In this document: positions 1 to 64,000 of the stretch, piece by piece
How positions within the stretch are numbered: position 1 is the stretch's first letter
Layout: every line of letters begins with the position of its first letter
Assembly (NCBI RefSeq): GCF_001889045.1
Contig: NZ_CP018155.1
Coordinates: 186,001 to 250,000 of the forward strand
Reading direction: 5' to 3'
Source: Tenacibaculum todarodis
GTDB taxonomy: Bacteria > Bacteroidota > Bacteroidia > Flavobacteriales > Flavobacteriaceae
DNA: 64,000 nt
Position numbers and translations under genes: made by a program
Notes under the pieces: model-generated
Database searches by the model: none
The model's input: the letters and a program-made list of their open reading frames with translations, nothing else
What the model was told of the DNA's origin: nothing

Positions 1-2
1 AA

Positions 3-740
3 TTACAAGACGCTATGTATGCGGAAGGTAAATATAGTGTATTGGTTTGCTTGCAAGGAATGGATACTTCTGGTAAAGATAGCTTAATACGTGAGGTTTT
101 TAAACAATTTAATGCGCGTGGAGTAGAAGTGTATAGTTTTAAAGTTCCTACGGAATTAGAATTAAAACACGATTTTTTATGGAGACATTACATTGCACTT
201 CCTGCAAAAGGAAAAGTAGGAGTTTTTAATAGAACGCATTATGAAAATGTATTGGTAACAAGAGTGCATCCGGAGTATATTTTTGGAGAAAATATTCCGT
301 CTGTAAAAAGTTTAGCCGATTTGGATGATGCTTTTTACCATGATAGAATGGATAGAATAAATGATTTTGAAAATCATTTAGCCGCAAACGGAACTATTGT
401 TTTAAAGTTCTTTTTAAACTTATCTAAAGATGAACAAAAAAACAGATTATTGCGTAGATTAAATATCCCAGAAAAGAATTGGAAGTTTTCTGCAGGCGAT
501 TTAAAAGAGCGTAAATTGTGGGATAAATACCAAGATTGTTATGAGGATTTGCTAAACAGAACTTCTAAAGAAAATGCGCCTTGGTTTGTACTTCCTGCAG
601 ATGATAAGCCTTCTGCGCGTTTTATTTTAGCAGAAATATTATTAGAAGAAATGGAAAAATATAATTTTAAAGAACCAACGTTACCTGCAAAAATACAAGC
701 GCAAGTAGAAGAATTTAAAGCACAATTAAATAATGAATAA
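3..740 (+). CDS. ppk2: polyphosphate kinase 2 family protein, 5' end cut by window edge
   Basis: PPK2-family kinase, which transfers phosphate between polyphosphate and nucleotides (or AMP/ADP, depending on subclass) in the cytoplasm. The frame is open to the left edge: the codons before the first visible ATG (base 15) read LQDA, which continues naturally into family sequence, so the true start lies upstream of the window. Counting from that ATG, the Walker A-like loop QGMDTSGKD is at residues 14-22, the Walker B-like FNRTHYE at 71-77, and the lid segment RRLNIPEKNWKFS starts near 147. These are the three diagnostic PPK2 elements, in order and intact. The C-terminus is complete. The PPK2 class (ADP- or AMP-preferring) cannot be decided here. 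The stop is followed within five bases by a short palindromic repeat. Confidence 0.93.
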   Translation, partial: LQDAMYAEGKYSVLVCLQGMDTSGKDSLIREVFKQFNARGVEVYSFKVPTELELKHDFLWRHYIALPAKGKVGVFNRTHYENVLVTRVHPEYIFGENIPSVKSLADLDDAFYHDRMDRINDFENHLAANGTIVLKFFLNLSKDEQKNRLLRRLNIPEKNWKFSAGDLKERKLWDKYQDCYEDLLNRTSKENAPWFVLPADDKPSARFILAEILLEEMEKYNFKEPTLPAKIQAQVEEFKAQLNNE

Positions 741-744
741 AGTT

Positions 745-823
745 TGTCATTCCTGCGAAAGCAGGAATCTCAGAAAATATAAGAATAAAAATTAAATAGA
801 TTCCTGCCTACGCAGGAATGACA
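745..823. repeat. pair of inverted short palindromic repeats
   Basis: Two 26-base units, 745-770 and 798-823, lie between ppk2 and the exonuclease gene. Each unit is itself a hairpin (ATTCCTGC / GCAGGAAT with a four-base loop), and the second unit is the near-perfect reverse complement of the first. The pair can therefore fold either as two small hairpins or as one long one. A third unit lies at 1663-1688. Units built around ATTCCTGCG..GCAGGAAT are, as I recall, common intergenic repeats in Flavobacteriaceae. The second unit ends six bases before the exonuclease ATG, so it covers any ribosome-binding region. Confidence 0.85.
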
Positions 824-828
824 GAAAT

Positions 829-1656
829 ATGGAATTAAACTTAACAAAACCAATCGTATTTTTCGATTTAGAAACTACAGGAGTAAGTATTGCAACCGAT
901 AGAATTGTAGAAATTGCAATTTTAAAAGTGCATCCAAACGGAAATAAAGAAAGTAAAACGTGGTTGGTAAATCCAGAAATTGAAATTCCGCAAGGAGCCA
1001 TCGATATTCATGGAATTACAAACGAAAAAGTAGTTACCGAACCAACTTTTAAAGAATTAGCTGCAGAAGTTAGCAAAATGATTGAAGGTTGTGATTTAGC
1101 GGGTTTCAATTCTAATAGATTCGATATTCCTTTGTTAGCAGAAGAATTAATGCGAGCAGGAATCGATTTTGATATGAATAACAGAAAAGCGGTTGATGTT
1201 CAAGTAATCTTTCACAAAAAAGAACAACGAACATTAAGTGCTGGTTATCAATTTTACTGCGGAAGAGAATTGGAAGGAGCGCACGGAGCAGAAGCAGATA
1301 CCAACGCAACCTATGAAATTTTGTTAGCGCAATTAGATAAATACGACGATATAGAAAATAGTATTGATGCGTTAAGTGAATTTTCAACTCACGGAAAAAG
1401 AGCTGATTTTGCTGGTTTTATTTTAATGAATGAAGAAGATCAAGAAATTTTTTCTTTCGGAAAGTACAAAGGAAGAACAGTAGAAGAGGTGTTAAAAGAA
1501 AACCCAGGTTATAACAATTGGATTCAGAATGCAGATTTTCCATTGTACACAAAAAAGGTATTAAGACAAATAAAAGAAAGAATGTCTGCGCCAAAAGATA
1601 CCATGAGTGATGAGGATAAGTTGAACGCGTTACAGCAAAAATTTAATTTGAGGTAA
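829..1656 (+). CDS. DnaQ/exonuclease X-like 3'-5' exonuclease
   Basis: DEDD-superfamily 3'-5' exonuclease of 275 residues. ExoI motif FFDLETTG carries D13 and E15. An ExoII-like segment is GFNSNRFDIPLL, and the ExoIII region HGAEADTNATYEIL supplies the H and D of a DEDDh enzyme. After the nuclease domain comes a C-terminal piece (FSFGKYKGRTVEEV.. followed by GYNNWI) of the kind found behind exonuclease X-like domains in Bacteroidota. It is probably a DNA repair or proofreading-type nuclease acting outside the replicative polymerase, since no polymerase domain is attached. ATG at 829 gives an N-terminus that runs straight into the first beta strand. The gene sits alone between palindromic repeats on both sides. 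The fold call is firm; the substrate is not known. Confidence 0.88.
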   Translation: MELNLTKPIVFFDLETTGVSIATDRIVEIAILKVHPNGNKESKTWLVNPEIEIPQGAIDIHGITNEKVVTEPTFKELAAEVSKMIEGCDLAGFNSNRFDIPLLAEELMRAGIDFDMNNRKAVDVQVIFHKKEQRTLSAGYQFYCGRELEGAHGAEADTNATYEILLAQLDKYDDIENSIDALSEFSTHGKRADFAGFILMNEEDQEIFSFGKYKGRTVEEVLKENPGYNNWIQNADFPLYTKKVLRQIKERMSAPKDTMSDEDKLNALQQKFNLR

Positions 1657-1662
1657 ACAATT

Positions 1663-1688
1663 TGTCATTCCTGCGCAGGCAGGAATCT
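1663..1688 (+). repeat. short palindromic repeat, third unit
   Basis: Same family as the 745-823 pair and in the same orientation as the first unit: TGTCATTCCTGCG, three variable bases, then GCAGGAATCT. It begins six bases after the exonuclease stop, so that gene is bracketed by members of one repeat family. It may act as a transcript-end hairpin, although no T run follows. Confidence 0.85.
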
Positions 1689-1827
1689 ATTGTTAAAGTA
1701 CTCTAAATTAACAAATGATTAAGGAGCGTTGGTTTTTTATGGAATTATATTCGTTAAAAAACGAAATCAGATAAAAGAACTGACTACTTAAACAAACACA
1801 CAATTAAACAATTAAACATTTCAAAAA

Positions 1828-2313
1828 ATGTTCACAGAATATAAAAATTTACCAGATAACTCACGCGTTTGGATTTACCAAGCAGATAGAGAATTTCAAA
1901 TAGAAGAAATAGAACACATAAGTGCAAAAGCGTTGTTGTTTATAGACCAATGGACGCGTCATGGAGACGATTTAAAAGGATCATTTACTATAAAATACAA
2001 TCAATTTTTAGTGTTGGCAGTAGATGAAGGATTTAACAATGTTTCTGGTTGTTCTATAGATTCTTCAGTTAAATTTGTACAGGAATTAGAAAAAGAATTG
2101 CAGTTAGATTTAATGAACAAATTAAACGTATCATTTAAAGATAACGATAATATAAATATTGTGAAATTAACTGATTTTCAGCAATATGCAAAAGATAAAA
2201 AAATAAATGCTGAAACCATTGTTTTTAACAACATGGTAAATACAAAAGAAGATTTTGAAACTAAATGGGAAGTTCCAGCAAAAGAAAGTTGGCACAAACG
2301 CTTTTTGGTATAA
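1828..2313 (+). CDS. conserved Flavobacteriales protein of unknown function
   Basis: A 161-residue soluble protein without signal peptide or membrane segment. It begins MFTEYKNLPDNSRVWIYQADREF. I recognise it as a conserved protein of this order that databases often label 'ABC transporter ATPase', but there is no Walker A, Walker B or ABC signature, so that label is not supported by the sequence. The fold looks like mixed alpha/beta with a central SFTIKYNQFLVLAVDE strand pair. The upstream 170 bases are non-coding and A-rich near the start, and the next gene follows after 20 bases on the same strand. Function unknown; co-transcription with the GH3 gene is likely. Confidence 0.8.
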   Translation: MFTEYKNLPDNSRVWIYQADREFQIEEIEHISAKALLFIDQWTRHGDDLKGSFTIKYNQFLVLAVDEGFNNVSGCSIDSSVKFVQELEKELQLDLMNKLNVSFKDNDNINIVKLTDFQQYAKDKKINAETIVFNNMVNTKEDFETKWEVPAKESWHKRFLV

Positions 2314-2333
2314 AAATTGAATTAAAAACAACT

Positions 2334-5255
2334 ATGCAAAAAAGAATATTCCTTTTATTTTTATTCAACGTTTTCTTATTAAGTGCGCAAGCACAAAGTG
2401 TAGATCCGTTAAGAGCAACTGATGCAGCTGCGCAACAAATTTGGGTAGATAGTATTATAAATAACATGACTGTTGAAGAAAAAATTGGTCAACTATTTAT
2501 GGTACAAGCTTATTCTAATTTAGATGCTAAGCATGAAAAAACTATTACAAATATGATTGAGAAATATCATGTTGGTAATTTAATTTTTATGCAAGGAACG
2601 CCAGAAAAACAAGCAAAACTGAATAATAAATATCAAGAACTATCTAAAGTTCCGTTAATGATTGGTTTTGATGGAGAATGGGGTTTAGATATGCGTTTAA
2701 AAAACGTATATAAATTTCCTTGGAACATGACTTTAGGCGCAATTAGAGATAATAATCTGGTTGAAGAATTTGGTAAACGAATAGGAGAGCATTGTAAGCG
2801 ATTAGGAATTCACATGAATTTTGCGCCTGTTGTAGATGTGAATATAAATCCAGAAAACCCAATTATTGGTAATCGTTCTTTTGGAGAAAGCAAAGAGAAT
2901 GTAACCCAAAAAGCAATTGCCTTTACTCGTGGAATGCAACAAGCTGGTGTGCTTGCAAATGCAAAACACTTTCCTGGACATGGAGATACAGCGTCAGATT
3001 CTCATCATACTTTACCAGTTTTAAACTTTACAAAAGAACGTTTAGATTCAATAGAATTGTATCCATACAAAAGAATGTTTGATGCAGGTGTAGCAAGTGT
3101 TATGACAGCGCATTTAAGTATTCCTAGTTTAGAGCAAGATCCTGCTTTACCTACATCACTTTCTTATAACGTAACCACAAAGTTATTACAAGAAAAGTTA
3201 GGTTTTTTAGGGTTGGTTATAACCGACGGATTAAACATGAAAGGCGCTGCAAATTATTCTACTTCAGCAGAAATAGATTTAGCCGCAATACTTGCAGGAA
3301 ACGACATGTTGTTAATTCCGCAAGATGTTCCAGGTTCTGTAAAATTGATGAAAAATGCACTTAAAAACGGAATGCTAACCGAAGAAAGATTAGAGCATTC
3401 TGTTCGTAAAATATTAAGAGCAAAGTATTTAGTTGGTTTAAATAAGTATAAACCAGTTTCAGAAGACAATTTACAAGCTGATTTAAATGCTCCAAAAGAT
3501 GAGGTTTTACATAGAAAATTGATTAAAAATTCTATTACCATTCTAAAAAACACAAACGGAGATATTCCGGTTAGAAATTTAGAAAAACGTAAAATTGCTT
3601 ATGTTTCAATGGGAGATTCTAAAGGAACTCATTTTGTAAATATGTTGCAGAATTATGCAAAAGTTGATGTGGTTTCAGATAAAAACTTAGCAACTCTTCA
3701 ACAAAAATTAGAAAAATACAATTTAGTAATTATTGGTTTTCATAAATCTAATGACCATCCTTGGAAAGGATATAAATTCACAAACAAAGAACTAGTTTGG
3801 TTGCAAGAAATTGCACGAGAAAAAAATGTTATTTTAGATGTTTTTGCAAGTCCATACAGTTTATTACAAGTTAAATCATTTACTAATATTGAAGGTTTAT
3901 TGGTTTCTTATCAAAACAGTAAATTGGCACAAGAACTTTCTGCGCAAGCAATTTTTGGAGCTTTAGATGTAAACGGAAAATTACCGGTTTCAATAAAGAA
4001 TGAGTTTGGAGAAGGGCATGGTTTGTTAGCCTATAGTTTAAAAAGATTTGAATACTCTACGCCAGAAGATGTTGGTATGTCTTCTTTGGTTTTAGAAGGA
4101 ATAGATAAAAGAGTCGATACAATTTTAAAGCAAAAAATGGCTCCTGGAGTTCAGGTTTTGGTGGCTCGTCATGGAAAAGTTATTTACAATAAAAGTTTCG
4201 GATACCACACGCATAGTAAAAAGCTAAAAGTAAAAAATTCCGATGTGTATGATTTGGCTTCCCTAACAAAAATATTGGCTTCCCTACCTTTAATTATGAA
4301 AGCAGAAGAGGAGCAGGTTTTACCATTGTCGGCAAGTTTAAAAGATATATTACCTTCTTTTAAAAACTCAAATAAAGAAAAAGTAACTGTAAAAGAAATC
4401 TTGTCGCATTTTGGACGCTTAAAAGCATGGATTCCATTCTATAAAGGCACTCAAGATAGTGTAACGGGTAGAAATTTATCAAAATTTTATAGCAAGAAAA
4501 AATCAGATAAATATCAAATTAAGATAGCTCAGAATTTATATATGAATAAAAGCTACCAAGACAGTATTTATAAATATATAAAAGATGCAGATCAAAGAGA
4601 AAGCAAGCGTTATAAATATAGCGATTTAGGATATTATTTATTCAAGAAAGCATTAGAAGATACATATCATAAACCATTAAATACTTTGGTAGATGAAGAG
4701 TTTTATCAATCTTTAGGAGCAAATAGAACCTCTTATTTACCTTTAGAAAAATTTAGAAAATCAGAAATTATTCCAACAGAAAAAGACACTTATTATCGCA
4801 ATCAATTATTGCAAGGTTACGTGCATGATATGGGCGCAGCAATGCAAGGTGGAGTTGGCGGTCACGCGGGTTTATTTGCAAATGCTAATGATGTTGCCAA
4901 GATTATGCAAATGTACTTGCAAAAAGGCGAATATGGAGGCAGACAATACCTGTATCCTGAAACGGTAGAAAAGTTTAATAAGCGTTATTTTCAGGACAAA
5001 AAAGTTCGTAGAGGCTTAGGTTTCGATAAGCCGCAATTAAATCCAAAAGTTAAGGCAACTTGTGGTTGTGTTTCCGAAGAAAGTTTTGGTCATAGTGGTT
5101 TTACAGGAACTTATACTTGGGCAGATCCACAAAGCGGAATTGTCTATGTTTTCCTATCAAATCGAGTATATCCAAACATGGATAATCGAGGTTTGGTAAG
5201 AAGTAATATGCGAACCAAAATCCAACAAGTAATTCAAGACGCTATTATAAAATAG
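2334..5255 (+). CDS. GH3 beta-N-acetylhexosaminidase fused to a serine beta-lactamase-like domain
   Basis: Exported 973-residue fusion. The start at ATG 2334 gives a clean signal peptide ending SAQAQ; the upstream in-frame ATG at 2265 lies inside the preceding gene and would spoil it. The N-terminal half is a family 3 glycoside hydrolase of the NagZ type: KHFPGHGDT holds the catalytic Asp-His dyad and VITDGLNM the nucleophile Asp. A GH3 C-terminal-like alpha/beta domain follows. The last ~370 residues form a class C beta-lactamase / penicillin-binding-like domain with SLTK (SxxK), YSD (YxN position) and HSG (KTG position). This pairing is known from Bacteroidota and suggests coupled removal of GlcNAc and peptide-linked groups from muropeptides in the periplasm; the substrate is inferred. 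The third motif being HSG rather than KTG points to an esterase or amidase more than a penicillinase. Confidence 0.92.
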   Translation: MQKRIFLLFLFNVFLLSAQAQSVDPLRATDAAAQQIWVDSIINNMTVEEKIGQLFMVQAYSNLDAKHEKTITNMIEKYHVGNLIFMQGTPEKQAKLNNKYQELSKVPLMIGFDGEWGLDMRLKNVYKFPWNMTLGAIRDNNLVEEFGKRIGEHCKRLGIHMNFAPVVDVNINPENPIIGNRSFGESKENVTQKAIAFTRGMQQAGVLANAKHFPGHGDTASDSHHTLPVLNFTKERLDSIELYPYKRMFDAGVASVMTAHLSIPSLEQDPALPTSLSYNVTTKLLQEKLGFLGLVITDGLNMKGAANYSTSAEIDLAAILAGNDMLLIPQDVPGSVKLMKNALKNGMLTEERLEHSVRKILRAKYLVGLNKYKPVSEDNLQADLNAPKDEVLHRKLIKNSITILKNTNGDIPVRNLEKRKIAYVSMGDSKGTHFVNMLQNYAKVDVVSDKNLATLQQKLEKYNLVIIGFHKSNDHPWKGYKFTNKELVWLQEIAREKNVILDVFASPYSLLQVKSFTNIEGLLVSYQNSKLAQELSAQAIFGALDVNGKLPVSIKNEFGEGHGLLAYSLKRFEYSTPEDVGMSSLVLEGIDKRVDTILKQKMAPGVQVLVARHGKVIYNKSFGYHTHSKKLKVKNSDVYDLASLTKILASLPLIMKAEEEQVLPLSASLKDILPSFKNSNKEKVTVKEILSHFGRLKAWIPFYKGTQDSVTGRNLSKFYSKKKSDKYQIKIAQNLYMNKSYQDSIYKYIKDADQRESKRYKYSDLGYYLFKKALEDTYHKPLNTLVDEEFYQSLGANRTSYLPLEKFRKSEIIPTEKDTYYRNQLLQGYVHDMGAAMQGGVGGHAGLFANANDVAKIMQMYLQKGEYGGRQYLYPETVEKFNKRYFQDKKVRRGLGFDKPQLNPKVKATCGCVSEESFGHSGFTGTYTWADPQSGIVYVFLSNRVYPNMDNRGLVRSNMRTKIQQVIQDAIIK

Positions 5256-5299
5256 TTGTTTTGTTATTTTGTCTTTCGTTTGGCGTAGTTTAATTGTTA

Positions 5300-5372
5300 G
5301 AAGCTATTTCCTGCTTTCCGCTATATCTTTTTTGAGAAAAACAAAAAAGGATGCCGCTTCAATCAGGGCTAA
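5300..5372 (-). repeat. dispersed ~80-base intergenic repeat, copy A
   Basis: Between the convergent GH3 and plsC genes. Read on the minus strand it contains GATTGAAGCGGCATCC, a T-rich run, AAAAAGATATAGCGGAAAGC and a degraded tail. Blocks of the same sequence occur in the same order at 31277-31358 (plus strand) and 48777-48864 (minus strand). It encodes nothing. The T-rich/A-rich centre could form a weak CTTTTTT/AAAAAAG stem. Likely a dispersed repeat, possibly doubling as a transcript end. Confidence 0.8.
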
Positions 5373-5381
5373 GTTAGTTTG

Positions 5382-6422
5382 CTAACTTTCTGTATTTGTT
5401 GGAGATAATTTCGTATAAATCAGCACTAGAATTAATGAAGTTAAAAAATAGATAACGCCAATTTTATTTCCGAATAAATAAGAAATAATTAAAGCCTGTA
5501 AGCTATAAAAAAACGGAATTAAAACTAAATTTAAGCCAAACCGAAAGGTATCTACAAACTCAATTTCAGGTATTTTTTTAGCCGTTTTTTTCCAAATAAT
5601 ATAAGCGAAAATACTATTAATAATAAGCAATAGTTTTATAAATTTAAATTCCCTTTTAGGCTTTTCAATTGGCGGAAATGTTTTCTTTTTTACAATCCAA
5701 TTTACAGTTTCAGTATCTGTAAAATCAACTTGAGCAGCATTTAGTTTAGTGACTGTTTCTTCGTAATTTTCAGCATCTATATGTGCACTTAATTCTTTTA
5801 ATTGGTTAGAAACTTGTTCTTTAAGTTTATTTACTGAGTTGTTAATCTCGTTAGGGTTATAAAAAGAGCTCGTTAATATTGGCTTTCCAATATTAACTGC
5901 GACTTTTGTGGGTAAAATAGATTCGTTTTGGTAAGTTAATCCAATAGGAACAATATGTATTTCCAAATCTTTATGTTTGTCAAGTGCTCTAAATAGAATC
6001 CTCGTAAAACCTTTGCTTAAAGGTCTAATGGTTCTTTTTATATTATGACTTCCTTCAGGAAAAATAAGTATTGCTTTCTTGCTTTTAAATAAGCTTACAC
6101 ACTGTTCAAAAATAGCATCATTTTTAGAAATTTCTTTTAAACCATCTCTAATTCTGTAAATTGGCATCATGCCTAACAAACCAAATATTTTAGCAATTAT
6201 AGTTTTTTTAAAAACTGCAGCACGAACTAAAAAATGAGTTTTTCTTTTGGTGGAAGTAGCTATTATTAATGGGTCAATTAAAGCATTTGGATGATTAGCC
6301 ATAAACAAAATAGCACCCTTTTTTGGAATGTTTTTTTCGCCTTTAACAATTATTCTTTTAGTGTAAAAAAATAACCCGACAGAAATAACTGTTTTAACAA
6401 AGAAGTAAAATATGTTTTTCAT
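5382..6422 (-). CDS. plsC: PlsC-like glycerolipid acyltransferase
   Basis: Membrane-associated acyltransferase of 346 residues. It has an N-terminal hydrophobic segment (residues 5-20), the catalytic block NHPNALID (H44 and D50, so five residues between His and Asp instead of the usual four), the substrate-binding block FPEGSHN at 121-127, and two C-terminal hydrophobic segments. It should acylate glycerol phosphate or lysophosphatidate during phospholipid synthesis. The longer His-Asp spacing resembles yeast-type glycerol-phosphate acyltransferases more than bacterial AGPAT, so substrate position is open. It is the last gene of a minus-strand group with the BASS transporter; a 7-base tandem repeat fills the junction and ends five bases before this ATG, leaving no room for a Shine-Dalgarno sequence. 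Confidence 0.85.
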   Translation of the reverse strand: MKNIFYFFVKTVISVGLFFYTKRIIVKGEKNIPKKGAILFMANHPNALIDPLIIATSTKRKTHFLVRAAVFKKTIIAKIFGLLGMMPIYRIRDGLKEISKNDAIFEQCVSLFKSKKAILIFPEGSHNIKRTIRPLSKGFTRILFRALDKHKDLEIHIVPIGLTYQNESILPTKVAVNIGKPILTSSFYNPNEINNSVNKLKEQVSNQLKELSAHIDAENYEETVTKLNAAQVDFTDTETVNWIVKKKTFPPIEKPKREFKFIKLLLIINSIFAYIIWKKTAKKIPEIEFVDTFRFGLNLVLIPFFYSLQALIISYLFGNKIGVIYFLTSLILVLIYTKLSPTNTES

Positions 6423-6426
6423 TTTT

Positions 6427-6475
6427 GCTTACTGCTTACTGCTTACTGCTTACTGCTTACTGCTTACTGCTTACT
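6427..6475. repeat. heptanucleotide tandem array, seven perfect copies
   Basis: GCTTACT repeated seven times without error, plus a partial GCTT. It overlaps the last codons (SSKQ) and stop of the BASS gene and ends five bases before the plsC start codon. The unit is not a multiple of three, and its minus-strand form AGTAAGC supplies a TAA in every copy. Such arrays are prone to slippage; a copy-number change would alter the distance between the two genes but not the BASS protein. Confidence 0.95.
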
Positions 6476-7387
6476 GCTTTTTCTTCCCCAATAGGTTGCT
6501 AAAACCATTCCTGAAAAAACATCCCAAATGCCCCAAAAAGCTGCAAGTAAAGCCATTCCGCCTAAACCTTCAAAAAAACCAAAGATTAATAATAAGCCTA
6601 ATCCGCCATTTTGAATTCCGGTTTCAATAGCTATTGTTTTAGAATCAGCTTTATTAAGTCTAAATATTTTGGCAGTTGAAAACCCTAAAATATAAGCAAA
6701 GATGTTATGAAAAATAACCAAGAATAAAACATGATGAATATGGTTAGTGAAAATGTCTAAATTCTGTGAAAATGCTATTACAATTAATAAAATAAAAACG
6801 GTCATTGAAAGTGGTTTTAAAACTTTTTCAATTTTTTCAGCCATTTCATTATGGTAATGTTTTATAAGCATACCAACTATTAAAGGAATTCCAAGAATTA
6901 ACGAAACTAATTTAAATAACTCAAACGGATTTAATTCAACCGTTTTTAATATTGCATTAGTAGGTTCGTACAAACTTCCCCAAAAATGTAAATTTATCGG
7001 AGTCATAAAAATGCAGATAAGTGTTGCAAAAGCCGTTAAGCTTACAGATAAAGCTGCATTTCCACCAGCCATTTTACTAAAGAAATTAGAAACATTTCCA
7101 CCAGGACAAGCCGCTATCATCATCATTCCTAAAGCAAAACTAGGGTGAGGTTGAATAATTAATATTGCCAAAAATGTTGCTGCAGGCAATAATATAAACT
7201 GAGATAATACACCGACAAAAACAATTTTAGGATTTTTAAAAAGGCGTTTAAAATCGTCAATTTTTATGCCTAATGCAACTCCAAACATAATAATAGCAAT
7301 TGCTATATTTAATAACCAAAGACCTTCGGAATCAAAATTAATTTTAATATCGTCTATATTTATTGTCGGATTAGTTTTTAAAAGCAT
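6464..7387 (-). CDS. bile acid:sodium symporter (BASS) family transporter
   Basis: Integral inner-membrane protein of 307 residues with about nine hydrophobic helices. Family landmarks are the GVALGIKIDDFKRLF entry, the ACPGGNVSNFF segment and the ETGIQNGGLGLLL segment, which correspond to the two broken helices that bind sodium in BASS proteins. The natural substrate in bacteria is usually an organic anion, and bile acid should not be assumed. The gene overlaps the upstream DUF4159 gene by 17 bases, so they are probably one transcript. Its stop codon is inside the heptamer array at 6427-6475. Confidence 0.88.
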   Translation of the reverse strand: MLLKTNPTINIDDIKINFDSEGLWLLNIAIAIIMFGVALGIKIDDFKRLFKNPKIVFVGVLSQFILLPAATFLAILIIQPHPSFALGMMMIAACPGGNVSNFFSKMAGGNAALSVSLTAFATLICIFMTPINLHFWGSLYEPTNAILKTVELNPFELFKLVSLILGIPLIVGMLIKHYHNEMAEKIEKVLKPLSMTVFILLIVIAFSQNLDIFTNHIHHVLFLVIFHNIFAYILGFSTAKIFRLNKADSKTIAIETGIQNGGLGLLLIFGFFEGLGGMALLAAFWGIWDVFSGMVLATYWGRKSSKQ

Positions 7388-8012
7388 ATTCTATAATATT
7401 TGCGCCCATTTTTAAAGCCTTTTCTCTTACTTCTTTAGGATTATTGTGTACAACAGCATCTTCCCAACCATCACTTAAATCAGTTTCGTAATCGTAAAAG
7501 ACAATTAATCGTCCTTCGTAAAATAAACCAAAACCTTGTGGAGGTTGTTTATTGTGTTCGTGTATTTTTGGTAATCCGTTTGGAAATGAAAAAGTCTGAT
7601 TATAAATAGGGTGACTGCTTGGTATTTCTTGTAATTCTAATTTCGGAAAAACCTTTTTCAGTTCTCTTCTAATGTATTTGTCTAATCCATAATTATCAGA
7701 AATATGAAGGAAACCACCAGAAATAAGATAGTTTTTTAAGTTTTGTGATTCATCATCAGAAAAGAAAACATTACCATGTCCAGTTAAAAATAATATTGGG
7801 TAATTAAAAATATCTTCATCTTCCGCAGAAACAGTTTGTATATTTTTGTTAATTAATGTTTTACAATTTGTATTGGTAAAAGCAATTAAATTTGGAAGCG
7901 CAGTAGGATTTGAATACCAATCTCCACCACCATTATATTTTAAAATTGCAACTTCTTGTGCGTTAATTATGTATGTTGATAAGAGTAAAAGGAAAGTGAA
8001 AATAAAGCGCAT
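7371..8012 (-). CDS. DUF4159 family exported protein
   Basis: 213 residues. An N-terminal signal peptide (hydrophobic stretch at 3-14, cleavage likely after the Ala at 18, before QEV) indicates export. The rest matches DUF4159: YNGGGDWYSNPTALPNL near the mature N-terminus, then ILFLTGHG, and LKNYLISGGFLHISDNYG, a ThuA/glutamine-amidotransferase-like fold with a flavodoxin-type core. Proteins of this family are found in Bacteroidota and Planctomycetota, often near gliding or MoxR-type genes; no function is established. First gene of the three-gene minus-strand group with BASS and PlsC. Confidence 0.85.
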   Translation of the reverse strand: MRFIFTFLLLLSTYIINAQEVAILKYNGGGDWYSNPTALPNLIAFTNTNCKTLINKNIQTVSAEDEDIFNYPILFLTGHGNVFFSDDESQNLKNYLISGGFLHISDNYGLDKYIRRELKKVFPKLELQEIPSSHPIYNQTFSFPNGLPKIHEHNKQPPQGFGLFYEGRLIVFYDYETDLSDGWEDAVVHNNPKEVREKALKMGANIIEYAFKN

Positions 8013-8095
8013 ATTAAATTTTAGTATTCATAAATTTTAACTAAACGTCTACAACGTTTTTTTATATATGAAGCAATATAGTAATTTTAGGGCAT

Positions 8096-8126
8096 AAAAA
8101 AACACCATCATAGCAAATGGTGTTTT
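8096..8126 (-). terminator. intrinsic terminator, minus strand
   Basis: Stem AAAACACCAT (8099-8108) pairs with ATGGTGTTTT (8117-8126) around an eight-base loop. On the minus strand it is followed by a run of seven T (8096-8102 as A on the plus strand). It would stop transcription coming from the AraC-type gene before the DUF4159 promoter region. Confidence 0.75.
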
Positions 8127-8262
8127 GCGCAAAACTCTCCTTTTTCATATTTGAGAAATTCCTCAACGCGTTATTTAGATATTATAATCGAAAATTTAAA
8201 CCCCTTCAGCTTTTCTAATTATTTTATCTACATCAAATTTAAGGATAATTTTAAATATAGAT

Positions 8263-8295
8263 GTCCGAAAACGTCCAAATTGGACGTTTTCGGAC
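8263..8295. repeat. 33-base perfect palindrome with one-base centre
   Basis: GTCCGAAAACGTCCAA (8263-8278), one A, then its exact reverse complement (8280-8295). It begins 25 bases beyond the AraC-gene stop. No T run follows on either strand, so it is not a standard terminator. Each arm contains GTCC twice, giving an internal sub-repeat. It could be an operator, a REP-type hairpin or a recombination scar. Confidence 0.9.
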
Positions 8296-8320
8296 AAATT
8301 TCACATTAAAATAACGTGTA

Positions 8321-9442
8321 TTATTTTTTAGCTCTAAATTCAGCAGGAGTCTTTCCAGTGTGTTTTTTAAAGACCGTGTAAAATGTAGATCTTGATTTAA
8401 AACCAGATTCTAGGCCAACGGCAGTAATTGTATATTGATTGTAATTACTGTCAGTAAGAAGTTTTTTGGCTTGTTCTACCCGCAATTCATTCATGTATTC
8501 TGTAAATGATTTTTGTGCACTAGAATTCATAATTGCAGAGAATTTACTTTTACTCATGCCAAGTTCTTCAGCTAATATTTCTCGAGTAATTTTACTTTCT
8601 GTAAACTTTTTATTGGATAAAATATAGTTATGAATTATTGTAAATTCTTCATCGTATTTATCTTCAATAGAGGTGGTTTCTTTAGTTGTATCGGTTGTTC
8701 TTAAAATTGCTCTTAAACTTCTCCTTTCTTTTAGTAAACTATATTGTTTAATTGATTGATAACCTAACCAGAAAATTAATAAAGTAGTGTAAACTCTTAA
8801 AGGATAATAGGAAAAAATAAACCCAGTAAAATTCATTTTTACTTTTATTGCTAAAGCTGCAAACCAAAGTAGATAGCCTAATGCTCCAATAACAAAAAAC
8901 AGATAAATCCAACGTAAATTATCAAATGATAGAATTTTAGGAAACAAGTTTTCCTTCTTATATAAAACATAAAATGAGTATCCAAAAACTCCTATAGATA
9001 TTATAAAACTAAAAATTTCTTCAATAGAAGTGTATTTTTCATACAAAAAGTTAAGTTTTTCAATGTTTGAAGTTCCAGAGTAGATTAGAATAAAAGAAAT
9101 TTGTAATAGTATTGCTAAGAAAAATAGTGGTAATATTATCCGTATAATTTTTATTGATTTATCTACAATTTCTAAATAATGTATTAAAAACATATAGAAA
9201 AAAGGTGCAAATAAAAAATGCCAAGGCACTTGAATATAGTCCAGCATAAATTTATGTTGGAATAACTCTTTTGCTAAAATCCAAGATTGTAAATTATTTA
9301 AAGAAATGGAAAGTATAGTAAGGCTTAGGTAAACCATACTTTTTACTCTTCCTATTTTGGAAAAGTGTAGGGCAATACTATAACTTATACCAAGTATAGC
9401 ACTTACTATTAAGAAGTGGTTGAATAGGGTTGTTATATGCAA
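8321..9442 (-). CDS. membrane-anchored AraC family transcriptional regulator
   Basis: 373 residues. About seven hydrophobic helices occupy residues 5-225, followed by a linker and a C-terminal AraC/XylS DNA-binding domain in the last ~100 residues. The first helix-turn-helix is ILAEELGMSKSKFSAIM; the second is in ITAVGLESGFKSRSTFYTVFKKHTGKTPAEFR, which carries the conserved F..F.K..G.tP.efR ending. This build (7TM-like sensor plus AraC domain) is common in Bacteroidota and probably senses a small ligand in or at the membrane. The target is unknown; neighbours give no strong hint. ATG at 9442 is 40 bases beyond the rsmE stop, and a separate promoter is likely. Confidence 0.88.
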   Translation of the reverse strand: MHITTLFNHFLIVSAILGISYSIALHFSKIGRVKSMVYLSLTILSISLNNLQSWILAKELFQHKFMLDYIQVPWHFLFAPFFYMFLIHYLEIVDKSIKIIRIILPLFFLAILLQISFILIYSGTSNIEKLNFLYEKYTSIEEIFSFIISIGVFGYSFYVLYKKENLFPKILSFDNLRWIYLFFVIGALGYLLWFAALAIKVKMNFTGFIFSYYPLRVYTTLLIFWLGYQSIKQYSLLKERRSLRAILRTTDTTKETTSIEDKYDEEFTIIHNYILSNKKFTESKITREILAEELGMSKSKFSAIMNSSAQKSFTEYMNELRVEQAKKLLTDSNYNQYTITAVGLESGFKSRSTFYTVFKKHTGKTPAEFRAKK

Positions 9443-9482
9443 TTTTAAAGTTCTTTTTCAAGGTGCAATATACAATTTATTC

Positions 9483-10190
9483 TTATTGGTTTATTAAAGA
9501 AATTGTTTGAACAGCAACTAAGCCAGCAGTTTCTGTTCGTAATCGGCTTTCTCCCAGTGAAATAGGTTGTAGTTTTTTTTCTAAAGACCTTTTTATTTCT
9601 TCTGAAGAAAAATCTCCTTCAGGTCCAATGAGAATTATAGTTTTTTCTGAAGGTTTTACGGTGTCTTTTAATAATTTTTTCTCTCCTTCTTCACAATGAG
9701 CAATACACATTGTTTCATCAGAATTTTGATTGATAAAATCGTTAAATTTAATAGGTTCATTTAGTTTGGGTAAAGTGAATTTTAACGATTGTTTCATAGC
9801 AGATTGTACAATTTTTTCTAATCGTTCTAATTTAACAACTCTTCTTTCTGAGTTTTGACAAATAATTGGCGTTATTTCATCGATACCAATTTCAGTAGCT
9901 TTTTCTAAAAACCATTCTAGACGGTCGTTGTTTTTAGTTGGTGCAATGGCAATGTGTAAGTAGTAGTTCCATGGTTTTGACTTAGTTTCAGTATTTACAA
10001 TAGTAGCAATGCATTTTTTGTCACTAGCAATGCTAATTTCAGCAGAAAATAAAAAACCTTTTCCGTTTGTAATATGTAAAATATCACGTTCTTTTTTTCT
10101 TAAAACTCTAACAATGTGTCTGCTTTCTTCTTTAGAGAAGGTTAATTGTTGAGTTGCCTCATTTATGTCTGAATTATAAAAAAGTTGCAT
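9483..10190 (-). CDS. rsmE: 16S rRNA (uracil-1498-N3)-methyltransferase
   Basis: SPOUT-class methyltransferase of 235 residues that makes m3U1498 in 16S rRNA using S-adenosylmethionine. A small N-terminal PUA-like domain (residues 1-70; HIVRVLRKKERD) is followed by the knotted SPOUT domain with IGPEGDF at 188-194 and LGESRLRTETA at 212-222, both complete. The length is normal for the family. Its ATG shares one base with the stop of the upstream acetyltransferase-like gene (TAATG), so translation is likely coupled. Confidence 0.95.
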   Translation of the reverse strand: MQLFYNSDINEATQQLTFSKEESRHIVRVLRKKERDILHITNGKGFLFSAEISIASDKKCIATIVNTETKSKPWNYYLHIAIAPTKNNDRLEWFLEKATEIGIDEITPIICQNSERRVVKLERLEKIVQSAMKQSLKFTLPKLNEPIKFNDFINQNSDETMCIAHCEEGEKKLLKDTVKPSEKTIILIGPEGDFSSEEIKRSLEKKLQPISLGESRLRTETAGLVAVQTISLINQ

Positions 10191-11308
10191 TATAAATTTA
10201 ATCTATAGGTTCTACGTCTTTTGTGTGTTTCTGGATTAAAATCTTTCCATAATTTATGAATAGCTTCATTGTCTTTTAATTCTGGAGTTCTAATACAGTT
10301 TTCAATTCCTAAAGGAGCAAATGTTTTAGTGTATTGGTCAAAAATAATTGCATGTACACCTTTGTTTTGATATTCTGGATGCACACCAATTAAGTAAAAA
10401 GTTACGTCTTTAGCTTTTTTTCTTGCTCTTAATAAATGAAAAAGGCCAAAAGGAAATAATTTGCCTTTTGCTTTTTGTAGCGCTTCAGAAAACGAAGGCA
10501 TTACAATGGCAAAAGCAACTAGTTTATTATTTCTGTCTACAACAAATTTAATATACTCAGGGTTTATAAAACTGATGTATTTCTTTTTGAAAAATGCAAT
10601 TTGAGAATCTGATATTGGGACAAAAGTTGATAGTTTAGAGTAAGCGGCGCTAAAGACTTCAAACATTTCATCTACATAAGGCATAATGTCTTTTGTCTTA
10701 GTGAAATCTAATGCCGTTAACTCATATCTTTTTTTAATAATGTTGCTAATTCGGTTAAAATAAACGCCATCAACATTATTAAATTTAAACTTATTCTCTA
10801 GATATTCTTTCTCTTTTATAAAGCCAAGTTTTTCTAAATGATCTTTATAATATGGATGGTTGTACCAAGTAATCATTGTGCCAATATGATCAAAACCTTC
10901 AGTTAAAACACCAGTTTTATCTAAGTTATTGAAGCCAATTGGACCTTCAACAAATTTTAAATTGTTTTGATGGCCAATTTCTTTTACTTTTTCTAATAAA
11001 ATTTTTGAAACTTCAATGTCATCAATAACATCAAACCAACCGAAACGCATTTTTTTAATGCCTTGTTGTTCAATTTCGTAGTTATTGATAATTGCAACAA
11101 CTCTACCAACTATTTTTTTGTTTTTTATAGCAATAAAAAAACGAGCATCTGCATTTTCAAATACAGGATTTTTAGTTTTGTCAAAGTTTGCTATTTCGTC
11201 TTTTATTATTGGTGGAACCCAATATTTATTATCTTTATATAGTGAAAAAGGAAACGTAACAAATTGTTTCATTTCCTTTCTTGTAGTTATTTCTTTTAAG
11301 GTTATCAT
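10190..11308 (-). CDS. GNAT-like acyl-CoA N-acyltransferase family protein
   Basis: 372 residues. It has the outline of a two-lobed GNAT-fold protein: an N-terminal lobe (ITTRKEMKQFVTFPFSLYKDN, then ARFFIAIKNKKIVGRVVAIIN) and a C-terminal lobe whose YLIGVHPEYQNKGVHAIIF resembles the acetyl-CoA-binding R/Q-x-x-G-x-G/A loop. Flavobacterial homologues are sometimes annotated 'GTP cyclohydrolase', for which I see no motif. Acceptor substrate unknown. It starts nine bases after the stop of the barrel protein gene and ends overlapping rsmE, so the three probably form one operon. Confidence 0.7.
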   Translation of the reverse strand: MITLKEITTRKEMKQFVTFPFSLYKDNKYWVPPIIKDEIANFDKTKNPVFENADARFFIAIKNKKIVGRVVAIINNYEIEQQGIKKMRFGWFDVIDDIEVSKILLEKVKEIGHQNNLKFVEGPIGFNNLDKTGVLTEGFDHIGTMITWYNHPYYKDHLEKLGFIKEKEYLENKFKFNNVDGVYFNRISNIIKKRYELTALDFTKTKDIMPYVDEMFEVFSAAYSKLSTFVPISDSQIAFFKKKYISFINPEYIKFVVDRNNKLVAFAIVMPSFSEALQKAKGKLFPFGLFHLLRARKKAKDVTFYLIGVHPEYQNKGVHAIIFDQYTKTFAPLGIENCIRTPELKDNEAIHKLWKDFNPETHKRRRTYRLNL

Positions 11309-11317
11309 TTAATGGTA

Positions 11318-12535
11318 TTAACCGTTTTTCTTTTTATTTTTTCTGGCTTCTTTTTTAGCTTTTTTCTCGTCTTTCTTAATTTGTTTTTCGAGTTCTTTTA
11401 CTTCTCTTTCTAGCTTTTCTTCTTCGGTTTCATCTTTTTTCTTTTTCTTTCCAAATAAGTTTGAGAAAAATCCGCCTTTTTTCTCTTTTTTTGTTACAGC
11501 TTTTTTACGTTGTCTTGTAGGTCTATCTCTTGTTCCATCAGTTTTAGAACTTGTTGTCGTTTTATTTTTCTTAGAAAATAAACCAAAACCATTAAATAAA
11601 CGGCCAAAGAATCCTTTTTTAGCACCAAACTCAGTAGTGTTATCTCTTTTAATTTCATTTCCAAATTCATCAATTTCAATAAAACCATCTTGATGTCTGT
11701 CAATTCGATAAGAAACCCCTAAACTACCATAAAAACCAGTAACATTTTCTTGAAAAGTTCCTCTTGCTGATGCGTTAAATTGTAAATTTTTACTGAATAA
11801 ATATGCCGCTCCAACACCTAAATTACTTTTGCTTTCTACATCGTTATACAATGCCTGATGTTCAACAAAACCAGACCAATAATCGTCAAAATTGTAGGTT
11901 GCTGTTACAATATGAGAAAACTCTGGTAAATCACTTCCAATGTAATCGTAATAAAAATTAGTTACTAAATTAAATTTATGAGAAAATTGATTTTGTAATA
12001 AAACTCCGGCTTTTGGTGTTATTCCACCACGGTTATGATAATCTGTTAATACGCTTCCAAAATTTGCTCCAGCATACACTGCTACAGCAGGAATTACTCT
12101 TTTCCAATCAAAAGCCATACGCTTTTTCCAGCTTCTAATTTCTTTAGATTTATCGGCATAAGTAGGTTGATAAACAAGATATTTAGCGCCCAATGTTAGC
12201 TGACTTATACCTGTTTCATTATAAGAAGATTCAAAAACATTTTTGAAAGCAATTTTATCTTTTTCGAAAGTTGTATTTACATTTAGCTCTAGTTTATCTA
12301 AAAAAAAGCTTGTTCTAAAAAGTAAATTTACACCCATTGCTTCTGGATTACTAAACAAAGGAACTGGATCTGCTTTTCGGTAAAATAATGTCGATTCTAA
12401 TTGGTAAACACCTGTTCCAACACTATAAGGACTTTCAGAAAATCCTGGTCTGTTAGAGTTTATAACTTCAGTGTATTGTGCCTGAATTGTTAACGAAAAA
12501 CAAATAATTAATAATAACCAACCTTTTTTTACCAT
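11318..12535 (-). CDS. outer-membrane barrel-like protein with lysine-rich tail
   Basis: 405 residues from ATG 12535, chosen because it begins MVKKGWLLLIICFSLTIQAQ, a clean signal peptide; the in-frame ATG 33 bases upstream would add charged residues before it. Residues ~20-285 are a run of amphipathic strands starting with NSNRPGFSESPYSVGTGVYQLE, resembling the 'MetA pathway of phenol degradation' type outer-membrane barrels. After residue ~300 the protein changes: a GFFGRLFNGFGLFSKK segment, a Thr/Ser/Arg-rich linker, a second GGFFSNLFGKKKKK segment, then ~40 residues of Lys/Glu coiled coil to the end. The tail is probably periplasmic and may bind nucleic acid, peptidoglycan or membrane. 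Function unknown. First gene of the operon with the GNAT-like gene and rsmE. Confidence 0.75.
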   Translation of the reverse strand: MVKKGWLLLIICFSLTIQAQYTEVINSNRPGFSESPYSVGTGVYQLESTLFYRKADPVPLFSNPEAMGVNLLFRTSFFLDKLELNVNTTFEKDKIAFKNVFESSYNETGISQLTLGAKYLVYQPTYADKSKEIRSWKKRMAFDWKRVIPAVAVYAGANFGSVLTDYHNRGGITPKAGVLLQNQFSHKFNLVTNFYYDYIGSDLPEFSHIVTATYNFDDYWSGFVEHQALYNDVESKSNLGVGAAYLFSKNLQFNASARGTFQENVTGFYGSLGVSYRIDRHQDGFIEIDEFGNEIKRDNTTEFGAKKGFFGRLFNGFGLFSKKNKTTTSSKTDGTRDRPTRQRKKAVTKKEKKGGFFSNLFGKKKKKDETEEEKLEREVKELEKQIKKDEKKAKKEARKNKKKNG

Positions 12536-12637
12536 AATGAGTTCAAAATTTTGAAGCTTTACAAACATACATTAAAAAAAAGCATTCTACAATGTAAGTT
12601 TTGTAACTTCTTAACGTTTAAATTGCGCTCAAATTGT

Positions 12638-12645
12638 TACTTTTG
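12638..12645 (+). promoter_or_regulatory. possible -7 box for the polysaccharide cluster
   Basis: TACTTTTG fits the Bacteroidota -7 form TAnnTTTG and lies 26 bases before the TTG start of the DUF4834 gene, in the divergent region shared with the barrel gene. No well-placed -33 TTG is evident, so this is tentative. Confidence 0.3.
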
Positions 12646-12671
12646 AAAGAATTATTTTATAAGATTAAGAT

Positions 12672-12917
12672 TTGAAAACACTATTTATAATACTACTTAT
12701 TTACATTGCATTTAAATATTTAGCCAGATTATTTGCACCATTTTTAATGAAGAAAATGGCAGAGAAAATGCAACAAAAAGCAGAACAACAATTCGGAGGT
12801 AAGAAAACACAACCAATTGTAAAAGAAGGAGAAACAATAATTGATAAAAATCCACAGAAAAATCAACAAAGCAGTAATGATGTTGGTGAGTATGTTGATT
12901 TTGAGGAAGTTGATTAA
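12672..12917 (+). CDS. DUF4834 small membrane protein
   Basis: 81 residues. One N-terminal membrane helix (residues 3-25), then a basic, Gln-rich stretch and an acidic end VGEYVDFEEVD. This matches DUF4834, a short Bacteroidota family with no assigned role. The start is TTG; there is no in-frame ATG before the helix. It ends two bases before the YfhO-like gene, and DUF4834 next to YfhO is, as far as I know, a recurring arrangement in Flavobacteriaceae, suggesting a shared envelope role. Confidence 0.8.
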   Translation: MKTLFIILLIYIAFKYLARLFAPFLMKKMAEKMQQKAEQQFGGKKTQPIVKEGETIIDKNPQKNQQSSNDVGEYVDFEEVD

Positions 12918-12919
12918 TT

Positions 12920-15310
12920 ATGGATTTTAAAAAACTAGTACCTTATTTTATAGCTGTTACAGTTTTTGTAATTGCTTCTTTAATTTATTTTAACCCAGTT
13001 TTAAGCGGAAAAAAAATTAAACAGAGCGACATTACACAGTTCTCTGGAATGGCAAAAGAAATAAAAGATTACAGGTTAAAGCACAATGATAAAGAACCTT
13101 ATTGGACAGGAAGTGCTTTTAGCGGAATGCCAGCATATCAGGTAAGTACTTACTTTCCTAATGATTTTATACGATCAATAGATAAACTATTACGCTTTTT
13201 ACCAAGACCAGCAGATTATGTTTTTCTATATTTCTTCGGATTTTTTCTACTATTAACAGCTTTAAAAGTTGAATGGAAATTGGCAATTCTAGGAGCATTG
13301 TCCTTTGGATTTTCAACTTATTTAATTATAATTTTTGGAGCTGGACATAATGCTAAGGCGCATGCAATAGCTTATATACCAGCTGTAATTGCAGGTGTTT
13401 TATATGTTTTTCAAAAAAGATATTTACTCGGATTTGTAATTGTTGGTTTAGCAATGGCGCTAGAAATTTATGCAAATCACCCACAAATGACCTATTATAT
13501 GGGGTTTTGTTTGTTGATTTTAGGTGTTGTGGAGTTTGTTGAAGCAATAAAGAAAAAAGCGATAAAAACTTTTGCCAAACAAGCTGCAATAATTGTTGCC
13601 GCAATGTGTTTAGGAATTAGCGTAAATGCAACCCGTTTGCTTTCTATGAAAGAATATGCAGATTATAGTACTCGTGGAAAATCCGAGTTAACAATAAACC
13701 CAGATGGAAGTAAAAAAGAAGCATCCAAAGGTTTAGATAAAGCTTATATTACTGAATACAGCTACGGAATTGCAGAAACATTTAATTTAATGATTCCTCG
13801 TTTTATGGGAGGAGGAACTATTGAAGAATTAGGAGAAAGTTCTGAGTTTTATCAAACATTAAAAGCAAAAGCAGGAACAAAAACAGCTAGAGATTATTCC
13901 GAACAAGTTTTTACGTATTGGGGAAATCAACCAATAGTAGAAGCGCCAGCTTATATTGGAGCTATAATTTTCTTCTTATTTTTTCTCGGAATTTTTCTAG
14001 TTCGCGGAAAATTAAAATACTGGTTAGTAGCAGCAACTATTTTTTCGATTCTATTAAGTTGGGGGAAGAATTTTGCTGGAATCACTAACTTTTTTATTGA
14101 TTATATCCCTCTTTATAACAAGTTTAGAGCGGTTTCATCCATACAAGTAATTGCAGAATTATGTGTTCCTTTATTAGGAGTTTTAGCACTTAGAAACTTT
14201 TTCTCATCAGAAATTTCTTCAGAAGAAAAGGGAAGTGCGCTTAAAAAAGCATTATATGTTGGAGGTGGAATTGCATTGTTTTTTATGCTCTTTGGGTCAA
14301 GTTTGTTTGCTTTTGAAGGTTTAAGAGATTCACAATATGCAGAATTACCAGAATTGATTGATGCTTTAATTTCTGATAGAAAATCAATGTTATTTAATGA
14401 CAGCTTACGTTCATTAGTTTTAATTGTTTTATCAGCAGGATTGCTATGGTTTTTCTTAAAAAACAAAATAAAGCAGTTGCCAGTAATATTGGTTTTGGGC
14501 GCTTTAATTTTATTTGATTTAGTTTCGGTTGATATAAATTATGTAAATAAAGACGATTTTACTGCAGCAAGAAAAGTTTTAAAACCATTTACAGCGTCAG
14601 AAGCAGACAAGCAGATTTTAGAAGATAAAACACATTATAGAGTTGCTAATTTTACAGTAAATCCATTAAACGACGGTAGAACATCGTATTTCCATCAATC
14701 AATTGGTGGTTATCATGCTGCAAAAATGGGACGTTATCAAGAGTTGTTTGATTATCAAATAGCCAAAAATAACATGGAAGTATTAAATATGTTAAATACT
14801 AAATACTTTATTGTTGGCGCAGATCAAGTGCAATTTAATCCAGATGTAAATGGAAATGCATGGTTTGTTCAGAATTTAAAAATTGTAAACTCTACTAATG
14901 AAGAAATGCAAGCGTTGGATAGTTTACAAACGAAAAACCAAGCTGTAATTAAAGGTGATTTGGTTGGGAAATCATTTTTTGAAAAAGATTCAACCGCAAC
15001 TATAAGCTTAATAAAATATGATGTTAATACCTTAACGTATGAATCGAAAGCAAGCCAAGAACAGTTTGCGGTTTTTTCAGAAATCTATTATAAAAATGGT
15101 TGGAATGCCTATGTTGATGGGAAATTAACGCCACATTATCAAGTTAATTATGTGCTTCGTGGAATGGTTGTTCCAGCAGGAAATCATACCATAGAATTTA
15201 AGTTTGAACCTACTGTTATTAAAACAGGAAATACCATTTCTTTAATTTCGTACGCGTTGTTATTATTAGTTCCAATTGGTTGGTTTTTCTTTGAAAAAAG
15301 AAAGCAATAA
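12920..15310 (+). CDS. YfhO family membrane glycosyltransferase-like protein
   Basis: 796 residues. About eleven to twelve hydrophobic helices (residues ~8-480) are followed by a soluble extracytoplasmic domain (~530-760) and one last helix before KKRKQ. The first loop contains SGMAKEIKDYRLKHNDKEPYWTGSAFSGMPAYQ, the acidic/aromatic loop region of YfhO/GT-C-like proteins. In Firmicutes YfhO helps glycosylate lipoteichoic acid; in Bacteroidota the acceptor is unknown but is probably an envelope glycan or lipid. It sits at the head of the polysaccharide cluster and overlaps the next gene by one base (TAATG). Confidence 0.85.
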   Translation: MDFKKLVPYFIAVTVFVIASLIYFNPVLSGKKIKQSDITQFSGMAKEIKDYRLKHNDKEPYWTGSAFSGMPAYQVSTYFPNDFIRSIDKLLRFLPRPADYVFLYFFGFFLLLTALKVEWKLAILGALSFGFSTYLIIIFGAGHNAKAHAIAYIPAVIAGVLYVFQKRYLLGFVIVGLAMALEIYANHPQMTYYMGFCLLILGVVEFVEAIKKKAIKTFAKQAAIIVAAMCLGISVNATRLLSMKEYADYSTRGKSELTINPDGSKKEASKGLDKAYITEYSYGIAETFNLMIPRFMGGGTIEELGESSEFYQTLKAKAGTKTARDYSEQVFTYWGNQPIVEAPAYIGAIIFFLFFLGIFLVRGKLKYWLVAATIFSILLSWGKNFAGITNFFIDYIPLYNKFRAVSSIQVIAELCVPLLGVLALRNFFSSEISSEEKGSALKKALYVGGGIALFFMLFGSSLFAFEGLRDSQYAELPELIDALISDRKSMLFNDSLRSLVLIVLSAGLLWFFLKNKIKQLPVILVLGALILFDLVSVDINYVNKDDFTAARKVLKPFTASEADKQILEDKTHYRVANFTVNPLNDGRTSYFHQSIGGYHAAKMGRYQELFDYQIAKNNMEVLNMLNTKYFIVGADQVQFNPDVNGNAWFVQNLKIVNSTNEEMQALDSLQTKNQAVIKGDLVGKSFFEKDSTATISLIKYDVNTLTYESKASQEQFAVFSEIYYKNGWNAYVDGKLTPHYQVNYVLRGMVVPAGNHTIEFKFEPTVIKTGNTISLISYALLLLVPIGWFFFEKRKQ

Positions 15311-16500
15311 TGAGAATAGGAATGATTTTAGATAGTAATTTTCCGCCAGATCCAAGGGTGGAAAACGAAGCTATTGAATTGATAAAACATGGTCATTCGG
15401 TATTGTTGTTTTGTTTAACTTATGGAAATGAACCTTCAGAAGAAATTATAAATGGAATAGAAGTAAAGCGTTATAACTCTAATAAGCTGGAATATAAATT
15501 ATCTGCATTAGCGTACACAGTTTCTTTTTATCGGTTTTTTATGCAACCAAAAATAGCGGATTTTATTCAACAAAATAAGATAGAAGCATTGCATATCCAT
15601 GATATAAGAATTGCAAAATCTGTTTTTAAAGCGAATAAAAAATACAAATTACCTATTGTTTTAGATTTGCATGATAATATGCCTGAAGTGATGAAATTGT
15701 ATCCGCATTTGCAGAAATTTCCAGGAAAATATATTATTTCACCTAAAAAATGGAAGCAAAAAGAGGAGGAGTTTATTAAAAATGCAGACAAAGTTATTTC
15801 TGTTTCTCCAGAATTTATAGACAGCTTGGAAAATAGAATTCCTTCGGCTTCAAGTAAATTCGTTTTAGTGCCAAATACAATTCGGAAATCGTTTTTTGAG
15901 GATGCTAAAATTGAAGAATCAATTCTTAATAAGTATAAAACTGATTTTGTTATTTTATATGTTGGAGATACTCATCTGCGAAGAGGTTTACAAACCGCAA
16001 TTAGCGCAATTCCGTTATTAAAAGATAAAATTAAAAATATTAAATTGGTAGTTGTTGGTAAAAACACAACAGATCCAATTTTAAAAAAGCAAGTTGCAGA
16101 TTTAAAAGTTGAACAATTTGTAGATTTTGAAGGTTGGAAAAATGTATCTTTATTTCCAAGTTATATTATGTCGAGTTCGGTTTGTATTTCACCTTTGCAT
16201 AGAAACAAGCAACATGATGTTGCGTATGCTAATAAAATTTTTCAGTATATGAGTTTTGCTAAACCATTGTTGGTGAGTGATGCAATTGCACAGAAGAAAA
16301 TTGTTGAAGAAAATAATTGTGGTTTAGTGCATTTAGAAAAAGATGAAGTAGATTTTGCTGAAAAAGTCATAACTTTTTATAATGACGAAAACTTAAGAAC
16401 AAGTTTAGGTGAAAACGGAGAGAGGTTTGTGAAAGAAGAGTTTTCTTGGGAACAAACATCAAAGAAGTTAATAGAGTTATACGATAACCTTAAGAATTGA
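15310..16500 (+). CDS. glycosyltransferase family 4 protein
   Basis: 396 residues, GT-B fold. The N-terminal Rossmann domain begins MRIGMILDSNFPPDPRVENEA, the typical opening of GT4 enzymes (acceptor side). The C-terminal domain has ILYVGDTHLRRGLQTAI (nucleotide-sugar binding start) and ends with the GENGERFVKEEFSWEQTSKKLIELY helix of this family. It transfers a sugar from a nucleotide donor to a growing surface glycan at the inner face of the membrane; sugar and linkage cannot be read. The start overlaps the YfhO stop by one base, and the stop overlaps the TTG start of the next glycosyltransferase by four bases (TTGA). Confidence 0.88.
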   Translation: MRIGMILDSNFPPDPRVENEAIELIKHGHSVLLFCLTYGNEPSEEIINGIEVKRYNSNKLEYKLSALAYTVSFYRFFMQPKIADFIQQNKIEALHIHDIRIAKSVFKANKKYKLPIVLDLHDNMPEVMKLYPHLQKFPGKYIISPKKWKQKEEEFIKNADKVISVSPEFIDSLENRIPSASSKFVLVPNTIRKSFFEDAKIEESILNKYKTDFVILYVGDTHLRRGLQTAISAIPLLKDKIKNIKLVVVGKNTTDPILKKQVADLKVEQFVDFEGWKNVSLFPSYIMSSSVCISPLHRNKQHDVAYANKIFQYMSFAKPLLVSDAIAQKKIVEENNCGLVHLEKDEVDFAEKVITFYNDENLRTSLGENGERFVKEEFSWEQTSKKLIELYDNLKN

Positions 16501-17777
16501 AAGCCTTAATTATTACATATTATTGGCCTCCAGCAGGAGGAAGCGGTGTGCAGCGTTGGTTGAAGTTTGTAAAATATTTACAAAATTTTGATATTGAACC
16601 TATTGTTTATGTTCCTGAGAATGCACAGTATCCTATTAAAGATGTATCCTTAGAAAAGGATATTCCTGAAAATATTGAAATTCTAAAACTACCAATTTGG
16701 GAACCAAATAGCATTTTATCATTATTTAAAAAAGATAGTAAACAAAGTGCGGGTTTTTTAAATCCAAATCCGAGTTTTGTTGGTTCAATTTTACAAAAAA
16801 TAAGAGCAAATTATTTTATTCCAGATGCACGTAAATTCTGGGTAAAACCTTCGGTTAAATTCTTAAAAAACTATCTTTCAAAAAATAATATAGATGTTGT
16901 AATAACAACAGGTCCGCCACACAGTTTACATTTAATTGGTCTTCAATTAAAAAAAGAATTAGGTGTAAAATGGATTTCAGATTTTAGAGATCCTTGGACA
17001 GATATCGATTATTTTCATCAATTACCATTATCAGAAAAAGCTAGAGCCAAACATCATCAACTAGAGCAAGAAGTTTTAAAAAACTCTGATGCTGTTTTAG
17101 TTGTTGGTAAAACAATGAAAGAGAATTATAAAAACTTTTCTGATAATATTCATGTCATTACAAACGGATTTGATTCCGAATTAAATGAAATAAAAGAGGT
17201 TGCATTAGATAAAAAATTCTCAATAACGCATATTGGAATGATGAATGCTGATAGAAACCCTCTAGTTTTATGGAAGGTTTTATCAGATTTATGTAAAGAA
17301 AATAAGGAGTTTGAACAAGATTTAGAAATAAAATTAATTGGTAAAATAGCTTCTGAAATTGATGAATCTTTAGAAGGATATCAACTTAAAAATATTGTAA
17401 AAATCGATTATTTACCTCATAATGAAGTAAAAGAATATCAACGGAAATCGCAAGTTTTATTGCTAGCTATAAATAATGTGCCAAGTGCAAAAGGTATTTT
17501 AACAGGAAAAATATTTGAGTATTTACAAGCTAAAAGACCTATTTTAGCAATTGGACCAGAAGATGGAGATTTAGCGGAAGTTTTAAATTCTACTAATTCA
17601 GGTAGTACTGTTGATTTTGAAAATAAAGACCAATTAAAATTAACGATTTTAAGATTATATTCTGCTTATAAAAATGGAGATTTAACTATAGAATCGAGTA
17701 ATATTGAACAATTTCATCGTAAGAATTTAACGGAACAATTGTCAATAGTAATTAAAGACGTAGTAAATAAGGTTTGA
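16497..17777 (+). CDS. glycosyltransferase, GT4-like
   Basis: 426 residues. It opens MKALIITYYWPPAGGSGVQRW, the glycine-rich acceptor loop common in Bacteroidota exopolysaccharide glycosyltransferases, with DFRDPWTDIDYF in the N-domain and a donor-binding part containing GILTGKIFEYLQAKRPILAIG, whose E-Y pair matches the usual EX7E region. TTG start at 16497 overlaps the previous stop, and the final TTGA again overlaps the wecB start. Tight coupling argues that the two transferases and wecB build the same glycan. The donor may be UDP-GlcNAc/ManNAc given wecB next door, but this is inference. Confidence 0.87.
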   Translation: MKALIITYYWPPAGGSGVQRWLKFVKYLQNFDIEPIVYVPENAQYPIKDVSLEKDIPENIEILKLPIWEPNSILSLFKKDSKQSAGFLNPNPSFVGSILQKIRANYFIPDARKFWVKPSVKFLKNYLSKNNIDVVITTGPPHSLHLIGLQLKKELGVKWISDFRDPWTDIDYFHQLPLSEKARAKHHQLEQEVLKNSDAVLVVGKTMKENYKNFSDNIHVITNGFDSELNEIKEVALDKKFSITHIGMMNADRNPLVLWKVLSDLCKENKEFEQDLEIKLIGKIASEIDESLEGYQLKNIVKIDYLPHNEVKEYQRKSQVLLLAINNVPSAKGILTGKIFEYLQAKRPILAIGPEDGDLAEVLNSTNSGSTVDFENKDQLKLTILRLYSAYKNGDLTIESSNIEQFHRKNLTEQLSIVIKDVVNKV

Positions 17778-18859
17778 AAAAAATAGTAACTATTTTAGGA
17801 GCAAGACCTCAGTTTGTAAAAGGAGCTGTTTTAAGTAGAATTATAGAAAAATATAAGTCTATTGAAGAGGTTATTATACATACAGGTCAACATTTTGATG
17901 AAAATATGAGTGCTATTTTCTTCAATGAAATGAATATTCCTAAACCAAAATACAACCTTAATGTAAATAGTCTTAGTCATGGAGCTATGACTGGCAAAAT
18001 GCTTGAAAAGATTGAAGAAATTTTACTAACCGAAAAGCCAGATGCTGTCGTGGTTTATGGAGATACTAACTCTACAATCGCTGGGGCTTTAGCAGCAAAG
18101 AAATTACAGATAAAAGTTGTGCATATAGAAGCGGGTTTGCGTTCTTATAATATGCAAATGCCTGAAGAGGTTAATAGAATTTTAACGGATAGAATTTCTG
18201 ATTTATTAAGTTGTCCAACAGATACTGCAATTAAAAATTTAGAAAAAGAAGGATTTAATAATTTGCCAAGTTGTATTGAAAAACATGGCGATATTATGAA
18301 AGATGCTGTTGAATATTATAGTGAAATGGCAGCAGAAAAATCAGCTATAATGGAAGATGAAAATTTGCAAAAAAACGAATTTGTTTTAGCAACAATTCAT
18401 CGACAAGAAAATACAGATGATATCAATAAACTAAAAGATATATTTTCTGCTTTAGAGGAGATTCATAAAGAAAAGACTGTTGTTTTACCTTTGCATCCAA
18501 GAACAAAAAAAGTTCTAGACAAATATAATTTACAGCCTAAAATTACTTTTATAAATCCTGTTGGATATTTTGATATGTTAGTTTTATTAAAGAACTGTAA
18601 AATGGTTGTTACAGATAGTGGTGGACTACAAAAAGAGGCGTTTTTTAATAAAAAACACTGTATTATAGCAAGAGAAGAAACAGAATGGATTGAGTTAGTG
18701 GAACATGGTTTTGCGGATCTAACTGGAAGTAATCCAGAAAAAATAATGGATGCTTATGTTAAGTTTGATAAATCTGCTTTAAGTTTTAATAAAGAATTAT
18801 ACGGTTCTAATGTGGGGGGGAAAATTCATCAGTCTATAATTAATTTAATAGAAGAATAA
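17774..18859 (+). CDS. wecB: UDP-N-acetylglucosamine 2-epimerase
   Basis: 361 residues. Interconverts UDP-GlcNAc and UDP-ManNAc. Landmarks are the opening GARPQFVKGAVLSR, the HTGQHFDENMS block, VVVYGDTNSTIAGALAA, VHIEAGLRSYNMQMPEEVNR, and the C-terminal VVTDSGGLQKEAF; together these are the full non-hydrolysing epimerase set including the Glu/His catalytic regions. Normal length. TTG start in a TTGA overlap with the preceding transferase. It supplies UDP-ManNAc (or a derivative) for the surface polysaccharide made by this cluster. No dehydrogenase (wecC) is present in the window. Confidence 0.93.
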   Translation: MKKIVTILGARPQFVKGAVLSRIIEKYKSIEEVIIHTGQHFDENMSAIFFNEMNIPKPKYNLNVNSLSHGAMTGKMLEKIEEILLTEKPDAVVVYGDTNSTIAGALAAKKLQIKVVHIEAGLRSYNMQMPEEVNRILTDRISDLLSCPTDTAIKNLEKEGFNNLPSCIEKHGDIMKDAVEYYSEMAAEKSAIMEDENLQKNEFVLATIHRQENTDDINKLKDIFSALEEIHKEKTVVLPLHPRTKKVLDKYNLQPKITFINPVGYFDMLVLLKNCKMVVTDSGGLQKEAFFNKKHCIIAREETEWIELVEHGFADLTGSNPEKIMDAYVKFDKSALSFNKELYGSNVGGKIHQSIINLIEE

Positions 18860-18860
18860 A

Positions 18861-20315
18861 TTGGGAATAATTTTAAAACAGTCTCTTAAAAATTCACTCA
18901 TAATATATCTTGGGTTTATAGTTGGTGGTATAAACGTTCTTGTTTTATATCCAGAGATTTTAAAATCGGAATTTTATGGTTTGGTTGTGTATTTGCTTTC
19001 AGCTTCTAATTTAATAATGCCTTTGGCTGCTTTTGGTATTCATAATACCATTGTTAAATTTTATTCATCATATAGTGACAAAGAACAACAAGATAGGTTT
19101 TTATCAATTGCTATTATTTTACCCCTTTTTATTGCAATTCCACTAGGTTTTTTTTGGAATGAAATTCAAAATTGGATTTTAACTAAATTACCAACAGAGA
19201 ATAAAATTGTAGAAAGTTATACGCTATCGATATATATAATTGCAATTTCTTGTGCTTATTTTGAAGTTTTTTATTCTTGGGCTAAAGTTCAGTTACAATC
19301 GGTCTTTGGTAATGTTTTAAAGGAATTTTATAATAGAGCTGTTGTGTGTTTATTGTTGCTTTCAATTTCTTTTGGATGGATTACAAAGCCTCAATTTATA
19401 TGGGTTTTAACAGGTTTTTATGTCTTAAGAACACTGTTAATGATGTTTTATGCTTTCAAATTATATGCTCCAAAATTAACATTTCAACTACCAGATAACT
19501 TTAAAGAAGTACTTCGTTATTCAGGGTATATTATTTTAGCAGGAAGTGCCGGAGCCATAATTTTAGATATAGATAAGGTGATGATACCAAGTAAAGAGGT
19601 TGTTAATGTGGCTGCTTATTATGCGGTTGCGGTATTTATCGGTTCATTTATTGAAGCTCCAAGTAGGGCAATGTCTCAAATATTACAGCCTTTAACTTCA
19701 AAAACTTTAAATGAAAATAATCATTTCGAAGTTGAAAATTTATATAAAAAGAGTTCTATAAACTTATTGTTAATTGGTGGGTTATTCTTTTTACTAGTTA
19801 ATTGTGGTGTTGTTGAGCTTTTTAAATTAATGCCAGAAAAAGGCTATTCAGAAGGTGTTTTAGTAGTTTTAATGATTTCTGTAGCTAAATTGTATAACAT
19901 GTTCCTGGGAAATAATGGGGCAATTATTAATAACTCAAAATTCTATAGAATTGCATTACCAATTGGTGTTGGTATGGCTTTGTCTGTGTATTTCTTAAAT
20001 AACTATTTATTCGAATTTTTTAGAACAGATGGATTTGCATTAGCAACATTAATAACTATTTTAGTTTTTAATACGCTAAAAATATTTTTTGTAAAATCTA
20101 AATTTAAGATGACTCCTTTTACTAATAAATCGGTACAATTGATATTGATTATTTTGTGTTTATTTTCAGCCTTTTATTTCTGGGATTTTCCATTTCATCC
20201 AATATTGAACATTGTTCTTAAAAGTATATTAATTGTAACAAGTTATTTGTTTGTGGTTCTAAAAATGAATATTTCACCAGAAATAGATAATCTAATTAAA
20301 CGTTTTAGAAAGTAG
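18861..20315 (+). CDS. polysaccharide flippase (Wzx/MATE-like)
   Basis: 484 residues with about twelve to fourteen hydrophobic helices and few charged residues, starting from a TTG one base after the wecB stop. This is the polysaccharide-transporter (PST) branch of the MOP superfamily, which flips undecaprenyl-linked repeat units to the periplasm. The segment ILAGSAGAIILDIDKVMIPSKEVVNVAAYYAVAVFIGSFIEAPSRAM fits the central helices of these flippases. As last gene of the cluster it completes the cytoplasm-to-periplasm step; no polymerase (Wzy) is evident, so polymerisation must be encoded elsewhere, or only a short glycan is made. A terminator follows. Confidence 0.85.
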   Translation: MGIILKQSLKNSLIIYLGFIVGGINVLVLYPEILKSEFYGLVVYLLSASNLIMPLAAFGIHNTIVKFYSSYSDKEQQDRFLSIAIILPLFIAIPLGFFWNEIQNWILTKLPTENKIVESYTLSIYIIAISCAYFEVFYSWAKVQLQSVFGNVLKEFYNRAVVCLLLLSISFGWITKPQFIWVLTGFYVLRTLLMMFYAFKLYAPKLTFQLPDNFKEVLRYSGYIILAGSAGAIILDIDKVMIPSKEVVNVAAYYAVAVFIGSFIEAPSRAMSQILQPLTSKTLNENNHFEVENLYKKSSINLLLIGGLFFLLVNCGVVELFKLMPEKGYSEGVLVVLMISVAKLYNMFLGNNGAIINNSKFYRIALPIGVGMALSVYFLNNYLFEFFRTDGFALATLITILVFNTLKIFFVKSKFKMTPFTNKSVQLILIILCLFSAFYFWDFPFHPILNIVLKSILIVTSYLFVVLKMNISPEIDNLIKRFRK

Positions 20316-20331
20316 TTTTTCTAGCAAAAAA

Positions 20332-20361
20332 ATAAGGCCTATCAATTAAGATAGACCTTTT
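20332..20361 (+). terminator. terminator of the polysaccharide cluster
   Basis: AAGGCCTATC (20334-20343), loop AATTAA, then GATAGACCTT (20350-20359) with one mismatch, followed by a short T run. It lies 17 bases after the flippase stop and separates it from the convergent Crp gene. Confidence 0.7.
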
Positions 20362-20452
20362 GAAGGGGAAACTCCTATTTCTAATATTTTTAGAAACGGG
20401 TTTGCAAATATAGGACATAACTTAAGTATTGTTCTAAACATAAGTTTATAAG

Positions 20453-21028
20453 TTACTTAGAGTATAAAGCTTTTCGAATTCTGCTAAATTGTATAGGAGT
20501 TATGTTTAAATAAGCTGCAACTTGATATAGCGGTATGTGTTTTTCAATATCTGGAGCAACTTTTTTAAGTTCAAGATATCGTTCAGTAGCGTTTAAGGTG
20601 CTTAAAGAATTTACTCTTCTTTCAATATTTATAAAAGCACTCTCTAAATTTTTAATATGTAAAAGTGCAATGTCATGATGCTTTTTGGTGAGTAGTATAA
20701 AAGTATCCCAATTCCCTTCAAACACTGTACAATCTGTAATACAAGCATAAGTAGAAGTTGCTGGTGTTTTTAATAATAATGAGGTAAGCGAGCAAAAAAC
20801 TGATATTGGAATAAATATTGATCTAATATGTTCTTTACCTTTTTTATCTAAAGTATAACTTCTAGCAATGCCTTCTATTAATAAAAAAGTGTTTTTTGGT
20901 GTTTTGCCAGCTGCGTCTATTATTTCTCCTTTTTTGTATTTTTTTAAAGAGAAAAGATTTTCTAAATCCTTTATTGCTTCATCTGATAATTTTACTATTG
21001 AAGAAGCGTATTTTTTAACTGAACTCAT
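20453..21028 (-). CDS. Crp/Fnr family transcriptional regulator
   Basis: 191 residues. N-terminal cyclic-nucleotide-binding-like beta roll (FSLKKYKKGEIIDAAGKTPKNTFLLIEGIARSY) and a C-terminal winged helix with VAAYLNITPIQFSRIRKAL as recognition region. The roll lacks the RxS-type phosphate-binding cassette of true cAMP receptors, as is usual for the short Bacteroidota members, so the ligand is unknown. It stands between the polysaccharide cluster (convergent) and the wbqC-lepB group (25 bases upstream, same strand), and could be read from either its own or that operon's promoter. Confidence 0.87.
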   Translation of the reverse strand: MSSVKKYASSIVKLSDEAIKDLENLFSLKKYKKGEIIDAAGKTPKNTFLLIEGIARSYTLDKKGKEHIRSIFIPISVFCSLTSLLLKTPATSTYACITDCTVFEGNWDTFILLTKKHHDIALLHIKNLESAFINIERRVNSLSTLNATERYLELKKVAPDIEKHIPLYQVAAYLNITPIQFSRIRKALYSK

Positions 21029-21053
21029 TTGTAGCTGATAACGAAGAGGTTAT

Positions 21054-21671
21054 CTACAAATGTAGCTTAATTTTTTCTAAAACACTAATCGCGTTTGGAC
21101 CTTCCATAAAAAGTAAGTCTAACAGAGAAAGGTTGGGTAGAAAACCATGTTTGTCATCAAACATTTGAATGTATTGAGGTATTGTAATTTCAATTCCCTT
21201 TTTATCAATAGCTAAATTTCTAAAATCTTTTTCCTTCGGAAGTAACTCGTATTCTGTAGTTATTGAATAGTTTGATGGTAATTGTAATGCATCCGTTAAT
21301 ATTGAAAAAGTATCAATATTTACATCAATTAAAAAGGTGTATTCTTTTGTAAAAATTGGCATTAAATCATCAATGTAAAACTCAAAAAAAGGTGAAGTTC
21401 TATAAGCAGATTGTAGCGATTTTAAATGCTGACTTTGCCAAGGTGTAACGTTTTCAACTAATGTGTCTTTTGTCTTCTTTCTTCCTTCCGTTTTTGGGTG
21501 TTTAACAGGAATATTTAAAAGCTGTTTACCATTTGCACCATAAATATAACAACGGTTTCTGTACGTTTGTTTTTGAAAATTATCTTCAACCTCAAAAACA
21601 ATATTTTCAGCATTTATGATTGCTGAATATTGCGAAATAGGAGAGAAGTATGTTGGTAAAAATAAACTCAA
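21054..21671 (-). CDS. WbqC-like family protein
   Basis: 205 residues, soluble. It begins LPTYFSPISQYSAIINAENIVFEVEDNFQKQTYRNR, the hallmark of the WbqC-like family (PTYFP.. and the QK..YRNR block), with LNIPVKHP and later FFEFYIDDL. WbqC-like proteins are found in polysaccharide loci and may modify sugars, but no reaction is proven. It starts two bases before the lepB stop on the same strand, in the arrangement WbqC-lepB-dapB-DUF5683-parB-parA that recurs in Flavobacteriaceae. Confidence 0.8.
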   Translation of the reverse strand: MSLFLPTYFSPISQYSAIINAENIVFEVEDNFQKQTYRNRCYIYGANGKQLLNIPVKHPKTEGRKKTKDTLVENVTPWQSQHLKSLQSAYRTSPFFEFYIDDLMPIFTKEYTFLIDVNIDTFSILTDALQLPSNYSITTEYELLPKEKDFRNLAIDKKGIEITIPQYIQMFDDKHGFLPNLSLLDLLFMEGPNAISVLEKIKLHL

Positions 21672-21673
21672 AG

Positions 21674-23257
21674 TTAGTCAGTTTTTTTTCTTCCTTTATA
21701 AAAACTATACCCAAAGTAGCTTGCAAATAATAAAATCACAACCCATAAGTAAGAAACAGGCTCTCCACTTCCATGAACAGTTGTAAACATTCTATCCCAT
21801 CGAATAGATTTTATTTTATCAGAAAAGTTAAATATAGAAATATTAGGATCCCAACTCAACCAAATCATTACAGGTTTACCAACAACGTGGTCAAACGGAA
21901 CATAACCCCAATTACGAGCGTCTAAAGAGTTTTGTCTGTTATCTCCCATTAACCAATAGTAATCTTGTTTAAAAGTGTAGCTATTAGCTTCTTTTCCGTT
22001 GATGTAAATTTTATCATTCATAACAACTAAATTATTGTTTTCGTATCGACCAATAATTTGCTCATAAAACGGAATTGATTTTGAATCTAAGGCAACAGTA
22101 ACTCCTTTCTTCGGAATATAAATTGGTCCAAAATTATCTGAACTCCATTTGTATTGTGGATTGTGAGGAAAAACTGCTTTATCATAAAATCCAGCAGGTT
22201 TCAATTCTTTTGTTATGCTTTTTACCAATGAGTTATCAGCCATTGCAGCTGCTTCATCATCCGTTAAATTAAGAATGTACTTTCCATCTCTTGTGCCACC
22301 TTCTCTAACATTATACCTTTTAATAAAAGCTTGGCTAAATTGTTTCCCTTCTGTATCAACTTCAAAAAACCATTGCGGATTTGCTCTGTCAGGTAAAACA
22401 GTTTTTTTTCCGTTTATAAAAACATACCCATTTCTAACTTCCAAACTATCGCCAGGAATACCAACAGAACGTTTCACGTAATTTGTACGTTTGTCAATAG
22501 GTTTATACGTGTGTTTTCCAGATCTATCTCCCCACATAGAAGCTAAACTATCAACCGGCCAACTAAAAACAACTATGTCGTTTCTTTTTATTTTTTGAAA
22601 ACCAGGAACACGCATATATGGTAAAGACAGTTTGTTTAAAAAGCCCTCTTTATCAGTATCATCAGATATAAAAGATTTTCCAATTACAGGAAGTGTATCG
22701 TGTACCATTGGCGCAGCTACTGTTGTCATTGGAACTCTAGCTCCGTAATGAAACTTGCTTACAAATAAATAATCTCCAACCCATAAAGTTTTTTCTAAAG
22801 ATGAAGTTGGAATTGTGTACGGTTGCATAAAATAAGTATGCACTAAAGTAGCAGCAATAATTGCAAAAGAAATAGAACTTACCCATTCACCAAGATTAGA
22901 TTGTGGTTTTAAACTTCTGCCTTCTTTGTGTTTTGTATTTGTAAAATAGTTGATATAGTAAATAAAGAAACCAAAAGTTATAATAGCTAAAATTGTGTGT
23001 AGCCTTTTATTGAAACCGAAACTTCTACAGGTTTCTACCCAAATTATTGGAAACATTAATAAGTTTACAATTGGTATAAAAAGTAAAATTACCCACCATT
23101 TTGGTCGGTTAATAATTTGCATTAAAACAACTGCATTATAAACTGGTACAGCTGCTTCCCAAGCTTGTCTTCCAGCTTTTACATATAATTTCCAAGTTCC
23201 TAAAAAGTGTACTACTTGTACTATTAGGAAAAATATAAACCATTCAAAAAATGTCAT
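21674..23257 (-). CDS. lepB: signal peptidase I, long Bacteroidota form
   Basis: Membrane serine protease that cleaves signal peptides at the periplasmic face. 527 residues, much longer than E. coli LepB. Residues 1-110 hold three to four helices of a DUF5684-like leader; a further helix (~126-143) precedes the catalytic Ser region IPTSSLEKTL (Ser ~153). The general-base Lys is in NYVKRSVGIPGD (K262). Between them and after lie large insertions before the last conserved box MGDNRQNSLDARNWGYVP. A C-terminal helix anchors the other end. All S26 boxes are intact, so it should be active. Confidence 0.93.
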   Translation of the reverse strand: MTFFEWFIFFLIVQVVHFLGTWKLYVKAGRQAWEAAVPVYNAVVLMQIINRPKWWVILLFIPIVNLLMFPIIWVETCRSFGFNKRLHTILAIITFGFFIYYINYFTNTKHKEGRSLKPQSNLGEWVSSISFAIIAATLVHTYFMQPYTIPTSSLEKTLWVGDYLFVSKFHYGARVPMTTVAAPMVHDTLPVIGKSFISDDTDKEGFLNKLSLPYMRVPGFQKIKRNDIVVFSWPVDSLASMWGDRSGKHTYKPIDKRTNYVKRSVGIPGDSLEVRNGYVFINGKKTVLPDRANPQWFFEVDTEGKQFSQAFIKRYNVREGGTRDGKYILNLTDDEAAAMADNSLVKSITKELKPAGFYDKAVFPHNPQYKWSSDNFGPIYIPKKGVTVALDSKSIPFYEQIIGRYENNNLVVMNDKIYINGKEANSYTFKQDYYWLMGDNRQNSLDARNWGYVPFDHVVGKPVMIWLSWDPNISIFNFSDKIKSIRWDRMFTTVHGSGEPVSYLWVVILLFASYFGYSFYKGRKKTD

Positions 23258-23325
23258 AATTCTAAATTTTTATTCCTTTTAAAGGATGTCAATTAGTAGT
23301 TTTAAATTGCTAATTGTTACGTTTT

Positions 23326-24027
23326 TTAACCAATGTTTAACACATCATTCATTGTGAAAACACCTGTTTTATTTTGAAGCCATTCTGCCGCAATAACTGC
23401 TCCTAATGCAAATCCTTGGCGGTTATGCGCTGTATGTTTAATATCAATAGTATCTACTTCAGAAGTATAAGAAACGGTATGTGTTCCAGGAACATCTGCT
23501 ATTCTTTTAGCGATAATAGGAACAATTTCTTCGGAAGCTTCGCCGTCTAGCTCCCATTTAGTTCTGTTGGTGTTTTCTAAAACACCTTCCGCTAAAGTTA
23601 TAGCTGTTCCGCTTGGAGCATCTAGTTTTTTTGTATGATGAATTTCTTCCATAGAAATGTTATAATCCTGTAAAGCATTCATCATTTTAGCGAGTTGTTT
23701 ATTTAACTCAAAAAAGATGTTTACGCCTAAACTAAAGTTAGAAGCATAAATAAAAGCACCCTTTTTTTCTTTACAAAGATTAATAGCTTCATCATATTTT
23801 TCTAACCAACCGGTAGTTCCAGAAATTACTGGAACATTGTTGTTAAAACAATCTGAAATATTATTAAAAGCTGATGTTGGGACACTAAAATCAATAGCAA
23901 CATCTGCTAAGGTAATGTCAATAACATCATCTTTGTCTTTTCTTATAACAATGTCATGTCCTCGAGAAATTGCGATTTTTTCAATCTCTTTTCCCATTCT
24001 TCCGTAACCTAGTAATGCAATCTTCAT
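23326..24027 (-). CDS. dapB: 4-hydroxy-tetrahydrodipicolinate reductase
   Basis: 233 residues. Reduces the dapA product with NAD(P)H in lysine/diaminopimelate synthesis, feeding peptidoglycan. N-terminal nucleotide-binding GYGRMGKEI (7-15), SGTTGW at 69-74, and the substrate-binding/catalytic signature EIHHTKKLDAPSGTA at 128-142 with the paired His and Lys are all present. It starts one base before the DUF5683 stop region and lies in the parAB-lepB neighbourhood, separated from lepB by 68 bases. Confidence 0.95.
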   Translation of the reverse strand: MKIALLGYGRMGKEIEKIAISRGHDIVIRKDKDDVIDITLADVAIDFSVPTSAFNNISDCFNNNVPVISGTTGWLEKYDEAINLCKEKKGAFIYASNFSLGVNIFFELNKQLAKMMNALQDYNISMEEIHHTKKLDAPSGTAITLAEGVLENTNRTKWELDGEASEEIVPIIAKRIADVPGTHTVSYTSEVDTIDIKHTAHNRQGFALGAVIAAEWLQNKTGVFTMNDVLNIG

Positions 24028-24606
24028 TTAAAAAGAATATTTTAATGAAAGTCCAACTTTTGGAGCTTCAACAAGCATTTTATCTGGCTGAAAAGTTGGT
24101 CTTATAGATAAATTATCATCGGTATTAAACTGTAAAAGGTGTGCGTTTACACTTGCTTCTACAATTTGTAAAACGTATAATAAAATACCCGTTAAAAGAG
24201 ATAAATCTCTATTTTTTCTTAATGTTGTTTGTGCGCTTTCTAAACTTGCTGTAGATAAAATTAGAGAACCATCGTCTCTTGTAAATTCATCTTGTAAACC
24301 TTGTGCTCTAAGTTTAAAAGCTGTTCTGTATCTGTCGTATTCGTTTCCGTTGTCGATGTAAAAATAAGTAGCAGTACCAATTGCTGCCCAAACTAATGGC
24401 GCTTTCCAATACTTTTTATTGTAAATCTGCCCACCTCCAGGAAAAACTGCGGAATAAAAAGCAGCTTTAGAAGGTGAAAGTGGATTGTAAATACCTTCTT
24501 GGATAGATAATTCTTTTATTTTTATTGCTGTAGTATCAATTTGTGCGTTGGCAAATAAACTGCAACATAAAAAGCAAAAAACGAATATGTGTTTCGTGAA
24601 ACTCAC
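24028..24606 (-). CDS. DUF5683 family exported/membrane protein
   Basis: 192 residues. Signal peptide (hydrophobic 6-19, ending FANAQ), then PSKAAFYSAVFPGGGQIYNKKYWKAPLVWAA, the conserved PGGGQiYN..yWk motif of DUF5683, followed by a helix pair around TATYFYIDNG and LLTGILLYVLQIVEASVNAHL. Predicted to be an envelope protein with two or three membrane segments; function unknown. It directly abuts parB (stop 24607) and dapB, and the parA-parB-DUF5683-dapB order is, to my knowledge, widely kept in Bacteroidota, hinting at a cell-cycle or envelope role. Confidence 0.83.
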   Translation of the reverse strand: MSFTKHIFVFCFLCCSLFANAQIDTTAIKIKELSIQEGIYNPLSPSKAAFYSAVFPGGGQIYNKKYWKAPLVWAAIGTATYFYIDNGNEYDRYRTAFKLRAQGLQDEFTRDDGSLILSTASLESAQTTLRKNRDLSLLTGILLYVLQIVEASVNAHLLQFNTDDNLSIRPTFQPDKMLVEAPKVGLSLKYSF

Positions 24607-25494
24607 TTATTTTAATAAGTTTTTAATTCGATTAAAATCTTCTTCAGAATGAAAAGGAATAGAGATTTTACCTTTTCCATTACTACTTACAGAAACGTCA
24701 ATTTTGTGTCCAAAGTATTCGCTAATATCTTTTACACTTTCCTTAACAAATTTAGGAAGTTGTTTCTTTTTAGCTGGTTTTGTAACTTTTCCTGTTTTTA
24801 AAGTTTTTACTAATTCTTCAGTTTGTCTAACCGATAATTTTTCTCGTAAAACTTTCTCGTAAATATTTAATTGGTCTTCCGTACTTTCAACGTTAATAAG
24901 AGCTCTTCCATGACCCATTGAAATAAATCCGTCTCGCATTCCTGTTTGTACAATTGGATCTAATTTTAACAATCTTAAGTAGTTTGTTACTGTTGATCTT
25001 TTTTTACCAACACGCACACTCATTTCTTCTTGCGTTAAATTAATTTCATCAATTAAACGTTGGTAAGAAAGTGCTACTTCAATTGGATCTAAATTTTTAC
25101 GTTGTATGTTTTCAACCAATGCCATTTCTAGCATTTCTTGGTCGTTTGCAATTCTTATGTAAGCAGGAACCGTTTTGTTTCCTATTAATTTTGAAGCTCT
25201 AAATCTACGTTCTCCAGATACTAATTGAAATTTGTCTTCTGCTAATTTACGAACTGTAATTGGCTGAATTACACCTAGTTCTCTAATAGAACTCGCTAAT
25301 TCTCTAAGTGCTTCTTCGTCAAAATAAGTTCTTGGTTGATACGGGTTTACATCAATAAGATTTAAATCTATTTCAATAATACTTCCAACAACTTTATCTG
25401 CATTTTCATCTGAAGCTGCAATAACGTTACTAGTTTCTTTCAATAAGGCAGATAATCCTCTTCCTAAAGCTTGTTTTTTAGTTGCCTTTGCCAT
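24607..25494 (-). CDS. parB: chromosome partitioning protein ParB
   Basis: 295 residues. CTP-dependent clamp that loads at parS. The ParA-contact N-terminus is LGRGLSALL (10-18), followed by IDVNPYQPRTYFDEEAL, the CTP-binding GERRFRA at 94-100, and the helix-turn-helix TQEEMSVRVGKKRSTVTNYLRLLKL. A C-terminal dimerisation domain (EDFNRIKNLLK) ends the protein. All chromosomal ParB elements are present. It lies one base from parA. No canonical parS 16-mer was seen in the window. Confidence 0.95.
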   Translation of the reverse strand: MAKATKKQALGRGLSALLKETSNVIAASDENADKVVGSIIEIDLNLIDVNPYQPRTYFDEEALRELASSIRELGVIQPITVRKLAEDKFQLVSGERRFRASKLIGNKTVPAYIRIANDQEMLEMALVENIQRKNLDPIEVALSYQRLIDEINLTQEEMSVRVGKKRSTVTNYLRLLKLDPIVQTGMRDGFISMGHGRALINVESTEDQLNIYEKVLREKLSVRQTEELVKTLKTGKVTKPAKKKQLPKFVKESVKDISEYFGHKIDVSVSSNGKGKISIPFHSEEDFNRIKNLLK

Positions 25495-25495
25495 T

Positions 25496-26260
25496 TTATG
25501 CGTTCTTTTTTAAAAGTTCGTTTGCCAAATTTAAGTAATTTACAGCACCTTTACTTGTTGCATCGTATGCAATTATACTTTCTCCATAACTTGGTGCTTC
25601 CCCAAGACGTGTATTTCTTCTAATAATTGTGTCAAAAACCATAGAGCTAAAGTGTTTCCTAACTTCATCTACAACTTGATTAGAAAGACGTAAACGAGAA
25701 TCGAACATGGTTAATAATAAACCTTCAATGTCTAATTCTGGGTTGTGTATTTTTTGTACACTTTTTATAGTGTTTAATAATTTTCCTAAACCTTCCAAAG
25801 CAAAATATTCACATTGAATTGGAATAATAACAGCATCTGCTGCAACCAATGAGTTTAAAGTGATTAAACCTAATGATGGTGCGCAATCTATTAAAATATA
25901 ATCGTAATTGTCTTTAATTTCTTCAACCGCTTTTTTAAGCATGTATTCGCGGTTTTCTTTATCTACTAATTCAATTTCAATAGCAACTAAATCAATATGC
26001 GCAGGAATAATATCTACGTTAGGCGAGTTAGTTTCTATAATAGCTTCCTTTGCAGAAATAGTATGTTCTAAAACCTGATAGGTTCCAAATTCAACACTTT
26101 CTACATCAATACCTAACCCAGATGAAGCATTTGCTTGTGGATCTGCATCAATTAATAAAACTTTCTTTTCTAAAACACCTAAAGACGCAGCGAGGTTAAC
26201 GGTAGTTGTAGTTTTTCCAACACCGCCTTTTTGATTTGCTATTGCTATTATTTTTCCCAT
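25496..26260 (-). CDS. parA: chromosome partitioning ATPase ParA (Soj)
   Basis: 254 residues, soluble deviant Walker ATPase that drives origin segregation with ParB. The deviant Walker A KGGVGKTTT is at 11-19 with the signature Lys at 11; the A' box DADPQANASSG and Walker B LIDCAPSLGL follow. No N-terminal DNA-binding extension, so it is the chromosomal (Soj-like) type. First gene of the parA-parB-DUF5683-dapB group; a hairpin upstream at 26356-26378 could be involved in its control. Confidence 0.95.
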   Translation of the reverse strand: MGKIIAIANQKGGVGKTTTTVNLAASLGVLEKKVLLIDADPQANASSGLGIDVESVEFGTYQVLEHTISAKEAIIETNSPNVDIIPAHIDLVAIEIELVDKENREYMLKKAVEEIKDNYDYILIDCAPSLGLITLNSLVAADAVIIPIQCEYFALEGLGKLLNTIKSVQKIHNPELDIEGLLLTMFDSRLRLSNQVVDEVRKHFSSMVFDTIIRRNTRLGEAPSYGESIIAYDATSKGAVNYLNLANELLKKNA

Positions 26261-26355
26261 TAAAATAGTTCGATTACTAAACAGTAAAAATACAATTTAT
26301 TGTAGTTTTTTAAAGAGAAAGATGTTAATAAAATTACAAAAACATAAGGTGCTAA

Positions 26356-26378
26356 AAATCAACACGTTGTGTTGATTT
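26356..26378. repeat. perfect hairpin upstream of parA
   Basis: AAATCAACAC (26356-26365), GTT, GTGTTGATTT (26369-26378). It lies between the pepD terminator and the parA ATG, about 96 bases from the latter. No T run follows, so an operator or mRNA leader hairpin is as likely as a second terminator. Confidence 0.6.
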
Positions 26379-26395
26379 GTAAACAATTTAAGTAC

Positions 26396-26425
26396 AAAAA
26401 AAACCGAAGTGTTAACTTCGGTTTT
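26396..26425 (-). terminator. terminator of pepD
   Basis: AAAACCGAAG and CTTCGGTTTT pair around TGTTAA. On the minus strand the hairpin is followed by a T run (A run at 26396-26403). It starts 12 bases after the pepD stop. Confidence 0.85.
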
Positions 26426-26437
26426 AGAGTTGTTTTT

Positions 26438-27901
26438 TTAATTTTTCTTCGGAATGTTTTTAAGAATTTCTAATAAGAATTTCCAAAATTTTTGAGTTGA
26501 AGAAATTTGAGCGCGTTCATCAGGAGAGTGAGCTCCTTTTATATTTGGGCCAAAAGAAACCATGTCTACATTTGGGTAATTTTGTCCTAAAATTCCGCAT
26601 TCTAAACCTGCATGACATGCAGCAACGTTCGCTTTTTCTCCATGTAATTCTTCGTAAATATTGGCTACAAGATTTACAATTTCCGAATTTACATTAGGTT
26701 GCCAACCAGGATAATTACCGGAAAGTTCTACAGAAAAACCAGCCAATTCAAAAGCAGCGCGTAGAGAATTTGCTAAATCATATTTATTAGTTTCTGAAGA
26801 AGAACGCGTTAAACATCCAATTTTTATTGCTCCATCTTTTACGATAACTCGTGCAATATTGTTCGAAGTTTCAACAAGACCTTCAATATCTGGACTCATT
26901 CTATAAACACCATTTAAAGCGCTGTAAATAGCTTTTATAAACCCTTCTTGAACTCCTAAATCCATTACCTTTTCTGGTGAAGAAATTTCTTTTAATTCTA
27001 CAGAAAGATTTGGTTCTAATGTTAAGAACTCGTTTTTTATAGTGTTGATAAGTTCATTTAATTCAAACAAAAAAGGTTCTTTAGAAACCGTGTCAATTAC
27101 TACGGAAGCAAAGCTTTCACGTGGAATTGCGTTACGTAAACTTCCTCCGTTAATTTCAGCAACACGTAAACCAAAATGCTCAAAACCGTTGTATAATAAA
27201 CGATTCATAATTTTGTTGGCGTTTCCTAAGCCTTTAATAATATCCATTCCAGAATGACCGCCATTTAAACCTGTTACAGAAATAGAAAAAGCAGTTGTGT
27301 TTTTTGGGGTTTCTTCTTCTGTGTAATTTCTTGTTGCTGTAAGATCTATTCCTCCAGCGCAACCCATTCCAATTTCATCGTCTTCTTCCGTGTCAAGGTT
27401 TAATAAAATTTCACCTTGTAAAACACCAGCTTCAAGACCCATTGCACCTGTCATTCCTGTTTCTTCATCAATAGTAAATAACGCTTCAATTGCTGGATGC
27501 ACAATGTCTGTTGAAGATAAAATTGCCATAATTGCTGCAACTCCTAATCCGTTGTCAGCGCCTAAAGTTGTTCCTTTTGCTTTAACCCAATCTCCCTCAA
27601 TAAACATTTTAATTCCTTCTTTGTCGAAGTCAAAAATGGTATCAGAATTTTTTTGGTGCACCATATCTAAATGCCCTTGCATAACCACCATTTTTCTGTC
27701 TTCCATTCCGGCAGAAGCAGGTTTTCTTATGATTACATTTCCAACTTTATCGGTAAAAGTTTCTAAACCAAGACTTTTTCCGAAGTTAACGGCAAATTCA
27801 ATTACACGTTCTTCCTTTTTTGAGGGACGGGGAACTGCGTTTAAATCTGCAAAGTGATTCCAAACTATTGTTGGTTCTATATTTCTTATTTCTGAACTCA
27901 T
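26438..27901 (-). CDS. pepD: cytosolic aminoacyl-histidine dipeptidase (M20 family)
   Basis: 487 residues, zinc dipeptidase of the PepD/carnosinase-like M20C type. Metal and catalytic motifs are in order: QGHLDMVHQK (zinc His, catalytic Asp), GADNGLGVA (bridging Asp), DEETGMTGA (catalytic Glu and metal Glu), LDTEEDDE, and the lid/dimerisation block GLNGGHSGMDI. The C-terminal ACHAGLECG.. supplies the last ligand region. Normal length. It hydrolyses Xaa-His and other dipeptides in the cytoplasm. Same strand as the nitroreductase gene upstream (24-base gap). Confidence 0.94.
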   Translation of the reverse strand: MSSEIRNIEPTIVWNHFADLNAVPRPSKKEERVIEFAVNFGKSLGLETFTDKVGNVIIRKPASAGMEDRKMVVMQGHLDMVHQKNSDTIFDFDKEGIKMFIEGDWVKAKGTTLGADNGLGVAAIMAILSSTDIVHPAIEALFTIDEETGMTGAMGLEAGVLQGEILLNLDTEEDDEIGMGCAGGIDLTATRNYTEEETPKNTTAFSISVTGLNGGHSGMDIIKGLGNANKIMNRLLYNGFEHFGLRVAEINGGSLRNAIPRESFASVVIDTVSKEPFLFELNELINTIKNEFLTLEPNLSVELKEISSPEKVMDLGVQEGFIKAIYSALNGVYRMSPDIEGLVETSNNIARVIVKDGAIKIGCLTRSSSETNKYDLANSLRAAFELAGFSVELSGNYPGWQPNVNSEIVNLVANIYEELHGEKANVAACHAGLECGILGQNYPNVDMVSFGPNIKGAHSPDERAQISSTQKFWKFLLEILKNIPKKN

Positions 27902-27925
27902 TGTAATAAATTTTTACGTGTAAAT

Positions 27926-28558
27926 TTAGTTGATTTCGATGATAACATCATTCGTTTCTTTTCTAACTTTTTTTAGGTCTTTCATATAGCAGTCTTCAGC
28001 TCTAAAACCAACTGGTAAAACTAAGATTGATGTTAAGTTTTGTTGATTTAAGCCTAAAGCTTCGTCATATTTTTCTGCAATAAAACCTTCCATTGGGCAA
28101 GAATCTATTTGTTCAATAGCGCAAACGGTTAAAAGATTCCCCATAGCTAAATAAGCTTGGTTTTTATTCCATTGAAATAGCTCTTCTTGTGTTTTTTTAT
28201 CAATATCGCCCATTAAATATTCTTTAAATGGATTTATTATTTCATCTGGCGTATTTCTAATTTTTTTTACCAAATCAAAATATTCTTCAATAGCAGCATT
28301 TGAATATTTTTTTGGAATACAAAAAACTAAAACATGCGATGCTTGTTCCACTTGTGGTTGATTCCAAGAATGTGCTACTAATGTTTTCTGAATGTCTTTA
28401 TTTTGAACAACAACTAACTTAATGGGTTGTAATCCGTAAGAAGTTGCCGTTAAGTTAAACGCTTCTTTTAAGGTATTGATTTGTGCAGAAGAAAGCAGTT
28501 TTTTATCGTCAAATTTTTTAACAGCATAACGCCATTGTAAACTTTCTATACTATTCAT
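27926..28558 (-). CDS. NAD(P)H-dependent nitroreductase-like oxidoreductase
   Basis: 210 residues, FMN-dependent nitroreductase family (NfsB/FRP-like). N-terminal RYAVKKFDDKK is the FMN-phosphate-binding start, and LTATSYGLQPIKLVVVQN and AYLAMGNLLTVCAIEQIDSCPMEGF match the helix-and-loop regions around the flavin. The C-terminal VLPVGFRAEDCYM precedes a KVRK segment near the second FMN contact. It probably reduces quinones or nitro compounds with NAD(P)H; physiological substrate not readable. Normal length. It begins with its own upstream region shared divergently with the DUF2851 gene. Confidence 0.9.
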   Translation of the reverse strand: MNSIESLQWRYAVKKFDDKKLLSSAQINTLKEAFNLTATSYGLQPIKLVVVQNKDIQKTLVAHSWNQPQVEQASHVLVFCIPKKYSNAAIEEYFDLVKKIRNTPDEIINPFKEYLMGDIDKKTQEELFQWNKNQAYLAMGNLLTVCAIEQIDSCPMEGFIAEKYDEALGLNQQNLTSILVLPVGFRAEDCYMKDLKKVRKETNDVIIEIN

Positions 28559-28679
28559 TGTATAATTTTATGCTGCAAAAATAAGCTAATATTACTCAAC
28601 CTAAAAACAGATTGGTATTGTTTAAGTTGATATGCCTATAAATTTATTTTTTGTAAATTGACTATCAAAAAGCTATAAA

Positions 28680-29951
28680 ATGAAAGAAGATTTTCTGCAC
28701 TACGTTTGGCGGTATAAATTAATTGCTTCTGCTGAAATTGAAACTACTAAAAATGAAGAAATTGAAATTTTAAATCCAGGAGTCTATAATACAAATTCTG
28801 GACCCGATTTTTTGAATACTCAGTTAAAAATTAATAAGCAACTTTGGGTTGGTAATGTCGAAATTCATTTAAATTCTTCAGATTGGTACTTGCACAAACA
28901 TGAAGAGGATGTTAATTATGACGCTGTAATTTTACATGTTGTTTGGCAGCACGATGTTGAAGTTTTTATGAAGGATAATTCGCCAATACCAACTTTAGAA
29001 TTAAAAGGATTAATTGATAACAATTTACTTAAAAGCTATCAGAATTTATTTTCTAAACAACAACGTTGGATTCCTTGTGAAAATCAAATTAGTGAGGTCG
29101 ATAAATTTGTTGTTAATAATTGGTTAGAGCGCTTGTATTTTGAACGTTTAGAACGAAAATCTAGTGTTATTGAGGAGCTTTTAAATAAATCTAATTCAGA
29201 TTACGAAGCTGTTTTATTTCAATTATTAGCTAAAAACTTTGGATTGAAAACAAATGCAGAAGCTTTTTTAAGTTTGGCGACTTCGTTAGATTTTTCTGTA
29301 GTTAGAAAAGAGTCGTTTAATGCTGAAAGTTTGGAGGCGTTGTTGTTTGGGCAAGCTGGTTTTTTAGAAGAGGTTGCTGAAGAAAATTATCAAAATGAAT
29401 TAAAGAAAGAATACGAATATTTAAAACATAAACACAAATTATCTCCAATTGCTAATCGACAATTTCAGTTCTTCAGAATGCGCCCAAATAATTTCCCAAC
29501 AATTAGAATTGCACAATTAGTTTCCTTATTCAATAAACATCAAAATTTGTTTTCTAAATTGATTGAAGTTACCAAAATGGAAGATTTCTACAGTTTACTT
29601 TCTGTTGAAGTAAATGAATTTTGGAAAACACATTATACGTTTGAAACAACTTCAAAAAAATCGCCCAAAAAACTAACAAAATCGTTTATAGATTTACTGT
29701 TGATTAATACAATTATTCCGTTAAAATTTCAATACTTAAACAGTAGAGGAGAAGTAGATGAAGAAGACTTTTTACAGTTAATTCAACAATTAAAACCTGA
29801 GAAAAACACAATTATATCTAAGTTTTCTGATTTAAAAATTAGTGCTAAAAATGCTTTTGAAAGTCAGGCTTTGTTAGAGCTTAAAAACAACTATTGCGCA
29901 CCGAAACAATGTTTACAGTGCGCAATAGGAAAAACTATTCTTAAGAAATAA
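28680..29951 (+). CDS. DUF2851 family protein
   Basis: 423 residues, cytoplasmic, no signal peptide. It begins MKEDFLHYVWRYKL and contains NPGVYNTNSGPDFLNTQLKI and GNVEIHLNSSDWYLHKH, the DUF2851 core, in which the D, E and K residues and the H-x-D-x-x-H-like spacing suggest a PD-(D/E)xK nuclease-like fold (family-level inference). It ends with a CAPKQCLQCAIG cysteine cluster (three Cys in nine residues) that may bind a metal. Found throughout Bacteroidota, role unknown. Solitary gene, followed by the REP/RAYT region. Confidence 0.85.
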   Translation: MKEDFLHYVWRYKLIASAEIETTKNEEIEILNPGVYNTNSGPDFLNTQLKINKQLWVGNVEIHLNSSDWYLHKHEEDVNYDAVILHVVWQHDVEVFMKDNSPIPTLELKGLIDNNLLKSYQNLFSKQQRWIPCENQISEVDKFVVNNWLERLYFERLERKSSVIEELLNKSNSDYEAVLFQLLAKNFGLKTNAEAFLSLATSLDFSVVRKESFNAESLEALLFGQAGFLEEVAEENYQNELKKEYEYLKHKHKLSPIANRQFQFFRMRPNNFPTIRIAQLVSLFNKHQNLFSKLIEVTKMEDFYSLLSVEVNEFWKTHYTFETTSKKSPKKLTKSFIDLLLINTIIPLKFQYLNSRGEVDEEDFLQLIQQLKPEKNTIISKFSDLKISAKNAFESQALLELKNNYCAPKQCLQCAIGKTILKK

Positions 29952-30027
29952 TAATGTGTTATTTAGGGTCTAAAATTGAATTAATTTTGGCTAAACAATC
30001 TCTGTAATGGTATTTTGTTATACGCAA

Positions 30028-30110
30028 CGCTAGCGCTCGTTTACAACGAGTGACCAAAAAGATTGGTTTAAAAAAGTATTAACGGTACTCGTTACAAACG
30101 AGCACTAGCG
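30028..30110 (+). repeat. palindromic REP-like element, copy 1
   Basis: Left arm CGCTAGCGCTCGTTT (from 30028) and right arm ending AACGAGCACTAGCG (30110) form an imperfect inverted repeat of about 27 bases per arm. Each arm also contains its own small hairpin (CTCGTT..AACGAG). A near-identical element is at 30522-30602, and both precede a RAYT open reading frame by about 60 bases. Confidence 0.9.
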
Positions 30111-30169
30111 TTTACGTGAAATAAATAAACTTAAAACAATAAATTATTTTTTTTGTATTTTTAGATTCT

Positions 30170-30527
30170 ATGAACAGAAAATATAAATCTGCATTATACC
30201 TTGTAAGTTTTGCTACTGTAAATTGGATAGAAGTTTTTACAAGGCAAGTCTATTTTAATGTTTTGGCAGAAAGTATAAATTTTTACAGAGTTAAAAAAGG
30301 AATGGAATTATATGCGTATTGTTTTATGCCAAGCCATGTACATTTATTATTTAGATCTTCTAATGAGCAACCCATGGAATTATTAAGAGATTTTAAAAAA
30401 TATACTGCAAAAAAAACTAATAGAAACTATCCAAAACAATCCACAAGAAAGCAGAAAAGAATTACTGTTATGGTTGTTTGAAAGAGTAGGAAAAAAGAAA
30501 GGTAATGTGTCTAAATATCCCCGCTAG
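30170..30527 (+). pseudogene. REP-associated tyrosine transposase, frameshifted and truncated copy
   Basis: Closely similar to the intact gene at 30656 but damaged three ways. Four residues are missing after MNRKYK (12-base deletion between short ATAAA repeats). An A tract near 30409-30416 has eight A where the intact copy has seven, shifting the frame, so the uncorrected ORF ends at 30481 with unrelated residues. If one A is removed, the frame runs on through LIETIQNNPQESRKELLLW.. to NVSKY, then meets the second palindromic element and stops at TAG 30525-30527 inside it. The HUH block SHVHLLF is kept, but the C-terminal third is gone. Certainly non-functional as a full transposase. Confidence 0.92.
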
Positions 30528-30602
30528 CGCTCGTTTGTTACGAGTGACCATAAAGATTAGCTTAAAAAGCATTAACGGTACTCGTTACAAACGAGCACTA
30601 GC
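30522..30602 (+). repeat. palindromic REP-like element, copy 2
   Basis: Same arms, centre and downstream flank (TTTACGTGAAATAA) as copy 1, with small differences in the first internal hairpin (GTTTGTTACGAG versus GTTTACAACGAG). It is joined directly to codon 117 of the damaged transposase copy 1, so it marks where the second unit entered the first. Confidence 0.9.
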
Positions 30603-30655
30603 TTTTACGTGAAATAATTAAACTTAAAATATTTTTTTTTGTATTTTTAAGTGCT

Positions 30656-31213
30656 ATGAGTAGAAAATATAAATTTCATAATAAATCTGCATTGTATTTT
30701 GTAAGTTTTGCTACCGTAAATTGGATGGAAGTTTTTACTAGACAAGTCTATTTTAATGTATTGGCAGAGAGTGTAGATTTCTGTAGATCAAAAAAAGGTA
30801 TGGAATTATATGCCTATTGTTTTATGCCAAGTCATGTCCATCTTTTATTTAGGTCTTCTAATGAACAACCTATGGAGTTATTAAGAGATTTTAAAAAACA
30901 CACTGCAAAAAAACTAATAGAAGCTATACAAAACAATCCTCAAGAAAGTAGAAAAGAATTATTGTTATGGTTGTTTGAAAGAGCTGGTAAAAAGAAAGGT
31001 AATGTTTCAAAATATCAATTTTGGCAACACAACAATCAACCAATAGAATTATGGAGTGAGAAAGTAATTAAACAAAAAATAGATTACATTCATAAAAATC
31101 CTGTAGCCCTTGGTTTTGTAACAAGCCCAATAGATTGGAAATATTCTAGTGCAAGAAATTTTCAAGATGACCATACCGTTTTACAAATTGACGAAACTGG
31201 TTTTTTAGCATAA
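30656..31213 (+). CDS. REP-associated tyrosine transposase (RAYT), intact copy
   Basis: 185 residues, IS200/Y1-type single-strand transposase family. HUH motif at H60 and H62 (SHVHLLF). The C-terminal signature runs FWQHNNQPIELWSEKVIKQKIDYIHKNPVALGFV and WKYSSARNF, typical of Bacteroidota RAYTs. The catalytic Tyr is not certain; Y120 just before FWQ, 58 residues after the HUH, is the best candidate. RAYTs are usually domesticated and act on palindromic REP sequences beside them; the element at 30522-30602 is the obvious partner. ATG at 30656 agrees with the start of the damaged copy. Confidence 0.92.
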   Translation: MSRKYKFHNKSALYFVSFATVNWMEVFTRQVYFNVLAESVDFCRSKKGMELYAYCFMPSHVHLLFRSSNEQPMELLRDFKKHTAKKLIEAIQNNPQESRKELLLWLFERAGKKKGNVSKYQFWQHNNQPIELWSEKVIKQKIDYIHKNPVALGFVTSPIDWKYSSARNFQDDHTVLQIDETGFLA

Positions 31214-31276
31214 AATTAATAGGTTACTACTCTCAAATATACTAGTATTAACTAAATGTTGATTATATAAGAGTAA

Positions 31277-31358
31277 GCGCGTTAGGGATTGAAGTGGCAT
31301 CCTTTTTGTTTTTTTTGCAAAAAGATATAACGGAAAGCCCGACCTTTAGGTAACGCCC
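31277..31358 (+). repeat. dispersed ~80-base intergenic repeat, copy B
   Basis: GCGTTAGGGATTGAAGTGGC, ATCC, a T run, GCAAAAAGATATAACGGAAA, GCCCGACCTTTAGGTAACGC. The best-preserved of three copies (others at 5300-5372 and 48777-48864). It lies between the convergent RAYT and E1 dehydrogenase genes. Its ends GCGTTA and TAACGC are inverted, so the whole unit has short terminal inverted repeats. Confidence 0.85.
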
Positions 31359-31479
31359 AATTAATAAAAATTAAAGTGCTTTGTTTTGTGTATGACTCCT
31401 TATTTAGGCTTTTAAACGATGTTTAAATGCGTATTTTAATTGTTTTGGTGAAATTCTAAAATAAGTTAAAAATGATAAT

Positions 31480-33933
31480 TTAATACAAACTTTTAAATTT
31501 ATTAGGGTTTACCTCATGCATCATTTCATATACTTTTTCAAAAATATCTTCTGCGGAAGGCTTGGAGAAATAATCTCCATCTGTACCATAAGCAGGTCTA
31601 TGCGCTTTGGCTGTTAATGTTTGTGGTTTGCTATCTAAATATTGATAACCATTTTGATTTTCTAAAATTTCTTGTAATAAATATGCTGATGCTCCACCAG
31701 GAACATCTTCGTCAATAACTAATAATCTGTTTGTTTTTGCTACAGATTTTACAGTATCATGATTAATATCAAAAGGTAATAAACTTTGCGCATCAATAAT
31801 TTCAATTTCAATACCAACTTGCGATAAATCTTTAGCTGTTTCTTGAACAATTCTTAATGTAGAACCGTAAGAAATTACTGTCATGTCACTTCCTTCTTTA
31901 AGAGTTTCAGTAACACCAATTGGAGTTTTATACCTACCAATATTTGTTGGCATTTTTTCTTTTAAACGATACCCATTTAAGCACTCAATTACTAAAGCAG
32001 GATCGTCTCCTTCTAATAATGTATTATAGAAACCAGCAGCTTGCGTCATGTTTCTTGGAACTAAAACGTGGATTCCGCGAAGGTTGTTAATTATTCCGCC
32101 CATTGGAGAACCAGAATGCCAAATACCTTCTAATCTATGTCCACGAGTTCTAATAATTAACGGCGCTTTTTGTTTTCCGAAAGTTCGGTATCGAAGCGTT
32201 GCTAAATCATCACTCATAATTTGAAGAGCATATAATAAGTAGTCTAAATATTGAATTTCTGCAATTGGGCGTAAACCACGCATTGCCATTCCTATTCCTT
32301 GACCTAAAATAGTTGCTTCTCTAATTCCGGTATCTGAAACTCTAAGTTCTCCAAATTTTTCTTGTAAACCTTCTAAACCTTGATTTACATCTCCAATATA
32401 ACCTGCATCTTCTCCAAAAATTAATACTTCTGGGTGTTTAGATAAAATTTCGTTGAAGTTGTCTCTCATAATTACACGAGCGTCAACTAGATTTTCTTCT
32501 GCTCCATAGGTTGGCTTTACAGGAGTTACATTGGTTGTTTTATATGATGTTTCACTGATTAAATGTGAAGAGTATTTAATTTCGGCGTTTTTGGTTGCAT
32601 TTTTAATAAAATTCTGTAATTCAATTTTCTCAGCAAAATGTTCTTCTCTTAAGTAACGTAGTACTTTACGACACGCAACCAAAACATCTTTTCTTACAGG
32701 TTCTATTATTGCTTCAAGGTCGTTTTTGTATTTTGTTATAAAAGTACCGTTACTACTCTTTTTAGCAATTCTTTCAAATAAGTTTCCAGCAGAAATTAAT
32801 TCTACTTTAATTTCATTTAAATAAGAGTTCCAAGCGTTTCTTTTTGCTGCAGAAACTTCTTTCTTAGCGCTTTTCTCTATATTGATTAATTCTTCTTCAG
32901 AATCTACAAATTTTAAACTTCCTCCGTTTCCATCACCAAGTTCAAAATTTAAAATCCAATTACGCATTTGTGTAATACAGTCAAAATCTTTTTCCCATTT
33001 TAAACGTTCTGGAGTTTTGTATCTTTCATGTGAGCCAGAAGTAGAGTGCCCTTGAGGTTGTGTTAATTCTTTAACATGAATTAAAACAGGTGTATGATGT
33101 GTTCTTGCAATTTCTGAAGCTCTGTTATATACATCAATAAGTTGTACATAATCCCATCCATTAACTACAAAGATTTCGTAACCGTTAGTGTCTTTTTCTT
33201 TTTGAAAACCTTTTAATATTTCTGAAATACTTTCTTTGGTTGTTTGGTGTTTAGCGTGTACAGAAATTCCGTACTCATCATCCCAAACATTCATTACCAT
33301 TGGTACTTGTAAAACTCCTGCGGCATTTATTGTTTCAAAAAATAAACCTTCAGATGTGCTTGCGTTACCGATTGTTCCCCAAGCAACTTCGTTTCCTTTA
33401 TCAGAAAAATCAGTAAAATTTTCTAATCCTTTTACGTTTCTATAAATTTTTGAAGCTTGTGCTAAACCTAATAAACGAGGCATTTGACCTGCAGTTGGAG
33501 AAATATCTGATGAAGAATTTTTTTGCTGAGTTAAGTTTTTCCAATCGCCATTTTCATCTAGAGAATGTGTAGCGAAATGACCGCCCATTTGCCTACCTGC
33601 AGACATTGGTTCAATCTTAATATCGGCATGCGCATATAAACCAGCGAAAAATTGTTGTGGATTTAACTCACCAATTGCCATCATAAAAGTTTGATCTCTA
33701 TAATAACCAGATCTAAAATCTCCGTTTTTAAAAGACTTGGCCATAGCTAATTGAGGTACTTCTTTACCGTCTCCAAAAATACCAAACTTAGCTTTACCAG
33801 TTAAAACCTCTCTACGTCCTAATAAACTACATTCTCTACTAAGTCTTGCGATTTTGTAATCTTTTAAGACTTCGTTTTTAAAATCGTTAAAAGATATTTG
33901 TTCAGCGGTAAGGTTTGCGTGTTTTGTAGCCAT
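31480..33933 (-). CDS. 2-oxo acid dehydrogenase E1, fused alpha and beta subunits
   Basis: 817 residues. ThDP-dependent decarboxylase of a branched-chain 2-oxoacid (or pyruvate) dehydrogenase complex, with alpha (residues ~20-400) and beta (~480-817) chains in one polypeptide. The alpha part has GYYRDQTFMMAIG and the metal/ThDP region IGNASTSEG..VWDDEYGIS. Relative to the canonical GDG...N motif the metal-ligand positions read N190 and D219, i.e. Asp and Asn appear exchanged. The beta part has FGEDAGYIGDV, DTGIREATILGQGIGMA and RTRGHRLEGIWHSGSPMGG. This fused form is standard in Bacteroidota. E2/E3 are not nearby. Solitary gene, convergent to the RAYT. Confidence 0.9.
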   Translation of the reverse strand: MATKHANLTAEQISFNDFKNEVLKDYKIARLSRECSLLGRREVLTGKAKFGIFGDGKEVPQLAMAKSFKNGDFRSGYYRDQTFMMAIGELNPQQFFAGLYAHADIKIEPMSAGRQMGGHFATHSLDENGDWKNLTQQKNSSSDISPTAGQMPRLLGLAQASKIYRNVKGLENFTDFSDKGNEVAWGTIGNASTSEGLFFETINAAGVLQVPMVMNVWDDEYGISVHAKHQTTKESISEILKGFQKEKDTNGYEIFVVNGWDYVQLIDVYNRASEIARTHHTPVLIHVKELTQPQGHSTSGSHERYKTPERLKWEKDFDCITQMRNWILNFELGDGNGGSLKFVDSEEELINIEKSAKKEVSAAKRNAWNSYLNEIKVELISAGNLFERIAKKSSNGTFITKYKNDLEAIIEPVRKDVLVACRKVLRYLREEHFAEKIELQNFIKNATKNAEIKYSSHLISETSYKTTNVTPVKPTYGAEENLVDARVIMRDNFNEILSKHPEVLIFGEDAGYIGDVNQGLEGLQEKFGELRVSDTGIREATILGQGIGMAMRGLRPIAEIQYLDYLLYALQIMSDDLATLRYRTFGKQKAPLIIRTRGHRLEGIWHSGSPMGGIINNLRGIHVLVPRNMTQAAGFYNTLLEGDDPALVIECLNGYRLKEKMPTNIGRYKTPIGVTETLKEGSDMTVISYGSTLRIVQETAKDLSQVGIEIEIIDAQSLLPFDINHDTVKSVAKTNRLLVIDEDVPGGASAYLLQEILENQNGYQYLDSKPQTLTAKAHRPAYGTDGDYFSKPSAEDIFEKVYEMMHEVNPNKFKSLY

Positions 33934-34054
33934 AGATGTCTATATTTTTTGCTTCAATGCAAAAGTACGTTTTTTAGTTGAATTTTAGAAATATAAAAGC
34001 TTTATTACGAATATCGTAATATTATAGTGGTTTAAGAGTGTTTTGTTGTGTATA

Positions 34055-36859
34055 TTATAGTAATCCTCTTCTGATATAGTTGTAAATTCTGTCAAAACTT
34101 GTGGTGATAACAAAACGTATTTTACTGCTATAATTGTCATTTAGCTGAAATCCTTCGTTTGTATAAACCGGAAGATAGAATTCAAAAATATTAGGAATAA
34201 AATTGAGTCGGACTCCGTTTTCATAGAAAAAACGTGGATTTTGATTCCTGTTTTTAAGCATTGCAGCATCATTGTAGACTTCTAGCCAGTTCCAAATACC
34301 GATACTAGTGTTTACAGAAGTTGCTAATTGGTTAGCAAAAACATCTTGATTAAAATTCGATTTAAAACCTCCGTCTGCAACCACAAATTGCTGACTAAAT
34401 AAACCAGAACTTTCTGATCTTCCAAATAGGTTTTGTTCAAATAAATAATCTGATCCTCGGTTTAATCCAAAGCTAAAATAGTCTCCTTTAGATTTGTTGT
34501 TAAGAAATATTCCTCCAAAAAAGCGAAGTTCAAAATTTTGATTTCTATTAAACTCTTTTCTGTAACGAACGTCTGTTGAGAACTTTGTAAAGTTATTTCC
34601 GAATTCAGCATTTAAAGCATATTGAAAACGTTTTACAACATTAGGTTTGCTATTTACATATCTAACATTAAAAATTGTGTACTTATCTCTTTCCGAAATT
34701 TGTAAGCTATCTGGAATATCTTTGTTAATGTAAACTAAACGAGTAAGTAAAAATTTTGTACCAACATCTCGTAAACTATTCCTTTTAAATTGAATGTTTA
34801 CAAATGGAGAAAATTTGTTATAACCTAATTCAGGAGCGTAATGAAAGTTGCTGCCGCTAACGCCATATTTAATTTTGTAAATTTTATCACTTTTAAAAAA
34901 ATGATTGTAACCTAGCGCATAACCACCAGTTAAATTTTTACTTTTTGTACTGTAATTTGGAGTTAAACTAAACTCAAAGTTATGAGCTAAAACTGGTTTG
35001 TTGTTTAGATTTATACCTAAAATTAATCCATCATATAGGTTGTATCTTATGTTTGGACTATAAAAAAGTTGATTGTAATAAGGGTCTCCAACATCTTTAT
35101 AGAGTCTAAACTGAAAAGGTTTGTGTAGTAAACTGTTGTTTGTTTTTCTAAAGTTATCTAACGAATTATATTCAGGATATAATTGCTCATAATTTAAGGC
35201 TAGTTTGTCAAACCCGTTTTTAGGAATTGTTATAGTTTTAGTAGAATCTACTCCAGTTATCCATTTTTTAAATTTAATTTTTTTGTCTTTTACGCCGTAT
35301 AAAGCAACGGGCGCAGTCATTTCTCTTTTGTTTTTTATGGTGATTCTTAAAGAATCTTCAGTTTGTACAACTTTCTTTATTTTATAATCTATTTTTTTGT
35401 CTGTTGAAATATAATCTCCAAAAAACCAATCAAGATTTTTATCAGTTTTTGAGGTTAATATTTTTTCAAATTGAAGACTATTTGTTGGTTTTAATTGATT
35501 TTTAGCATAGAATTCTTTGAATGAATTTTTTAAAATACTATCTCCAACAAAATCTTGTAAATACCTAAAACCTAAACCGGATTTATACTTACTAACTACT
35601 TTTCTGTTGAAATTAGATAGAGAATCTGCTCTAACATTTAAAGCTTGGTCAAAGAATTTACGAGCACTAAATTGATACACAAATTGATATTTATCATTCT
35701 GTTTTAATTTTGAAATGTTGTAACTTTTTATTCCCCAGTATTTAGAATACTTCCCTAGAATGGTAATATCTGGATAATATTTTTTCACATATTCCATCAT
35801 TAAAAAAGTTTGAATACCGTCTTTTAACCAGTAATCTTTTCTTTTATTGAATAGTAAAACGTCGTCTAAATATTTAATTGTTAGCGAGTTGAAAAAACGC
35901 ATTTCCCATCTAAAATTTTCAGGAAACGGTTTTAGCCATTTTGGTAAACCATAAATATCATGCAAAGAGTTTTTTCCAACCGAATTTCTATCAATAAATA
36001 TTTCTTTATTAGGATATTTCCCAAGAAAATCTTCAATAAAATTCAGTTCTCTGTCAACAATATCTGTGGCAACTCTTGGGTCTAAAAAATCTTCTAATAA
36101 ATCCGTTTTTACTAAAGTTTTTTTAGTTTTTAACGTAGTAAATTTATTGATACTATCTATACTTATAATTACATCTTTGGTGTTGTTTCCTGTAAAATTA
36201 GTTGTCGTTTGGTTGTTTTTAAGAGTGTTTTTTAAATTACTTTCTATAAAATAAGGCTTAGGAGCAGAAATGTTAATATTATAATTTGCAATGTTCATAT
36301 ACAAATCATCCAAGTTTAAATTACTCATGGTTTGCCAACCATTTTCATAAACCACAGGAGTTAAATACCAATAACGTAAATGAAAACCAGTTTTGGTTTT
36401 TCCGTATCTGGTAAATTTTGCATCAGGTATTTTAACAGTATAATTTGCCGTAATTACAATGCTGTCATTGGGTTTTAAAGAAGTGTTTAAATCAATTTTA
36501 AGAATATCTTGATGGTTTATAACTTCATTGTATTCTACTTTCTGGTAGTTTACTAGAAGATTATGAATAGTAGTAGAACCTTTTTCTTTATCCTTTGAAA
36601 AATAAAATGTGTTTTTATAGTCTTCTAAAAAGCGTTTTGCTAGCGGAGTGTTATTATTTGCTAAGCTATTTGCCCAGTTGTGTAAATATATATTGTTAAG
36701 TGTAGTGTTTGTTTTGTTGTGGAATGTAATTTCTTGAACAACACGCAACTTGTCTGAATTGTCTAGTAAGTGAGCATCAATTTTTATCGCGTTTGTTTGC
36801 GATAACAGTATTTTACAACTGAATAATAAAAGAATAAGGAGTGCTTTCTTAAAATTCAT
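34055..36859 (-). CDS. M1-like pseudo-aminopeptidase with C-terminal barrel-like region
   Basis: 934 residues from ATG 36859, which gives a signal peptide (FKKALLILLLFSCKILLSQ); the ATG at 36892 sits in a terminator hairpin. The N-terminal ~500 residues follow the gluzincin aminopeptidase plan: beta-sandwich with HLRYWYLTPVVYENGW, then a thermolysin-like helix pair ending WLKDGIQTFLMMEYVKKYYP. Where HExxH should be, the sequence reads NSLTI (324-328), and the WLxEG Glu is Asp347, so no zinc ligand is kept. Residues ~590-934 are alternating strands with aromatic girdles, ending FDRIYNYIRRGLL, like an outer-membrane beta barrel. Probably a surface-exposed binding or scaffolding protein; function unknown. 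Confidence 0.75.
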   Translation of the reverse strand: MNFKKALLILLLFSCKILLSQTNAIKIDAHLLDNSDKLRVVQEITFHNKTNTTLNNIYLHNWANSLANNNTPLAKRFLEDYKNTFYFSKDKEKGSTTIHNLLVNYQKVEYNEVINHQDILKIDLNTSLKPNDSIVITANYTVKIPDAKFTRYGKTKTGFHLRYWYLTPVVYENGWQTMSNLNLDDLYMNIANYNINISAPKPYFIESNLKNTLKNNQTTTNFTGNNTKDVIISIDSINKFTTLKTKKTLVKTDLLEDFLDPRVATDIVDRELNFIEDFLGKYPNKEIFIDRNSVGKNSLHDIYGLPKWLKPFPENFRWEMRFFNSLTIKYLDDVLLFNKRKDYWLKDGIQTFLMMEYVKKYYPDITILGKYSKYWGIKSYNISKLKQNDKYQFVYQFSARKFFDQALNVRADSLSNFNRKVVSKYKSGLGFRYLQDFVGDSILKNSFKEFYAKNQLKPTNSLQFEKILTSKTDKNLDWFFGDYISTDKKIDYKIKKVVQTEDSLRITIKNKREMTAPVALYGVKDKKIKFKKWITGVDSTKTITIPKNGFDKLALNYEQLYPEYNSLDNFRKTNNSLLHKPFQFRLYKDVGDPYYNQLFYSPNIRYNLYDGLILGINLNNKPVLAHNFEFSLTPNYSTKSKNLTGGYALGYNHFFKSDKIYKIKYGVSGSNFHYAPELGYNKFSPFVNIQFKRNSLRDVGTKFLLTRLVYINKDIPDSLQISERDKYTIFNVRYVNSKPNVVKRFQYALNAEFGNNFTKFSTDVRYRKEFNRNQNFELRFFGGIFLNNKSKGDYFSFGLNRGSDYLFEQNLFGRSESSGLFSQQFVVADGGFKSNFNQDVFANQLATSVNTSIGIWNWLEVYNDAAMLKNRNQNPRFFYENGVRLNFIPNIFEFYLPVYTNEGFQLNDNYSSKIRFVITTSFDRIYNYIRRGLL

Positions 36860-36867
36860 ATGGAAAC

Positions 36868-36902
36868 AAAAAACTCGTTGCACAATGTACAACGAGTTTT
36901 TT
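36868..36902 (-). terminator. terminator of the LOG gene
   Basis: AAAAAACTCGTTG and CAACGAGTTTTTT around a nine-base loop, 16 bases after the LOG stop on the minus strand and only nine bases before the M1-like ATG. The downstream gene's promoter must overlap it, or the gene depends on read-through. Confidence 0.85.
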
Positions 36903-36918
36903 AGATAATTTATTATTT

Positions 36919-37626
36919 TTAGAAATTTGGCTTTAATTGATATTTAGCGTAGAAATTATTTAAATGTTCTACAGCTTCATCTGCAGTGTCTACAACTCTA
37001 AATAAGTTTAAATCTTTTTCACTAATATTTCCTTCTTCTAAAAGTGTGTTTTTAATCCAATCTAACAAACCACCCCAGAATTTTTTTCCAACTAAAACAA
37101 TTGGGAAACGTCCAATTTTATTAGTTTGAATTAAAGTAATTGCTTCAAATAGTTCATCCATTGTTCCAAAACCTCCAGGCATTACAATAAAACCTTGTGA
37201 GTATTTTACAAACATTACTTTTCTTACAAAGAAGTAATCGAAGTCTAAACTTTTTCCTTGGTCAATCCATGGGTTGTCATGTTGTTCAAAAGGCAATTCT
37301 ATATTTAATCCAACAGAAACACCTTTTCCTCTATGTGCACCTTTATTACCAGCTTCCATAATTCCAGGCCCGCCACCAGTAATAACACCAAAACCGTTTT
37401 GGGTTAATTTAAAAGCAACTTCTTCTGCTAATTTATAATATGGGTGATCTGGTTTTGTACGTGCAGATCCAAAAATTGAAACACAAGGTCCAATTTTACT
37501 TAAGCGTTCGTATCCTTCAACAAACTCAGCCATAATTTTAAATATAGCCCAAGAATCATTTGTTTTTATTTCGTTCCAAGTCTTTGTTTGTAATTTTTCT
37601 TTTATTTTTCTGTCTTCTTGCGTCAT
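36919..37626 (-). CDS. LOG family nucleotide hydrolase (TIGR00730)
   Basis: 235 residues. Rossmann-like LOG protein, a family that releases free base from cytokinin-type or other nucleoside monophosphates and is often mislabelled lysine decarboxylase. The two defining motifs are present: GGGPGIMEAGNKGA and PGGFGTMDE (PGGxGTxxE). The N-terminal SIFGSARTKPDHPYYK is typical of the group. Normal length, soluble. It lies 45 bases from the uvrA stop on the same strand and may be co-transcribed with uvrA; it has its own terminator. Confidence 0.9.
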   Translation of the reverse strand: MTQEDRKIKEKLQTKTWNEIKTNDSWAIFKIMAEFVEGYERLSKIGPCVSIFGSARTKPDHPYYKLAEEVAFKLTQNGFGVITGGGPGIMEAGNKGAHRGKGVSVGLNIELPFEQHDNPWIDQGKSLDFDYFFVRKVMFVKYSQGFIVMPGGFGTMDELFEAITLIQTNKIGRFPIVLVGKKFWGGLLDWIKNTLLEEGNISEKDLNLFRVVDTADEAVEHLNNFYAKYQLKPNF

Positions 37627-37671
37627 AATTATCCTTTTAAATTTAATATTTCTTGCATAAAAGCAAGCCTG

Positions 37672-40497
37672 CTAAAGTAATTCTTTTTTCAAAAACTCGG
37701 CAGTATAACTTGTTTTATGTTTTGCAACTTGTTCTGGTGTGCCAGATGTTAATACTTTTCCGCCATTTTTTCCGCCTTCCATACCAATGTCAATAATATA
37801 ATCGGCAAGTTTAATAACGTCCATATTATGCTCAATAATAAGTACTGTATTTCCTTTGTTGGCTAACTTATTTAACACTTCCATAAGAACACGAATATCT
37901 TCGAAATGAAGTCCAGTTGTAGGTTCGTCTAAGATATAAAATGTATTTCCGGTGTCTCTTTTAGATAATTCTGAAGCCAATTTTATTCGTTGTGCTTCTC
38001 CACCAGAAAGCGTGGTTGATTGTTGTCCAAGTGTTATATAACCTAAACCAACATCTTTAATGGTTTTTAGTTTTCTGAATATCTTTGGTATATGTTCAAA
38101 GAAATCTGTAGCATCTTCAATAGTCATATTTAAGATATCAGAAATTGATTTTCCTTTGTATCTAATTTCTAGCGTTTCTCTGTTAAAACGTTTTCCTTGA
38201 CAAGTTTCACATTCTACTTGAACATCAGGTAAAAAATTCATTTCAATAACACGAACTCCGCCACCTTGACAAGTTTCACAACGACCTCCTTTTACATTAA
38301 AGGAGAATCTTCCTGGTTTATAACCACGAATTGCTGCTTCAGGTATTTTAGCAAATAAACTTCTAATTTCTCCAAAAGTTCCTGTGTAGGTTGCAGGATT
38401 GGAACGAGGCGTTCTTCCAATTGGAGATTGGTCAATGTCAATTACTTTATCAATATGTTCTATACCTGTTATTTTTTTATACGGCATTGGTTTTTTAACA
38501 CCTCTATAAATATGTGCGTTAAGTATTGGATATAAAGTCTCGTTGATTAAAGTCGATTTTCCACTTCCAGAAACTCCAGTAACGCAAATCATTTTTCCGA
38601 GCGGAAATTCAACCGAAACATTTTTTAAATTATTTCCAGTAGCCCCAGAAAGTTTAATGGTTTTGCCGTTTCCTTTTCTTCTTTCCTTCGGAACTTCAAT
38701 TTGCTTTCGTTTCGATAAATAATCTGCTGTTAATGTTTTCTCTTTCTTTATTTCATCAAACGTTCCTTGACTTACAATTTCACCACCATGTCTTCCTGCG
38801 CCAGGACCAATATCAAAGACAAAGTCGGCACTTTTAATCATATCTTCATCGTGTTCAACTACTAAAACTGAATTTCCAATATCACGCAATTTCACTAAAG
38901 AATCAATCAATTTTTGATTGTCGCGTTGGTGTAAACCAATGCTTGGTTCATCTAAAATGTATAAAACACCAACTAATTGAGAGCCAATTTGAGTTGCCAA
39001 ACGAATACGTTGTGCTTCTCCTCCAGAAAGTGATTTTGAAGTTCTATCTAAGGTTAAATAATCTAAACCAACATCTACTAAAAACTGAATACGAGTTCTT
39101 ATTTCCTTTAGGATTTCAGCAGCAATTGTAAGTTGTTTTTCTGATAAGTTTTTTTCAATGTTTTTGAACCAATTAGCCAATTCAGTAACATCCATTTGTG
39201 CTAAATCACTGATGTTTTTATCTGTAATTTTAAAATGAAGTGCTTCTATTTTAAGTCTTTTTCCTCCGCAGGTAGAACAAGAAACTTCATCCATAAAACC
39301 TTTAGCCCAACGTTTAATTGTGGTGCTTTCGGCATTTTTATATTGATTTTCAATGAAAGAAATAATTCCTTCAAAGTCAATTTCATAATTTTTAGTTACA
39401 CCAGCAGCTTTGGCAGAAATTTTAAAAGTTTCTTTTCCTCCGTTTAAAATAATTTCTTTTGCTTCCTTCGGAATTTTAGAAATAGGGTCGGTTAATTTAA
39501 ATTTATAACGTTCTGCAATATTTTCAAGTTGCTTAAAAATCCAACTTCCTTTTTGTTCTCCTAACGGAACAATTCCTCCGTTTTTAATAGAAATTGAAGT
39601 ATCTGGAATTACTTTTTGTTGGTTGATTTCATTTGTAATTCCTAAACCATTACAGCTTTGGCAAGCTCCTTTTGGAGAATTGAATGAAAACGTATTTGGT
39701 TCTGGATTTGGATAGGCAATTCCTGAAGTTGGACACATTAGCTCACGGCTAAAATAACGTGGTTTTTCAGCATCAACATCAATAACCATTAAAATATTAT
39801 TACCAGAATATAAGGCGGTTTTTATGGTTTCTTCTAATCTTTTTTCAGCAGATTCATTAACAACCAATCTATCTATAACTACTTCTATATCGTGTGTTTT
39901 GTAACGATCTAGTTTCATTCCTTTTTCAATCTCTTTTATTTCTCCATCTACACGAACACGCACAAAACCTTGTTTAGAAATCTGCTCGAAAAGCTCACGA
40001 TAATGTCCTTTTCTTGATTTTACTAAAGGAGCTAAGACGGCAATTCTTTTTCCGTCAAAATCTTTTAAAATTAAGTCTCTAATTTGCTCATCGGCATAAC
40101 TCACCATTTTTTCACCAGTATTATATGAGTAAGCATCGGCAGCTCTTGCAAATAATAAACGAAGGAAATCGTAAATTTCTGTAATGGTACCAACGGTAGA
40201 ACGCGGGCTTTTATTAGTAGTCTTTTGTTCTATGGAAATAACGGGCGAAAGCCCATCAATTTTATCAACATCTGGTCTTTCTAATCCACCTAAAAATTGA
40301 CGCGCATAGGCGGAAAAGGTTTCAATATAACGTCTTTGACCTTCAGCATAAATGGTGTCAAAAGCTAAAGAAGATTTACCGCTTCCGCTTAAACCAGTAA
40401 TTACAACCAGTTTTTCTCTCGGAATTTTAACGTCAATATTTTTTAAGTTATGAGCTCTTGCTCCATAAACTTCTATAAATTCTTGCTCTTTAGCCAT
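37672..40497 (-). CDS. uvrA: excinuclease ABC subunit A
   Basis: 941 residues from ATG 40497 (MAKEQEFIEVYGARAHNLKN), rather than the longer ORF start at 40560, which adds an unrelated 21-residue leader. DNA damage sensor of nucleotide-excision repair with two ABC modules: Walker A GLSGSGKSS and GVSGSGKST, signature LSGGEAQRIRLA twice, Walker B LDEPSIGLH and LDEPTTGLH. The second zinc finger CETCQGGG..CETCQGKR is complete. The first reads CPTSG..ACQSC, with Ser in place of one Cys, so it may not bind zinc; this may be a lineage feature. Divergent from the PspC-like gene. Confidence 0.96.
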   Translation of the reverse strand: MAKEQEFIEVYGARAHNLKNIDVKIPREKLVVITGLSGSGKSSLAFDTIYAEGQRRYIETFSAYARQFLGGLERPDVDKIDGLSPVISIEQKTTNKSPRSTVGTITEIYDFLRLLFARAADAYSYNTGEKMVSYADEQIRDLILKDFDGKRIAVLAPLVKSRKGHYRELFEQISKQGFVRVRVDGEIKEIEKGMKLDRYKTHDIEVVIDRLVVNESAEKRLEETIKTALYSGNNILMVIDVDAEKPRYFSRELMCPTSGIAYPNPEPNTFSFNSPKGACQSCNGLGITNEINQQKVIPDTSISIKNGGIVPLGEQKGSWIFKQLENIAERYKFKLTDPISKIPKEAKEIILNGGKETFKISAKAAGVTKNYEIDFEGIISFIENQYKNAESTTIKRWAKGFMDEVSCSTCGGKRLKIEALHFKITDKNISDLAQMDVTELANWFKNIEKNLSEKQLTIAAEILKEIRTRIQFLVDVGLDYLTLDRTSKSLSGGEAQRIRLATQIGSQLVGVLYILDEPSIGLHQRDNQKLIDSLVKLRDIGNSVLVVEHDEDMIKSADFVFDIGPGAGRHGGEIVSQGTFDEIKKEKTLTADYLSKRKQIEVPKERRKGNGKTIKLSGATGNNLKNVSVEFPLGKMICVTGVSGSGKSTLINETLYPILNAHIYRGVKKPMPYKKITGIEHIDKVIDIDQSPIGRTPRSNPATYTGTFGEIRSLFAKIPEAAIRGYKPGRFSFNVKGGRCETCQGGGVRVIEMNFLPDVQVECETCQGKRFNRETLEIRYKGKSISDILNMTIEDATDFFEHIPKIFRKLKTIKDVGLGYITLGQQSTTLSGGEAQRIKLASELSKRDTGNTFYILDEPTTGLHFEDIRVLMEVLNKLANKGNTVLIIEHNMDVIKLADYIIDIGMEGGKNGGKVLTSGTPEQVAKHKTSYTAEFLKKELL

Positions 40498-40606
40498 TGG
40501 TGTTTTTTGGAAAAAAGCAAAGTTACCAATTTGATTTGAGTTTTGGTTTGTATGTTGCAAACAAATCAGTTGAAAATAGTATCTTGCAGTTATAATAAAA
40601 GTATTG

Positions 40607-40831
40607 ATGGGAGTAAATTCAGTAAGACATTTTTTTGAAAAACACGGATTTGGTGTTTTTTCTCGATTTGCAGATAAATTGGGTATGCGTGCAAAAAATG
40701 TACGAATATTCTTTATCTACATCTCTTTTGTAACCGTTGGTTTGTCTTTTGGTTTGTACTTAACGTTGGCTTTTTTATTGAAATTAAAAGATATGATTTA
40801 CACTAAAAGAAGTTCAGTTTTCGATTTATGA
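40607..40831 (+). CDS. PspC-like small membrane protein
   Basis: 74 residues from ATG 40607 (a TTG three bases upstream is possible). N-terminal FFEKHGFGVFSRFADKLGMRAKNVRIFFIYISFVTVG is a minimal PspC-type domain: an amphipathic helix-turn then one or two membrane helices, ending FLLKLKDMIYTKR. PspC proteins sense envelope stress in enterobacteria; the short Bacteroidota version has no proven role. Its stop overlaps the potassium channel ATG by four bases, so the two are probably co-translated. Divergent promoter shared with uvrA. Confidence 0.78.
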   Translation: MGVNSVRHFFEKHGFGVFSRFADKLGMRAKNVRIFFIYISFVTVGLSFGLYLTLAFLLKLKDMIYTKRSSVFDL

Positions 40832-41829
40832 ATAAAATATTCGAATCTAAATTATACCGCGCTTTAACACTCTTTTTTATAATAATATTATTGGGTGTTT
40901 TTGGTTTTATGGTAATTTCTGGTTATGGTTTTATAGATGCGCTATACATGACTGTAATTACAATATCAACTGTTGGTTTTAGTGAAGTACATCCGTTTAC
41001 AGATGCAGATAAAATTTTTGCAGTATTCTTAATTTTAACAAGTGTGCTTGTAGTTGGTTATACAATTTCATCATTTTCAGAATATTTAATTACAGGACAA
41101 TTATTTGAACATTTTAAACATAAAAAAGTGGAGAAAAAAATAGCAAAACTTAATGGACACACTATTGTTTGTGGTTATGGTAGAAACGGAAAACAAGCTA
41201 TTGCAAAGCTTAAAAATTATAATAAAGAGTTTGTTGTTGTTGAAAAAAATCAAACACTTATTAAGAAATTAGATGCTGAAGGAGTTTTAAATATCCAAGG
41301 AGATGCAACTACAGATGAAACCATGTTGCGTGCAGGTATAGATAAAGCTTCCAATTTAATTACGGCTTTACCTTCGGACGCAGATAACTTATTTGTGGTG
41401 TTAACAGCAAGTCAATTAAATAAAGAATGTAAAATTATAAGTAGAGCTTCTAAAGAATCATCCTCAAGTAAACTTAAAATTGCTGGAGCAGAAAATGTAA
41501 TTATGCCTGATAAGTTAGGTGGAGCACACATGGCATCTTTGGTGGTAACACCTGATGTTATAGAATTTGTAGATCAGTTAACCATTTCGGGAGAAACTAC
41601 TACAAATTTAGAGGAAATTGATGTAAATAACCTTCCAGAAAAGTATATTGGTAAAACTATTTTAGATTTAGACTTGCGTAAGAAAACTGGTTGTACAGTA
41701 ATTGGCTTTAAAACACCAAGTAAAGAATATATAATTAACCCAGAAGCAAACACGGAGTTAGTTTTAGATTCTAATTTAATTATTTTAGGACGTCCAGAAC
41801 AGATTACAAAACTTAGAGAATTGTTTTAA
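40828..41829 (+). CDS. potassium channel with TrkA-N (RCK) domain
   Basis: 333 residues. Two membrane helices (residues ~10-30 and 70-88) flank a pore helix and selectivity filter TISTVGFSE (TVGF for the usual TVGYG/TVGFG). A cytoplasmic RCK domain follows: GHTIVCGYGRNGKQAI Rossmann start, GDATTDETMLRAGIDKA, then a C-terminal TrkA-C-like domain with IGKTILDLDLRKKTGCTVIG. This MthK-like layout makes a tetrameric, ligand-gated K+ channel. The start overlaps the PspC-like gene and the stop overlaps the next gene by one base (TAATG). Confidence 0.92.
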   Translation: MNKIFESKLYRALTLFFIIILLGVFGFMVISGYGFIDALYMTVITISTVGFSEVHPFTDADKIFAVFLILTSVLVVGYTISSFSEYLITGQLFEHFKHKKVEKKIAKLNGHTIVCGYGRNGKQAIAKLKNYNKEFVVVEKNQTLIKKLDAEGVLNIQGDATTDETMLRAGIDKASNLITALPSDADNLFVVLTASQLNKECKIISRASKESSSSKLKIAGAENVIMPDKLGGAHMASLVVTPDVIEFVDQLTISGETTTNLEEIDVNNLPEKYIGKTILDLDLRKKTGCTVIGFKTPSKEYIINPEANTELVLDSNLIILGRPEQITKLRELF

Positions 41830-42725
41830 TGATAAAAGTACTCATCACAGGAAGTAACGGTTTATTAGGGCAAACACTGTTAAAACAGTTGTTAGATACA
41901 CGTTGTAATGTTATTGCAATTTCTAAAGGTAAAAATAGATTTCCTACGGAAGATGGATATCATTATTTTGGAATTGATATAACAAATACAGACTTATTAT
42001 TAAACACAATAAAAGCTGTAAAACCACATTTTATTATTAATGCAGCAGGAGTTACAAATGTAGATTTTTGTGAAGATAATAAAGAATTGTGCGATGCTGT
42101 AAATGTAGAAGCAGTAAAACATTTAGTAGCTGTTACTAAAGAATTAAATGCGCATTTAATACATATCTCAACCGATTTTATTTTTGACGGAACAAAAGGA
42201 AATTATAAGGAAACTGATATTCCTAACCCAGTTAACTACTACGGAAAATCAAAATTATTAGCTGAAGAAGCAATTGTAAACTCAACTATAGATTATACTA
42301 TTTTACGTACTATTTTAGTTTTTGGTAAAGTAGCAAAAATGAATAAAGGAAACCTTGTTTTATGGCTAAAAGAAAAGTTAGAAGACAAAGATGAAGTTAC
42401 TATAGTTGATGATCAATATAGAATGCCAACCTATGTAGAAGAGTTAGCAAGGGCATGTTTGTTAGCAATGCAAGAAGAAGCTAAAGGAATCTTTAATATT
42501 TCATCTAACAAGCTATTGAGTATTTATGAAATGGCACAACAAATTACTGAGGTGTTTGAGTTAGATAAAAACTTGATAAAACCCATTTCTACGGCAACTT
42601 TAAATCAAAAAGCAAGAAGACCACCAAAAACAGGTTTTAATTTAGATAAATCTATTAGGGTTCTTGGTTTTCAGTCAAAATCTTTTAAAGAAAACTTGCA
42701 AAAATTTAAAGAAAACCTAACGTAA
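41829..42725 (+). CDS. RmlD-like NAD(P)-dependent sugar reductase (extended SDR)
   Basis: 298 residues. Nucleotide-binding GSNGLLGQTLLKQL at 8-21, NAAGVTNVDFCEDNKELCDAVN typical of RmlD substrate-domain entry, STDFIFDG, and the catalytic YYGKSKLLAE (YxxxK). The family reduces dTDP-4-keto-rhamnose or acts on related nucleotide sugars; some members are methionine adenosyltransferase-beta-like. No rmlABC genes are adjacent, so rhamnose is not assured. Translationally coupled to the potassium channel, which is an odd partner. Confidence 0.85.
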   Translation: MIKVLITGSNGLLGQTLLKQLLDTRCNVIAISKGKNRFPTEDGYHYFGIDITNTDLLLNTIKAVKPHFIINAAGVTNVDFCEDNKELCDAVNVEAVKHLVAVTKELNAHLIHISTDFIFDGTKGNYKETDIPNPVNYYGKSKLLAEEAIVNSTIDYTILRTILVFGKVAKMNKGNLVLWLKEKLEDKDEVTIVDDQYRMPTYVEELARACLLAMQEEAKGIFNISSNKLLSIYEMAQQITEVFELDKNLIKPISTATLNQKARRPPKTGFNLDKSIRVLGFQSKSFKENLQKFKENLT

Positions 42726-42816
42726 ATTTCATATTTAACGCTCAAAACTTGTCAAAAGTGCAATTTTTTATGATATTGCGAGCTACTAATTCAAAAACTA
42801 ACACAATAATTATATT

Positions 42817-44448
42817 ATGAAGAAACAACTACTAGCGTTGCTAGCAATTTTAGCGCCAATGTTTACATTTGCTCAAGAAAAAGGTATAGACCAACGTATA
42901 GACGAGGCATTTAAGCCGATATCAGATTTTTTTAGTAGCGTAATTTTCTTTCCAATTTACAAAAATGAAAGTGTAGAAATTCCATTTGTACTTCTTTTAT
43001 TGGTATTTAGTGCTGCATTTTTTACAATTTATTTTAAGTTTCCGAATTTATTTCATTTTAAAACTGCAATTAATGTTGTTAGAGGTAAATATGATGATTT
43101 AGATGAAGGTCATGGTGTAGATGATGCGTATGGAGATAGTACTCCAGGAGGAGATATTAGAGAAACAATTAAAGATGAAAGTGCAGAAGGAGAAGTTACA
43201 CACTTCCAAGCTTTAGCAACAGCCGTTTCAGGAACCGTTGGTAATGGTAACATTGCAGGTGTTGCATTAGCAATTGCTTTAGGTGGTCCAGGAGCAACAT
43301 TTTGGATGGTAGTTTGTGGATTCTTAGGAATGTCTACAAAATTTGTTGAATGTACATTAGGAGTTCAATATAGAGATGTAGGAGAAGATGGTACTGTTTA
43401 TGGTGGTCCAATGTATTATATAAGTAAAGGTTTAAAAGAAAGAGGATTTGAAATGATTGGAAAAATTGCAGCAGTAATTTTTGCAATTTTCTGTATCGGA
43501 GGTTCTTTTGGTGGTGGTAACGCAGCTCAATCTAACCAAGCAACTGTAGTTTTAAAAGAATTATTAGGATTAGAAAGTTCTGCCGCTGGAGCAATAATTG
43601 GAGTTATTTTAGCAATTATAGTAGGTATTATAATTATCGGAGGAATTAAAAGAATTGCACAGGTTACAGAGAAAGTAGTTCCATTTATGGCAGGATTATA
43701 TGTGTTAGCTTGTTTATATATTTTAGGTTCTAACTTTTCTTTAGTTGATGATGCATTTGCTTTAATTTTTAGAGAAGCATTTAATCCAACAGCTATTGGA
43801 GTTGGTGGTTTTATAGGTGTATTATTAGTAGGTTTTAAAAGAGCTGCATTTTCAAATGAAGCAGGTGCAGGTTCTGCATCAATTGCGCATTCAGCAGTAA
43901 AAACAAAATATTCAGCATCTGAAGGTTTAGTGGCATTATTAGAGCCGTTTATTGATACAGTATTAATTTGTACAATGACAGCCTTAGTAATTATTATTTT
44001 TAACTTCGGAGGTGATGCTTCAGGAGCAACAGTTTTCCAATATGGAGGAGACGGAAGTGGTGGAGTATTTATTGACGGAGCAAGATTAGAAGGAGCTGGA
44101 ATTACTTCAGCAGCATTTGCAGAATATATTCCTTTTTCTAATGTATTCTTAACTATTGCAGTTGTTTTATTTGCAGTTTCTACAATGATTTCTTGGTCTT
44201 ATTACGGATTACAGTCTTGGAAATATTTATTTGGAAGAGGTAAAAAAGCAGATTTAACGTACAAATTATTATTTTTATTATTTGTAGTTATTGGAGCAGC
44301 AGCGAGTATGAAATCTATTTGGGATTTCTCTGATGCAATGATCTTTGCAATGGTATTCCCTAATATGGTAGGATTATATTTCTTATTCCCAGTTGTTAAA
44401 AAACAATTAAAGAGGTATACAGACGCTATAAAAGAAGCGAAAGCATAA
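42817..44448 (+). CDS. sodium:alanine symporter (AGCS family)
   Basis: 543 residues, inner-membrane transporter. About eleven helices, preceded by an N-terminal signal-like helix (MKKQLLALLAILAPMFTFAQ) and a first helix at ~50-72. Family blocks are ATAVSGTVGNGNIAGVALAIALGGPGATFWM (the TG.GN.aGva sodium/substrate site), GGPMYYISKGLKE, and FKRAAFSNEAGAGSASIAHSA. The leader ending in FAQ is a common extra in Bacteroidota members. Imports alanine or glycine with Na+. The HhH gene starts 10 bases after its stop. Confidence 0.93.
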   Translation: MKKQLLALLAILAPMFTFAQEKGIDQRIDEAFKPISDFFSSVIFFPIYKNESVEIPFVLLLLVFSAAFFTIYFKFPNLFHFKTAINVVRGKYDDLDEGHGVDDAYGDSTPGGDIRETIKDESAEGEVTHFQALATAVSGTVGNGNIAGVALAIALGGPGATFWMVVCGFLGMSTKFVECTLGVQYRDVGEDGTVYGGPMYYISKGLKERGFEMIGKIAAVIFAIFCIGGSFGGGNAAQSNQATVVLKELLGLESSAAGAIIGVILAIIVGIIIIGGIKRIAQVTEKVVPFMAGLYVLACLYILGSNFSLVDDAFALIFREAFNPTAIGVGGFIGVLLVGFKRAAFSNEAGAGSASIAHSAVKTKYSASEGLVALLEPFIDTVLICTMTALVIIIFNFGGDASGATVFQYGGDGSGGVFIDGARLEGAGITSAAFAEYIPFSNVFLTIAVVLFAVSTMISWSYYGLQSWKYLFGRGKKADLTYKLLFLLFVVIGAAASMKSIWDFSDAMIFAMVFPNMVGLYFLFPVVKKQLKRYTDAIKEAKA

Positions 44449-44458
44449 AACATATTTT

Positions 44459-45169
44459 ATGAACATATTTAAATCCCATTTCTGGTATAACAAAAGCCAA
44501 AGAAATGGGATTTTCTTTTTAATAATACTTATTGTTGTTCTTCAATTAACATATGTATTTGTTGATTTTTCTTCTGAAGAAATACATGATGTAAACACTT
44601 CAGAATTACTTGTATTTCAAAATCAAATTGATAGCTTAAAAGCTATTGAAATTGAAAGGAGAAAACCAAAAACATATCCATTCAATCCAAACTTTATAAC
44701 CGATTATAAAGGTGAACAACTCGGAATGTCTTTAGTGGAAATTGATAGACTACATCAATTCAGAAAACAAGATAAATTTGTAAATTCAACTAAAGAATTT
44801 CAGCAATTAACAAAAATATCAGACAGTTTATTACAAACAATATCACCGTTTTTTAAATTTCCAGATTGGGTAACTTCAAAAAGTAAAAGAACTACATTTA
44901 AAAAGCTAAATCCTATTGAAAAGGTTTTTAAAGAAGATGATTTTGAAAAAGCATCAAACACTAAAAAAGAAATTATAAAACTAAACGTAAACAGCGCAAC
45001 GTTTAAAGAGCTGCTTAAAATTCCAGGAATTGATTATGAGTTATGTAAGAAAATCTTTGAATTTAGAGACGAAGTCGCAGAACTTCAAGATATATCAGAA
45101 TTAAAAAACATCGAAGGTTTTCCGATGGAAAAATACGATAGAATAATTGTATATTTGACTGCTAAATAA
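44459..45169 (+). CDS. helix-hairpin-helix (ComEA-like) membrane-anchored protein
   Basis: 236 residues. One N-terminal membrane helix (~18-36), then a charged linker and two HhH-like units: GMSLVEIDRLHQFRKQDKFVNSTKEFQQL and LNVNSATFKELLKIPGIDYELCKKIFEFRDE (the LNxAsxxEL..iPGi..laxxIxxxR pattern of ComEA). The C-terminal DISELKNIEGFPMEKYDRIIVYL completes the second pair. It should hold double-stranded DNA at the periplasmic face, which would fit DNA uptake, but the family is wide and competence is inference. Confidence 0.83.
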   Translation: MNIFKSHFWYNKSQRNGIFFLIILIVVLQLTYVFVDFSSEEIHDVNTSELLVFQNQIDSLKAIEIERRKPKTYPFNPNFITDYKGEQLGMSLVEIDRLHQFRKQDKFVNSTKEFQQLTKISDSLLQTISPFFKFPDWVTSKSKRTTFKKLNPIEKVFKEDDFEKASNTKKEIIKLNVNSATFKELLKIPGIDYELCKKIFEFRDEVAELQDISELKNIEGFPMEKYDRIIVYLTAK

Positions 45170-45197
45170 ACAGTAACAAACAACTAAAAATATACAT

Positions 45198-46355
45198 ATG
45201 TACTTTACAGAAGAACACGAATCTTTTAGACTAAGTTTTCGGGAATTTTTACAGAAAGAGGTAGTTCCGCATATTGATAAATGGGAAAAAACAGGAACCG
45301 TAGAGCGTTTTATTTGGAAGAAATTCGGTGAAATGGGTTACTTCGGAATAAATCAACCAGAAGAATATGGTGGAATGAACTTAGATTTATTTTATACGGT
45401 AATCTTTTTAGAAGAATTACAAAAAGTAAACTCTGGTGGATTCGCAGCCAACATGTGGGCGCATGGATACTTAGCCATGACACACTTGAACAAAGAAGGA
45501 GATGATCGTATTAAAAGAGAATATTTAACGCCAAGTATTGAAGGAGATAAAATAGGTTGTCTGTGTATTACAGAACCTTTTGGAGGGTCAGATGTTGCAG
45601 GAATGCGTACAACAGCAATTAAAAAAGGAGATACTTATGTGTTAAACGGATCTAAAACGTTTATTACAAATGGAGTCTATTCTGATTATTTAGTGGTTGT
45701 AGCCAAAACAAATCCAGAAGATAAGTACAAGGGAATGAGCATTTTTGTGGTTGATAGAGATACTCCAGGAATTTCATCTACCAAATTAGATAAGTTAGGT
45801 TGGCGAGCGTCCGACACCGCAGAAATAGCATTTGACAATGTTGTTATTCCTGCTGAAAATTTAATGGGAGAAGAAGGAAAAGGATTTCCTTATGTTATGC
45901 AACACTTTGCTTTAGAGCGTTTAGTTATGGGGATTAACGCTCATGCAAGAGCAGATTACGCAGTAGAATATGCTGTAAAATATATGGAAGAACGTGTTGC
46001 TTTTGGTAAGTCTTTAGATAGGTTTCAGGTATTACGTCATAAAATTGCTGAAATGGCAAGTAGAGTAGATATGTGTAGAGAATACAATTACTCAATTGCT
46101 AAGCGTTTAAATGATGGAGTTTACGTAGTTAAAGAAGCAAGTATGTCTAAATTATTATCAACCAAAATGGCAGACGAAGTAATTTATGAAGCCTTACAAT
46201 TATTGGGAGGTTATGGTTATATGGAAGAATATCCAATGGCACGTTTATTACGTGATAGCCGTTTAGGGCCAATTGGTGGTGGAACTTCTGAAATTTTGAA
46301 AGAAATTATCGCAAAAATGGTAATTGATAAGAAGGAGTATAAACCAGCGACTTAG
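45198..46355 (+). CDS. acyl-CoA dehydrogenase family protein
   Basis: 385 residues, FAD-dependent alpha,beta-dehydrogenation of acyl-CoA. FAD and substrate blocks are CITEPFGGSDVAGM, YVLNGSKTFITNG, the adenine-contact ERVAFGKSLDRFQ and the GGYGYMEEYPMARLLRDSR signature. At the MCAD-type catalytic position the sequence is GPIGGGTSEI, with Gly instead of Glu; E240 in HFALERLVMG sits where isovaleryl- and long-chain-type enzymes keep their base, so it belongs to that branch. The last fifteen codons are repeated downstream at 46399-46444. Confidence 0.92.
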   Translation: MYFTEEHESFRLSFREFLQKEVVPHIDKWEKTGTVERFIWKKFGEMGYFGINQPEEYGGMNLDLFYTVIFLEELQKVNSGGFAANMWAHGYLAMTHLNKEGDDRIKREYLTPSIEGDKIGCLCITEPFGGSDVAGMRTTAIKKGDTYVLNGSKTFITNGVYSDYLVVVAKTNPEDKYKGMSIFVVDRDTPGISSTKLDKLGWRASDTAEIAFDNVVIPAENLMGEEGKGFPYVMQHFALERLVMGINAHARADYAVEYAVKYMEERVAFGKSLDRFQVLRHKIAEMASRVDMCREYNYSIAKRLNDGVYVVKEASMSKLLSTKMADEVIYEALQLLGGYGYMEEYPMARLLRDSRLGPIGGGTSEILKEIIAKMVIDKKEYKPAT

Positions 46356-46398
46356 CTTTATTGATTAGCGTTTTTTGCGAAAATAGTTTTTTTCTATT

Positions 46399-46444
46399 CG
46401 CAAAAATGGTAATCGATAAGAAGGAATATAAGCCTGCTACTTAA
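46399..46444 (+). repeat. duplicated 3' end of the acyl-CoA dehydrogenase gene
   Basis: 46 bases that repeat 46310-46355, encoding the identical end AKMVIDKKEYKPAT and stop. All six differences are silent third-position changes or TAG to TAA. The 43-base spacer contains TTTTTGCGAAAATAG opposite CTATTCGCAAAAA, a hairpin that overlaps the start of the copy. Not translated as a gene; a recombination or integration scar is likely. Confidence 0.93.
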
Positions 46445-46464
46445 AAAAGTATTTATAAAAATGG

Positions 46465-46496
46465 AAAAACCGAAACTTAATAGTTTCGGTTTTTTT
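46465..46496. terminator. bidirectional terminator between acyl-CoA dehydrogenase and aroC
   Basis: AAAAACCGAAAC and GTTTCGGTTTTT around TTAATA, with T runs on both strands. It serves the convergent acyl-CoA dehydrogenase (+) and aroC (-). Confidence 0.85.
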
Positions 46497-46521
46497 ATGA
46501 TTCGTTAAATATGAAAGATAA

Positions 46522-47583
46522 TTAAACAGTTCTTGTTCTATTCAATAACCAAAAGTCAGCTAAAACTAAAGCAGCTAAAGCTTCAACAATTGGTACAGCT
46601 CTTGGAACAACACAAGGATCGTGTCTTCCTTTTCCGTGAATTTCTGTCAATTCTCCTTCAGAGTTAATTGTTTGCTGATTTTGCATAATGGTTGCTACTG
46701 GTTTAAAAGCAACTCTAAAATAGATATCCATTCCGTTGCTAATTCCTCCTTGTATTCCACCAGACAAATTAGATTGTGTAGTTCCGTCTTCGTTAAAAAT
46801 ATCATTGTGTTCAGAACCTTGCATTTTTGCACCGCAAAATCCACTTCCAAATTCAAAACCTTTAACAGCATTTATAGAAAGCATTGCTTTTCCTAATTCT
46901 GCATGTAGTTTATTAAAAATAGGTTCTCCCAAACCAACAGGTACATTTTTTATAACGCAGGTTACGGTTCCTCCAATAGTATCTCCAGCTTTTTTAATTT
47001 CAGTAATTTTAGCAATCATTTTTTCTGCGGAAACTGTGTCTGGGCAACGAACAGCGTTACTTTCTGTTTTAGAAAAATCTAAATCTTGATACGGTTTGTC
47101 TATAAAAATATCTCCAACAGAAGATGTGAATGCATTAATGTTAATGTGAGCAATTAATTGTTTTGCCAATGCACCAGCAACTACCCAATTGGCAGTTTCA
47201 CGTGCAGAACTTCGTCCACCACCACGATAATCTCTAACTCCGTATTTTTTGTCATAGGTGTAATCTGCATGAGATGGTCTATAAATATTGGTGTTATGAT
47301 TGTAGTCTTTACTTTTCTGATTGGTATTCTTAATCATAAACCCAATAGAAGTTCCAGTGGTTTTTCCTTCAAAAATACCCGATAAAAACTCAACAGTATC
47401 TGGTTCTTTACGTTGCGTAACAATTTTAGATTGTCCAGGTTTACGTCTATCTAGTTCTTGTTGAATAGCTTCGAGATCAACCTTTAATCCCGCAGGGAAA
47501 CCATCAATAACACCGCCAATTGCGGTTCCGTGAGACTCTCCAAAAGAGGTGAGGCGTAATAAATTTCCAAAAGAATTAAACAT
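46522..47583 (-). CDS. aroC: chorismate synthase
   Basis: 353 residues from ATG 47583 ([19 protein letters not shown]); the longer ORF from 47688 adds 35 low-complexity residues and is rejected. Converts EPSP to chorismate using reduced FMN, the last shikimate step. Diagnostic motifs are GESHG near residue 15, the RxxGRSSAR-type block as [17 protein letters not shown], and the C-terminal [18 protein letters not shown]. All are intact. Convergent with the acyl-CoA dehydrogenase and divergent from tRNA-Ser. Confidence 0.96.
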
Positions 47584-47673
47584 AGTATAAATTTTAAAGC
47601 ACGAATTTAAGATTTTAAGTTTATTAGAAGAAGTTCTATTGGTAAAAAAAATGTAAAAAAAAATATCAAAAAA

Positions 47674-47687
47674 TGTTTCTAGAAACA
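47674..47687. promoter_or_regulatory. 14-base palindrome in the aroC/tRNA-Ser divergent region
   Basis: TGTTTCTAGAAACA is a perfect palindrome 91 bases before aroC and 55 bases before tRNA-Ser. It could be an operator. It resembles parS only at its outer halves. Confidence 0.4.
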
Positions 47688-47741
47688 AAAAAGCGTATTA
47701 TATTTGCACCCGCAATCAGAGAATATCTGATGAGGCACTTT

Positions 47742-47826
47742 GGAGAGTTGGCAGAGTGGTCGAATGCGGCAGTCTTGAAAACTGTTGACTGTAACAGGTC
47801 CAGGGGTTCGAATCCCTTACTCTCCG
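47742..47826 (+). tRNA. tRNA-Ser (anticodon TGA)
   Basis: 85 bases including the discriminator G. Acceptor GGAGAGT pairs with ACTCTCC. The D arm begins TGGCAGAGTGG, the anticodon stem-loop GCAGTCTTGAAAACTG carries TGA, a long variable arm follows (type II, as expected for Ser), and the T arm is AGGGGTTCGAATCCCT. Decodes UCA and probably other UCN codons. Confidence 0.97.
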
Positions 47827-47827
47827 C

Positions 47828-47860
47828 AAAAGCTTAAAACATTTGTTTTAAGCTTTTTTC
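47828..47860 (+). terminator. terminator of tRNA-Ser
   Basis: AAAAGCTTAAAAC, loop ATTT, GTTTTAAGCTTTT, then T-rich sequence. It begins two bases after the tRNA and overlaps the rluF promoter region. Confidence 0.85.
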
Positions 47861-47867
47861 TTTTTTA

Positions 47868-47875
47868 TACATTTG
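47868..47875 (+). promoter_or_regulatory. possible -7 box of rluF
   Basis: TACATTTG fits TAnnTTTG, with TTTG 22 bases upstream (47842-47845) as a -33 element inside the tRNA terminator. Only five bases separate the box from the ATG, so the transcript would be leaderless or nearly so. Confidence 0.45.
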
Positions 47876-47880
47876 CAGCA

Positions 47881-48771
47881 ATGGAAAACAACAATCAAAA
47901 ATCTATAAACCTTAATAAATATATAAGCTCTTCAGGGATTTGTTCTCGTAGAGAAGCAGAAAAATTTATTAATGAAGGCAGAGTTACAATAAATGGCAAA
48001 CCAACTCAATTAGGTAATAGAGTAGGTAAAAAAGATGTTGTAAAACTAGATGGAAGACTTGTAAAACCAAAAAACAACACGCTTTACATTGCTTTAAATA
48101 AACCCGTTGGTATTGTTTCAACTACAGACGAAAGAGAACCAAAAAACATTGTTTCTCATGTAAATTATCCAGAAAGACTTTTCCCAATCGGACGTTTAGA
48201 TAAGCCGTCTGAAGGATTAATTTTCCTAACCAATGACGGAGATATCGTTAATAAAATTTTACGAGCGGGCAATAACCATGAAAAAGAATACTTTGTTACT
48301 GTAGATAAAAAAATAACAGACGATTTTATCCAAAAAATGGGAAATGGAATTCCAATTTTAGGAACTGTAACTAAAAAGTGTTTGGTTGAAAAAGTAAGCG
48401 ATAAAATCTTTAAAATCATTTTAACCCAAGGCTTAAATAGACAAATTCGTAGAATGTGTGAGCACTTAGATTACGAAGTAATTAAGTTAAAGCGAACAAG
48501 AATTATGAATGTAGAACTTGGCTATCTACAAGCTGGAGATTGGCGAGAGTTAACAGAAGAAGAAATGCAAGAAATCAATAAAATGATTTCTTTTTCATCA
48601 AAAACCGAAGAAGCCTCACTTGTTAAAGAAAAACCGAAGAAGAAAGTTTCAAAGAAAAAAGCAGTGCCAACAAAAAACGATTTCAATAAAAAAAGTGCCT
48701 CTTTTAGAAAATCATCGCCCAAAAGTAAGAGGAATAATTCAAGTTTTTCATCAAAAAAGAAACGCTGGTAG
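47881..48771 (+). CDS. rluF: 23S rRNA pseudouridine synthase RluF-type
   Basis: 296 residues from ATG 47881; the longer open frame starts inside tRNA-Ser and is rejected. S4 RNA-binding domain at 11-58 ([24 protein letters not shown]), then the RsuA-family catalytic domain with [21 protein letters not shown] (catalytic Asp) and [12 protein letters not shown] plus [18 protein letters not shown], a closer match to RluF (U2604) than to RluB/RluE. After ~residue 245 comes a 50-residue Lys/Ser-rich tail that probably contacts RNA. Followed by a dispersed repeat copy. Confidence 0.92.
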
Positions 48772-48776
48772 CATTT

Positions 48777-48864
48777 GGGCGTTACCTTTCAGGTCAGGCT
48801 TTTCACTTCAATCTTTTTCTTCGTTCCTCATAAAAAGGATTTCCGTTGCAATCCTTAACGCACA
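48777..48864 (-). repeat. dispersed ~80-base intergenic repeat, copy C
   Basis: Six bases after the rluF stop. GGGCGTTACCT, AGGTCAGGCTTT, then a divergent middle and GCAATCCTTAACGCAC. The ends match copy B in inverse orientation, while the middle has an extra CTTCGTTCCTCATAAA-type stretch, so it is the most diverged copy. Confidence 0.75.
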
Positions 48865-48968
48865 TTTTTGCAAACTATTAGCAATATCAATTTTTAAATA
48901 CTTCTATAAGAGCTGTTAAAAGCTTCTATTTTTAAGAGTCTTTTAATTTTTCAATCTTTAAATAATAC

Positions 48969-48976
48969 TATCTTTG
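48969..48976 (+). promoter_or_regulatory. possible -7 box of tgt
   Basis: TATCTTTG fits TAnnTTTG and is six bases before the tgt ATG. No clear -33 TTG at the right distance. If real, the mRNA is leaderless. Confidence 0.35.
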
Positions 48977-48982
48977 CCAACA

Positions 48983-50113
48983 ATGAAATTTGACTTACAC
49001 ACCACAGACCAAAAAAGTAAAGCTAGAGCTGGAACAATAACAACAGATCACGGTACAATAGAAACTCCTATTTTTATGCCAGTTGGTACAGTTGGTACAG
49101 TAAAGGGCGTTCATCAATCAGAATTAAAAGACCAAATAAATCCAGATATAATTTTAGGAAATACCTATCATTTATTCTTGCGTCCAAAATTAGAAGTTTT
49201 GGAAGCAGCCGGAGGTTTGCATAAATTTATGAATTGGGATCGAAATATCTTAACCGATTCTGGTGGTTATCAAGTATATTCTCTTTCAGGAAGAAGAAAA
49301 ATAAAAGAAGAAGGAGTAAAGTTTAAAAGTCATATTGACGGTTCTACACATTTTTTTTCACCTGAAAATGTAATGGAAACCCAACGTACAATTGGTGCCG
49401 ATATTATTATGGCATTTGATGAATGTACACCATATCCTTGCGATTATAATTACGCAAAACGATCAATGCACATGACACATAGATGGTTGGATAGATGTAT
49501 AAATCATTTAGAAAAATTGCCTTTTAAATATGGTTATGAGCAAACTTTTATGCCAATTGTGCAAGGAAGTACTTATAAAGATTTACGAAGACAATCTGCA
49601 GAATATATAGCAAATTCTGGTCAGCAAGCAAATGCAATTGGAGGACTTTCTGTTGGTGAGCCAGCAGAAGAAATGTATGCAATGACTGAAGTTGTAACAG
49701 AAATTTTACCAGAAGATAAACCACGTTACTTAATGGGTGTTGGTACGCCAATTAATATTTTAGAAAACATTGCTTTAGGTATTGATATGTTTGACTGTGT
49801 TATGCCAACACGTAATGCTAGAAACGGAATGTTATTTACTGCACATGGTTCTATCAACATTAAAAATAAAAAGTGGGAACAAGATTTTTCTCCAATTGAT
49901 GATATGGGAATTACTTGGGTAGATACAATGTACTCTAAAGCCTATTTACGTCATTTATTTGTTGCTAAAGAAATGTTAGGAAAGCAAATAGCTTCTATTC
50001 ATAATTTAGGATTTTATGTTTGGTTAACGCGTGAAGCAAGAAAGCACATTATTGCAGGAGATTTCAGAGAGTGGAAAGATAAAATGGTAAAACAAATGGA
50101 CAATCGTTTGTAA
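48983..50113 (+). CDS. tgt: tRNA-guanine transglycosylase lacking the zinc cysteines
   Basis: 376 residues from ATG 48983 (a TTG nine bases upstream overlaps the promoter box). Exchanges G34 for preQ1 in queuosine-type tRNAs. Catalytic and base-binding parts are intact: TDSGGYQ (D92), GGLSVGE, and FDCVMPTRNARNG with nucleophile D271. The usual zinc site CxCxxC...H is not kept: residues 308-316 read DMGITWVDT, and only the later His (H340 in SIHNLGFY) remains. I believe this is a Bacteroidota trait rather than damage. Likely in one transcript with the LptF/G gene. Confidence 0.93.
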   Translation: MKFDLHTTDQKSKARAGTITTDHGTIETPIFMPVGTVGTVKGVHQSELKDQINPDIILGNTYHLFLRPKLEVLEAAGGLHKFMNWDRNILTDSGGYQVYSLSGRRKIKEEGVKFKSHIDGSTHFFSPENVMETQRTIGADIIMAFDECTPYPCDYNYAKRSMHMTHRWLDRCINHLEKLPFKYGYEQTFMPIVQGSTYKDLRRQSAEYIANSGQQANAIGGLSVGEPAEEMYAMTEVVTEILPEDKPRYLMGVGTPINILENIALGIDMFDCVMPTRNARNGMLFTAHGSINIKNKKWEQDFSPIDDMGITWVDTMYSKAYLRHLFVAKEMLGKQIASIHNLGFYVWLTREARKHIIAGDFREWKDKMVKQMDNRL

Positions 50114-50166
50114 TAATTGTTATTATTTCTGTGGAAGCAGGAATCAAAAAAATAGATTTATATAAA

Positions 50167-51252
50167 TTGAAAATTCTAGATTGGTACATATTAAAAAGAT
50201 TCTTGGTAACATTTTTGTTTACCTTGTTAATTCTAATACCAATTGCAGTTGCTATTGATATTTCTGAAAAAATTGATAAGTTTTTACGTCACGAAAACTT
50301 AACATTTTTTCAAATTGTAGATGAGTATTACAAAAATTTCATCATCTATTATGCCAACACATTTATGCCATTGGCGCTATTTATTGCTGTAATCTTATTT
50401 ACTTCTAGATTGGCAAATAATACTGAAATAATAGCTATTAATAGTGCTCAAATTTCTTTTAAACGTTTTCTATATCCTTATTTTATAGGCGCAACTATTG
50501 TTGCGGTGGTTGCTTTGGCAATGAATCATTTTGTAGTGCCAAATAGTAATAAAATTAGAAAAGAATTTGAAAATACGTATATAAAGAAACAAAATTATAA
50601 AGATAAATCCGTTAGAGATTTTAGCTTGCAACTAAACGATAGCACCTACATTTTTCTTCAAAACTTTGATTTAGAAAGAAATTCTGGTTATAATTTTTCA
50701 ACAGAAACCTATCACGGTTTAGAACTAAAAACAAGGTTAACTGCAGACAGAATAAACTGGAATAAAAAAGACTCAACCTTTAAATTATACAATTGGAAAG
50801 AAAGAAAAGTCTTTAGTAAACGAGATAGTATTTTTTCTGGGAATAGTCTAGATACCGTTTTTGCATTTACACCCAAAGACTTCGATTACAAAGCTGCTTT
50901 AGCACAAGAAATGCCGTCTAATGATTTAATTTCATTTATTGATCTATCTAAAAAAAGAGGTATTAAAAACTTAAATGCTTATTTGGTTGAACTTTATAAA
51001 AGAACAAGTTTACCAATGGCAACGTATGTTTTAACATTAATTGCAGTAGCATTGGCACAAAGAAAACGTCGAGGCGGAACGGGAATTAATTTAGCTTTAG
51101 GTGTAGCTGTTATGTTTATTTATGTATTCTTTTTAAAAGTTGCAGAGGTTTTAGGAGCAGTAGCAGGAGCAGATCCATTATTAAATGTTTGGATGCCAAA
51201 TATAATTTTTGGTGCCTATGCAGTTTATCTTTATTTAAATGCTAGAAAATAA
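50167..51252 (+). CDS. LptF/LptG family lipopolysaccharide-export permease
   Basis: 361 residues from TTG 50167, which gives MKILDWYILKRFLVTFLFTLL, the usual opening of this family. A GTG at 50131 would give 373 residues, but its first codons fall in a sequence (GGAAGCAGGAATC) resembling the palindromic repeat of 745-823, so I prefer the TTG. Three N-terminal helices, a periplasmic beta-jellyroll region (~140-265), and three C-terminal helices follow the YjgP/YjgQ plan. Works with LptB to pull LPS from the inner membrane. The second permease is not in the window. Overlaps the EamA gene by 14 bases. Confidence 0.85.
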   Translation: MKILDWYILKRFLVTFLFTLLILIPIAVAIDISEKIDKFLRHENLTFFQIVDEYYKNFIIYYANTFMPLALFIAVILFTSRLANNTEIIAINSAQISFKRFLYPYFIGATIVAVVALAMNHFVVPNSNKIRKEFENTYIKKQNYKDKSVRDFSLQLNDSTYIFLQNFDLERNSGYNFSTETYHGLELKTRLTADRINWNKKDSTFKLYNWKERKVFSKRDSIFSGNSLDTVFAFTPKDFDYKAALAQEMPSNDLISFIDLSKKRGIKNLNAYLVELYKRTSLPMATYVLTLIAVALAQRKRRGGTGINLALGVAVMFIYVFFLKVAEVLGAVAGADPLLNVWMPNIIFGAYAVYLYLNARK

Positions 51253-52135
51253 ATTAAAAAATTATCTTCACTTACACTTTATAGTTTTCATTTGGGGATT
51301 TACCGCAATACTTGGAAAACTAATTTCTATTGATGCAATTCCGTTAGTTTGGTATCGAATGGGATTGGCTGTTGTTTTTATTCTAGGATACTTTTTAGTA
51401 ACCAAGAAGAAATTTAAAGCGGATAAAAAAGGATTGTTAAAATTTTTCCTAACTGGAATAATAATAGCCTTACATTGGGTAACTTTTTTTAAAGCTATAA
51501 AAGTTTCTAACGTATCGGTTGCTCTAGTAATGATGAGTACTGGAGCTTTTTTCACCTCATTATTAGAACCTATTTTCTTTAAAAGAAAACTTAAGTTAGT
51601 TGAAATTCTACTTGGTTTGTTGGTAATATTTGGACTTTATATTATCTTTAATTTTGAAAGCAGGTATGTTGAAGGAATAATTTATGCGTTAATTTCTTCC
51701 TTTTTATCAGCATTGTTTTCAGTGTTAAACGGTTTATTCGTTAAAGAGTATAAGCCAGAAGTTATATCGTTTTATCAACTTTTATTTGGTGTATTAGGTA
51801 TAACCGTATTTCTGTTCTTTACACAAAGTTTTACAGCTGAGTTTTTTCAATTACAAACAACAGACTGGGTGTATCTTTTAATTTTAAGTAGTTTTTGTAC
51901 AGCCTACGCTTTTATAGCTTCTGTACATGTAATGAAATATATAACGCCATATACAGTAATGTTAACTATTAACTTAGAGCCAATTTACGCTATTGTATTA
52001 GCATTATTGATTTTTGGAGAAACAGAACAAATGAATCCAGCTTTTTATTACGGAGCATTAATAGTTTTGTCTACCGTTTTAATTAATGGTATATTGAAGA
52101 ATAAATCGAAGTTTATTAAGAAAAACAAACAATAA
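51239..52135 (+). CDS. EamA/DMT family transporter
   Basis: 298 residues with ten hydrophobic helices in two EamA repeats (first ~8-135, second ~150-290). IWGFTAILGKLISIDAIPLVWYRMGLA and the mirrored LNLEPIYAIVLALLIFGETEQMNPAFYYGALIVL are typical repeat halves. Drug/metabolite transporter superfamily; substrates range from amino acids to nucleotides and cannot be assigned. It starts inside the 3' end of the LptF/G gene, so translation is coupled. Confidence 0.88.
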   Translation: MLENKLKNYLHLHFIVFIWGFTAILGKLISIDAIPLVWYRMGLAVVFILGYFLVTKKKFKADKKGLLKFFLTGIIIALHWVTFFKAIKVSNVSVALVMMSTGAFFTSLLEPIFFKRKLKLVEILLGLLVIFGLYIIFNFESRYVEGIIYALISSFLSALFSVLNGLFVKEYKPEVISFYQLLFGVLGITVFLFFTQSFTAEFFQLQTTDWVYLLILSSFCTAYAFIASVHVMKYITPYTVMLTINLEPIYAIVLALLIFGETEQMNPAFYYGALIVLSTVLINGILKNKSKFIKKNKQ

Positions 52136-52184
52136 CTGTTTGTAAAAAGTTAACGTATTATACAATTCAACTAAAATTTTATAG

Positions 52185-52192
52185 TATGTTTG
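52185..52192 (+). promoter_or_regulatory. possible -7 box of accA
   Basis: TATGTTTG fits TAnnTTTG, 28 bases before the accA ATG in an 85-base gap. No good -33 element seen. Confidence 0.35.
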
Positions 52193-52220
52193 CTGATACA
52201 AACAACCATAATCAATCATA

Positions 52221-53174
52221 ATGGAATATTTAGATTTTGAATTACCAATAAAAGAATTGGAAGATCAATTAGTAAAGTGTTACGCGATTGGAGAAGAAAG
52301 CGAAGTAGACGTAACAGCTACATGTAAAAAGATTGAAAAGAAATTAGAGAAAGCAAAAAAAGACATATATAAAAATATTACTGCTTGGCAACGTGTGCAA
52401 TTATCACGTCATCCAAACAGACCGTATACTTTAGATTATATCAACGCAATTTGCGGAGATACTTTTATGGAGCTTCATGGAGACCGAAACGTAAAAGATG
52501 ATAAAGCTATGATTGGTGGTTTAGGTAAAATTGGCGACCAAAGTTATATGTTTATTGGGCAACAAAAAGGATATAACACCAAAACGCGTCAATACCGAAA
52601 CTTTGGTATGGCAAACCCAGAAGGGTATAGAAAAGCTTTACGTTTAATGAAAATGGCAGAGAAATTTGGAATTCCTGTTGTTACTTTATTAGACACTCCA
52701 GGTGCATATCCAGGTTTAGAAGCAGAAGAGCGTGGACAAGGAGAAGCAATTGCAAGAAATATTCTTGAAATGACTCGTTTAAAAACGCCAATTATAACAA
52801 TTGTTATTGGTGAAGGAGCTTCTGGTGGAGCGTTAGGAATAGGTGTTGGAGATAAAGTATACATGATGGAAAACACATGGTATACAGTAATTTCTCCAGA
52901 ATCTTGTTCTTCAATTTTATGGCGTAGTTGGGAGTATAAAGAACAAGCAGCTGAAGCTTTAAAGCTTACAGGTGAAGACATGAAGAAAATGAAGCTTATT
53001 GATGGTATTATTAAAGAACCAATTGGTGGAGCACATAGAGATAGAGAAGGCGCTTTTAAAGCTGTACAAGAGCAAATTGTAAATGCTTTTGGAGAATTAA
53101 AAGATTTATCTTCAATAGATTTAGTTGCAAAACGTATGGATAAATACGCAGATATGGGTGTTTATAAAGAATAA
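52221..53174 (+). CDS. accA: acetyl-CoA carboxylase carboxyltransferase, alpha subunit
   Basis: 317 residues, normal length. Transfers carboxyl from carboxybiotin to acetyl-CoA to make malonyl-CoA for fatty-acid synthesis, together with AccD. N-terminal coiled region, then [40 protein letters not shown], and the oxyanion/carboxybiotin region [23 protein letters not shown] and [15 protein letters not shown]. Complete. accD is not in the window. DUF3667 follows after 17 bases. Confidence 0.96.
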
Positions 53175-53191
53175 AGAATTCACACATAAAT

Positions 53192-53914
53192 ATGGCTTGC
53201 ATTAACTGTAAAACTAATTTTGAAGGGCAATTTTGCCCTTCTTGTGGTGAAAAGAAAGACATTGAACGCATTACTTTTGGTTCAATGATAGAAAGTGTTT
53301 TTTCTGGATTTGTTAATATGGATAAAGGTTTGTTATTCAATATTAAAAATTTAACATTGTATCCTCAAAAAACAATACTTCAATATATTAAAGGTAAAAG
53401 AAAGTATATTCTTAGTCCTATTAGTTATGCAATTGTTACTATTTCTGTTTATATAATTATTACATCTCTTCTTAAAAAAGCTCCAAGTGAGTTGAAAGTT
53501 GGTTTAGGGAAACTTGGAGAACAAGGCGAACTTGGTAGGTTTCAACAAATGGGGTATAAAACGGGAGGGTTTCTTATAGAAAAGCTAAAGTATTTCTGGT
53601 TATTACAAGCTGTTTTTTTAAGTGTATTTTCAAAATTATTTTTCAAGAGATTCAATTTTTTTGAACATCTAGCTATTAATTCTTTTATAGTAGGTCATGC
53701 AACATTAGTTGCTATTATTGTTAGAATATTTTATAGAGGTGAAATTATTGTATTCAATTTTTTGGTTTTCATATACATGATATTTTTAATGTACAAGGTT
53801 TTTGGAAAGACAAATAATAAATTTGAGACTATTACAATGTCTAGTTTAATTGTATTGTTTGCGTATATTTTATTCATGGGATTACCATTTACAATTGCTA
53901 ATTATATTAGCTAG
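53192..53914 (+). CDS. DUF3667 family membrane protein
   Basis: 240 residues. N-terminal zinc-ribbon-like CINCKTNFEGQFCPSCGEKK (two CxxC pairs, residues 3-19), then NMDKGLLFNIKNLTLYPQKTILQYIKGKRKYILSPISYAIV, the DUF3667 signature, and four to five membrane helices. Broad Bacteroidota family without known function; the ribbon is presumably cytoplasmic. Downstream of accA and ahead of a strong terminator. Confidence 0.85.
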   Translation: MACINCKTNFEGQFCPSCGEKKDIERITFGSMIESVFSGFVNMDKGLLFNIKNLTLYPQKTILQYIKGKRKYILSPISYAIVTISVYIIITSLLKKAPSELKVGLGKLGEQGELGRFQQMGYKTGGFLIEKLKYFWLLQAVFLSVFSKLFFKRFNFFEHLAINSFIVGHATLVAIIVRIFYRGEIIVFNFLVFIYMIFLMYKVFGKTNNKFETITMSSLIVLFAYILFMGLPFTIANYIS

Positions 53915-53935
53915 GAAACCCAAAATAAATTAAAT

Positions 53936-53975
53936 AAAAAAGGATGCGATGTTTTTAAACATCGCATCCTTTTTT
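53936..53975. terminator. strong bidirectional terminator
   Basis: AAAAAAGGATGCGATGTTT and its exact complement pair around TT, an 18-19 bp stem with A/T runs on both sides. It serves the convergent DUF3667 (+) and TlpA-like (-) genes. Confidence 0.93.
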
Positions 53976-53999
53976 ATTTTCGCTAAGAGCTAACTAAAA

Positions 54000-55058
54000 C
54001 TAAACTCCTAATTCAGTAAATAACTTCTTTAATTGTGGATCAGAAGGTCTTGGAGCGTTATTGTCTACAATGTTACCTTGTGGGTCAATTAAGATAAAAC
54101 GAGGTATACTATTTACTTGATAATCTCTCATAAAGCTAATGTCTTTTCCAGCCCATAATTGAATGCCTGTAAGTTCTTTTTTAGCAACAAAGTTTTTCCA
54201 CTTTGTATTTGCTTTTTCCCAAGAACCTTGGCTTCTTCTGTCACTATCAGAAGAAATACTTACAAAAGCTACATTTTTATTATGATATTCAGCTTCTAAT
54301 TTTTGTAAAGCAGGAATCTCTCTAATACAAGGTCCACACCAAGTAGCCCATAAATCGATATACACAAACTTTCCTTTTAAGTCATCTAAAGAAGTTGTTC
54401 CGCCTTTGTAGTTTTCATAATTTACAAATTTAGGAGAAGGTTTTCCTTTTGCAACTAAAGCCATAATTTCTGCACGCTGTTTAGCAATAGGATGTTGTTT
54501 TTCATATCCTTTTTCTAAAAAGTCGAACATTTGTTTATTTTGACTTTTCACTTTATTTACCATAGAAGTATCAGCATTTTTATATTTGCTGTATAATTTT
54601 TCCATGCCTTCTTTAATTGAAGAAATTTTAGCGTCAAAAGCATCTTTTTCTAAAGCAAAATACTCCATCGGATTTCCGTTTTCTCTACTAAATAATACTT
54701 GGGCAATTCCAAAATTGTTTCCGTCAGCACCTTTACCAGTATATTTAAAACTGTTTAAAAAATCATCAGAATCTCCAGTTAGGGTTAAATTATAACCGTT
54801 TGCTAAATGAATAAAACCACGTTTACCAGTGTTGGTTTGCATTGAGTAAATGTCCTTTTTTTCAACCTTTATGGTATCTTTAAAACTCCCATCAGCATTA
54901 ATTTTAATAGTTTTATTAAAACCTTGTCCAGAAATAGTTAAAATAGAATCGGTATTATTCTCTAAGGTTCCTTGAAAAGTTAAAAAGTCTTTAGAGTGCT
55001 CTTTAGTACAAGAAACTATAGTAATTAGAGCTAAAATTATAAGTGATATTTTTTTCAT
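54000..55058 (-). CDS. TlpA-like thiol:disulfide oxidoreductase lipoprotein with DUF4369-like N-domain
   Basis: 352 residues from ATG 55058 (MKKISLIILALITIVSC), a lipoprotein signal with Cys17 as the lipidation site; the longer ORF start at 55097 is rejected. Residues ~25-130 match the beta-rich DUF4369-type domain, then a helical linker, and a thioredoxin-like domain from ~205 with WATWCGPC (C241, C244) and cis-Pro in SIPRFIL. Bacteroidota proteins of this build reduce periplasmic disulfides, for example in cytochrome maturation or glycan-use proteins. Monocistronic; divergent from hutH. Confidence 0.91.
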   Translation of the reverse strand: MKKISLIILALITIVSCTKEHSKDFLTFQGTLENNTDSILTISGQGFNKTIKINADGSFKDTIKVEKKDIYSMQTNTGKRGFIHLANGYNLTLTGDSDDFLNSFKYTGKGADGNNFGIAQVLFSRENGNPMEYFALEKDAFDAKISSIKEGMEKLYSKYKNADTSMVNKVKSQNKQMFDFLEKGYEKQHPIAKQRAEIMALVAKGKPSPKFVNYENYKGGTTSLDDLKGKFVYIDLWATWCGPCIREIPALQKLEAEYHNKNVAFVSISSDSDRRSQGSWEKANTKWKNFVAKKELTGIQLWAGKDISFMRDYQVNSIPRFILIDPQGNIVDNNAPRPSDPQLKKLFTELGV

Positions 55059-55155
55059 TTTTTTGAATTGTTTTTTTGAATTCGAACAAAGATACATTAA
55101 AAATTTGCATACCTTATTTTGATTGCTGATTTTTGATATACCAAATAAGCGTAAA

Positions 55156-56661
55156 ATGAACCATCATATAATAAGTAGTAAACAATTAGATTTAGAGACA
55201 ATTCACGATTTATTGCATACTGATAAAAAATTGCAATTATCCGAAGATTCAATTGCTAAAGTTATAAAGTGTCGCGCTTATTTAGATGCTAAAATGCAAG
55301 AAAATTCTAAACCTATTTATGGAATTAATACAGGTTTTGGAGCCTTGTATAATGTGAAAATTGATGGTAAAGACTTACAGAAACTACAAGAAAACTTAGT
55401 AATGAGTCATGCTTGTGGGGCAGGAGATGAGGTTCCACAAGAAATTGTAAAACTGATGTTGTTATTAAAAATACAATCGTTAAGTTATGGTCATTCTGGT
55501 GTGCAATTAGAAATAATATATCGGTTAGTAGATTTTTATAATAATAATATTTTCCCTGTAGTCTATACACAAGGTTCTTTAGGAGCTTCTGGAGATTTAT
55601 CTCCATTGGCACATTTAGCATTGCCATTAATAGGTCTAGGTGAAGTGTATTTTGAAGGCGAAAAAATTAGCGGAAAAGAAATATTAGATAAATTTAATTG
55701 GCAATCTATTCAATTTAAATCAAAGGAAGGTTTAGCGTTGTTAAATGGAACGCAATTTATGTCTGCATACGGAGTTTCAAACCTTTTAAAAGCGTATAAA
55801 TTATCTTATTTAGCAGATACAATTGGTACATTATCTTTAGAAGCCTTTGATGGAAGAATTGAGCCTTTTAATGAGTTAATTCATTTAGTGCGTCCTCATA
55901 ACGGACAATTAAAAACGGCTAAAAGAATCTCAGAATTTTTAGAAGAAAGCACATTAATAAATCAAGAGAAAAAACACGTTCAAGATCCCTATTCATTTCG
56001 TTGTATGCCACAAGTTCACGGAGCAACAAAAGACACTTTGGCGTTTGTAAAAAAGACGTTTATTACGGAGATTAATTCGGTAACCGATAACCCAAATGTA
56101 TTTGTAGAGGAAGATTTGTTAATTTCTGGAGGAAATTTCCATGGGCAACCTTTAGCATTAGCGTTGGATTTTTTAGCGATTGCAATGGCCGAATTGGCAA
56201 ATATTTCCGAACGAAGAACCTATCAATTAGTTTCAGGACACAGACATTTACCACCATTTTTAGTTTCCAATCCAGGTTTAAATTCTGGTTTTATGATTCC
56301 ACAGTACACAGCAGCAAGTATTGTAAGTCAAAATAAACAATATGCAACACCAGCAAGTGTAGATTCTATAGAGTCTAGTAACGGACAAGAAGACCATGTT
56401 TCTATGGGAGCAAATGCGGCAACCAAAGCTAAAAAGGTAGTTGATAATGTACAAACTGTTTTGGCAATTGAATTGTTTACAGCTTCGCAAGGATTAAGCT
56501 TTGGTAACGGAAAAACGTCTCCATTTTTAGAATCTTTAGTTGGTTTATTTAGAAATGAAGTTAGTATTGTTGAAGAAGATCGTGTTATGCATCACGATAT
56601 TAAAAAGGCTTCACAATTTATAGATGGTTTTACTATTGAAGTAACTGAATTGTTTGGGTAG
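55156..56661 (+). CDS. hutH: histidine ammonia-lyase family enzyme
   Basis: 501 residues from ATG 55156. Aromatic amino acid lyase with the MIO cofactor from Ala-Ser-Gly 144-146 (GSLGASGDLSPLAHL). Y56 in YGINTGFG is the catalytic Tyr region. The selectivity pair is S84-H85 (LVMSHACG), the histidine-type pair, not the HL of tyrosine lyases, so urocanate is the expected product. QDPYSFRCMPQVHGA and SVTDNPNVF are also canonical. No hutU, hutI or hutG adjoins it, so it stands apart from a histidine-use operon. Followed directly by the cassette at 56675. Confidence 0.88.
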   Translation: MNHHIISSKQLDLETIHDLLHTDKKLQLSEDSIAKVIKCRAYLDAKMQENSKPIYGINTGFGALYNVKIDGKDLQKLQENLVMSHACGAGDEVPQEIVKLMLLLKIQSLSYGHSGVQLEIIYRLVDFYNNNIFPVVYTQGSLGASGDLSPLAHLALPLIGLGEVYFEGEKISGKEILDKFNWQSIQFKSKEGLALLNGTQFMSAYGVSNLLKAYKLSYLADTIGTLSLEAFDGRIEPFNELIHLVRPHNGQLKTAKRISEFLEESTLINQEKKHVQDPYSFRCMPQVHGATKDTLAFVKKTFITEINSVTDNPNVFVEEDLLISGGNFHGQPLALALDFLAIAMAELANISERRTYQLVSGHRHLPPFLVSNPGLNSGFMIPQYTAASIVSQNKQYATPASVDSIESSNGQEDHVSMGANAATKAKKVVDNVQTVLAIELFTASQGLSFGNGKTSPFLESLVGLFRNEVSIVEEDRVMHHDIKKASQFIDGFTIEVTELFG

Positions 56662-56674
56662 AAAAAAAATAATG

Positions 56675-56812
56675 TTCGCTAACGTTGTTGTATAAGGAAA
56701 GTTGCGGTTTTGTCAGCGAGGAATTTCCGAAGGAAATTCAGAAGTTGATAAAAATGCAACTGCCTTTGTTTAAGCACTAATGTAGCAATTTTTTATACAC
56801 GTTGTTAGCACC
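56675..56812. repeat. left structured end of cassette (attC-like)
   Basis: Outer boxes GCTAAC (56678-56683) and GTTAGC (56804-56809), inner boxes TGTATAA and TTATACA with unequal spacers (5 and 4 bases). The middle includes GTTGC/GCAAC pairing and a perfect AATTTCC-GAA-GGAAATT hairpin (56722-56738). Total folding length is about 132 bases. Confidence 0.75.
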
Positions 56813-57290
56813 AGTTTTTATTCCACTTTTCAAATCGGTTGTCTATTATTTTCGCTATTTTATGATAATTTTCCCAATTATTTCGTACTCTAAAAATATC
56901 TGGGTCATCTTCCGAACTCAATGTTTCTTCGTAATCGTTTACATATTCTCCATTATCGAATTCAAAATAATCCATTGCAAAATTAAATCCAATTTTATTC
57001 AGAAGTTCTCCGATTAAAACTCCGTCCCAATTCATATACAATTCGGATGGCGAGATTTGTTCAGATTTAGTTTTTTCAATTTCATCATTACTTTCCTCAA
57101 GTAAAAATTCACTATATAAATCGTTTTTAATAACCCAAGCAAAGAATAAACCTGTATGAACATAAGCTTGTTCTTCATCAAGTTCAGCTTCGTTTATTGA
57201 GTCAAAATGATATTTCGCTTTGTCAAAAACAAAACTTTCATCAACTTCTTTTAATTCCTTCTTTTTTTTATTGAATAGTTTTCCGAACAT
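56805..57290 (-). CDS. DUF7832-like small cytoplasmic protein (cassette cargo)
   Basis: 161 residues, acidic, no signal. FDKAKYHFDSINEAELDEEQAYVHTGLFFAWVIKNDLYSEFLLEE, then YMNWDGVLIGELLNKIGFNFAMDYFEFDNGEYVNDYEETL and NNWENYHKIAKIIDNRFEKW match what I recall of the DUF7832 family (HTG..W and DGvl..lLn..G..Fa..YF blocks). Such proteins often occur as isolated accessory genes; an immunity-like role is speculation. The last codons TGG TGC TAA are supplied by the cassette end, and the start is 13 bases from the right end. Confidence 0.7.
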   Translation of the reverse strand: MFGKLFNKKKKELKEVDESFVFDKAKYHFDSINEAELDEEQAYVHTGLFFAWVIKNDLYSEFLLEESNDEIEKTKSEQISPSELYMNWDGVLIGELLNKIGFNFAMDYFEFDNGEYVNDYEETLSSEDDPDIFRVRNNWENYHKIAKIIDNRFEKWNKNWC

Positions 57291-57302
57291 TTTTTTTAAA
57301 TT

Positions 57303-57361
57303 GGTGCTAACTTTAACGCTGATATGCGTCGTTTTAATGACTTATATCAGTCGTTAGCGAA
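57303..57361. repeat. right structured end of cassette (attC-like)
   Basis: Outer boxes GCTAAC (57306-57311) and GTTAGC (57353-57358), inner boxes CTGATAT and ATATCAG, spacers of 7 and 2 bases, and a short central loop. The reverse complement of its flanks equals those of the left end. Confidence 0.78.
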
Positions 57362-57394
57362 TTTACCTAAAAAGAAATTTAGAAACAAACCAAA

Positions 57395-59455
57395 TTATTC
57401 AGCAACACTGTCAATTAATATAGTAAGCATATCAATTGCAGCTTGTGCAATTTTGGTTCCAGGGCCAAAAACACCAACGGCACCAGCGTCAAATAAAAAT
57501 TGATAATCTTGAGCAGGAATAACGCCACCAACAATTACCATAATATCTTCTCGATCGTATTTTTTAAGTTCTGCAATCACTTGCGGCACTAAAGTTTTAT
57601 GTCCAGCTGCTAAAGATGATATACCAAGAATATGAACATCGTTTTCTATAGCTTGTTTTGTAGCTTCTTGTGGTGTTTGAAAAAGTGGACCAATATCTAC
57701 GTCAAAACCTAAGTCGGCATAACCTGTTGCAACCACTTTTGCGCCTCTATCATGACCATCTTGCCCAAGTTTGGCAATCATAATTCGAGGTCTTCTACCT
57801 TCTAATTCAGCAAATTTGTCAGCTAAATCAGTTGCTTTTTTAAACAATTTATCGTCTTTAATTTCTTTACTATACACGCCAGAAATGGTTTTATGTACTG
57901 CTTTATGTCTGTCAAAAACAGTTTCTAAAGCATCAGAAATTTCACCTAAAGTGGCTCTATTTCTTGCTGCTTTTACAGCCAAATCTAATAAATTTCCGTT
58001 ACTTGATTTTGCGCATTCCGTTAAATCTGCCAAAGATTTTGCTACTTCTGTAGCATTTCTATCAGCTTTTAAGGTATTTAAACGATCAATTTGAGATTGA
58101 CGAACGGCTTCGTTATCAACTTCTAAAATATGTAAAGGTTCTTCTTCTTTTAATTGATATTTATTTACACCTACAATTACATCCTTTCCACTGTCTATTT
58201 TTGCTTGTTTTATTGCTGCGGCTTCTTCAATACGCATTTTCGGAATTCCTTTTTCAATAGCTTTTGTCATTCCGCCAAGTTCTTCCACTTCTTGAATTAA
58301 TTCCCACGCTTTGTTGGTAATTTCTTCCGTTAGTTTTTCAACGTGATAACTTCCTGCCCAAGGATCTACCGTTTTGGTAATATGAGTTTCTTCTTGTAAA
58401 TATATTTGTGTGTTTCTTGCAATTCTAGCAGAAAAATCGGTTGGTAACGCAATAGCTTCGTCCAACGCATTTGTGTGCAAAGATTGTGTTCCGCCAAAAG
58501 CTGCTGCCATAGCTTCAATAGTAGTTCTAGCAACATTGTTAAACGGATCTTGTTCTGTTAAAGACCAACCACTTGTTTGGCAATGTGTACGTAAAGCTAA
58601 TGATTTTGGGTTCTTCGGGTTGAATTTTTGAACAATTTTTGCCCATAACATTCTACCTGCTCGTAATTTTGCAATTTCTTTAAAATGATTCATTCCAATT
58701 GCCCAGAAAAACGAAAGGCGAGGAGCAAAGGTGTCAATATCCATTCCGGCTTCAATACCTTTTCTAATATATTCTAATCCGTCTGCTAACGTATACGCTA
58801 ATTCAATTTCTGGCGTTGCACCCGCTTCTTGCATGTGATAACCAGAAATAGAAATCGAATTAAATTTCGGCATATTTTCAGAAGTAAACTTAAAAATATC
58901 CGCAATAATTTTCATCGATGGAGTTGGTGGATAAATGTACGTATTACGCACCATAAACTCTTTTAAAATATCATTTTGAATGGTTCCTGCTAATAATTCT
59001 GGAGCAACTCCTTGTTCTTCCGCAGCAACAATATAAAAGGCTAAAATTGGTAAAACGGCGCCGTTCATTGTCATTGAAACCGACATTTTATCTAACGGAA
59101 TTTGGTCAAATAAAACCTTCATGTCTTCCACAGAATCAATGGCAACTCCTGCTTTTCCAACATCACCTTGCACACGCTCATGATCAGAATCGTAACCTCT
59201 GTGCGTAGCTAAATCAAACGCAACAGAAAGTCCTTTTTGACCAGCAGCTAAATTTCTTCGATAAAAAGCGTTGCTTTCTTCCGCAGTAGAAAAACCTGCA
59301 TATTGCCTAATTGTCCAAGCTCTACGAACGTACATTGTTGAGTAGGGTCCGCGTAAATTAGGCGCTAATCCAGCAACAAAATCTTCGTGTTTAAACGAAG
59401 AGTTTTCTTGTTTATTTTTGTCTAAACTGATATTTGAAACGTCTTTTCTACTCAT
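57395..59455 (-). CDS. mutB: methylmalonyl-CoA mutase, large (catalytic) subunit
   Basis: 686 residues. Adenosylcobalamin-dependent interconversion of succinyl-CoA and methylmalonyl-CoA. TIM-barrel part with [21 protein letters not shown] and [46 protein letters not shown], all substrate and radical-control segments. C-terminal cobalamin-binding domain with DGHDRG (H568, axial ligand) and GGVIP. Complete, normal length. Overlaps mutA by eight bases in the udk-ftsB-mutA-mutB order. Gene names mutA/mutB differ between authors. Confidence 0.95.
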
Positions 59456-60794
59456 CTTTCAGTCTTTCTTGTTCTAAATTTTCAGCTAATCTTTTTTGAA
59501 TAAGTGGCTGAATTAATGTTTTTTCTGAACGTTTTTTAACAAATGGAAACAATTCTAAATCGTTTTTCATTTTGTCTTCTTCGTTCTTAATTTTGTTTGT
59601 TCCAAGTAGCACGAGTTCTCCAGCATCAAACTTTGCCTGTTCTTTATCGGCAGATTCTTTAATTTTCTTCTGAATAATACCTTCTTTCAATTGTTTTAAA
59701 AATCCACCACCATTTTCAATCAACTTAAAAATTTCTAACGCTTTTTCGGCTAATTGTTCTGTAATACTTTCGATATAATACGTTCCGTCTGCAATATTTT
59801 GAGCTTCAGAAAGTTCACTTTCTTGTTGTAAAATTAACAATTGATTACGAGAAATACGTTCGCCAAATTCGTTGGATTTATGATAGATTGAATCGTAAGA
59901 ATTGTTAGAAACGGTGTCCGAACCTCCTAAAATTGCGCTCATGCTTTCAGAAGTAGTTCGTAACATATTTACGTTATAGTCGTACAAAGTTTTGTTACGC
60001 AAACTTGGTTGTGTAAAAATATGTGCTTGGCTAGAAGTGTCGTATTCTTTTAAAAGTGAAGTCCACAAAACTCTAAAAGCTCTTAGTTTTGCAATTTCAA
60101 AAAAGTAGTTACTTCCTACTGAAAATTTAAAATAAATTTTCTCAGCAACATCTTTTCCAAAATGATTTAAATATTCATTTGCATGTGCTAAAGCGTACGC
60201 CAATTGTTGTACAATATTTGCTCCTGTATTTTGATACAATGAAACATTTATTGCAAGAGAATTATTTACATTAGAAACAATTTTCTCTAATTGTTTATGA
60301 TCTTCTTTTAGGTTGATAAACCAATTACCTGTTTTGGCTAAATTGCCAATAATATCAATATTGTAAAAACAGTTTTTAGAATTTGTAAATGCTGCAATTT
60401 CAGTTGTAAATTCTGCTGATAGAAAATTAAAATTGAAATAAATTTTAGTAAAAGCTAGATCAATATTTTTAAGCGTCGTTTTGTAATCAAATGAGCTGTT
60501 TGCTGTAAATTCAATTGCTGTAGCTCCACGTTTTAAAGCATCAATAGCTAATTGATTGGCAACTTTTTCATCATCAATAAAAATTGATTGACAAATTTTA
60601 AATCCGTTTTTAGAAACACTTAAAGCTGTGTTAGTTTGATCTTCTTTGGTGTAGAATGGTTTTACGGTTATACCTTCATCAGTATGCCAAAGTAGTGTTT
60701 CATTATAGTCTAAGCCTTTTAAATCTGCTTGAATTTTTTGCTTCCAAGCTTTGGGCGTCACTTCATTAAATTCATCAAATAAATAGCTGCTCAT
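59448..60794 (-). CDS. mutA: methylmalonyl-CoA mutase, small subunit
   Basis: 448 residues. Non-catalytic partner of MutB. It keeps the barrel ([60 protein letters not shown]) but ends at about residue 448 without the degenerate cobalamin-binding domain that longer small subunits retain; the final stretch is a charged helix. The catalytic His and Tyr of the large subunit have no clear counterparts. Overlaps mutB by eight bases and the ftsB stop by one, so all are translationally linked. Confidence 0.9.
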
Positions 60795-61111
60795 TACTTT
60801 TTTATGGTATCAAATTCTATTATGTAAACGTCTTCATTTTCTCTTTTCATTAAATACTTTTCACGTGCATAGCGTTCTAATGATAAAGAGTCTTGTAGTT
60901 TTTCTATGGTAGATTTATCGTCAGATATTCTGTTCTTATAATAATCTATAGAAGTTTCTAATTCGTTAATTTCTTTGTTGAATTCTCTATGTGTTAAGAA
61001 AGAATTTTCATCAAAAAAAAACATCCAAACAACAAAAATAGTTAAAGCTAAAACATAAAAATTTGTAATAACTTTAAAATAAGGCTTTTGTTTTAGTTGT
61101 TTAAAGGTCAT
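60794..61111 (-). CDS. FtsB/DivIC-type septum formation initiator
   Basis: 105 residues. One membrane helix (~13-28), then a coiled coil (ELETSIDYYKNRISDDKSTIEKLQDSLSLERYAREKYLMKRENEDVYII), which has the YARExYlMkrenEdvyvi end typical of DivIC/FtsB. Bitopic division protein that forms the FtsQLB-like complex. Stop/start overlap (TAATG) with mutA and a three-base gap to udk. Confidence 0.9.
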   Translation of the reverse strand: MTFKQLKQKPYFKVITNFYVLALTIFVVWMFFFDENSFLTHREFNKEINELETSIDYYKNRISDDKSTIEKLQDSLSLERYAREKYLMKRENEDVYIIEFDTIKK

Positions 61112-61114
61112 GTT

Positions 61115-61729
61115 TTATAGTCTTTCGCTAATAACGGTTCTTACAATATCTATGGCAACAGTATTATACCTGTCATTAGGTATTATAATATCTGCGTAGT
61201 TTTTTGTTGGCTCAATAAATTGCTGGTGCATTGGTTTTAAGGTGTCTTGATAACGGCTTAAAACTTCATCAATATCTCTTCCTCTTTCATTAATATCTCT
61301 TCTAATTCTACGAATTAAACGTTCATCTGCATCTGCATGCACATAGATTTTAATGTCGCATAATTTACGTAATTCTTCACTGTTAAAGATAAGAATTCCT
61401 TCAACAATAATTACTTTTCTTGGATGTGTTTTTATTGTGTCTTTTGTTCTGTTGTGTGTTACAAAAGAATATACAGGTTGTTCAATAATTTCTTCTCTTT
61501 TTAAAGCTGATAAATGCTGAACTAATAATTCAAAATCAATTGCTCTTGGATGGTCGAAATTTATCTTTGTTCTTTCGTCGTAAGAAAGGTTATCTGTTGC
61601 TTTGTAATAAGAATCTTGAGATATTACACAAACTTCATCTGATGGAAGTTGATTTATAATTTGATTTACAACGGTAGTTTTTCCGCTTCCTGTTCCTCCG
61701 GCAATACCAATAATGAGCATGTTTTTCAT
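61115..61729 (-). CDS. udk: uridine kinase
   Basis: 204 residues. Phosphorylates uridine/cytidine with ATP or GTP in pyrimidine salvage. P-loop GGTGSGKTT at 10-18, ISQDSYYK, FDHPRAIDFELL, and RRIRRDINERGRDIDEVLSRYQ (lid and base specificity) are complete. The start could be the internal Met at codon 4; the upstream ATG at 61729 is used here. First gene of the udk-ftsB-mutA-mutB transcript, just downstream of tRNA-Thr. Confidence 0.94.
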   Translation of the reverse strand: MKNMLIIGIAGGTGSGKTTVVNQIINQLPSDEVCVISQDSYYKATDNLSYDERTKINFDHPRAIDFELLVQHLSALKREEIIEQPVYSFVTHNRTKDTIKTHPRKVIIVEGILIFNSEELRKLCDIKIYVHADADERLIRRIRRDINERGRDIDEVLSRYQDTLKPMHQQFIEPTKNYADIIIPNDRYNTVAIDIVRTVISERL

Positions 61730-61780
61730 TTGTAAATTTTATGAAATAATTGAAAACAAATTTAGTGAATTTAAACCATA

Positions 61781-61809
61781 AAAAAAGACATCTGAAAAGA
61801 TGTCTTTTT
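61781..61809 (-). terminator. terminator of tRNA-Thr
   Basis: AAAAAGACATCT, GAAA, AGATGTCTTTTT with extra T on the minus-strand side. It begins nine bases after the tRNA 3' end. Confidence 0.88.
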
Positions 61810-61817
61810 AATTTAAG

Positions 61818-61891
61818 AGCCGATGGAGGGACTCGAACCCACGACCTGCTGATTACAAATCAGCTGCTCTAGCCAGCTGAGCTACATCGGC
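61818..61891 (-). tRNA. tRNA-Thr (anticodon TGT)
   Basis: 74 bases on the minus strand with discriminator T. Acceptor GCCGATG/CATCGGC, D arm TAGCTCAGCTGGCTAGAGC, anticodon loop TTTGTAA in CTGATTTGTAATCAG, and T arm GTGGGTTCGAGTCCCTC. Decodes ACA and probably other ACN codons. Confidence 0.97.
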
Positions 61892-61945
61892 TTTTTTTTA
61901 ACGCGACAAAGAAATATAAATTTTTGAAACTGCGCAACAACTTTT

Positions 61946-62827
61946 TTATAAATTTTTCAATGCTTTTTCTAATGTTTTAAATTTGAATTTAAATCCCAGA
62001 TTTTCAACCTTTTCTGAAGAGACTCTACTTCCTTTTAATAAAATATATGCCAATTCTCCTAAAGCAGTTTTTATCACAAAACTTGGAGCATTCATTGGTA
62101 AAACAGGCTTTTTTAAATTTTTTCCTAATGCTTTGGTAAAAGAGTTATTGGTTTGATGTTCAGGAGATACAGCGTTTAAAATACCCGTGTATTTTGTGTT
62201 TTCTATTGCATTTATATACAGGTTACACAAGTCTTCTATATGAATCCAAGGCATATATTGTTTTCCGTTTCCAAGAGCTGAAAGAAACAGTGGAGTGTTC
62301 ATTTTTTGCAAAGCGCCACCGTTTTTTGCTAAAACAACACCTGTTCTTAAAATGCTAACAGGTACATTTAGTTTTTTAAATTGATTTGCTGCTGCTTCCC
62401 ACTTTACACATATTTTAGAGATGAAATCATTTTCAGGTTTATCATCTTCTGTAAAAATTGTATCGGAAGTTATTGCTCCATAATAACCAATTCCGGAAGC
62501 AGAAATAAAGCCTTTTAAATCAATTTCTAATTCTTTTACTTTTTTAAACAGTAGATTGGCAGATTTTACTCTACTATTTATGAGTTCTTGTTTTCTTTTA
62601 TCTGTCCAACGTTTATCTGCAATTCCAGCGCCAGCTAAATGAATAATATGTGTAATATCTTTAAAAGCTGCATCGTCTATATATTCTTCTGCAATATTCC
62701 ATTTAAATTCATTTTTTAAAGTAGGGTTTCTTGTAAGAATAACCACACTATAGTTTTTCTCTTCTAATTTTTTTTGAAGATATTTTCCAACTAAACCCGT
62801 TCCTCCCGTTATTAATATTTTATTCAT
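61946..62827 (-). CDS. TIGR01777 family NAD-dependent epimerase-like protein
   Basis: 293 residues. Extended SDR fold: GGTGLVGKYLQKKL at 8-21, HLAGAGIADKRWTDKRKQELINSRV (the family's AGxxI..RW...K..I..SR block), SASGIGYYG, and a C-terminal DUF1731-like part (PSFVIKTALGELAYILLKGSRVSSEKV). Related to the cell-division-associated SulA/YfcH group by name, but its substrate is unknown. Overlaps the alpha/beta-hydrolase gene by eight bases. Confidence 0.9.
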   Translation of the reverse strand: MNKILITGGTGLVGKYLQKKLEEKNYSVVILTRNPTLKNEFKWNIAEEYIDDAAFKDITHIIHLAGAGIADKRWTDKRKQELINSRVKSANLLFKKVKELEIDLKGFISASGIGYYGAITSDTIFTEDDKPENDFISKICVKWEAAANQFKKLNVPVSILRTGVVLAKNGGALQKMNTPLFLSALGNGKQYMPWIHIEDLCNLYINAIENTKYTGILNAVSPEHQTNNSFTKALGKNLKKPVLPMNAPSFVIKTALGELAYILLKGSRVSSEKVENLGFKFKFKTLEKALKNL

Positions 62828-63824
62828 GCTTTTGTGGTTGTAATTTTAAAATTGTGTCTGCAAACTTGTAAATTTCTTTTTCTACAGTTTTATATTCTTC
62901 CGTAAAAAAACGTGATGCAATAGAATGATTTTTAGCTTCAGGTATTGCAATTTGATACTTTTTATCTTCTGAAGTTGAAATTTGTTCAAACATTTCTTTC
63001 ATTCTTTTTACGGAAACTGTTTTGTCTTGTTCTTCTTCATTTTTATAATAATACGCCATAAAAATGGGTTGTTTTATTTTTTGAAAAACTTCCTTTTTCA
63101 TGGTTGCTTGTATCATTGCTTTTAAATTAACAATGGCTTCAATTCTGTATTTTGAATACCAGTATTTTTCAGCTCCGTTGGGTGGTTGCCAAGTTTGATA
63201 ATCTCCACCCATTATTAATCCTAATAATTGTTTTCCCCAAGGTTTAGTAACCAAGTTAGAGTTGGTGTCATAAATATCAATATTAGGAGACGATAAAATT
63301 AAAGCTTCAATTTCTGGGTTCTCAGAAGCTAAAAACAAACCAGCTGTTGCACCAGTACTTACACACATTAAAATCACTTTTTCACCCATTTGTTTACCAA
63401 TTGCAATGGCTTTTTTGGCTGATTCTAAATAACCTTCAGCAGTAAATTCTATTAAAGGCTCTTTGTCTTTTAGACCATGTTTGTATAACCTCGGAGCGTA
63501 AAGGTTTGCTCCATATCGTTTAGCAAAATTAGTATAGATTACTTCTGTTTCTGCTGGACTTGCTGAAAAACCATGCAAATAAACTACTGCGTATTTTGTT
63601 TTCTTAGGAATGCTATCTGCCCAAATTAATCTAGAATGATTTCCTTCTCTAATATTTGTATTACTGTTTTCTTTAGCAATTGAACTTTCAATTTCTAATA
63701 AACTTTGTGTGTTTGCTGTTATTTGAGTTGTTAATATTGGTTTGGCTGCTTTAGGTCCAATTATATATATAAAAAGGAGAAGAAGTAAAAGGAATCCTAA
63801 GTATTTGAGTATTTTTTTTAGCAT
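62820..63824 (-). CDS. membrane-anchored alpha/beta hydrolase
   Basis: 334 residues. N-terminal membrane helix (LKYLGFLLLLLLFIYIIG) or uncleaved signal, then an alpha/beta-hydrolase domain: AVVYLHGFSASPAET oxyanion region, nucleophile elbow CVSTGATAG (Cys replaces the first Gly of GxSxG), and a late His in AKNHSIASRFF. Periplasmic or envelope esterase/lipase-like; substrate unknown. Paired with the TIGR01777 gene in one transcript. The 176 bases beyond its ATG to the window end are AT-rich and contain no gene that I can support. Confidence 0.83.
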   Translation of the reverse strand: MLKKILKYLGFLLLLLLFIYIIGPKAAKPILTTQITANTQSLLEIESSIAKENSNTNIREGNHSRLIWADSIPKKTKYAVVYLHGFSASPAETEVIYTNFAKRYGANLYAPRLYKHGLKDKEPLIEFTAEGYLESAKKAIAIGKQMGEKVILMCVSTGATAGLFLASENPEIEALILSSPNIDIYDTNSNLVTKPWGKQLLGLIMGGDYQTWQPPNGAEKYWYSKYRIEAIVNLKAMIQATMKKEVFQKIKQPIFMAYYYKNEEEQDKTVSVKRMKEMFEQISTSEDKKYQIAIPEAKNHSIASRFFTEEYKTVEKEIYKFADTILKLQPQKHE

Positions 63825-64000
63825 TTAGTAGCATAATTAGTGATTAATAATTGTAAAAATACAAATATTAGAGGTGTAATTCCTTTAAACAAAATTAAAA
63901 AAATAAAATTTATTTCACTTTTAAATAACTGAAAATCAATGTTATAAAAAATAATTTAAAATAAATTCAAAAAAAATAAAACCGCACCTTCTTTTTTCTC

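Follow-up and report, generated by a model that had tools for sequence, protein, structure and literature searches.

A DUF7832 gene cassette with integron-type ends, probably inserted into a resident attC-like hairpin between hutH and mutB

Results

A single ORF between two hairpins

The window, the whole stretch of 64,000 nt analysed here, corresponds to C1:186001-250000 of a 3.02-Mb genome in a single contig; positions without a prefix are those of the window. The genes hutH and mutB, whose names are taken from an earlier note on this DNA, are convergent and end at 56661 and 57395, respectively, with a 161-aa minus-strand ORF flanked by two hairpins between them. The features are:

55123..56661, plus strand: hutH, histidine ammonia-lyase (ORF)
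56675..56812, minus strand: attC site, 138 nt; R'' GGTGCTAAC, spacer, GTGTATAA ... TTATAC, spacer, R' GTTAGCGAA
56675..56682, minus strand: apparent displaced right half of the resident site, TTAGCGAA on the minus strand
56683..57310, minus strand: apparent integrated gene cassette, 628 nt, from TTAGCACC (57310) through ORF and attC to ...CAACG (56683)
56805..57290, minus strand: cassette ORF, 161 aa, DUF7832 (PF25191), E 3.4e-34
57303..57361, minus strand: resident attC-like docking site, 59 nt, apparently hybrid; R'' TTCGCTAAC, CTGATAT...ATATCAG stem, spacer, the cassette's R' GTTAGCACC
57358..57389, minus strand: promoter-like element pointing into the cassette; TTTG (57389-57386), 20 nt, TAAATTCG (57365-57358)
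57395..59455, minus strand: mutB, methylmalonyl-CoA mutase (ORF)

The DUF7832 ORF had 71 homologues at E<=1e-3, with no named function among the matches listed. It ends TGC TAA C, the stop codon TAA lying within the attC R'' box inside the 138-nt end. Reading the sequence directly confirmed the earlier note's description of this stop codon, of the two ends (left, 56675-56812, 138 nt; right, 57303-57361, 59 nt), of their outer edges as inverted copies (TTCGCTAACG / CGTTAGCGAA) and of inner edges that both read GGTGCTAAC towards the ORF. Both ends folded better than most of 200 dinucleotide shuffles, with z -3.3 on the plus strand (0/200 shuffles as good) and -2.2 on the minus strand (7/200) for the 138-nt end, and z -2.5 (4/200) and -2.8 (2/200) for the 59-nt end.

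BLAST of a 700-nt region covering the unit against its own genome returned 16 matches including itself, mostly to the 138-nt part, which matched other sites of its kind, or to the 59-nt part, at 76-100% identity. Some part of the region matched in 23 of the 39 genomes searched, its own included, while an Rfam search of 56500-57500 gave nothing up to E 1. The mutB gene was matched in 56 of 58 genomes of the genus, and hutH was not found in the region downstream of mutB (up to 1.5 kb) in the 29 relatives read; because this gene order is not shared there, no orthologous empty hutH-mutB site was obtained. In genome G044 (L124) a 59-type sequence comes after mutB together with its flank, and in G013 (L131) a more diverged 59-type sequence, recognised by eye, does so.

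The 138-nt end belongs to an attC family with a cassette array

The 138-nt site could be aligned with 25 further sites in the same genome, and these 26 attC sites served to train a covariance model (R1), which scored the window site, itself a member of the training set, at 98.5 bits. In the common layout, 3 nt separate R'' (..AAC) from the stems GTATAT/ATATAC and TTGC/GCAA, and 6 nt separate these from R' (GTT..). These are imperfect palindromes of the form R''-L''...L'-R' with AAC/GTT boxes and unequal spacers, as in integrons, and their stem pairs covary (A2 score 0.277 against 0.106 when shuffled, and above slid controls too). The GCTAAC/GTTAGC boxes, which the earlier note saw as fitting the integron box form only partly, are ordinary for this family and no diverged exception. 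At E<=0.01, R1 detected sites in 57 of the 58 genomes searched within the genus; across the phylum, at E<=1e-4, it did so in 39 of 198, its own genome included. Because each search scores a limited number of candidates per genome, the site counts per genome are lower bounds.

A profile search of the regions fetched located 27 tandem attC sites on one strand at C1:1887403-1922275, with further solitary sites elsewhere. The array adjoins a tyrosine recombinase gene (C1:1885762-1886829), so that tandem cassettes stand beside an integrase-like gene as in integrons, and the earlier note's suggestion of a cassette without integrase does not hold for this chromosome. attC sites were also found near related recombinases in 9 of 80 named loci. 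No attI could be assigned between recombinase and first attC, either here or beside three recombinases of two relatives. The 59-nt site was considered as the attI of the array and rejected, as the regions read beside recombinases do not show it.

Three insertion sequence (IS) copies, identical over at least 1235 nt (L012:1654-2888, L012:17929-19163 and L013:2277 onwards), lie behind C1:1901652, 1917927 and 1922275; each interrupts an attC at one and the same position, after CATACACG, and is followed by a restored CACGTT. By eye, their 330-aa ORF resembles an IS110-family transposase, reminiscent of attC-specific IS110/IS1111 elements.

Cassette ends in the array are complementary

In integron cassettes, the start of the cassette is complementary to its R'' box. 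For each array unit, the first nine bases (GTTxxxxxx) were compared with the nine at its own R'', and the six bases outside GTT/AAC were scored. Ends of the same unit averaged 5.17/6, against 2.54 inside a single site and 2.29 for other pairings (permutation p 1e-5, n=24); 18 of the 24 units scored 6/6, one 5/6 and five low (1-3). All five low-scoring units follow an ORF-less unit of 190 nt, and the start behind that unit fits in 5/5. Among the units interrupted by an IS copy, the start behind the IS matched in both testable cases of the three. The same complementarity was present in 6 of 9 attC-bearing loci of other Bacteroidota (contigs of Seonamhaeicola, Flavobacteriaceae S0862, Winogradskyella, Algibacter, Lutibacter and a Bacteroidetes MAG), where 25 of 29 units scored 6/6 and the remaining four 1, 2, 2 and 5, against 2.43 when shuffled. 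Units that move as circles holding a single complete attC, as integron cassettes do, would be expected to show such complementarity of their own ends. In the window the match is 9/9 (GTTAGCACC/GGTGCTAAC) and, together with a split resident palindrome described below, it sets the boundaries of the cassette, in agreement with the earlier note's view of a single-gene cassette with integron-type ends.

The 190-nt unit (GATGGGATG...GCGGCG) lies between array cassettes (L012 near 6965, 8543, 10937 and 15472; L013 near 1411; L018 near 8556, partial). It contains the complement of its own start, CATCCCATC, and therefore looks like a gene-less cassette.

The array recombinase lacks the IntI-specific stretch

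In the survey passages available, integron integrases are recognised by the IntI-specific domain. The predicted model of the array recombinase had the Vibrio integron integrase 2a3v as its best Foldseek match (E 2.1e-16), and residues 208-246 of 2a3v have no counterpart in it; the additional IntI-specific domain was not found. All 10 recombinases examined matched TIGR02249 in two stretches at 191-217 bits, below the cut-off of 265, the stretch shown ending at profile position 176-197 or starting at 239-240. The recombinases scanned over their full length, that at C1:1885762-1886829 and relatives, carry about 70 N-terminal residues with no Pfam match, which in the model fold into a compact arrangement of strands plus one helix; hardly any of the model's first 72 residues are covered in the VIA-align list. 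We recognised no description of this system, of such a patch-less integrase or of a flavobacterial cassette array in the open-access literature that was covered.

The 59-nt end represents a dispersed class of docking sites

A second model, R2, was trained on 10 of the 59-nt sites of this genome, the window site (71.5 bits) among them. It gave 18 matches in the genome, including the 10 training sites, and 139 within the genus, spread over 30 of its 58 genomes searched; in 25 of 80 loci from other genera the 59-nt model found nothing convincing (best E 0.26). Two copies in this genome are intact, e.g. TTCGCTAAC-GTT-GAATATCC-loop-GGATATTC-TTTTACA-GTTAGCGAA, and fold with z -4.8 and -6.0. In the 82 sites fetched out of the 139, 97% of cells in the inner stem pair, with compensatory changes, and the stems covary (score 0.259 against 0.082 shuffled for A5, an alignment fitted to the model); the R boxes pair in 49.5% of cells because many sites are split.

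A script found the R'' box in 74 of the 82 sites. Counting a site as occupied when the resident right half is present behind a downstream attC, we classed 16 as empty, 35 as occupied and 23 as unclear; for the 18 sites of this genome the figures were 4 (C1:1405614, 1423354, 1579865 and 2875808), 7 and 7. One of the unclear sites, C1:488612 (L270), holds only the ORF-less 190-nt unit, followed by TTAGCGAA. All 46 attC matches near the 82 sites lay on the site's own strand; the flanks were fetched downstream only, which preselected direction and left strand free. Two findings that the earlier note regarded as speaking against its reading, ends confined to this place and a lack of empty sites, did not arise: covariance-model searches found the ends to be widespread and to enclose various ORFs, and there are empty sites at other places of the genome and in the genus.

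Two individual sites are recorded here. An intact empty docking site (TTCGTTTAAC...GTTAAACGAA; L340:2032-2089) is present in one record of the plasmid collection that belongs to another genus, Pontimicrobium sp. SW4 NZ_CP157200.1 (7 kb, annotated as a plasmid), and the docked cassette at C1:426135 (L261, L046) carries two small ORFs that by eye look like a RelE/ParE-type toxin-antitoxin pair.

These distributions bear on two other explanations of the locus. Both ends are attC-like, and the locus could be what remains of a two-cassette array after decay (CALIN), the 59-nt end having served as attC to an upstream cassette that lost its gene; IntegronFinder's authors accept that an attC standing alone may be genuine (PMC9024848). 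However, R2 has no match within the array of this genome (C1:1887403-1922275), and the 59-62-nt class has a conserved loop and an upstream flank of its own and occurs at the 18 places and in the 30 genomes given above, in part empty, so that such a remnant is very improbable.

REP elements are dispersed intergenic hairpins with conserved loops, and the docking sites resemble them in this general respect. They could accordingly be REP/BIME-like palindromes spread by a REP-associated (Y1) transposase and unrelated to integrons, but occupied sites hold cassettes with matching ends in one orientation and attC arrays adjoin tyrosine recombinases, and we regard this origin of the locus as hardly likely. 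The empty hairpins themselves may have arisen by REP-like multiplication.

Occupied docking sites are split palindromes

In the window, the 8 nt at 56675..56682 are complementary at 8/8 positions to the resident R'' at 57361-57353, and the two halves, when rejoined, give a 59-nt hairpin of -12.8 kcal/mol (z -5.0 against simple shuffles). We compared the corresponding halves in 43 parsed docking sites with a same-strand attC. The outer ends (resident R'' against the end behind the attC) matched at 8/8 in 28 of the 43, with a mean of 7.16. Shuffling among sites gave 6.66 (p 5e-4), a value raised by the one sequence common to most sites, and random places gave 4.71. Among 15 sites with a variant outer sequence, nine matched their own sequence best, four the common one better and two neither; the variant TTAAACGA recurred in 3/3 sites with an attC. 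The inner ends (cassette start against R'' of the next attC) matched at 8/8 in 24 and at >=7/8 in 31 of the 43, with a mean of 7.02 against 5.22 when shuffled (p 5e-4).

Inverted outer ends as one split palindrome and equal inner ends as another are what a single recombination between the G and TTAGC of GTTAGC predicts. A cassette circle with the attC GGTGCTAAC...GTTAGCACC would have recombined with a resident palindrome TTCGCTAAC...GTTAGCGAA, both being split at that point. Judged by its sequence, the 59-nt end is most of a resident attC-like hairpin and not a second cassette attC, and the 138-nt attC is a hybrid whose R' apparently comes from the resident site. The flanks thus read as two hybrid products of one recombination, in place of the two inverted attC sites proposed by the earlier note.

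A non-autonomous transposon that has TTCGCTAACG as its terminal inverted repeats and depends on a conventional transposase would suit the inverted outer ends and the single accessory gene but is scarcely tenable, since fixed repeats travelling with the element were not found and no target duplications were noticed: the outer ends vary by site, largely with the resident half (the nine of 15 variant sites), the inner ends follow the cassette, complete outer ends also occur without an insert, and the array contains no 59-nt match.

A promoter-like flank precedes the docking sites

TTTG-N20-TAnnTTCG often precedes the docking site and is directed into the cassette. TTG stands at exactly -27 from the R'' box in 51 of 74 sites and within -29 to -24 in 59 of 74, against 14% at random places, and is followed by TA-AC-TTCG, which overlaps the R'' box. 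Across the site family, TTG and TAAC-TTCG are conserved in this flank, of which two types can be told apart by eye, both with these positions. The Bacteroidetes -33/-7 consensus is quoted as TTTG/TAnnTTTG (PMC6847099, PMC9723704), and the TAAATTCG box in the window agrees at 7 of 8 letters with the -7 box TAnnTTTG given in PMC6847099. The flank departs from the consensus in having C for T within TTCG, where the R'' box likewise fixes the base. From this putative promoter, transcription would start in the R'' box and run into the cassette.

The flank was also considered as an independent repeat, and this was rejected: sequences with <=1 mismatch to TTTRGTTTGTTTCTAAA occur at 9 places in the genome, and 6 of these are at docking sites, so that the flank mostly belongs to the site.

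Discussion

We conclude that, very probably, site-specific recombination placed an integron-type DUF7832 cassette in an attC-like hairpin that already resided between hutH and mutB. In the mechanism we propose, a cassette would be excised as a circle whose attC reunites the 5' R' and 3' R'' boxes, and the circle would recombine at G|TTAGC with another folded site, either in the array or among the dispersed 59-62-nt hairpins. The array recombinase would be the enzyme and folded single strands its substrate. At most hairpins examined, promoter-like sequence reads towards the insertion point and, if this promoter works, a docked cassette would therefore be transcribed.

Cassettes and attC sites have the properties of those of integrons but the recombinase lacks the IntI-specific domain, and we therefore call the system integron-like. 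We suggest tentatively that Bacteroidota possess an integron lineage of their own with recombinases that lack this domain and that, in one genus, it is combined with dispersed, promoter-bearing attC-like expression slots; this broader proposal is somewhat doubtful. If true, cassettes could leave the array and be expressed at many positions. Arrays like the one here would not pass an integrase criterion based on the IntI domain. Should the recombinases be active, integron recombination would not need a domain regarded as necessary for it, and a large phylum's reservoir of mobile genes could be read. The dispersed docking sites, some empty and some occupied, provide a natural, countable record of the places of cassette insertion.

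Bacteroidota are listed among integron-bearing phyla in the review passages available, and passages of the IntegronFinder 2.0 paper (PMC9024848) name a single complete integron within Bacteroidetes proper, that of Salinibacter ruber, in addition to earlier ones from Chlorobi and Ignavibacteriae. For Polaribacter phage P12002L, attC clusters without an integrase are described, and attC x attI1 activity is reported for P12002L_attC2, in the relevant part of PMC9892861. R1 matched this phage in four places at E<1e-3 (L342:14498-14630, 31112-31318, 32218-32285 and 32792-32929), some of them near its methyltransferase genes, and P12002L_attC2 may be among them. Winogradskyella phage Peternella_1 carries attC sites of the same family at L341:3996-4131 (E 1.9e-16) and 4359-4494 (E 1.5e-5); the ends of the unit that they enclose match (GTTACCAAC/GTTGGTAAC), and the ORF in this unit runs opposite to the cassette direction.

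The system shares with sedentary chromosomal integrons of the Vibrio superintegron type tandem attC cassettes, complementarity of a unit's own ends and an adjacent tyrosine recombinase, as well as an ORF-less unit and a cassette that looks, by eye, like a toxin-antitoxin pair. In contrast to these integrons, its recombinase is without the IntI-specific stretch and has about 70 extra N-terminal residues, its host is, judging by the nearest named matches, apparently a flavobacterium, and several cassettes lie outside the array at a dispersed class of sites. With CALIN or single attC sites it has in common an attC without an adjacent integrase, but the resident second site is kept as two halves around the cassette, and an integrase-like gene is present elsewhere on the chromosome. 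As at attG sites, cassettes are inserted in the chromosome away from the array. In the passages available, attG sites (Loot et al. 2024; via PMC12901181, cited in PMC11641012) are secondary genomic targets that diverge from classical att sequence and structure, whereas the targets here are hairpins of attC-like form whose loop is conserved and whose flank resembles a promoter.
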